Origin: a virus
Strand: one strand, 5' to 3'
Length of the DNA stretch: 25,387 nucleotides
Virus record (IMG/VR): IMGVR_UViG_3300030102_006157
Location: 70,561-95,947 of that record
Shown: piece by piece, positions 1 through 25,387 of the stretch
How positions within the stretch are numbered: the first letter of the stretch is position 1
Layout of the letters: every line of letters begins with the position of its first letter
Program-made: the position numbers and the translations under genes
Notes under the pieces: model-generated
What the model was told of the DNA's origin: nothing
The model's input: only the letters and a program-made list of their open reading frames with translations
Database searches by the model: none

Positions 1-409
1 TCGGTATACAATCTATATATTTAATTTCTTTAGTCTTATTATTGTGACTAGATAAAATTGAAATAGTAATATCTGCATACGTTGGAACTACCTTTAATTT
101 ATGACTTCTTTTAATCGCGGGTACTTCTTCTTGTTCTAATAACCTACGCATCCAAGAATACATCTCATCATACGATTTTAAATTTTCATCTAAAATCAAA
201 TTAGCAGATAATTCGTTGTACGTTAATTTTGCTCCGGTAAAAGGTATACCAGATAATTGTTTATATGGCATTTCAACTGGATTCATAATCATACCAGGAT
301 GCGTAACACTCTGTGCGAAGTATTCTAAGTTAGGATAGTTTTCTCTATCTATCGTTAACTTATACGAGGTAGGTTGTAAGTAATTTAAATTGTTTGTTAG
401 TGTAGCCAT
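1..409 (-). CDS. Tail-tube-fold-like structural protein, 3'-truncated by window edge
   Basis: This frame is open from an ATG at 409 to the left edge of the window, giving 136 residues without a stop. It begins MATLTNNLNYLQPTSYKLTI and continues with a GAKLTYNELSANLILDE stretch and a SYDEMYSWMRRL helix. That pattern (a strand-rich start, then 'G.kL....l...ldenl..y..m..Wm') resembles the tail tube protein gp19 at 6194-6742 and what I remember of T4 gp54, so a gp19/gp54-type fold is inferred. It lies directly after gp23, where cyanophages often carry gp3, but the sequence does not resemble the gp15/gp3 type I would expect. A strong terminator and its own late promoter separate it from gp23. No Shine-Dalgarno sequence is visible and the promoter is almost on top of the ATG. 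The coding call is confident; the exact role is not. Confidence 0.75.
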   Translation of the reverse strand, partial: MATLTNNLNYLQPTSYKLTIDRENYPNLEYFAQSVTHPGMIMNPVEMPYKQLSGIPFTGAKLTYNELSANLILDENLKSYDEMYSWMRRLLEQEEVPAIKRSHKLKVVPTYADITISILSSHNNKTKEIKYIDCIP

Positions 410-414
410 AATAC

Positions 415-422
415 TATTTATA
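415..422 (-). promoter_or_regulatory. T4-type late promoter box TATAAATA upstream of the gene after gp23
   Basis: The minus strand reads TATAAATA from 422 to 415. If the box spans -13 to -6 as in T4 late promoters, transcription starts at about 409, which is the A of the ATG of the next gene. It sits immediately after the terminator that follows gp23, so it restarts transcription. Confidence 0.75.
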
Positions 423-433
423 TAACTTTAAAC

Positions 434-460
434 AAAAAAAGAGGGGCATAAAGCCCCTCT
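434..460 (-). terminator. Intrinsic terminator after the capsid gene
   Basis: On the minus strand, AGAGGGGC (460-453) pairs with GCCCCTCT (447-440) around a five-base loop and is followed by a run of seven T (440-434). It lies 23 bases after the gp23 stop codon, so it should end the 4169-483 late transcript. Confidence 0.9.
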
Positions 461-482
461 AAAGTTATTAATTTAAGTTTTA

Positions 483-1868
483 TTAAGATACAGAATCAAG
501 TATGTTGTCTACTCTAAAAATTCTGTAGTACTGGTTAGTTCTTGCATTAGCAAGACCATTTGCTGGTGCTGAACCTACGAATGGGTTTGAGGCCATTCCA
601 TATCTGGTTTTAAAACCAATTTTTGGTTGGAATGTGTTCTCACCAACAGCACGTACCATTGTTAATGGAACGTATGGGCAATAGAACATACCAGCGTCGT
701 ATGGATTAGTTCCCTTATAACCTACGTTTACATAGTTAGCAACCGCATATGGATCGATGTAAACTCTCATTCTTCCGTTTAATGTACCAGCAAATGTATT
801 ACCAGTGTCATCAACGTTTAGATTAGTTGACATCGCAGGTGTATAGTCTAACATACCAGCAGCATTAAGAGCGGAGGCAACATCTGAAGAACAGATTATA
901 AAGTTACCTTTACCACGTCTTGTTTCTTTTGCAATTACGTTAGCTTCTCTTTCGAGTTGAAATACAAGACCTTTCCATCTTTCAACTGACCAACGACCAT
1001 CAGCATCGTTCTGAACGTCGAATAGACCGTTTACTTTGATTTCAGCTTGTCTACAACCGATTTTTGCTTGAAGATTTATAGTTCTAATAACTTCACGATT
1101 AATCTCAGCTAAGATTTCTGTTGACAATATATTTGCCAATTCTGTCTCAGCGTCTAAACCGTGAATAGCTTTTAAATCTTGAGCAAGTTCAAGGCTGTAT
1201 TCTGCTTTTAACGCTCTTGATCTGGCAGTCACTGTTGCCTTTTCAATTGTAAATCCCATTTCTGGAATCTGAGCATTTGGTGCAGAACCGTCGCCTAAAG
1301 CTTCAGCAGTACCTGTTGCATAACCTGTACCTCTTACTGGTTCTGTAGCAGAAGATGAGTCAGTAATTGATGGATCAGTATTTTCACCAGCAAAACCGGT
1401 GTCTGTTACTCCAACAAAACCTGATGGACCTTTTGCTCCGTTACCAGTTGTTGATGAGTCGCCTGAGAAGAACGTATTAGCTTCGTTAAATAAAGCTTCA
1501 GTATTATTAGCTTGACCAGCTGGATGAATACCTTGTGGATCTTTATAGACTGACTTCATCGCAAAGATAAGTCCAGTTGGACCAGTCATTGGTTGTACAC
1601 CGCAAACGTCGTATGCCATAAGGTTTGGCATTGCACGTCTTACCAGTGCGATTAGTACAGGGTTCCAGTTTGCTACACTACCAGTAGCGTTAGCTGGAGC
1701 AGCTTCTTGAAGCATACCCTCTTCTTTTAATGCTATTTCTTGGTTTTCAAGAACAGCAGCTGTAACAGCTTTTTTGTGATGATCTTGTATTGTGCCAGCA
1801 GATTCCTCATTGAGTACTGGGGCCCATTTTTCGATCAATCTATCGTAAGATACAGTATTTGTTTGCAT
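483..1868 (-). CDS. 23: Major capsid protein precursor (gp23)
   Basis: The 461-residue product is the T4 gp23 family major capsid protein (T4: 521 residues), which forms the hexamers of the head shell. The family signature is clear around residues 68-100: VRRAMPNLMAYDVCGVQPM followed by GPTGLIFAMKSVY, very close to the same region of T4 gp23. The N-terminal ~55 residues are Glu/Ala-rich and look like the T4 propeptide. L53-Q54-E55 followed by Ala matches the (L/I)-x-E cleavage rule of the gp21 protease, which would leave a mature chain of about 406 residues. The gene is preceded by an AAGGGAG Shine-Dalgarno and a second AAGG next to the ATG, 16 bases after the gp22 stop, and is followed by a strong terminator. 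It is expected to be highly expressed late. No gp24 vertex paralogue is seen nearby. Confidence 0.97.
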   Translation of the reverse strand: MQTNTVSYDRLIEKWAPVLNEESAGTIQDHHKKAVTAAVLENQEIALKEEGMLQEAAPANATGSVANWNPVLIALVRRAMPNLMAYDVCGVQPMTGPTGLIFAMKSVYKDPQGIHPAGQANNTEALFNEANTFFSGDSSTTGNGAKGPSGFVGVTDTGFAGENTDPSITDSSSATEPVRGTGYATGTAEALGDGSAPNAQIPEMGFTIEKATVTARSRALKAEYSLELAQDLKAIHGLDAETELANILSTEILAEINREVIRTINLQAKIGCRQAEIKVNGLFDVQNDADGRWSVERWKGLVFQLEREANVIAKETRRGKGNFIICSSDVASALNAAGMLDYTPAMSTNLNVDDTGNTFAGTLNGRMRVYIDPYAVANYVNVGYKGTNPYDAGMFYCPYVPLTMVRAVGENTFQPKIGFKTRYGMASNPFVGSAPANGLANARTNQYYRIFRVDNILDSVS

Positions 1869-1884
1869 CCTTAAGACTCCCTTA

Positions 1885-3024
1885 TTAAGTTTTGATTTGT
1901 GATTTAAGAGCAGTTAGATACTGTGACATTGATCCAGAAGTTTCAACAGTATTATCATCTGTATCTTCTTCTAATTCCATATCAAATTCACTAGTCATCT
2001 GTCTTTTCTTAAAGTATGATTCTTTAACAGTATTAACTTTGTCGGCGAATTGTTCTACGTCGTCAAAATCAATGTTATCTGTTAAAGATTTTAGTTTTTC
2101 AATTTGAGTTTCTGCTAGATCATTCGAAGCTTCACGGATAACCGCTTCCCTTTGATAACCTTCGAGTTCCTCTGCCATAGCGATGGTTTTTGCTGTTTGG
2201 TTATTAAGAGTTTCTTCTAACTCTTCAACTTCTGCAGCAAGATCGTCAACTAGGTCGACTTTAGACTCTGGTACTTCAATGTAAGATTCTGTGAATAAAT
2301 CTTTTAGATTATTCATGAACTTCTCAGCAATTTCTGTACGGAGACCGGTTTGAACTGCAACCTTATTTTCCTCCATCCAATTCTCAACTACGTAATTAAG
2401 ATATGAATCAACCTTATTTACGAGTTCTTCTTTGGTTGTAGAAACTTCAGCTTCCAATTCCTCGTTAAATTTCTCTTCGAGACGATCAATTTCTGCAGCT
2501 ACTTTTGAATTAATTGCAGCTTCAAAAATTGTTTGAGCTTTACCCTTAAATTCTTCGGATAAAGTTGCTTCTGAATTAACAAGAGCATTAAGATCACTTG
2601 ACCAATCAACATCGACATTAACATCATTTGACTTAACTTCAACAGCTTCGTCATCTTCAATGTCTTCAGCCATGAATTTAGAATACATAGTGGCTAAGTC
2701 TTCTTTTCTAGTCTTAGTCATCTTAGTATACATATCGTTCATCATAGCGGCTTTAGTCTTAGGTATATAGCTTTCAGTTGGTTGTGCACCACCTCCACCG
2801 GCCATTTTAGGTCCAGCATCTGGTGATTGAACTTTCTGCATTGGATCTTTTTTCTTTTGATCGCCTTTTCGAGCGGGTGCAGTTTTACCTGCGTTTTCAG
2901 CTGATTTAACTGAAGCAACAGACTTTTGTTCTGCATTTTTAGGATCATGCCCCATAGCTTCCTCTACACTTTCATCCTCTTCGTAGAGATCGCCAATGAC
3001 ATCATCTTGGATTTCTTCTGTCAT
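1885..3024 (-). CDS. 22: Prohead core scaffolding protein (gp22)
   Basis: This encodes a 379-residue acidic, Glu-rich, strongly coiled-coil protein between the protease and the capsid gene, which is the place and character of the T4 scaffold gp22 (T4: 269 residues). The scaffold fills the prohead and is later digested by gp21. I start it at 3024 (MTEEIQDD...) because AGGGAG lies at the right distance upstream and the gp21 stop is only 10 bases away; the frame is open further upstream to an ATG at 3186, but that stretch overlaps gp21. Residues ~30-75 are a Lys/Pro/Gly-rich low-complexity linker ending in a GGGG run; residues ~90-350 are almost continuous predicted helix. Many L-x-E sites fit degradation by gp21. 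It is longer than T4 gp22, mainly through the N-terminal linker. Confidence 0.92.
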   Translation of the reverse strand: MTEEIQDDVIGDLYEEDESVEEAMGHDPKNAEQKSVASVKSAENAGKTAPARKGDQKKKDPMQKVQSPDAGPKMAGGGGAQPTESYIPKTKAAMMNDMYTKMTKTRKEDLATMYSKFMAEDIEDDEAVEVKSNDVNVDVDWSSDLNALVNSEATLSEEFKGKAQTIFEAAINSKVAAEIDRLEEKFNEELEAEVSTTKEELVNKVDSYLNYVVENWMEENKVAVQTGLRTEIAEKFMNNLKDLFTESYIEVPESKVDLVDDLAAEVEELEETLNNQTAKTIAMAEELEGYQREAVIREASNDLAETQIEKLKSLTDNIDFDDVEQFADKVNTVKESYFKKRQMTSEFDMELEEDTDDNTVETSGSMSQYLTALKSQIKT

Positions 3025-3034
3025 ATTTGACTCC

Positions 3035-3694
3035 CTAATTTTTATTTTTGAGTAACGAGAGGAAATTTTTAAACTCACGAACTTGAGTCTCGTAGAGATT
3101 TGTGCGTGATGCCCTTTTAATTTCAGTCTCCATTTTTTCAATTGCTTTTCGCTCAATAATACCGTTATGCCAAACCCATTCAACACCTTCCATTATCCCA
3201 TTAACAAAAGCTCCAGGTGCAGATGGATCTTGTACTATGTCTATAGCATTAAGCATAAAATCGTCTTTTACATACATTGCGTTATTACGTCGCTCTAAAC
3301 TTCCCATACCACGAGTCGAAACGCCTAATTGAACACCGCCTTCGAGTAACCCTTTTACTATGTTCCCCATCGGAGTTTCCAATATTTGCGCTTTTCCCAT
3401 AACATCATTTCCCTTAAAATTAAGTTCATTGATCTTATGTGAAACCTTATCTAAATTTACAGTCGGCCCTTCTGGGTGATTCAATTCACCTACGGCACGA
3501 CCTTTAGAAACTTGTTCATCGGTATATTTACCAACTGCCTTTTCCATAACTGGCATTGGATAAATTCTACCATTTCTATTTTGCCCTTCAGCTTGAGCAA
3601 AAATACCTTCTATATTATAACACTTTTTACCGTTTTTACCTTCAGTGATAAAAACTTCTAAATTTGTATCGTTAAATTCTGAAATGAGTTTCAT
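3035..3694 (-). CDS. 21: Prohead maturation protease (gp21, serine peptidase)
   Basis: The 219-residue product is the T4 gp21-type serine protease that cleaves the capsid precursor, scaffold and core proteins after (L/I)-x-E during head maturation. GELNHPEG contains the likely catalytic His73 and GVSTRGMGSL the likely nucleophile Ser126. They are 53 residues apart, close to the spacing of His85 and Ser140 in T4. Asp152 in AIDIVQDPSAPGAF aligns by eye with a conserved Asp of the family and may complete the triad. L200-Y201-E202 near the C-terminus is a possible self-cleavage site. The start at 3694 has GAGGT just upstream, overlapping the stop of the preceding 84-residue gene, so the two are probably translationally coupled. 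Confidence 0.95.
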   Translation of the reverse strand: MKLISEFNDTNLEVFITEGKNGKKCYNIEGIFAQAEGQNRNGRIYPMPVMEKAVGKYTDEQVSKGRAVGELNHPEGPTVNLDKVSHKINELNFKGNDVMGKAQILETPMGNIVKGLLEGGVQLGVSTRGMGSLERRNNAMYVKDDFMLNAIDIVQDPSAPGAFVNGIMEGVEWVWHNGIIERKAIEKMETEIKRASRTNLYETQVREFKNFLSLLKNKN

Positions 3695-3696
3695 GA

Positions 3697-3951
3697 TTAC
3701 CTCGGATATGCTACAGGTGTAAATGATACGTTAGCACTACCAGCATATATTTGCTCGTCATGTTTTTTATTAAATATAATTGATTGACCTGTATTCATTA
3801 AAAAAGAATGTATAGTAGCACCATCTACCGTACATATCGTTACGGTCGTAGATGACGTACAACATGCATATACGTTTCTGGTAAACTCTAAATAAGTTCT
3901 ATTACCTGAACCGTTTGCCGTTGCTGCTTGGCCTGTTGGATTTATATGCAT
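3697..3951 (-). CDS. Small beta-rich protein between portal and protease, function unknown
   Basis: This encodes 84 residues, starting MHINPTGQAATANGSGNRTY and ending GSANVSFTPVAYPR. It has no membrane segment or signal peptide. The composition (Thr, Val, Ser, Gly, alternating hydrophobics) suggests a small beta sandwich, including a CC pair at residues ~30-31. I do not recognise a named family, though similar small proteins sit beside the head genes of marine T4-like phages as far as I recall. Its ATG overlaps the stop of the preceding 72-residue gene (TAATG), with AAGGA 8-12 bases upstream, and the protease gene follows after two bases, so it belongs to the head-assembly unit. A minor capsid, decoration or head-interior role is possible but is inferred only from position. 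Confidence 0.8.
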   Translation of the reverse strand: MHINPTGQAATANGSGNRTYLEFTRNVYACCTSSTTVTICTVDGATIHSFLMNTGQSIIFNKKHDEQIYAGSANVSFTPVAYPR

Positions 3952-4169
3952 TATTTCATTCCTTTATATTGTTTCATAAAAGTCATACCTGCTTTTTCAG
4001 CTTCTCTTTTACTTCTATAAGCATCAAGTCTATCACCATCTATGTAAACAACAAATTTACCCATTTCATTGTGTATTGTCATAGGAATTCTATTAATTCT
4101 TTTGGAGAATACTTTAGGTCCTATTGCCTTTCGTCCAGCAAGTTCTCTTAATTCAACAAAAGTTTTCAT
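3951..4169 (-). CDS. Small basic protein with capsid-targeting-like N-terminus, in gp68 position
   Basis: The product has 72 residues and is the first gene after the late promoter at 4187-4194, with AAGGA ahead of the ATG. It lies where T4 encodes prohead core protein gp68 (141 residues in T4), between gp67 and gp21. The first residues, MKTFVELRE, resemble the T4 capsid-targeting sequence MKTYQEFIAE found on T4 internal proteins. L7-R8-E9 fits the gp21 cleavage rule, so a mature 63-residue basic peptide is predicted. The rest contains GKFVVYIDGDRLDAYRSKRE, a compact beta-alpha pattern. I infer a prohead core or packaged internal protein; homology to T4 gp68 itself is not visible by eye. Confidence 0.82.
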   Translation of the reverse strand: MKTFVELRELAGRKAIGPKVFSKRINRIPMTIHNEMGKFVVYIDGDRLDAYRSKREAEKAGMTFMKQYKGMK

Positions 4170-4186
4170 AAAATTTCCTTTGTATA

Positions 4187-4194
4187 TATTTATA
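4187..4194 (-). promoter_or_regulatory. T4-type late promoter box TATAAATA for the head-maturation unit
   Basis: The minus strand reads TATAAATA from 4194 to 4187. The start codon of the 72-residue gene is 18 bases beyond the box, with an AAGGA ribosome-binding site between them. The unit runs through gp21, gp22 and gp23 to the terminator at 434-460. Confidence 0.85.
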
Positions 4195-4216
4195 AAATTA
4201 AAGTTTTCAACGGATT

Positions 4217-4621
4217 TTAATTAGATACTTCTTCATTTCCGTCTTCTTCACTCCATTCTCCATCGTCTTCTGGTAATTCGTCGTCTTCCATTTCGACTCC
4301 CACATCAGAACTGGACTCTTCTTCGGTCTCTTCGTCTTCATAGCTACCCTCTGCCTCAGCGCTAACGTCTCCACCATCTTCCTCGTTATCGAGATCGAGC
4401 TCGAGTTGGTCTTCGTCTCCCGCTGTATCGTCTTCTTCAGCAGGTTGGCCATTGTAGAGTTGATCTGCAAGTTTTATTTTCTCCTGATCTAAAACGTCAT
4501 TTAATTTTACAGATATTACATCGCTAAAAATTTTATTTGCTTTATTATAATCTTGATCTAGCGAATGTTGTACTAAATCTCTCAAAGGGTTGTCTTCAGT
4601 TTCTACTTCTTGTTCAGCCAT
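4217..4621 (-). CDS. 67: Prohead core protein (gp67-like)
   Basis: This encodes 134 residues with two clear parts. Residues ~10-60 form an amphipathic helical segment containing NPLRDLVQHSLDQDYNKAN and the motif LDQEKIKLADQLY. Residues ~60-134 are an almost uninterrupted Asp/Glu-rich tail. T4 gp67 (80 residues) has the same design, a short helical start with an 'EEKIAIARNF'-like motif and a polyacidic tail, and it directly follows the portal gene as here. Gp67 is an essential core component needed for correct head shape and is processed by gp21. The longer acidic tail is the main difference from T4. The start at 4621 is supported by AGGAGT overlapping the portal stop codon. The family match rests on remembered T4 sequence. 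Confidence 0.82.
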   Translation of the reverse strand: MAEQEVETEDNPLRDLVQHSLDQDYNKANKIFSDVISVKLNDVLDQEKIKLADQLYNGQPAEEDDTAGDEDQLELDLDNEEDGGDVSAEAEGSYEDEETEEESSSDVGVEMEDDELPEDDGEWSEEDGNEEVSN

Positions 4622-4629
4622 AATTACTC

Positions 4630-6141
4630 CTATTCTTCGTTTTCAGGTTGTTCTTGCTCTTCATCATCAGATTGTTTTTCTAAACTTTCTATATCATCAT
4701 CAGTTAGCTTAAGAACATTTTTCATAATCCATTCTTTTGAAAAATATGTTCCAATATATTGTGAAGCTTGATCTAATGTTTGTAATCTTTCTCTTAATAA
4801 TTCTGATTCTTTTAATTCTGTAAAATGATTGTCTTTAATATAATCAATAACGATATCGTTTTTCATACCGTCCCAATCTTCTTCAGTGATAATACCTTTT
4901 AACATCAATTGAGTTTTTAATAAACCCATAAACAAATGTGAAAATCTTGTACGTAATCTTTCGACAAACTTTTGAAATTTTAATTCATCACGAGTTATTT
5001 CTGAAGTTCGACCTAAACTAAACTGTGCTTCTTGTTCAAGTCTATTAATTGGCACATTTAATGCTTTATATAATTTCTTTTGAAAATATATAATATCTTC
5101 TATCTCACCAAGATTTTGTCCACCGGGTAATGTCGTAATTTCTGTACCTCTACCGCCTTCTCGACGTGGAATCCAAAAATCTTCGATCATTGACATATGT
5201 TTTCTATCATCTCGTATTTCACCAGTCTTAGCATCGTATACTATTTTATTACGATACCTTGACATAATATCTTTCATATACTGTTCGGCTTTACCTCGAG
5301 GTAAGTTACCAACATCTATGTAAAACATTCTTCTTTCTGGTGCTCTTGATAATCTGTATATAACAAGAGAATCTTCCATCATTCTCAATTGATTGAGAGG
5401 CTTCAATGCTTTATGTAAATAACCTAAAACTTTTTTTCTTGTTTCATCTAATAAACCAGATGTCACATAACTTACAGAATCAGTACTTAATTTAACGCCT
5501 GAAGTTTGTTGTCCCGGCTTTTCTTGATATATGTAAAATTCATCCACTTTTTCAATCAGATTAGCACCAGTTTGTGGATCTTTTTTTCTTTTAACTTGTT
5601 TTATCTTTCTTATTTTAGAAGAATCAATAGGCCTTATTTCTTGTATACCTGCTTTTAGCGCTGATTCGTTTACAACTAAATGGTGGTATATTCTTCCATC
5701 AACGTACCATCTTCTAAAAATATCATGACCGTCTTCACTAAAATTTAACATCGAATATATGTTGTCAAATTCTTCTTTAATTTGTTTTTTAATCCCATCG
5801 CTTACTTTTAAATTATCCATAGTAATATCTACGGATTGTTTTCCAATTTCATTCGATGAAACAACTGATTCGTTAACGATATCTTCAATAGCAGCATCAC
5901 ATTCTGGATGCATAGAAGTTCCTCGATATTTCATTATCAATTGGGCGTTATCTTTCGAATCATCTCCGTCCATATTAATATATTGTCCATAATGTGAACC
6001 ACCAGCCGTAACATAGCCAGCGCCATCATCATCTTTCGCTGGAACTATAGACGGTTTTTTGTCAGGATCATCTTTCGGCGCTCGTCTTAATTCAAACCCG
6101 AATAATCGTAATCCTCTTGTATCATTAATGTAATCAGCCAT
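4630..6141 (-). CDS. 20: Portal vertex protein (gp20)
   Basis: The 503-residue product is the T4 gp20-family portal protein (T4: 524 residues). It forms the dodecameric ring at the unique head vertex, starts head assembly and is the channel for DNA packaging and exit. The family hallmark RAPERRMFYIDVGNLP is at residues 266-281. It is followed by MSRYRNKIVYDAKTGEI, EDFWIPRREGGRGTEITTLP and the helix leading to ALNVPINRL near residues 360-368. The C-terminus (from ~470) is Asp/Glu/Gln-rich. The ATG at 6141 is preceded by AAGGGA. The gene follows gp19 across a 52-base gap that holds a GC-rich hairpin, and gp67 begins eight bases after its stop. Confidence 0.97.
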   Translation of the reverse strand: MADYINDTRGLRLFGFELRRAPKDDPDKKPSIVPAKDDDGAGYVTAGGSHYGQYINMDGDDSKDNAQLIMKYRGTSMHPECDAAIEDIVNESVVSSNEIGKQSVDITMDNLKVSDGIKKQIKEEFDNIYSMLNFSEDGHDIFRRWYVDGRIYHHLVVNESALKAGIQEIRPIDSSKIRKIKQVKRKKDPQTGANLIEKVDEFYIYQEKPGQQTSGVKLSTDSVSYVTSGLLDETRKKVLGYLHKALKPLNQLRMMEDSLVIYRLSRAPERRMFYIDVGNLPRGKAEQYMKDIMSRYRNKIVYDAKTGEIRDDRKHMSMIEDFWIPRREGGRGTEITTLPGGQNLGEIEDIIYFQKKLYKALNVPINRLEQEAQFSLGRTSEITRDELKFQKFVERLRTRFSHLFMGLLKTQLMLKGIITEEDWDGMKNDIVIDYIKDNHFTELKESELLRERLQTLDQASQYIGTYFSKEWIMKNVLKLTDDDIESLEKQSDDEEQEQPENEE

Positions 6142-6158
6142 TAATTATCCCTTATTAT

Positions 6159-6182
6159 GAGGGGTGCTTGAGTGCACCCCTC
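6159..6182 (-). other. GC-rich intercistronic hairpin between tail tube and portal genes
   Basis: GAGGGGTGC and GCACCCCTC form a perfect nine-base stem around a six-base loop, starting 11 bases after the gp19 stop and ending 17 bases before the gp20 start. On the transcribed strand the hairpin is followed by ATAATAAG rather than a T run, so it is not a standard intrinsic terminator. It could be a weak terminator, an RNA-processing or stability element that raises gp18/gp19 relative to portal, or a structure acting on gp20 translation. Confidence 0.6.
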
Positions 6183-6193
6183 TATCTTATATA

Positions 6194-6742
6194 TTATGCA
6201 GCATTAACGCCGTCTGTGGTATTAGATGTCCAGTACTGGTAATTCCATGTTACTGTAAATCTTTCAATATCTTCAGCAGCATACGATAAGTCAATTGCAC
6301 TTACGTCTGCTGGCCAACAATCTTTAAAAGTATAAGTTTTTTTGACTGTTTCGTTTCTATCAAATTGAGAAACCTGAAGATCAGCGAAATATAACTCGGG
6401 ATTTTGAGTACCACCGATATCCGCGTGATTTGCAATGGCGTTCATCCAAGTTTCGAAAGCATTTCTTAACTTGAAATTTACGTCATTAATTATAGTGACA
6501 GTCCATTCTGCGAATGATCTATCACCTGCTATTTTTAATTGTCTACCTCTAAAGGGTACAATTATCGTACCAACTGTTGACGCTGGTAACTGCGCAGCCT
6601 CACATAAGAATGATGAAAGATCTGCATCTACATCAACACCTAAACCACCCCTTGGATTGTTCATGGTAACTTGAAATAGATTTGATCTTGCACCTCCACC
6701 TGTAAGCCTGGCTTTAAATTGATCTACACTACCTAGTGCCAT
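6194..6742 (-). CDS. 19: Tail tube protein (gp19)
   Basis: The 182-residue product is the T4 gp19-type tail tube subunit (T4: 163 residues), whose hexameric rings stack into the inner tube that carries DNA to the cell. Recognisable features are an N-terminal FKARLTGGGARSNLFQVTM, the PFRGRQLKIAGDR strand pair near residues 63-75, and a FETWMNAIANH helix followed by a C-terminal FTVTWNYQYW strand. It lies directly after the sheath gene in the T4 order. It has the best ribosome-binding site in the window, AAGGAGGT at 6748-6755, overlapping the sheath stop codon, which fits the very high copy number of tube protein. The gene at 1-409 looks like a distant fold relative. Confidence 0.95.
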   Translation of the reverse strand: MALGSVDQFKARLTGGGARSNLFQVTMNNPRGGLGVDVDADLSSFLCEAAQLPASTVGTIIVPFRGRQLKIAGDRSFAEWTVTIINDVNFKLRNAFETWMNAIANHADIGGTQNPELYFADLQVSQFDRNETVKKTYTFKDCWPADVSAIDLSYAAEDIERFTVTWNYQYWTSNTTDGVNAA

Positions 6743-6747
6743 TTTTT

Positions 6748-6755
6748 ACCTCCTT
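6748..6755 (-). promoter_or_regulatory. Consensus Shine-Dalgarno AAGGAGGT of the tail tube gene
   Basis: The minus strand reads AAGGAGGT five bases before the ATG of gp19 and overlaps the last two bases of the gp18 TAA stop read as TTA on the plus strand. It is the longest match to the 16S anti-Shine-Dalgarno sequence among the starts here. Confidence 0.85.
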
Positions 6756-8568
6756 AAACGCCAGCAGTTCCAACAATTTCTTCAAACGATACACCTGTTC
6801 TAACAGCCACAAAGTTAAGTGTGACAAAGTTAATTGAACGTGCAGGCTTGATAAAAATGTTGGCTATGAATTCGTTACGATCAATGACTTCAGCAGTATT
6901 AACTGTTTCATCAGCTATTACTCTAAAGTCTGTTATTCCTCTTCGAGCTTTAACATCTCTGAGGACTGGTTCAATAATATTAACAAATTCTGCTCTTGTA
7001 AATTCATCGTTGAATTCGAACATTACATTCTTAGCAGCTTGTGCGATTGCTCTTTCAAGCGTTAAGAATAATCTTCTACAATTAATTCTGTCAAAAGCAG
7101 ACGGTCTGTTAAATAATGTTTTATCGCCAAATAAACAAATTCCTGATCCACTTACATTAACGACTGGATTAACACCAGCTTTATATAGTGTATCTCTATT
7201 TGTTTTATTTGGATTATAATTAAGACCTGTTACACCTAATAACTGACCTCTTCTAGTACCAGCTGGTGAAAACCATGGTGCCTGTGTTCTATCAGTTTCA
7301 GCCATGAGACCAGCAACTGAAGAAGCAGCAGGTATTTCAATGAATTGATCGTTAAACTTATCAAAGACTTTTAAGTAACTACAATCCATGATACCGTAAG
7401 AACTTTTTGTTATTGTAGCTGCAGTAGCAACTACGTTTGTAGTCACTGTTGTTTCATTTGATTGACCAACAACGTCTGATCTGCATGGTGAAGAAACAAC
7501 TACGCAATCTTTTCTTGCTGTAGCATTTGCAATAAGATCGTTTGTTACGGTTGTTTGATCTGATCTAACTTCCATACCTGGTGCAATTAAGAAATCAACT
7601 TCAACTGCTTCAACATCTTCAAATAGATCGTGACCAGTTGCGATTTCGGCAGTACCAAGTGCATTAGAATTAACTCCACTATCAAGTGAATAATTTAATA
7701 CTTTGATATTTGCTCCTTCTGGAATAAAATCTTGTTGAGTACCAGTCATAGCGGTTCCAGCAAGAATACCATGTGCAGATACTGTTATATTACCAGGAAA
7801 ACCAACCATATGAATATATTGTGATCTTTCATTTATTACAGTCTTCATAAAATTGCTTCCGCCATCTTGAGCTTTTGAATTTGACGCAACAGATACATAA
7901 GGATAAGTTTCGAGTACTGTTCCCTTTGTTCCTGATATCTGTCCATCTTCGTCAATAACTGCAACGTGAACTTCTGTCTTAGATCCACCAGCTGCTGAAT
8001 CAAGAGCTGATGATCCTGGTGCTGCATCAAAAGATGATTTATAAGCCCAGTTATCAAACGCTGAGTCATTTAATGTCGGTGTACATACAGATATTTGTAA
8101 TGAATTTCCTAAAGCTCCAGGAAATCGAGCAATAAATGATTGTTTATCAGTATTTAATATACCTTCTTGTGATGTAAAATTATCTTTATTTTTTACTGTA
8201 GGCGCACTTGTAGCCGTATGATCTCCGCCAGTTTGCATTTCTGCTGTTGCTGGAGTTCCTCCGCCTATCGCACCTCCTGCTCTAGAATTTTTAGCATGAG
8301 ATGTTATAGCTCTAACGACTTGTAGTGAACTTGAATAACGCAAAAAATATGATGCGTTGTGAAAATCTATTGTGTTTGTGGTGTCTGGTGTCGAGTGGAC
8401 ATTTATCAAATCAGCTTCATTTGATATGAGTGTTCTTTGCTCGACAGGACCCCATCTAAAATTTCCAACGATTGCTCCAGTGGAAGTTTGAACATTGGGT
8501 ACGCCGCCCGTTGCATCAATTTCCTTTACAACAACCGCAGGTGATTGTGATGGTGTGAATAGTGCCAT
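6754..8568 (-). CDS. 18: Tail sheath protein (gp18)
   Basis: The 604-residue product is the contractile tail sheath subunit (T4 gp18: 659 residues). The N-terminus, MALFTPSQSPAVVVKEIDAT, followed by STGAIVGNFRWGPVEQRTLI, is typical of the family. The conserved C-terminal domain includes CLFGDKTLFNRPSAFDRIN (~residues 478-496), the ARRGITDFRVIADETVNT strand pair and the closing ARSINFVTLNFVAVRTG. The domain between ~110 and ~400 is variable and Ser/Thr/Ala-rich, as expected for the outward-facing insertions of sheath proteins. The gene begins its own late transcription unit: TATAAATA lies about 60 bases upstream and GAGAGG precedes the ATG. The tube gene follows after 11 bases. Confidence 0.96.
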   Translation of the reverse strand: MALFTPSQSPAVVVKEIDATGGVPNVQTSTGAIVGNFRWGPVEQRTLISNEADLINVHSTPDTTNTIDFHNASYFLRYSSSLQVVRAITSHAKNSRAGGAIGGGTPATAEMQTGGDHTATSAPTVKNKDNFTSQEGILNTDKQSFIARFPGALGNSLQISVCTPTLNDSAFDNWAYKSSFDAAPGSSALDSAAGGSKTEVHVAVIDEDGQISGTKGTVLETYPYVSVASNSKAQDGGSNFMKTVINERSQYIHMVGFPGNITVSAHGILAGTAMTGTQQDFIPEGANIKVLNYSLDSGVNSNALGTAEIATGHDLFEDVEAVEVDFLIAPGMEVRSDQTTVTNDLIANATARKDCVVVSSPCRSDVVGQSNETTVTTNVVATAATITKSSYGIMDCSYLKVFDKFNDQFIEIPAASSVAGLMAETDRTQAPWFSPAGTRRGQLLGVTGLNYNPNKTNRDTLYKAGVNPVVNVSGSGICLFGDKTLFNRPSAFDRINCRRLFLTLERAIAQAAKNVMFEFNDEFTRAEFVNIIEPVLRDVKARRGITDFRVIADETVNTAEVIDRNEFIANIFIKPARSINFVTLNFVAVRTGVSFEEIVGTAGV

Positions 8569-8630
8569 GTTTGCCTCTCGGTTTCTAATTAATAAGATTC
8601 ATAATACGGTTGTTATCAATTACTATGATA

Positions 8631-8638
8631 TATTTATA
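8631..8638 (-). promoter_or_regulatory. T4-type late promoter box TATAAATA for the sheath-tube-portal unit
   Basis: The minus strand reads TATAAATA from 8638 to 8631, just after the gp17 stop codon at 8643. The predicted leader to the gp18 ATG is about 57 bases and contains GAGAGG. No terminator is visible between gp17 and this promoter. Confidence 0.85.
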
Positions 8639-8642
8639 TAAT

Positions 8643-10256
8643 TTAGAAATTAGAGTAATTGTTCCATTGTCCGTCATGATCAAATTCTATTACCCATTCT
8701 GGTTTTTTTACTTCTTCTTCAACGTATTGAGATCCATCGTCGATGTGACCAAACGGTACAACATCGTCTTCAATCTCTTTCATTTTTTGTTTAAAAATCA
8801 TTTCTTTTAAATTAATATCTGTCATATCTCCAAAATATTTACTTGTCACAAAATACCCGAATAATACGAAATTCATAATTAAATCATCATGATTACCATC
8901 AGAAGCTTCGTATGATTGTCCTTTTGAAATAAAAGTAGAAGCTTCAAATATAGTATTTTCATCTTGTATCATTATTTTATTATTTTCTAATAAATCTTTT
9001 AAAGCTGAACAACCTAATCTTTTCGTTTTACGAGTCATTTCAATACCCATTTTGTCTAGTCGAATAGCCGATTCTGAATGCATATTTTCGTATTCTAAAT
9101 CTTGATATAAACCGTTACAAACTAAAGAACCTTGGTCATTTGACTCAATTATTACATAAGATTTATTGTAGACGTTAGCCCATTTATAAATAATGTTGGG
9201 GAAGAGAATAGGTGAAATAGTATTATTGCGATACACAGCTACCTGTCTGAACGGGCGAACGCTAATATCGACTAAGTTAAAGGTAGAATAATCCTGGCCT
9301 CTTCCCTTTGCAACATCCACACACATAACATATTCGTGCTTATCTTTTGGTTGCTCATACATTTGAAGACTTCCGTTTTCGTATATTTTTTCTGGCGGAC
9401 GAGCTCTCATCTCCATCAAAGTCTGTGCGTTTATAAGAGTATCGCCTGTACCGAAAAAGGTATTACCGAATTCTTGATCAAATTGTAATTGAGAGGTATT
9501 TGATATCGTAGCTTCTTTCCATTTCTTATCTCTGCCAGGAACGTCCCACCAATCAACACGAAATGGCTTAAATTCATTTACGTTTTGTACAGCTCCCTGC
9601 CATATATTATAAAACGTATTACCAATACCATTAGCAGTAGAAGTTACGATTATCTTTGTATCTTTACCAGCAGAAACAACAGGATAGGTTGAAGTATAAA
9701 ATTCAGCTGCTCGTTCGACGAATGCAAATTCGTCTAAATATAATAAGTTAACAGAAAGACCACGAATAGAACTCCCGGAAGTAGCAGCAGCAATGATACG
9801 AGAATTATTTGAAAACTCAAGGGAACCTTTGTTAAGAGCTTTACTACCAGGCTGTAAGAAGAACGGAGTATTTTCCAACATGAGAGTAACACGAGAAAGC
9901 ATTTCTCTTGCAGTAGCTCCTTTATTTGCCAAAATCGCAATAGTCTTTTCTGAATTGAATAATGCAAACCATAGTAAGTAGGCGCAGGCACTGATTGACT
10001 TACCAGATTGACGACATGCGAGAACGACATTAAACCTATTCTCCTCGAATTGATTAAACATTTTCTTTTGATAAGGATATAATTTAAAAGGTACAAGACC
10101 TTGATCTAATGAAATAATTTTACAATATTTTTCTGCAAAATATGAAGGGCTTTTCATACATCTAGAATATTCCTCAACTAATTCAGCCGACCATTGTTGT
10201 ACAACACCGTCTTTTTTTACATTAGGATTCCCTAGATAACTCTGTACTTGGTGCAT
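8643..10256 (-). CDS. 17: Large terminase subunit (gp17), packaging ATPase and nuclease
   Basis: The 537-residue product is the T4 gp17-type packaging motor (T4: 610 residues). In the N-terminal ATPase domain, CRQSGKS at 81-87 is the Walker A motif, LLYLDE at 171-176 is Walker B with catalytic Glu176, and TSTANG at 205-210 is the coupling motif. The Lys86-Glu176 spacing of 90 equals that of T4. The C-terminal RNase-H-like nuclease has Asp314 in MCVDVAKGRG, Glu371 in IIESNDQG and Asp457 or Asp458 in GNHDDLIM. The first two are 57 apart, like Asp401 and Glu458 of T4. All catalytic residues are therefore present. The shorter length comes from the N-terminus. The start overlaps the end of gp16 by 35 bases, with AAGG upstream, which suggests coupled translation of the two subunits. 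Confidence 0.97.
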   Translation of the reverse strand: MHQVQSYLGNPNVKKDGVVQQWSAELVEEYSRCMKSPSYFAEKYCKIISLDQGLVPFKLYPYQKKMFNQFEENRFNVVLACRQSGKSISACAYLLWFALFNSEKTIAILANKGATAREMLSRVTLMLENTPFFLQPGSKALNKGSLEFSNNSRIIAAATSGSSIRGLSVNLLYLDEFAFVERAAEFYTSTYPVVSAGKDTKIIVTSTANGIGNTFYNIWQGAVQNVNEFKPFRVDWWDVPGRDKKWKEATISNTSQLQFDQEFGNTFFGTGDTLINAQTLMEMRARPPEKIYENGSLQMYEQPKDKHEYVMCVDVAKGRGQDYSTFNLVDISVRPFRQVAVYRNNTISPILFPNIIYKWANVYNKSYVIIESNDQGSLVCNGLYQDLEYENMHSESAIRLDKMGIEMTRKTKRLGCSALKDLLENNKIMIQDENTIFEASTFISKGQSYEASDGNHDDLIMNFVLFGYFVTSKYFGDMTDINLKEMIFKQKMKEIEDDVVPFGHIDDGSQYVEEEVKKPEWVIEFDHDGQWNNYSNF

Positions 10257-10569
10257 CTACAACCTTTTCATCTTTTTCTTTTAACAATTTTTGTAGATCA
10301 GCTGTTGATCCTAAAAATATATTATTTTGTTGATGTTCTACTTTTTTAAGTGGTTCTTCTAAATCTTTATTCTTTTTATTTAAATCCATCAATCTATCGT
10401 TAACGTCAGATAAATTCTTTATCATATTAGATAATACTTCAAATGCACGAGGATGCTCGGATTCTCTAGCAACTTGCATCATCGTTTCTAAACTATCTTT
10501 ACCTTTTTCTAACAGTTCATAATAAGTTTCACGTGAATATTCATAATCACTTTTAATTTTATCAGACAT
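10222..10569 (-). CDS. 16: Small terminase subunit (gp16)
   Basis: The product has 115 residues starting MSDKIKSDYEYSRETYYELL. It is almost entirely helical, with the segment ARESEHPRAFEVLSNMIKNL (~40-60) that I know from gp16 of marine T4-like phages, followed by a Lys/Asp/Leu-rich coiled coil. Gp16 (T4: 164 residues) recognises concatemeric DNA and stimulates the gp17 ATPase. I chose the ATG at 10569, one base after the stop of the preceding gene. An in-frame ATG at 10635 would add 22 residues that overlap the preceding gene and do not fit the family. Its end overlaps the gp17 start. Confidence 0.9.
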   Translation of the reverse strand: MSDKIKSDYEYSRETYYELLEKGKDSLETMMQVARESEHPRAFEVLSNMIKNLSDVNDRLMDLNKKNKDLEEPLKKVEHQQNNIFLGSTADLQKLLKEKDEKVVDAPSTELSRES

Positions 10570-10570
10570 T

Positions 10571-10948
10571 TTAACAGTTCCATCTACGTCTAGCAGCTTT
10601 ACCTCTTTCGCCTGTCCAGTTTTTTGAACGAGCACAAAATGATTTTCTTCTTGCAGCGGCTTTGCTACCAGGTTTTAATTTACTTGGAGGAGTAGTAACC
10701 GCTGTTTGAAGCTTACTTCCAGGATTTTTTCTTCTATATGCAGCAACCCCTTTCGCCGTCATTCCAGCGCCCTTAGAAACTGGTAAAAAATTACCACTTT
10801 TCTTGGAAGTACTTACCGGATTTGATTCGCGATCTTCATTTTTCGGAACGCAGTTAGGAACCATACGATTCCCTTTCTTTTTCATTCCAACTTGTTTGTG
10901 AGTTGACCAACAAGGCTTATCTTCTCTTATTTGTTTAAAAGTTTTCAT
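10571..10948 (-). CDS. Small, very basic Cys-containing protein with capsid-targeting-like N-terminus
   Basis: This encodes 125 residues between gp15 and gp16, where T4 has nothing. It starts MKTFKQIRE, similar to the T4 capsid-targeting sequence MKTYQEFIAE, and I7-R8-E9 followed by Asp fits the gp21 cleavage rule. Next comes CWSTHKQVGMKKKGNRMVPN, ending in a CVP motif, a short cassette I recall from many marine phage proteins. The C-terminal half (AYRRKNPGSKLQTAV, then RRKSFCARSKNWTGERGKAA, ending RRRWNC) resembles a small uncharacterised phage domain that I remember as DUF6321; this was not checked. The chain is rich in Lys/Arg, suggesting nucleic-acid binding. Its ATG overlaps the gp15 stop (TAATG). 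I infer a packaged head-interior protein or a terminase-associated DNA-binding protein, neither proven. Confidence 0.82.
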   Translation of the reverse strand: MKTFKQIREDKPCWSTHKQVGMKKKGNRMVPNCVPKNEDRESNPVSTSKKSGNFLPVSKGAGMTAKGVAAYRRKNPGSKLQTAVTTPPSKLKPGSKAAARRKSFCARSKNWTGERGKAARRRWNC

Positions 10949-11775
10949 TAGCTACCAAAACCTCCGTCACTGTCTTGACCAAAAATAGTCGTTGTAAATC
11001 CAAAGTCACTATCAGGACTACCGATAGTGGTTAATGGATTAGGATCGATTTGAACTGTTTGTAATCTAACGTCTGAATCTACTGTTAAACCACGTGATGA
11101 ATCTGTAAAACCAACTGTTGGATTAAATACCTTTGCAACTGATCTACGTATAATTTTAGATGTTGGAATGTTACCATAAAAATTTGTTCTCATTTCAAAA
11201 TCTAAAGTGTATATAATCGTTCTTCTGCTTCCTAAATCTCCTTCATAGTCATCAGCAAATCCAACACCAGCAATACTAATCGGTATGTCTTCTAAAAAAT
11301 TTGGATGCTCTGTCATAAATGGTTTTATAGTTAAAGTATATTGTGGATTAAATGTCGGCAATATCTGTTCTACTATCTGTAAAGCATCATCTTGATTTTT
11401 AGCGTACGCGTTCAATTGAAATCCAATAACGTATGGTACTGCTGTATTAAACTTTTTGCGACTTTGATTGTTTGCTGCGTTATTTGTAAAGTTATTTAAT
11501 TTAGATAGTTGTCGAGTAGTATCATATGCAATGTTTGTAATCTCAAAAGACATGCGAGGCAATTTTATAGCAACTCGAGTATCCTCTCTTAAATCAGGAT
11601 TTTCTCTTATTCTTTCTAAATATTTTGCCTTTGGTGCATAAGACAGTGGAACTTTAAGTTGACTTATAACTTTACCACTAGAATTTTTACGAATGACATA
11701 TATGTTATTAAAAAGTCTGCCAAATATAGCAACGCATTTTTTTGTCTTTTCATGATAGAAATGTGTACCAAACAT
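10948..11775 (-). CDS. 15: Tail terminator (completion) protein (gp15)
   Basis: The 275-residue product matches T4 gp15 (272 residues), the hexameric ring that caps the tube and sheath and joins the tail to the head. The signature runs through the first ~80 residues: a Phe-Tyr start, then VAIFGRLFNNIYVIR, LKVPLSYAPKAKYLERI and IKLPRMSFEI. The later QIVEQILPTFNPQYT segment closely matches the T4 QIVEQILPYFQPHF region as I remember it. The last ~60 residues are Asp/Gly-rich and probably flexible. The gene begins two bases after the stop of the 87-residue gene. The sister protein gp3 shares the fold, but the detailed match is to gp15, and so is the position. Confidence 0.92.
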   Translation of the reverse strand: MFGTHFYHEKTKKCVAIFGRLFNNIYVIRKNSSGKVISQLKVPLSYAPKAKYLERIRENPDLREDTRVAIKLPRMSFEITNIAYDTTRQLSKLNNFTNNAANNQSRKKFNTAVPYVIGFQLNAYAKNQDDALQIVEQILPTFNPQYTLTIKPFMTEHPNFLEDIPISIAGVGFADDYEGDLGSRRTIIYTLDFEMRTNFYGNIPTSKIIRRSVAKVFNPTVGFTDSSRGLTVDSDVRLQTVQIDPNPLTTIGSPDSDFGFTTTIFGQDSDGGFGS

Positions 11776-11777
11776 AA

Positions 11778-12041
11778 TTAACCCTCATAAATCTTCTGAA
11801 GGTGATCTTCAAACGCTTCTACTTTTGACAATCTATCAGGCCAAAGTATGTATTCTTTTTCAGGATTCTTTTTTAAATTATTTAAAAGTGGTGTTATCGC
11901 ATTAAATAATTTATCTAATTTTTCCTTTGTTTCATCGGCTGAACTTGCAACAGTTTCAGCTTTCTTAGTAGCGGTTTGTACTGCTTCTAATTCTTCTTCA
12001 TCAACTGCTGTAAATCCAAAATCAAAAAAATCATCTGCCAT
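11778..12041 (-). CDS. Small acidic helical protein between gp14 and gp15, function unknown
   Basis: This encodes 87 residues starting MADDFFDFGFTAVDEEELEA. After an acidic, Phe-rich start, residues ~15-55 form a predicted coiled coil rich in Ala, Glu and Lys, followed by NPEKEYILWPDRLSKVEAFE, a conserved-looking block I recall from small proteins of cyanophages at the same place. No transmembrane segment or enzymatic motif is visible. The ATG overlaps the gp14 stop (TAATG) and gp15 follows after two bases, so expression is coupled to the neck and terminator genes. It may be a neck-assembly factor or a minor neck component; this is inferred from position only. Confidence 0.82.
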   Translation of the reverse strand: MADDFFDFGFTAVDEEELEAVQTATKKAETVASSADETKEKLDKLFNAITPLLNNLKKNPEKEYILWPDRLSKVEAFEDHLQKIYEG

Positions 12042-12925
12042 TAATTATTCTCCACATCACCGAATGGATTACTTTCTGTAAAGTCTAAGAAATCAGTGTT
12101 AGTAGTAAAATCTGTATTTTGTTCGTTATTAGCAAGTTTATTATCTTCAGTTATCCCGGTTATTGCAAACCCAGTTCCATCGGGTATTGTTATAATTCTA
12201 TTTAAATTAAAATTATGAAACTTACCATCAGTAGCACCAACGTGAATCAAGCTCAGTGTTTTTGTAGTACTATTGTAGTTTGAAACTTCACCAGTAATTG
12301 AAATATTTTCAGCGCTATCTAACATTTGACTAACAGTCATACCATTAGTAATCAAATTAGTATTATTTTGTAATACAAGATTATATGTATATGCAAAATC
12401 TTTATCGATATCATCAACTTTAGTAATACCAGTATCCATGTCTTCGCCAGAATACTCGAATAACTGAGCACGACATTTAAATACCGGAACGTTTTGTAGT
12501 TGAAAGAATGGTTGTTCGTGCTCTACAAAGGTGATTTCAAATATTTTATTACTCATAATCGAATAAATCAAATCACCTTCTCTTGGACGATTTGAACTTA
12601 TTTGATTATTTGCTCGCGTTACTGTTTCTTTCCATCTTCTCCTTGATACAACAAACGTTGCTTCATCTCTTATTTCAACGCCAAATTTGGTAAACAAATC
12701 CCCTTCACCATCAAAGCCTTCAATGTTTTCGATATACATTTCAATTTTATAAGCGTCATCAAACATAGACGGAACGTCTTCACCAAAAATTCTATTTTCA
12801 TTTACAACCGTACGAGGTAAGTAATAACAATCTTGACCATAGATCTTTAACGATTCTATTACAAGATTTTCGTAAAGTGTTTGTTCTGATTTAACATTTG
12901 ATCTGATGTTGAAGTTAGTTGGCAT
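12041..12925 (-). CDS. 14: Neck protein (gp14)
   Basis: The 294-residue product corresponds to T4 gp14 (256 residues), which with gp13 closes the filled head and forms the neck ring that binds the tail. It starts MPTNFNIRSNVKSEQTLYEN and continues with YGQDCYYLPRTVVNENRIFG, which I recognise as the typical N-terminal segment of gp14 in marine T4-like phages. RDEATFVVSRRRWKETV is near residues 87-103. The C-terminus is Asn/Thr/Asp-rich. It begins one base after the gp13 stop codon and its own stop overlaps the next ATG. Confidence 0.92.
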   Translation of the reverse strand: MPTNFNIRSNVKSEQTLYENLVIESLKIYGQDCYYLPRTVVNENRIFGEDVPSMFDDAYKIEMYIENIEGFDGEGDLFTKFGVEIRDEATFVVSRRRWKETVTRANNQISSNRPREGDLIYSIMSNKIFEITFVEHEQPFFQLQNVPVFKCRAQLFEYSGEDMDTGITKVDDIDKDFAYTYNLVLQNNTNLITNGMTVSQMLDSAENISITGEVSNYNSTTKTLSLIHVGATDGKFHNFNLNRIITIPDGTGFAITGITEDNKLANNEQNTDFTTNTDFLDFTESNPFGDVENN

Positions 12926-12926
12926 A

Positions 12927-13682
12927 TTACCCTACAAACATATCTACTGGCATTTCGTGTTCTAATCTTAATCTTTCTCTTAAAGCTTCTAACTCTCCTT
13001 GAGCATCGTCGTATAATTGTCGACCGTTAATGATAACTCCACCGGGTAATTGCATACCTTCAAACTTCATAAGATTTAATCCCCATTGTTCTTTTATCAA
13101 AGCAGTTGCATAAGCTTTTAACCAAAGATCATTGTATACCGAAGTATGAGAATCAGGATCTATTATGGCAAATACTTCTGCTATGATAAAATCATTTAAC
13201 TTAATATCTTTATCTGCCCAATCACCAAAAATATATAATCTTTTTTGTTTTCTTGACCATTCAATTTGAGGTGCGCCATTTAACTTCATGTCTAATATTG
13301 AAAGATACTGTTGAAGCTGTTCGTAGTAAGCTAAATCACCGGCAAAATTTTGTAAATCTGCTATATCATTCAGCATCATTTGATATTTAATATCGAAAAA
13401 ATTGAAAGATGCGCCAAATGAACTTCCAAATGGAATAAGTCTTTTAATATAAAGAACACTATCCATTATAGTGATATACTTATTAGTTACGTCATCAGCA
13501 GTAATTTGATGTTTAAGATAGGCTCTAAAGGTACCGTCAGAATGGTATTCTTGAAAATATTGTAAAGCTTCATCAATACGATCTTCAATTTGATCTTCAT
13601 CAACATTGACTTCGATAACTGGCTCACCAAGTTTTCTTTTACAATATTGTATTAATTTATCTCTGGAATTTGGATTTGCCAT
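12927..13682 (-). CDS. 13: Neck protein (gp13)
   Basis: The 251-residue product corresponds to T4 gp13 (309 residues), the head-completion protein that binds the portal after packaging. It opens with ANPNSRDKLIQYCKRKLGEP and IEVNVDEDQIEDRIDEALQY, the helical, acidic start usual for the family. Residues ~155-225 contain WSRKQKRLYIFGDWADKDIK and the helix NDLWLKAYATALIKEQWG. It is the first gene of a late unit: TATAAATA lies about 20 bases upstream and GAGG precedes the ATG. Gp14 follows immediately. Confidence 0.92.
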   Translation of the reverse strand: MANPNSRDKLIQYCKRKLGEPVIEVNVDEDQIEDRIDEALQYFQEYHSDGTFRAYLKHQITADDVTNKYITIMDSVLYIKRLIPFGSSFGASFNFFDIKYQMMLNDIADLQNFAGDLAYYEQLQQYLSILDMKLNGAPQIEWSRKQKRLYIFGDWADKDIKLNDFIIAEVFAIIDPDSHTSVYNDLWLKAYATALIKEQWGLNLMKFEGMQLPGGVIINGRQLYDDAQGELEALRERLRLEHEMPVDMFVG

Positions 13683-13702
13683 AATTTCCTCTGTTTATAT
13701 CC

Positions 13703-13710
13703 TATTTATA
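13703..13710 (-). promoter_or_regulatory. T4-type late promoter box TATAAATA for the neck-terminase unit
   Basis: The minus strand reads TATAAATA from 13710 to 13703. The box overlaps the TAA stop codon (13708-13706) of the preceding gene, and the gp13 ATG lies 20 bases beyond it with GAGG in between. The unit probably runs through gp13, gp14, gp15, gp16 and gp17. Confidence 0.85.
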
Positions 13711-14650
13711 CGAAACTAGTAAATACAAAACAATAGTAGTTTGTGCTAGAACTTCCACCATCACCCCAAAAAAATTGATCGGCATTAGTATCACCACCGT
13801 TTTTATTGTTAAAACCGTAAGCTTCAGTACCACTCATCCCAATATCACTAGCTCCACCGCCTGAATTTGTTACATTAACTTGAAATCCCCATTGTCCATC
13901 ATCCTGTGAAAAAGTAGACGCGGTATTAGTACCATGAGTAGCACTAAAATTTGCTTCATGAGAAAATCTTATACTTTGACTAGAACCCATATAAAAATTA
14001 CTGCTGCTTGGAGTGAGAACGTGAGCATAAACGTCTCGATTTTGATCTGGATAATATAAATCATATAATCTATGAACGCCAGCAGGAAGATTACCAGCAG
14101 CACCTCCACCTATAGCATGAGTAGTTGTAGTACCTATACTACGATAAACGAGTGTTATAATTCCTTTAAAACTAGCACCGTTCCAAAAAGCCAAACATAA
14201 AAAAGGATGGCCGTCCATAGCTGCTTGACTATAATGTGTACTAAATCCCGTACTAACTCTTAAATGACTTGGTTCTGTCCAGTGAGTATTATCATATGAT
14301 GAACCAACATTACTAAAATTAGCACCGCTTTCTTTATAATTATCAAAACGATATACATTACTTAGAAAACGTCCACCAGCCGTATAATTATATATGTTAT
14401 CGATATTAGACATATTTTCAGCTAAAGATCCGTATATAGGAACAGCTACAAGTGTATATCCTTGACTTCTAATATGATTAGTTATACTAGTAAAATGTGA
14501 ACTATTTCCAGGACTATAGCTTTGATTTAAATTTGCTAATAAAGAAGAAAGATTACCACCAATATCGTCATTATAATTATGTGAACTTTGTGGAGTACCT
14601 AAGCCACTGGCGTGACTTAAATTTGATCTTGCAAAACCGAGTGGCATCAT
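13706..14650 (-). CDS. Gly/Ser/Asn-rich virion protein at the fibritin (wac) position, unrecognised
   Basis: This encodes 314 residues starting MMPLGFARSNLSHASGLGTP (two adjacent ATGs; AAGGAT upstream). I do not recognise a family. It is rich in Ser, Asn, Gly, Tyr and His, low in charge, and without membrane segments, repeats or coiled coil. Residues ~60-75 (SQGYTLVAVPIYGSLAENMS) and ~155-180 (FLCLAFWNGASFKGIITLVY) look like beta strands of a compact globular domain. It ends YYCFVFTSFV. The gene lies 11 bases after a fibre-like gene and just before gp13, where T4 encodes fibritin (wac) after the short tail fibre. It is probably a virion surface, fibre-tip or receptor-contact protein; this is inferred from position and composition. 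It shares no obvious module with the LamG fibres upstream. Confidence 0.75.
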   Translation of the reverse strand: MMPLGFARSNLSHASGLGTPQSSHNYNDDIGGNLSSLLANLNQSYSPGNSSHFTSITNHIRSQGYTLVAVPIYGSLAENMSNIDNIYNYTAGGRFLSNVYRFDNYKESGANFSNVGSSYDNTHWTEPSHLRVSTGFSTHYSQAAMDGHPFLCLAFWNGASFKGIITLVYRSIGTTTTHAIGGGAAGNLPAGVHRLYDLYYPDQNRDVYAHVLTPSSSNFYMGSSQSIRFSHEANFSATHGTNTASTFSQDDGQWGFQVNVTNSGGGASDIGMSGTEAYGFNNKNGGDTNADQFFWGDGGSSSTNYYCFVFTSFV

Positions 14651-14661
14651 TATTCAAATCC

Positions 14662-16470
14662 TTAACTGTAATTCGTTACAAGGTTAGCATAATAATTACT
14701 ACCATCGTAAAATACTGTTAAAATATCTATTGTATTTGTACTTGACAATGTTTTATTACCTCCGGCGTATAAAAAACTAGATGTTAAAGTTCTTCCTGTA
14801 CCGTTAGTGTTGATAATTAAAGTTAAACTTTGTCCAGCAACAGGATTATTAAAAGCGTTAAACGTTAAATTATTATTTAAATTAATCTTTTGAATATTCC
14901 CGTTTATAACATCTGGAGTAATCGTTCCGCCTGTTGTGCCTATGTCATGAATATCTTCGTTATATTGTAAATTAGTAATTCTTGTTTGACCGGTACCGTC
15001 TGGAACAAGTGCAATGTTTCCGTTTGATACTGAAACAATAGATTGTCCATTCACATCTAACTCTGCACTCAATTGTGGAGAACCATCATCGGTTAAAGCT
15101 CCCATTGCACCAATGTCACCTCTAACTTCAGTTGCACTTCTTCCTTCTAATCCAGATGCTGTAAATTTTGCATAATCACCACTTGTAACAGCTGCGTGAT
15201 TGATAACTACAGTATTAGTATCTGCAATACCAAATGTTAAAGTATTTTGTTTTGTAGCGTCTTGTGTATCGACATACGCCTTTACAGATTCTGCAGACGG
15301 AACATTAGTTGAAGTAGCACCCACAAAATCGTCAGCATCTAATATCGTTATAGTCGTATCAGTACCTGGTACAAATTTGCTACCGTCCCATTTTAATACA
15401 TCATTATTGCTTGGAGCGCTTGTTGTTATATCAACGTCCGATAATTTATCGATACTAGTATTACCTAAATTTGTATCGTTTAAATATTTATTGGTCGATC
15501 CTTCTGTTAATGCAGTATCTGTATCTGGAACTGATGTTATATTTGAAAAAACTGGAGCAACTGTTGCGTTAATGTGTGCTGTTAATGCAGCTGCATTAAT
15601 TCTTGCCATAGCAACTGTACCTGTTGCGAGTGCAGATGCATTAAGATTTGTTACATTAGCTCCATCTCCATCAGTTGCTAAAGCGCCAATTCCAGCAGGC
15701 GTTGGCGGACTATATACTAATTCAACGCCATTAGCATCTGCAGTTGCTGCAATGGCACCATTACCTGTTGCGGTACCTTCAGTACCGACAGTTACTTCAG
15801 TCGCTAATAAAAATTTTCCGCCAGGTGCACCGGTAGGAACTGAATGACCGTTTAAAGTACCGGCAATCGTAACATCACTATCTGCTGCAATATTATTAAC
15901 AAACAGATTATTAAACATTTTACTTGTACTACCGAGATCTCGAGAACTATCAACATCTGGAATTAAATCACCTACATCGATAATACCGGCAGACGGTAAG
16001 AATCCCATAACTAATATATCTGCACCGTTTGCTGGAGCACTTGTAAAAGTTAAAGTTGTACCTGATAAACTATAGTTTGCCGGCGTATTCTGAATAACAC
16101 CATCAACGAAAACAAAGATATGATTTCCACTTGAATATGTTGTACTTAACGTAAAAGCTGTACTGCCATTACCGGTTAATTCTTGACGATTAACGCTATT
16201 AACAACCGTACCACCTCCGAACTCTAATCCAGTTCCGTCAGCTTTAACTAAAACTCCTTTACCGTTATTACCGGTATATGCAGAAGGAGTATCCGCTAAA
16301 TCTAAAAAATCATCTGCAGCTGTTGCAAATGTTAAAGCTCCGCTTCCATCAGTCTGAATGAACTGACCAGCATTACCATCTTGAGTAGGATAATTGAGTG
16401 TTGCTGTCGATCCAGCTTGTGTATTTACGGCTAAACCATGTTTAGCAAGAAATTTTTTCTTTGTAGCCAT
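14662..16470 (-). CDS. Fibre-like structural protein with repeated beta modules
   Basis: The 602-residue product starts MATKKKFLAKHGLAVNTQAG, a start common on fibre proteins of marine T4-like phages. Residues ~55-85 hold a FLDLADTPSAYTGNNGKGVL module and ~115-157 a VDGVIQNTPANYSL beta module. Residues 178-194 (DLGSTSKMFNNLFVNNI) are the repeated fibre motif of such phages. From ~220 to ~480 the chain is Ala/Thr/Asp-rich with spaced 'DTDTALTEG'-type strand repeats. The last ~100 residues (NPVAGQSLTLIINTNGTGRT, then LTVFYDGSNYYANLV) match a C-terminal beta domain frequent in phage fibres. It has its own late promoter and AGGA ribosome-binding site. It may be the short tail fibre (gp12 position) or a long-fibre segment. 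Confidence 0.83.
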   Translation of the reverse strand: MATKKKFLAKHGLAVNTQAGSTATLNYPTQDGNAGQFIQTDGSGALTFATAADDFLDLADTPSAYTGNNGKGVLVKADGTGLEFGGGTVVNSVNRQELTGNGSTAFTLSTTYSSGNHIFVFVDGVIQNTPANYSLSGTTLTFTSAPANGADILVMGFLPSAGIIDVGDLIPDVDSSRDLGSTSKMFNNLFVNNIAADSDVTIAGTLNGHSVPTGAPGGKFLLATEVTVGTEGTATGNGAIAATADANGVELVYSPPTPAGIGALATDGDGANVTNLNASALATGTVAMARINAAALTAHINATVAPVFSNITSVPDTDTALTEGSTNKYLNDTNLGNTSIDKLSDVDITTSAPSNNDVLKWDGSKFVPGTDTTITILDADDFVGATSTNVPSAESVKAYVDTQDATKQNTLTFGIADTNTVVINHAAVTSGDYAKFTASGLEGRSATEVRGDIGAMGALTDDGSPQLSAELDVNGQSIVSVSNGNIALVPDGTGQTRITNLQYNEDIHDIGTTGGTITPDVINGNIQKINLNNNLTFNAFNNPVAGQSLTLIINTNGTGRTLTSSFLYAGGNKTLSSTNTIDILTVFYDGSNYYANLVTNYS

Positions 16471-16504
16471 TGTCCTGTTTCCCTATCCACAGTTAATTTA
16501 TAAC

Positions 16505-16512
16505 TATTTATA
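16505..16512 (-). promoter_or_regulatory. T4-type late promoter box TATAAATA for the 602-residue fibre gene
   Basis: The minus strand reads TATAAATA from 16512 to 16505, in the 53-base gap after the stop of the 470-residue fibre gene. The predicted leader is about 30 bases and contains AGGA before the ATG at 16470. Confidence 0.85.
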
Positions 16513-16523
16513 CATTTTGGATA

Positions 16524-17936
16524 TTAAAACGGGTGACTATTATCTGAAACTGGCCCAGTTCCTGAACTAGGAAAAAAGTTTAAACTATGATTACTTGCAC
16601 TTCTATCTTGAGGAAGAGTTGATGAACTAGTATTATCTTGGCAAGTTAATAATACAGTACCACTAATTGCTGTAAGTGGACTTGTAGGTACTGTAAAAGC
16701 TGATGTGTAAATAGCTGTTCCTTTTATAACTCGAACATTAGAAATGTATCCATTAAAGAAGTAAGATCCGGAAAAATAAGTATGATCTCCAACATGAAAT
16801 TTAAGTCCTCCAGCGCTGCCATAGTCCTTTATATCCCAGGGATTTGTTGAATTAGTTCCAGATAATGATCCATCATACCACATTTTATATGTTCCACTTT
16901 CTTTTGTAAGTGCTATATGACGCCAATTATTATATTGATTTCCAATAGATTGAGTGATTAAAGAGCCATTATTATAATCTCCAGCAATTAAATTTCCGTT
17001 ATCAATTTTCATTGAAACATATTGATTAATACCGACTTCCCATATATAATCAGGGTATGTTTGATTAACACTAGTATCAAAATTTGGTTTAATCCACATT
17101 TCTACAGTAAAGTCAGCTAAACCAAACTCAAAATCAGACGAGGGAGAAGCAGTAGTAAAATAATCATTTGTACCATCAAAATAAGTTGAACCATTGGGTA
17201 AAAAACTTAAAGTAAAAGCACTAGCTGATGATGTAGCTACATTAACACCATCAGATGCAGAAAATGTTAAACTAAAAGAACCAGCGTGTGCGCTATTTGT
17301 ACTTGGAGTTATTTTAAAAAATTTATTTGTTGTGAGAGTATTTTCTGCTAATGCGCTGTATGTACCACCAGATGTTGCACTCGATGTTACTGTGGCAGTT
17401 GAACCTATTGATCCTACACTTACCGCATATTTGTATTGTAATGTGACACCTTCAGGATCGGACGCTGATATTTCAATACTTACTGGAGTACCATCAGTAG
17501 CAAGTGAATATGAAGCATTACCAGCTGATGATATTGTTGGTTCTTGATTTGTTATAGTCGCAACTTTATACCACGCGTTATTTGATGTATTCCAAATATA
17601 TACTATACCAGTTGCGATAACAAGAGCTTGGTCGCCTGCAGCTGCAGTTGCTGGTAAATCATTTAAAGTATTATATGCTTTTACACCACCAACACTTTCT
17701 GCCGTTGGTGAGCCTCCACCAGATACTTTTTGAAATTCGTGCGCACCGGTAGAACTTCTTTTTAAAATAATTTTGTCAGTAGATGTACCAAGATGAATTT
17801 CTTCAGCAATTAATTTTCTATCATTACCACTGACATCTCTAACCATCAAGTTACCAGAACTATCAATAAGTTTTGTATTATTTAAAAATACTGGATCTGT
17901 GCCTGATCTATTTGCTCTATCTCTGGCAATACTCAT
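16524..17936 (-). CDS. LamG-domain tail fibre/adhesin, shortest paralogue
   Basis: The 470 residues have three parts. Residues 1-125 are the N-terminal module shared with the two other complete fibres here: MSIARDRANRSGTDP, then TDKIILKRSSTGAHEFQ, ending AWYKVATITN. Residues ~128-246 are an Ig/cadherin-like domain (ISSAGNASYSLATDGTP, SASDPEG, FSASDGVNVA). Residues ~250-430 are one LamG lectin-like domain, opening STYFDGTNDYF, with DFTVEMWIKP and the closing FFNGYISNVRVIKGTAIYT strand. The protein ends NSHPF. The N-module presumably attaches the fibre and the LamG domain presumably binds glycan or protein on the host. The start, 12 bases after the upstream stop, has only AGAAAG ahead of it, so coupling to the upstream gene is likely. 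This junction is a near copy of that at 23691-23704. Confidence 0.85.
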   Translation of the reverse strand: MSIARDRANRSGTDPVFLNNTKLIDSSGNLMVRDVSGNDRKLIAEEIHLGTSTDKIILKRSSTGAHEFQKVSGGGSPTAESVGGVKAYNTLNDLPATAAAGDQALVIATGIVYIWNTSNNAWYKVATITNQEPTISSAGNASYSLATDGTPVSIEISASDPEGVTLQYKYAVSVGSIGSTATVTSSATSGGTYSALAENTLTTNKFFKITPSTNSAHAGSFSLTFSASDGVNVATSSASAFTLSFLPNGSTYFDGTNDYFTTASPSSDFEFGLADFTVEMWIKPNFDTSVNQTYPDYIWEVGINQYVSMKIDNGNLIAGDYNNGSLITQSIGNQYNNWRHIALTKESGTYKMWYDGSLSGTNSTNPWDIKDYGSAGGLKFHVGDHTYFSGSYFFNGYISNVRVIKGTAIYTSAFTVPTSPLTAISGTVLLTCQDNTSSSTLPQDRSASNHSLNFFPSSGTGPVSDNSHPF

Positions 17937-18094
17937 TGTATATACTTTCTAAAATGGATTAAGTCTCGTAGCAACACAATTATTTACAGGTATTATCGTG
18001 CAATTTCCACTAGCATCAATTATTTGATTGCTGTGTTGAGCAGTTAATAACTTTGTATTTGTTATAGCAGTTAATGCTGAAGTTGGTACAGTAA
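17911..18094. repeat. Copy 1 of the duplicated fibre-gene junction
   Basis: This stretch aligns without gaps to 23666-23849 (offset 5755). It spans the 5' end of the MSIARDR fibre gene, the 12-base spacer and the last ~145 bases of the upstream LamG gene. The first 51 bases have two mismatches; most differences beyond are at third codon positions. Confidence 0.85.
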
Positions 18095-21000
18095 AGTTAC
18101 CGGTATATACTGGTGATCCAACTACTAATCTAAAATTAGATATATGACCAGTAAGAACCGCGTATTGTGCATAACCACCACCAATTGCAAGTCTATTATA
18201 AGTAATATTTGTAGAATTTGTAAAGGTTGAAGTAAATGGCATATGTGTGCCATTAAAATATAATTTTATTTCATTATTATATCTAACAATAGCCATATGA
18301 TACCATGTTAAAGGATTTATTATGGCACTACCACTTGTTTGCATAAAACCACTTCCAGAAGTAATATTAGATACATCAAACTTAGCACCATCAGCTCTAG
18401 TAGTACCTTTATTATGATATATTGTAAAACCATTGGCTGCACTAGTGCCTCCAGAAGAGGGAAATGGTACATAACTACTTGATGAAAATGACCAGTAACC
18501 ATTGTATTCATAAATTTCTTGATTGGCACTACCAACACCAAAAAGACCTTTATCATAAAACCAATATTCTATACAAAAATCACCAGAACCTAATTCTATA
18601 TTACTATCATCTACGTAAATGTAACGATTATCATAATCATCGCATTCAATAGAGCCATTAGCTTGTGAAAATGGAGATACATAACTACCTAATGGATTAC
18701 CAGATTGAATTAAAGTGTTACTTGCTGAACTATTATCTTTGAGATTAGCTGATTGAGCACCATATTGTGCAAAATTATAAGTACCATTCTTTGTTATAGA
18801 TATTGAATTATCAGATTCATCTACTATTATACCACTAGCATTACCCCTAATTAAAGTAAACAATTCAGTTTCTGAAGCAGTAGGATTGCTTACATTAGTT
18901 GTTGATTCATAATTTCCACCAGTTTTAGTAATATTTCTAGGTGGTGTAAATGCACCAGTATAAACTGCTTTTGAACAAAATCTTAATTGAGACATCCAAA
19001 TTCCGCCATCAAGACCTTGACCGCCACCGGCATGTGTACCATTAGTTTTAAATTTTCCATCAGTTATATTGTAAGAACCACCATTTGTAGTTGAAAGTAA
19101 TTCTACACCATCTATATAGACTTTTACATTTCCGCCTGTTCTAACCATAGCAAAATGATACCACTGATCTATATTTAATCCAACACCAGCAGTACCATGA
19201 ACGGTTCCACCACCACCTCCAAAAGCTGAACCACTACTTACTATACCAAGACTAGTAGGATTAGTACCACTTCCTGCGGAATAACCAAATCGATAACCAT
19301 TTTCCATATAATCAAACATAAGAGGATAAGCTACATCACCATGAGATTCAAATCTATAATAAAATTCAATAGTAAAATCACCAGTTCCTACTACAAGATT
19401 TGAGTCATTAATAGCAAGATTAGCATTTTTATTATAAGCCCATCCACAACCACCAGTTTCATATTTTGGCGCATTTTCTTTCAGTGCTAAAAATTTAGTA
19501 TTTGTTCCACCAACAGCACTTAAATCAGTAGTTGGTACAGTAAAATTAGTAGCAAATGGAGTTTCCGCACTTCCGGCTGCATTACCATTTGCAGTGATAG
19601 TGTAACCATTACTACTTGCATCAGTAATACTACCAGTACTATTTTGACAGGTTAATAGTTGTGTTCCGGATATGGCAGTTAAAGGAGAAGTTGGTGGTGT
19701 AAATCCAGAAGCAGCATAAACAGCACTGCCTGTAACAATTCTAAAATTGGAAATATAACCAGTCAATAGATGTGTAGTGTTATCCATATATCTGGATCCT
19801 AATCTTATAGTACTTCCAGTCAGATTTACTGTTGCGGTTGCACTACCTTGTTGAACACCATTTTTATAAAGATAAAAAACATTTGAAATTCGTTGAAGAG
19901 CAACATGATACCAAACACCATTAGACCCAATCGCACCTCCAGAAAAACCAATCTGTGATGATCCTCCACCGTGTGTTACAAAAAACTTATCTATTGCTAC
20001 AACAATTCCACCATCAGCACCACTAGCTTGACAAGTACTAAAATATCCATCATAACTGCCTGAAGTAGTGTGATATATCCAACCCTCCATTGTAAAATCT
20101 CCAGTACCTGAAAGAGGATTTGTCGTATCTATATAATCTCCACTACCATCAAAAGAAGTTGAAGCACCAGTTTCTGGATTAAGTGTGTAAGCAAGTTGTC
20201 CTTTAACAATTCTAAAATTAGAAATATATCCTGTAAATTCTTTGGATCCAGAATGCTTATCAGCAATTCTCATTGTAGTCGCCGTAATATTTGCGGTACT
20301 ACCAGTATAACTTCCAACTTCAACACCATTATGAAAAAGTTGTACTTTTCCACTACTATCTCTCGTAAAAGCTATGTGATACCAAGTAGTTTGATCTAAA
20401 GAGCCAACACTATATGTCAATTGTGTTTCACTATCAATTTGTGCTCTTATATCTCCATTTTTAAAAGTAACTCTTATATTTTCACTACCAATATCATAAA
20501 GAAATATTGTAGAAGAACCATTAGTATCAAAATCGGGTATATAAAAACACTCTATAGAAAATGCACCCGTACCAAAAAGAAAAGATGCATTATCTGTAGC
20601 TTCTATACGATCACCAGAACCATCAAAATAAATAGAACCACCCACATCAAATCCTAAAGTAAATGAAGATGCACTTGAGTTAGCTACATTAACACCATCA
20701 GATGCAGAGAATGTTAAACTAAAAGTACCCGCATGTGCAGTATTAGTTGAAGGTGTAACTTTAAAATATTTATTTGATGTAAGTGTATTTGCGTTAATTG
20801 CACTATATGTTCCACCAGAAGTAGAACTTGAAGTCACTGTTGCGGTACTACCAAGAGATCCGCTTGTAACTTGATACTTATATTGAAGAGCAAGGCCTTC
20901 TGGATCTGTTGCCGCTATTTCAACTATAACCGGTGTTCCATCTGTCGCAAAGCTATACGAAGCATTACCTGCTGATGATATCGTAGGAGATGCATTTGTT

Positions 21001-21383
21001 ACTGTTGCTATTTTATACCAACCTGTACCATTATAAATCATTAAGTTATTATTTGAAGTTACAAATTTTGTATCACCTGCACTATTACCAGTTAATGGTA
21101 AATCACCTGGATTTGTAACTACACCAGTTCCAACTTGTGTAGTTTCAGTTGTTGAACCATCAGTAGTTTGAAATTGAACTTTACCTGTAGAACTATCTCT
21201 TTTTACAATAACTCTATCGGAACCAGTACCAACTTGTAATTCTTCTGCAAAAACTTTTTTAAGTGTAGTACCATCTTGAGCAGTAACTTTTATATCGTTA
21301 CTACCTTCAAGAGATAAACGCACATCACTAATGTTAATCGGATCACTACCTGATCTATTTGCTCTATCTCTTGACTTACCCAT
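17949..21383 (-). CDS. Large tail fibre/adhesin with four LamG domains
   Basis: The 1144-residue product is the largest in the window. Residues 1-125 are the shared N-terminal module (MGKSRDRANRSGSDP, DRVIVKRDSSTGKVQFQ, GWYKIATVTN). Residues 128-245 are the Ig/cadherin-like domain (ATDPEG, FSASDGVNVA). Four LamG-type domains follow at about 250-400 (YFDGSGDRIEATDN), 410-610 (SFDGSGDYIDTTNP), 650-815 (LVVGTGDFTIEFYYR) and 910-1100 (GSGDFCIEYWFYDKG). Each ends in a 'GYISNFRIV.G...YT'-like strand. The C-terminus contains KLLTAQHSNQIIDASGNCTI and ends LNPF, shared with the gene at the right edge. It is the first gene behind the promoter at 21401-21408 and has a clear AAGGA. It is probably a long or side tail fibre whose lectin domains contact the host surface. 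Confidence 0.87.
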   Translation of the reverse strand: MGKSRDRANRSGSDPINISDVRLSLEGSNDIKVTAQDGTTLKKVFAEELQVGTGSDRVIVKRDSSTGKVQFQTTDGSTTETTQVGTGVVTNPGDLPLTGNSAGDTKFVTSNNNLMIYNGTGWYKIATVTNASPTISSAGNASYSFATDGTPVIVEIAATDPEGLALQYKYQVTSGSLGSTATVTSSSTSGGTYSAINANTLTSNKYFKVTPSTNTAHAGTFSLTFSASDGVNVANSSASSFTLGFDVGGSIYFDGSGDRIEATDNASFLFGTGAFSIECFYIPDFDTNGSSTIFLYDIGSENIRVTFKNGDIRAQIDSETQLTYSVGSLDQTTWYHIAFTRDSSGKVQLFHNGVEVGSYTGSTANITATTMRIADKHSGSKEFTGYISNFRIVKGQLAYTLNPETGASTSFDGSGDYIDTTNPLSGTGDFTMEGWIYHTTSGSYDGYFSTCQASGADGGIVVAIDKFFVTHGGGSSQIGFSGGAIGSNGVWYHVALQRISNVFYLYKNGVQQGSATATVNLTGSTIRLGSRYMDNTTHLLTGYISNFRIVTGSAVYAASGFTPPTSPLTAISGTQLLTCQNSTGSITDASSNGYTITANGNAAGSAETPFATNFTVPTTDLSAVGGTNTKFLALKENAPKYETGGCGWAYNKNANLAINDSNLVVGTGDFTIEFYYRFESHGDVAYPLMFDYMENGYRFGYSAGSGTNPTSLGIVSSGSAFGGGGGTVHGTAGVGLNIDQWYHFAMVRTGGNVKVYIDGVELLSTTNGGSYNITDGKFKTNGTHAGGGQGLDGGIWMSQLRFCSKAVYTGAFTPPRNITKTGGNYESTTNVSNPTASETELFTLIRGNASGIIVDESDNSISITKNGTYNFAQYGAQSANLKDNSSASNTLIQSGNPLGSYVSPFSQANGSIECDDYDNRYIYVDDSNIELGSGDFCIEYWFYDKGLFGVGSANQEIYEYNGYWSFSSSSYVPFPSSGGTSAANGFTIYHNKGTTRADGAKFDVSNITSGSGFMQTSGSAIINPLTWYHMAIVRYNNEIKLYFNGTHMPFTSTFTNSTNITYNRLAIGGGYAQYAVLTGHISNFRLVVGSPVYTGNFTVPTSALTAITNTKLLTAQHSNQIIDASGNCTIIPVNNCVATRLNPF
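18115..18158. repeat. 44-base perfect repeat inside LamG coding, copy 1
   Basis: These 44 bases are identical to 24512-24555 in the same strand and reading frame. They encode the final strand of a LamG domain (GHISNFRLVVGS region). They form one edge of the cassette difference between the two genes and are a plausible site for recombination. Confidence 0.85.
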
Positions 21384-21400
21384 GCTTTTTCCTTTTTATG

Positions 21401-21408
21401 TATTTATA
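21401..21408 (-). promoter_or_regulatory. T4-type late promoter box TATAAATA for the 1144-residue fibre gene
   Basis: The minus strand reads TATAAATA from 21408 to 21401, in the 28-base gap between fibre genes. The ATG at 21383 follows an AAGGA ribosome-binding site. The unit contains the 1144- and 470-residue fibre genes. Confidence 0.85.
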
Positions 21409-21411
21409 ACA

Positions 21412-23691
21412 TTAACCAATATAAGTTGCAGAACCTGTTGATGAATAAACATGATAAGTATATCCACCGCTCGTATGAACACTATCTCCTTGACTATTTT
21501 TTGCACCACCTGCATATCTAATAATTACTATACCGCTACCACCTGCTCCTGCTGCACCGTCACCTGCTCTACCACCGCCTGCGCCTCCACCGCCACCAGT
21601 ATTTGCGGCACCGTCTTGACCTACCCAAGTTTGTCCTGAACTAAAAGTTCCATCACCACCGCCACCTTGTCCACCATTGTGCGTAGCATTAGCGCCATCA
21701 TATTTTGATCCAGCTCCACCGCCTCCATAATAACCACTGTCTCCTGTAGAAGTTGCTGTAGCCCATGCTGAATAAGTATTCACACCATCACCGCCATGTT
21801 GGTCAGTAGCATTAGCACCGGCTCCACCTCCGCCACCGCCGCCATAACCGCCCCAATGACCAAATCCATTAAAACCTGATACTTCTACACCATCAATACC
21901 ATAGCCTTGTCCTGGAATACTTTTACCTGATGTGCCACCGTTAATAGCATAACCGCCACCACCATTAGCACCATTACCACCAACTTCTGTGGCTGCTGAA
22001 TTATTTCCTGCACCTCCGCCACCACCTCCTCTTGCTAATGCTAAATAAGATGTAAGAACTTTAGTATTAGCAGCTGCGCCATTATTCGCAGTTACAGTAT
22101 AATTGTTAGAACTTGCGTCGGTAATTGCACCAGTACTATTTTGACAAGTTAATAAGATAGTATCTGAATCATTTGTAAAAGCAGCAGATGGTCTAGTAAA
22201 ATCCGCACCGTATCTAGCTGTACTTGAAACTCTTACGTTTGACAAATATCCATGCATCGGTTCATAACCATCAGAATTTTCACCAATAGTAATTAAACTT
22301 GCTGAAGGAGTTGCGGCCATATTTGTTGCTGAATTGTTATTATTACCTGCTACATTCTTTCCATCTATATACATACGAAAGTTTTGGCCTTCTTTAACCC
22401 AAGCTAAATGAACCCATCTATTAGAAACTATATGATGCGCTGCATCATTAGTAAATAAATCACTAGTAGCAGCGCTGTAGACATACATTGCAGTAAGATT
22501 ACTAGAGACTTTTCTTCTACCAAATATTATTCTTGTGCCTGAATTAAATTCTAAAATATTTTGTTCATCACCTGGTGCTTCATCATCATAAAATGCCCAT
22601 GCTTCAACAGTAAAGTTTGCAAGAGAATTAATAATATTAGTTGAAGAAATAGTAAGATTATCATTATTTCCATCAAATTGTGTTGAACCAGCAAAAACAG
22701 AACCGGCTCCATTTACTTGTACAGAACTTGCAGTACCGGGATTACCTCCTCCTCTAGTTGTTGATGCAGCTATACCTGCTCCACCTGCCCCTACTACTAT
22801 ATCTAATTGTGTTCCAGGACTATAAGTGTATGTGCCTGATAAAATAACACCGCCTCCACCTCCAGCTCCAGATTGATAATCGGTAAAACCAGCTTTACCA
22901 CCGCCGCCGCCTCCACCAACAACTAATATTTCAATATCATGTGAAAATGCTAGAGTAAAAGCCGAAGCACTTGAATTTGCGACATTTACACCATCTGACG
23001 CATGAAATGTTAAGCTAAAAGCTCCAGAATAAGAACTATTTGTTGATGGTGTAATTTTAAAATATTTATTTGATGTTAAAGTGTTTTCAGCTAAAGCACT
23101 ATAAGTTCCGCCAGATGTTGCACTACTCGTAACAGCAGCAGTAGCTCCACCTCCATTTGTTAGTGAACCTGATGTTACTGTATACTTATACTGTAAAGGT
23201 ACTCCTTCAGGATCCGACGCAGTAACTTCTATACTTACAGGTGTTCCATCAGTAGCAAAAGAATAACTTGCATTACCAGCAGAAGATATCGTTGGAGTCG
23301 CATTTGTTATTTCAGCAACTTTATACCAACCAGATTTGTATACGTACATAAAATTATTAGCAGTAACAAGAGCCATTACACCTTCGTCCGCAGATGCTGG
23401 TAAATCACTTGTATTTGCGTAAATTGTTAAACCACCAGTTGGTTGATCAGCAGGTGAGCCTCCACCAGATACTGTTTGTAAATTAACTTTTCCTGTAGAA
23501 CTATCTCTCTTAATGATAATTTTATCATTATCATCATCACCAATTTGCACTTCAGATGTGATTAATCTTTTTGGATTATCAGATGTATCTTGTACAACAA
23601 GATCATCACTAGCATTAGAAGATATTTTACTCGCACCAATAACGAGTGGATCAGATCCTACTCTATTTGCTCTATCTCTAGCAATACTCAT
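21412..23691 (-). CDS. Tail fibre/adhesin with a LamG domain nested in a glycine-rich domain
   Basis: The 759-residue product starts with the shared N-module (1-125; MSIARDRANRVGSDP, IIIKRDSSTGKVNLQ, GWYKVAEITN) and the Ig/cadherin-like domain (128-250; TASDPEG, HASDGVNVA). Residues 253-335 begin a glycine-rich domain: IEILVVGGGGGGG, then GVILSGTYTYSPGTQLDIVV and GAGGAG. At ~336 a complete LamG domain interrupts it (STQFDGNNDNLTIS ... GYLSNVRVSSTARYG ... TDASSNNYTVTANN, to ~545). The glycine-rich part resumes at ~552 (ARGGGGGGAG) and runs in GGNG/GGGG blocks to GGSGIVIIRYAGG at 717-729, with a closing SGGYTYHVYSSTGSATY strand pair. Glycine-rich sandwiches of this kind form receptor-binding tips in T-even gp38 adhesins; the same role is inferred here. 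The start has AGAAAG and follows the upstream stop by 12 bases. Confidence 0.87.
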   Translation of the reverse strand: MSIARDRANRVGSDPLVIGASKISSNASDDLVVQDTSDNPKRLITSEVQIGDDDNDKIIIKRDSSTGKVNLQTVSGGGSPADQPTGGLTIYANTSDLPASADEGVMALVTANNFMYVYKSGWYKVAEITNATPTISSAGNASYSFATDGTPVSIEVTASDPEGVPLQYKYTVTSGSLTNGGGATAAVTSSATSGGTYSALAENTLTSNKYFKITPSTNSSYSGAFSLTFHASDGVNVANSSASAFTLAFSHDIEILVVGGGGGGGKAGFTDYQSGAGGGGGVILSGTYTYSPGTQLDIVVGAGGAGIAASTTRGGGNPGTASSVQVNGAGSVFAGSTQFDGNNDNLTISSTNIINSLANFTVEAWAFYDDEAPGDEQNILEFNSGTRIIFGRRKVSSNLTAMYVYSAATSDLFTNDAAHHIVSNRWVHLAWVKEGQNFRMYIDGKNVAGNNNNSATNMAATPSASLITIGENSDGYEPMHGYLSNVRVSSTARYGADFTRPSAAFTNDSDTILLTCQNSTGAITDASSNNYTVTANNGAAANTKVLTSYLALARGGGGGGAGNNSAATEVGGNGANGGGGYAINGGTSGKSIPGQGYGIDGVEVSGFNGFGHWGGYGGGGGGGAGANATDQHGGDGVNTYSAWATATSTGDSGYYGGGGAGSKYDGANATHNGGQGGGGDGTFSSGQTWVGQDGAANTGGGGGAGGGRAGDGAAGAGGSGIVIIRYAGGAKNSQGDSVHTSGGYTYHVYSSTGSATYIG

Positions 23692-23849
23692 TCTATATAC
23701 TTTCTAAAATGGATTAATTCTTGTAGCGACACAATTATTATTCGATATTATTGTACAATTTCCACTGGCATCGATTATTTGGTTACTATGTTGAGCGGTT
23801 AATAACTTTGTATTTGTTATTGCGGTCAATGGCGAAGTTGGTACAGTAA
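23666..23849. repeat. Copy 2 of the duplicated fibre-gene junction
   Basis: This is the partner of 17911-18094: the same gene start, the same 12-base spacer, the same stop and the same C-terminal coding segment (AQHSNQIIDASGNCTII). It marks duplication of a two-gene fibre unit. Confidence 0.85.
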
Positions 23850-25387
23850 TGTAATCTCTAAAAGGAGCGACTGAAGAACCAGTAGCACTACCACTTGTAT
23901 CAACCGTATGATTAACTGAACTTGCATCAGTTGGAGCTCCACTACTATTTTGACAAGTTAATAACTTTGTATTTGTTATCGCGGTTAATGGAGTATTTGT
24001 TACATTAAAGTTAGAAGTATAAACAGCAGTACCAACTACTAATCTAAGATTTGAAATATATCCATCAAAATCGGCGCCAGTATTTGAATTATGTTTTCCT
24101 ATAAAAGCTGTATTTCCTGTATAATTGTTAGTATCAACGTATACTTCATCATCTTTCACACCATTAAGAAATAATCTTGTAACACCACCACTTCTAACAA
24201 TAGCACAATGGTGCCAACCTCCAGTTGATATTCCATCAGCAGTAATTCTATAACCACTGTTTGCATATAATCTAAGATTACCAGACGTATTAAAATTTAC
24301 CATCAAACCTGCTGCATCATTTTCTCTTGTATCATATATAACACCACCATTAGTGAAAGCATCTGCATTAACCCAAAATTCTAATGTAAAATCATTAGTA
24401 CCAATAACTAAATCAGTAGAAGTACTTCCCGAACTTGGAACTAATAAATTATCTCCGCTACCATCGAAAATAGTTGAACCACCACCGCCGCTACTTGGTG
24501 TATAAACACCAGATCCAACTACTAATCTAAAATTAGATATATGACCAGTAAGAACAGCATATTGTGCATAACTGCCACCAATTGCAAGTCTATCGAAAGT
24601 ATAATTTGTATTAACCGAATGAGCTGAAGCAAATGGATAATATACACCATCAAAATATACTTTTATTTCACCGCTTTCTCTAATAATTGCCATATGATAC
24701 CATCTTAAAGGATCTATTATAGCTTTATTAACTGTTGAAAACCAACCATTACCACTACTATTTGTACTTTGAACTTGGAAAGATCCACCTGCTGAAGATG
24801 TGCTACCCTTTTGATGAGTCATTCCAAAAGCAGTTAATCCAGTAGAAGCATTTCCACCAGAATGGCTACTTACATGAAACGGTATTGCACCGGTACCACT
24901 ACTTGATCCAAATGCCCAATAACCATTATATGAATAAACTTCAGGATCAGTAGTTCCATCACCATATAAACCTTTATCCATAAACCAATATTCTATACAA
25001 AAATCATTAGTACCTAATACTATATCACTATCATCTACATAGATATAGCGATTATCATAATCGTCACATTCAATAGAACCACCAGTGCCTTGTGCAAATG
25101 GACTTGCATAACTACCTCTTGGACTACCAGATGGAGTTAAAGTATTAGCTGCTGAACTGTTATCTATGAGATTTGGTTGATTTATACCATATTGCGCTTG
25201 ATTAACAGAGCTAGCTATTGTTACTGATATCCCGTTTTGACTATTGTCAGTTACACTAGATGTATAGTAATCTTTACCTCTCTGTATTAATAACAATTCT
25301 GTTTCTGCAGCAGTAGGAACACTTACATTAGTTAATGATGTATAGTCACCACCACCTTGTTCTTTTACTGTATTTATATATTCACCA
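23704..25387 (-). CDS. LamG-domain tail fibre/adhesin, 5'-truncated by window edge
   Basis: The frame is open from the stop at 23704 to the right edge (about 561 residues visible). The TTG at 25296 is not a real start: the codons before it continue the family sequence (GGDYTSLTNVSVPTAAETEL), matching residues ~822-840 of the 1144-residue fibre. Two LamG domains are visible. The first (YVDDSDIVLGTNDFCIEYWF ... LTGHISNFRLVVGSGVYT) corresponds to the fourth LamG of the 1144-residue protein. The second (STIFDGSGDNLLVPSSGSTS ... GYISNLRLVVGTAVYTS) is an extra cassette. The C-terminus again holds KLLTAQHSNQIIDASGNCTI and ends INPF. The missing part probably carries the RDRANR N-module, Ig-like domain and further LamG domains, by analogy. 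Confidence 0.85.
   Translation of the reverse strand, partial: GEYINTVKEQGGGDYTSLTNVSVPTAAETELLLIQRGKDYYTSSVTDNSQNGISVTIASSVNQAQYGINQPNLIDNSSAANTLTPSGSPRGSYASPFAQGTGGSIECDDYDNRYIYVDDSDIVLGTNDFCIEYWFMDKGLYGDGTTDPEVYSYNGYWAFGSSSGTGAIPFHVSSHSGGNASTGLTAFGMTHQKGSTSSAGGSFQVQSTNSSGNGWFSTVNKAIIDPLRWYHMAIIRESGEIKVYFDGVYYPFASAHSVNTNYTFDRLAIGGSYAQYAVLTGHISNFRLVVGSGVYTPSSGGGGSTIFDGSGDNLLVPSSGSTSTDLVIGTNDFTLEFWVNADAFTNGGVIYDTRENDAAGLMVNFNTSGNLRLYANSGYRITADGISTGGWHHCAIVRSGGVTRLFLNGVKDDEVYVDTNNYTGNTAFIGKHNSNTGADFDGYISNLRLVVGTAVYTSNFNVTNTPLTAITNTKLLTCQNSSGAPTDASSVNHTVDTSGSATGSSVAPFRDYITVPTSPLTAITNTKLLTAQHSNQIIDASGNCTIISNNNCVATRINPF
24512..24555. repeat. 44-base perfect repeat inside LamG coding, copy 2
   Basis: These bases are identical to 18115-18158. 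Relative to the junction repeat (offset 5755), the offset here is 6397, so exactly 642 bases are extra in this gene between the two anchors. Confidence 0.85.

Follow-up and report, generated by a model that had tools for sequence, protein, structure and literature searches.

A basic two-module protein with a capsid-targeting-like leader, encoded between gp15 and gp16, as a candidate internal head protein of a marine T4-like phage

The 125-residue protein studied here is encoded on the minus strand of the window, by which we mean the whole 25,387-nucleotide stretch that was analyzed; it comes from a virus record of 99,422 bp whose G+C content is 33%. It bears a leader like the T4 capsid-targeting sequence (CTS) and is probably one of the internal proteins of the head of this marine T4-like phage, processed by gp21 and ejected with the DNA; we file it as a variant of the T4 internal-protein/capsid-targeting system. 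At prohead assembly, Phe4 and Ile7 would dock its first nine residues to the gp22 scaffolding core. gp21 would then probably cut after Glu9, releasing a very basic protein of two modules (a CW...NC hairpin followed by DUF6321) that would remain among the packaged DNA and exit with it at infection. Counting this one, the genome encodes at least eight proteins with such leaders. The leader likely directs packaging into the head, the residues present make cleavage after Glu9 plausible, and a DNA-contacting or host-directed role of the mature protein after ejection is a natural guess by analogy.

Gene, modules, and genomic setting

The gene is an ATG-initiated open reading frame at positions 10571 to 10948 (minus strand), with its stop codon at 10571 to 10573; the call rests on the sequence as read and on the homologs found. 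The first-pass annotation had described a Lys/Arg-rich protein with Cys motifs that starts MKTFKQIRE, and the reading frame is as described, with the strand now given as minus. There are 32 Lys and Arg residues versus 6 Asp and Glu (pI 11.1), four Cys (Cys13, Cys33, Cys105, and Cys125), and an Asp at residue 10. The ATG overlaps the stop codon of gp15 in the sequence TAATG (gp15, the tail sheath stabilizer by Pfam and PHROG, at 10948 to 11775, minus). A Shine-Dalgarno-like GGAGG, read from the sequence at 10961 to 10965 (minus) within the 3' end of gp15, lies 12 nt upstream of the ATG. On the other side, gp16 (terminase small subunit, 115 aa, 10222 to 10569, minus) begins at 10569, one base past the stop of the 125-aa gene, with the start MSDKIK as in relatives. 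T4 had been said to lack a gene at this place, and its annotation indeed has none between genes 15 and 16.

The minus-strand order is gp13, gp14, gp15, the 125-aa gene, gp16, gp17, gp18, gp19, and gp20, then genes for a 134-aa acidic protein, a 72-aa protein, and an 84-aa protein, and finally gp21, gp22, and gp23. Pfam cut-offs were passed by gp15, gp17, gp21, gp22, and gp23; gp16 scored 20.1 bits, under the 25-bit cut-off, and matched the PHROG terminase small subunit at 5e-37. Both a gp21-type prohead protease, the expected processing enzyme (3035 to 3694, minus; Pfam and PHROG, Peptidase_S77 at 1.3e-38), and a gp22 scaffold (T4_CASP, 4.6e-66) are present. The major capsid protein gp23 (483 to 1868, minus; Pfam) has GMLQE/AAP at residues 51 to 58, the place of T4 FLTE/AE. 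The 134-aa acidic protein that follows gp20 (4217 to 4621, minus) is gp67-like by position and composition only, and the 72-aa protein (3951 to 4169, minus) occupies the T4 gp68 position between it and gp21. The gene at 3697 to 3951 (minus), located after the 72-aa gene and before gp21, encodes the 84-aa protein, which has only a weak match (3e-7) to a PHROG of unknown function; S-SCSM1 encodes two small virion proteins at the same place (52116 to 52669).

Behind the leader (codons 1 to 9, positions 10922 to 10948, minus), the N-terminal half of the protein holds a CW...KQVG...VPNCVP module. Its CW...NC portion, residues 12 to 36 (10841 to 10915, minus), is a predicted beta hairpin in the model and recurs in homologs. 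The C-terminal half contains DUF6321 (PF19846; residues 59 to 114, positions 10607 to 10774, minus), which scored 43.6 bits against a curated cut-off of 28.5, and the conserved block continues to the C-terminal RRRWNC. An AlphaFold model of moderate quality (mean pLDDT 72.8, pTM 0.46) predicts residues 1 to 9 (pLDDT below 50) and 39 to 46 to be unstructured, a hairpin at 17 to 35 (strands 17 to 25 and 28 to 35), and three helices in DUF6321; this layout fits a removable leader ahead of two small modules. Checked for a known DNA-binding or zinc-ribbon fold, the protein gave no match in a PDB sequence search with E values up to 10. Foldseek with the pTM 0.46 model found no significant PDB relative, only short hairpin matches (best E value, 3.8), and those to defensin hairpins were rejected as chance.

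The CW and DUF6321 modules combine differently in other phage proteins, and relatives of DUF6321 occur in 354 phage records, mostly from cyanophages; we found no paper on DUF6321 in the open-licence literature. In L054 (MKTLKDFIAEQKPCW) and isolate S-RS29 (MKTFNQFQAECWK; MKTFNQFQAECWKTHKKVGMK), relatives that match the window protein over its full length have the T4-type leader spacing; compared with them, the window leader has one residue fewer before I-x-E (MKTFKQ-IREDKPCW). The leader of the NMNAT of phage Melnitz (MKKFSEIIEARGD) is intermediate between MKTFKDIREARGD and the T4 form. A CW match also lies inside this 650-aa NMNAT-type protein (L305, 5017 to 6969), indicating that the module travels as part of an enzyme as well.

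DUF6321 also exists without a leader, as in Pelagibacter phage HTVC028P, which has a 36-kb genome. When 80 DUF6321 loci were sorted by leader and by T4-like markers, with NMNAT and DUF6267 counted among the markers, 14 had both, 3 a leader without a marker, 14 a marker without a leader, and 49 neither. Two of these leaders were doubtful (L013 and L041), and without them the table gave a P value of 1e-4. Since most of these markers belong to the cargo cluster, we repeated the comparison over whole contigs, using 15 leader-bearing contigs and 24 contigs chosen out of 63 leaderless loci, most of these contigs being fragments. DUF6267 was found on 11 of the 15 and on 0 of the 24, and Gp23 was found only on the 160-kb leader contig.

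The leader within the genome and in related phages

The leader of the 125-aa protein is beyond chance. It had been claimed that two proteins of the window share MKTF-x2-(L/I)-R-E and that such sharing is unlikely by chance, and both statements hold. The second leader is MKTFVELRE, at the start of the 72-aa protein (4143 to 4169, minus). A degenerate DNA pattern for the leader has exactly two matches in the window and 0 in 100 dinucleotide shuffles. Across the 99,422-bp record, MKTF-x2-[IL]-R-E starts 3 of 139 greedy gene calls, namely the 125-aa, 72-aa, and 81-aa genes, the third of these copies lying outside the window (record positions 15820 to 16065). Shuffled N termini gave a mean of 0.057 expected matches with a maximum of 2 in 1,000 shuffles, and the leader followed 0 of the 783 internal Met codons of the record. 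A T4-type leader starts four further genes at record positions 21160 to 25067 (0.2 expected), which encode a DUF5824 protein, a cytidylyltransferase-like protein, a DUF6267 protein, and a 271-aa protein. With MLNFKQYVEG (record 19554 to 19781), which fits the union of both patterns, the total comes to eight leader genes versus 0.59 expected. The leader genes at record positions 15820 to 25067, outside the window, form a cluster that encodes the 81-aa, 75-aa, DUF5824, cytidylyltransferase-like, DUF6267, and 271-aa proteins; a 133-aa gene in the same cluster has LSFKNFTQED at an internal position.

For the 72-aa protein, 80 loci were picked by gp21 alone, and 68 of them have a relative of its body. 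Positions were counted in 66 of these, after the removal of two truncated sequences and a one-position shift of five that have an additional residue. Phe4 is present in 65, Leu, Ile, or Val at residue 7 in all 66, Arg8 in all 66, and Glu9 in 59, being missing in 7; at residue 10, Leu prevails (26 of 35 strict matches). The residues expected to serve docking are thus held more firmly than the residue expected to serve cleavage.

As judged from sequence comparison, the gp15-gp16 slot is a site where related phages swap cargo behind a kept leader. Among 20 relatives of gp15 with at least 75% identity, one or more leader ORFs occupy the slot in 14, for a total of 17 ORFs with 16 distinct sequences. 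Over the next 60 residues, composition-corrected and strict BLAST grouping divides this cargo into five groups (two under permissive settings), and certain groups have modules in common further on, such as DUF6321. There are thus diverse bodies behind one kept leader, as in the T4 system. Four of the 20 loci show no leader gene before gp16 or the contig end is reached, and of the 18 relatives in which the slot is fully seen, several hold unrelated genes or none. Three kinds of slot ORF start MKTFEEIRG or MKTFEEIRR, that is, without Glu9, and in L106 and L107 a body nearly that of the window protein starts MKTFKEACW, the whole IRE being gone. In both, the slot also holds, ahead of this ortholog, a 67-aa ORF predicted to be membrane-like (L106, 3828+200; L107, 1957+200). 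Sixty more distant gp15 relatives showed, among the matches listed, one leader-like ATG (L140) within 1.5 kb after gp15; this near absence indicates that use of the slot is a trait of the present clade. In distant relatives (L134 to L136, L150, L154 to L158, and others, among the matches listed), the place is taken by a nuclease-like ORF (VKIVDGDTVDVDIDLGFGVW...) or by fibre-like ORFs.

It had been suggested that related phages be searched for a wider family with this leader, and many otherwise unrelated proteins do carry this N terminus. A scan of IMG/VR at the DNA level, with MKTFxxI[R/S]E written as a degenerate pattern and no other criterion, yielded at least 80 loci. In all 80 of the leader loci listed, an in-frame stop lies within 43 codons upstream of the ATG (median, 5), as for real starts. 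Relatives of the 72-aa protein account for 36 of those listed, and the remainder fall into 18 further groups (19 in total under strict settings, 16 under permissive grouping); six of the loci listed carry NMNAT-type enzymes. A canonical T4-like gene was present at 47 of the 80 listed, only NMNAT/DUF6267-cluster genes at 25, and neither at 8. Residue 10 is Ala in 30 of the 80. The search pattern fixed the amino acids of the leader and only the codon spread is informative: there were 65 distinct 27-mers among the 80 loci listed, with six codons used for Arg8 and three for Ile7.

Leaders and modules in published virion proteomes

In T4, ten residues of CTS are enough for packaging, with residues 4 and 7 important for targeting and residues 8 and 10 for processing (PMC9026906). 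The internal proteins of T-even phages are diverse, and the CTS alone is conserved (PMC3012670). That leaders of this kind, and the CW and DUF6321 modules, are present in virions is supported by published proteomes of other phages. In cyanophage S-CREM2, for which 52 virion and 167 other proteins were taken (PMC10665884), a strict T4-type leader is found on 5 of the 52 virion proteins versus 1 of the 167 others (P = 0.0032), the total of 6 comparing with 0.09 expected by shuffling. The strict pattern was modelled on T4 IPIII and written after the S-CREM2 N termini had been seen. The five virion proteins are gp6, a SAM hydrolase (MKDFDSFLEE); gp13, detected by one peptide (MKDLHSFLTE); gp14, a kinase (MKRFDAFLTE); gp136, encoded between gp16 and gp17 (MQTFSMFFSE); and gp154, a cytidylyltransferase (MKNFSSFLTE). 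The strict match outside the virion is gp175. A looser first pattern (5 of 52 virion versus 9 of 167 other proteins, P = 0.22) was dropped as too loose. S-CREM2 gp12, a virion protein annotated as a Cas9-like endonuclease (L100, 7704 to 10313, minus), has LRFASFMAEAA at residues 17 to 27, a T4-type leader after a short extension, and its true start may be downstream.

The N termini of S-SCSM1 were unseen when the pattern was written. Of its proteins, we used the 48 marked as virion proteins in the record (the text of the paper, PMC9602691, says 45), and the strict leader occurs on 1 of these versus 1 of 234 others, which is not significant alone (P = 0.31); pooled with S-CREM2, the P value is 0.001. 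The virion match is an NMNAT (MKSFLQFLKE), and the other is gp30, encoded between gp16 and gp17 (MKTFKQFMSE) and undetected in the virion. The IRE form of the leader was found on 0 of the 52 S-CREM2 virion proteins and 0 of the 282 S-SCSM1 proteins, so that these proteomes test the T4-type dialect only. NMNAT-type enzymes have T4-type leaders in S-CREM2, S-SCSM1, S-SM2, S-ShM2, and ACG-2014f, those of S-SM2 (MKSFFQFLSE) and S-ShM2 (MKKFSTFISE) being on members of cytidylyltransferase family GC190. NMNAT or cytidylyltransferase was detected in the virions of S-CREM2 (PMC10665884) and S-SCSM1 (PMC9602691), and family GC190 in that of S-SM1 (PMC3037559).

Profiles of both halves of the 125-aa protein were also searched against the S-CREM2 and S-SCSM1 proteomes. 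DUF6321 matched S-CREM2 gp137 and S-SCSM1 gp29, and CW matched S-CREM2 gp160 and again S-SCSM1 gp29; all three are virion proteins (chance of about 0.009 if independent), and gp137 and gp29 are encoded between gp16 and gp17. None of the three has an N-terminal leader, which suggests that the modules enter these virions by another way.

Alternative readings, known systems, and implications

It is possible, although we consider it rather unlikely, that the leader only docks its bearers to the scaffolding core and stays uncut, these proteins being core or structural components instead of processed, injected cargo. The firmer conservation of residues 4, 7, and 8 than of Glu9 in the 72-aa family, its prevalent Leu10, and the slot ORFs with IRG, IRR, or no IRE would all fit this, as would the gp68 position of the 72-aa protein, gp68 being listed as uncleaved in T4 (PMC9026906). 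Against this, Glu9 is nevertheless kept in most of the 72-aa orthologs, and the Ala that follows Glu9 at many of the scanned loci resembles T4 FIAE/A and gp23 FLTE/A. The earlier view of a common targeting and processing signal is upheld in part. Targeting is favored by the leader on many unrelated proteins and by the leaders and modules in the virions of two cyanophages, whereas processing after Glu9 is a match of sequence only, with Asp10 in the window protein itself and Glu9 missing from some 72-aa orthologs and several slot ORFs. Likewise, the residues I7-R8-E9 of the proposed gp21 rule are present, but with Glu at 9 and then Asp.

Alternatively, the shared N terminus might be inherited by common descent or serve, as a nucleotide sequence, to start translation, short genes having been duplicated and recombined together with their start regions. 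Slot cassettes were clearly swapped along with their starts, and an A+T-rich phage such as this one often has starts rich in Lys and AAA; the synonymous variation of the leader codons, its presence on unrelated and far-apart genes, and the T4-type leader that the same NMNAT-type enzyme carries elsewhere make this explanation improbable. We likewise give little credence to the idea that the protein is unpackaged and acts inside the cell as a helper of DNA packaging or terminase, which would account for its place between gp15 and gp16. Its strongly basic composition, the tight overlap with gp15 and gp16, and the DUF6321 proteins that adjoin gp17 in S-CRM01 and gp16/gp17 in S-CREM2 and S-SCSM1 speak for such a role. 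Yet the terminase-adjacent DUF6321 proteins of S-CREM2 and S-SCSM1 are in the virion, while the terminase small subunits of these phages are not among the listed virion proteins, and several of the fully seen slots hold unrelated genes or none.

Several known systems come close to the window protein. With T4 IPI, IPII, and IPIII (Straboviridae), the window protein shares a short leader, hydrophobic residues 4 and 7, an aliphatic-x-Glu sequence as a possible cleavage site, a small basic body, varied bodies behind a kept leader, and gp21 and gp22 in the same genome. It differs in that the T4 CTS has an aromatic residue at 7 and Glu at 10, whereas the window protein has Ile7, a nearly fixed Arg8, Glu9, and Asp10; its CW and DUF6321 body has no Pfam or PHROG match to any internal-protein family, and its gene lies in the gp15-gp16 slot and not at the T4 ip loci. 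It shares four Cys and the KSFCAR and RRRWNC blocks with the DUF6321 proteins of marine phages, but in several cyanophages DUF6321 stands at the end of a protein of 387 to 516 aa, whereas here it is in a stand-alone protein with a leader. The virion enzymes of cyanomyoviruses (NMNAT/cytidylyltransferase, kinase, and SAM hydrolase) have the same kind of N-terminal leader on known folds, whereas the window protein has no enzymatic signature in Pfam. T4 Alt is likewise a nonstructural protein loaded into the head and ejected (PMC9026906); this large ADP-ribosyltransferase undergoes processing at both termini, and the window body shows no resemblance to it by family search.

More tentatively, and with somewhat less confidence than an even chance would warrant, one portable head-import code, with interchangeable dialects FxxF[IL]xE and FxxIRE, may load sets of host-directed cargo in marine T4-like phages, the gp15-gp16 slot and the NMNAT/DUF6267 cluster being islands of cargo exchange. 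The cargo would then perhaps comprise NMNAT-type enzymes, kinase, SAM hydrolase, Cas9-like nuclease, DUF6267, DUF5824, and small Cys-paired basic proteins. If so, injected proteins could be listed from the genome alone by their first ten residues, and the leader may predict, among the many uncharacterized genes of T4-like phages from the ocean, those whose products enter the host as infection begins. Nonstructural enzymes are present in cyanophage virions, and their entry route goes unexplained in the available text of PMC10665884 and PMC9602691; a T4-type leader on virion enzymes offers a testable mechanism for it. In the accessible open-licence literature, we found no paper tying a capsid-targeting sequence to cyanophages, and one review touches both without connecting them.

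Elsewhere in the window, at 16524 to 23691 and beyond (minus), MSIARDRANRSGTDP, MGKSRDRANRSGSDP, and MSIARDRANRVGSDP form the N termini of three large proteins, and MGIAKNRAERIGST that of a fourth, which extends past the window. These four are paralogous, tail-fibre-like proteins, and their common N terminus is perhaps an attachment motif.

Follow-up and report, generated by a model that had tools for sequence, protein, structure and literature searches.

A LamG cassette set inside the glycine-rich head of a putative fibre adhesin from a marine T4-like phage

The fibre gene and its surroundings

The window analysed here is a stretch of 25,387 nucleotides that corresponds to positions 70561-95947 of a 99,422-base IMG/VR virus record (IMGVR_UViG_3300030102_006157). 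Its minus strand presents a T4-type gene order: fibre cluster, neck/head-closure, sheath stabiliser, large terminase, sheath, portal (called from the named phage genes that it matched) and major capsid. The major capsid protein was 66% identical to that of Phage C48C1 and 58-60% identical to those of Melnitz, HTVC008M, Mosig and S-SKS1, identities that indicate a marine T4-like phage. Pelagimyophages carry a hypervariable host recognition cluster that ends at gp14 (PMC7029224), and the fibre cluster of the window occupies the position of that cluster, adjoining the neck/head-closure genes (PMC7029224). A 314-residue ORF (13706-14650 (-)) that separates the fibre cluster from the neck genes matched none of the PHROGs. 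Within the cluster, four neighbouring fibre paralogues (16524-25386 (-)) have a 249-residue N-terminal anchor in common and differ in their C-terminal modules alone, constituting a series for module exchange.

The gene under study, P0001, is the whole ORF at 21412-23691 (-) and encodes a fibre protein of 759 residues. Its anchor/stalk (residues 1-249; 22945-23691 (-)) is common to the paralogues at 20643-21383 and 17205-17936 and to the gene upstream of the window edge. The anchor is followed by the first part of a glycine-rich domain (PF21722; residues 253-334; 22690-22935 (-)), whose last strand is SVFA, by an inserted LamG cassette (PF13385; residues 335-543; 22063-22689 (-)) and by the second glycine-rich part (residues 544-759; 21415-22062 (-)), which starts with the strand KVLTSYLALA and includes the C-terminal strands. 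A first-pass annotation had described a 759-residue fibre in which a glycine-rich domain is broken by a whole LamG domain, and both the ORF and the Pfam matches bore this out. The layout that it proposed also stood, with the borders refined to 253-334, about 335-543 and about 544-757. The resumption of the domain had been placed too late (~552), since the KVLTSYLALA strand starts earlier, and its end too early (~729), since the C-terminal strands after IVIIRY belong to the domain. GGSGIVIIRY (21514-21543 (-)), taken in that annotation for the usual closing strand of such domains, is indeed that strand.

The P0001 gene was also present in a second IMG/VR contig, where 2280 of 2280 nt were identical (100%), while over 10.7 kb 9 substitutions separate this contig from the window. 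An identical gene in a second, slightly differing contig ruled out an assembly artefact or chimera. In comparison with the locus L002, P0001 was 94% identical in DNA up to gene nt 751 and unrelated after this point, where L002 has LamGs; nt 751 thus marks a swap point of the anchor.

One glycine-rich domain in two parts

Pfam Gly_rich_2 matched residues 251-335 (42.6 bits, cut-off 24.3; profile positions 15-98 of 226), and the C-terminal glycine-rich part searched alone against Pfam gave zero matches. When close relatives were sought with either half alone, the only one to appear came from the phage's second copy. Glycine-rich domains were then gathered from viral contigs by means of the closing motif and the anchor, yielding 164 segments, nearly all of 200-290 residues. 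A profile was built from 148 of the 164, which were mostly uninterrupted and were picked by length only, without a row-by-row check. In the register of this profile, residues 253 to ~330 corresponded to positions 2-83 and residues ~553-726 to positions 79-242. The separate halves scored +24 and +46 bits; concatenated in their natural order, for scoring only, they produced one match covering 2-242 of 242 (68.2 bits), and in swapped order the match broke in two. Composition-matched shuffles of the C-terminal part scored from -41 to -25 bits. The same split had been obtained with an earlier profile made from nine hand-picked uninterrupted domains. When 37 uninterrupted domains were aligned to the whole region, a single large gap appeared, over the LamG, and P0001 retained 64 of the 77 columns that were at least 80% conserved among 37 uninterrupted relatives.

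As far as profiles and alignments can tell, these comparisons confirmed the glycine-rich region of P0001 as one domain split by a LamG cassette. That two separate, degenerate glycine-rich segments act instead as flexible linkers around an ordinary LamG, with no single nested domain, is very unlikely: although the first segment alone is recognised by Pfam, low-complexity glycine-rich sequence can align loosely and the nested model described below is of low confidence, the halves fit consecutive parts of the profile in order and with positive scores where shuffles are negative, the conserved columns are largely kept, and the protein of L257 (below) has the same split in a domain that lies between intact copies.

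On our profile, the two parts together run the full course of Gly_rich_2, from the first to the closing strand, and its contiguity is broken by residues 335-543 (209 residues). Contiguity in sequence is no defining feature of this fold, and the interruption is the finding itself. P0001 is like other Gly_rich_2 phage fibre domains in its glycine runs, strand order and closing strand, whereas nearly all of the 164 segments surveyed lack such an insertion. Homologues with the glycine-rich domain and no LamG occurred in large numbers, with the two parts joined, and in L072, L078 and L080 the anchor preceding them was of the P0001 type.

The LamG cassette and its origin

Residues 340-493 matched Pfam Laminin_G_3 (PF13385; 60.6 bits, cut-off 27.6; positions 1-145 of 151). 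By BLASTN, the cassette aligned without gaps and at 85% DNA identity to L003/L004 (gene nt 1001-1629, 85.5%) and to L005 (nt 993-1629, 84.9%), and in both L003 and L005 the matching unit was a member of a tandem LamG array. Identity in 15-nt steps was 0.1-0.5 before nt ~990, 0.8-1.0 inside the match and 0.2-0.5 after nt ~1635, with ends nearly alike in the L003 and L005 comparisons. This profile of identity marks the LamG as a discrete cassette with sharp borders.

Cassettes of other phages were 80-83% identical to the P0001 LamG in amino acids and 85% in nucleotides, while the LamG cores of the other cassettes of the same phage showed ~35% protein identity to it. The 3′ linker (gene nt 1538-1622; 22070-22154 (-)) resembled the linkers that other LamG cassettes carry in the same and related phages, with a DNA identity of 79-84%; for the other cassettes of the same phage, the identity was 79-82% over about 70-85 nt. 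It is plausible that this linker served as a recombination patch. The LamG had been thought to start and end with the linkers of the neighbouring cassettes, which proved true mainly of the 3′ side. Likewise, it is a cassette of the same kind as those in the neighbouring genes, but its closest relatives reside in other phages and not in these neighbours.

The tandem LamG fibres of T4-like marine phages (L002, L003 and window positions 17949-21383) resemble P0001 in anchor, kind of cassette and 3′ linker, and the L003/L005 cassette is 80-85% identical to that of P0001. These fibres carry their LamGs head to tail at the C-terminus, whereas P0001 carries one LamG inside another domain. LamG was matched 11 times in the whole record and Gly_rich_2 once, by the interrupted domain; the corresponding numbers in the sister records G002-G004, which may be fragments, were 7-13 and 0. 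LamG domains are thus the residents of the fibre cluster and the glycine-rich domain is the newcomer. The counts and the DNA matches together suggest that a fibre family based on LamG acquired both the glycine-rich module and its LamG by recombination.

We propose that the cassette entered by recombination within the phage fibre cluster. The glycine-rich module could also have arrived from another phage with the LamG already inside, in which case the nesting would have taken place outside this lineage. Such an import would agree with the zero empty glycine-rich copies in the record and its sister records and with the nested proteins of unrelated phages, but it seems rather unlikely, given that the nested LamG shares 80-83% of its residues with cassettes of other phages, including L003 from the same anchor family, and 28-33% with the LamGs nested elsewhere.

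A beta-hairpin turn as the insertion site

In intact relatives, the segment at the insertion site reads G-x-x-S-V-F, a short turn and then I-T-S-T-G-G-G; in P0001, the same segment reads GAGSVFA, the LamG and then KVLTSYLALARGGG. The model of an intact relative, L146 (pLDDT 93.8, pTM 0.91), showed these strands as a hairpin (64-70/73-80) and a second hairpin at 160-162/169-171, and in the nested P0001 model residues 331-338 and 545-553 formed the matching strands. The alignments used for structure prediction left out rows taken from named phage records. The nested model was weak overall, at a mean pLDDT of 58.6, with ~60-88 in most blocks of the glycine parts and mostly <50 in the LamG part, in which a jelly-roll, concanavalin A-like fold was looked for. 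The low LamG values arose because no LamG rows were alignable together with glycine-rich rows; a joint alignment by MAFFT put the halves in the wrong places. The glycine parts of the nested model superposed on single intact BFVD domains (263-292 residues) with a TM by target of 0.69-0.74 over ~510-530 columns, the alignment spanning a gap of about 230 columns, a result that is consistent with one domain but not independent, because the model's alignment of intact domains presupposes joined halves.

On the alignments and models, the LamG is predicted to sit at the turn of a β-hairpin of the β-framework, after the GxxSVF strand, and not in a loop between glycine helices as first annotated. Not all alignments placed the first hairpin strand on the same side of the cassette: it came to lie ahead of it in some and behind it in others.

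The glycine-rich tips of phage fibres are described as receptor-binding heads (PMC9608196). The Pam3 gp24 tail fibre (7YPX/7YFW; TNF-like plus glycine-rich), a cyanophage fibre tip, and S16 gp38 have a glycine-rich head on a β-framework like P0001 and, unlike P0001, no inserted domain. The matches to the Pam3 fibre were below significance both by sequence profile (E 0.067-0.091) and by fold (TM 0.37), and the top Foldseek matches were ALK/LTK, whose TG domain is of this TNF-like plus glycine-rich kind, and Pam3, none below E 0.001. From the strand order and the description of Pam3 gp24 (PMC9608196), we infer that the hairpin turn probably faces away from the glycine tips.

Nested modules in other fibre proteins

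Further nested cases were looked for with scans that used fixed codons and spacings, so that their true number is higher than the number returned. One scan, whose target was a glycine run after a LamG linker, returned L222, where the LamG lies in the second hairpin (profile positions 2-175, then 156-242). A second scan found L257:3891-6983 (-). Its product has three glycine-rich domains in tandem; a LamG splits the central domain, and those on either side of it are intact. These two proteins, from other IMG/VR contigs, have the nested architecture of P0001, L257 at the same hairpin (profile positions 2-77, then 64-241) and L222 at a different one. The three nested LamGs were 28-42% identical to one another (28-33% between P0001 and the other two, 28% for L257), versus 83% between the P0001 LamG and a non-nested LamG, which makes independent insertions the simplest reading. 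In L175:4825-6768 (+), ~80 residues of a non-LamG module (TTLTVGGTVTNTFYAGMALSGTGV...) were located at the first hairpin of the glycine-rich domain; this insert matched no Pfam family. A split-domain test of the 537 glycine-containing ORFs in all loci examined gave three LamG cases (P0001, L222 and L257). In addition, BFVD entries A0A6J5L2W1 (named concanavalin A-like) and A0A6J7XNJ3 gave alignments of 496 and 432 columns, respectively, with the intact model (TM 0.84), and these lengths would imply large insertions.

The long domains of L094, L096, L134, L139, L145, L200 and L202 were rejected as insertions, being tandem domains or wrong starts. L223 encodes, in one 735-residue ORF, a LamG, a glycine-rich domain and a LamG in tandem, not nested. 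No true nested case came out of a junction scan of GTDB genomes, a viral scan with a wider LamG-to-glycine pattern added nothing further, and among named phages the fetched regions of four LamG matches (DSL-LC04, S-RS29, S-MbCM7 and a 735-kb uncultured phage) had no glycine-rich domain. No description of a LamG nested in a glycine-rich fibre domain was found in the open literature, most subscription journals lying outside the search. Judged by these sequences, a LamG nested in a glycine-rich head appears to be rare but recurrent, with at least two further phages carrying one. The combination of two kinds of host-binding domain is thus unusual, as first supposed, although not unique: L257 and L222 have nested LamGs and L175 another module.

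A putative two-site adhesin

LamG domains commonly bind glycans or proteins. We consider it highly probable, as a joint account, that P0001 is a fibre adhesin whose glycine-rich head bears a LamG at a hairpin, that this arrangement originated by recombination and that the protein binds at two sites. The gene would encode a tail-fibre or baseplate-fibre adhesin attached to the virion by its N-terminal 249 residues, and its distal head would be one glycine-rich domain, with a β-framework and glycine-rich loops at one end. With the hairpin turn opposite the glycine-rich tips, the LamG would project near the fibre stalk and leave the tips undisturbed. Head and LamG may then bind different cell-surface targets, a glycan in the case of the LamG, and a head that combines the two is most simply viewed as a two-site adhesin.

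The architecture could also be real and the LamG of no use as a binding domain, a neutral passenger that a permissive hairpin tolerates. The rarity of the arrangement (three LamG cases among the loci examined) is compatible with a passenger, and the gene, identical in both records, gives no measure of selection; we nevertheless hold this to be unlikely, as neither the reading frame nor the full-length cassette is damaged, the fibre cluster trades mainly in LamG cassettes (11 in the record) and insertions have recurred independently at hairpins. Extending the two-site reading, hairpin turns of glycine-rich heads might be general docking sites into which LamG or other modules are plugged repeatedly, producing two-site adhesins with untouched variable tips, a generalisation that we put forward tentatively and with some doubt.

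Phage fibres evolve by end-to-end domain swapping. P0001 is a variant of this modular evolution that is insertional, not end-to-end: a whole, putatively binding domain has been set inside another, in frame and at a predicted hairpin turn, and equivalent hairpins have apparently received such insertions repeatedly. Should head and LamG have different targets, P0001 would exemplify how an adhesin for two receptors is designed in nature, and it would mark an insertion point that leaves the head whole. L257, whose protein combines a filled domain with two empty ones, provides a natural internal control for the insertion and makes the idea directly testable.

The intact glycine-rich fold was also predicted in eukaryotic algal viruses (Micromonas pusilla virus SP1 and a Bathycoccus virus), and this type of head is therefore not limited to phages.
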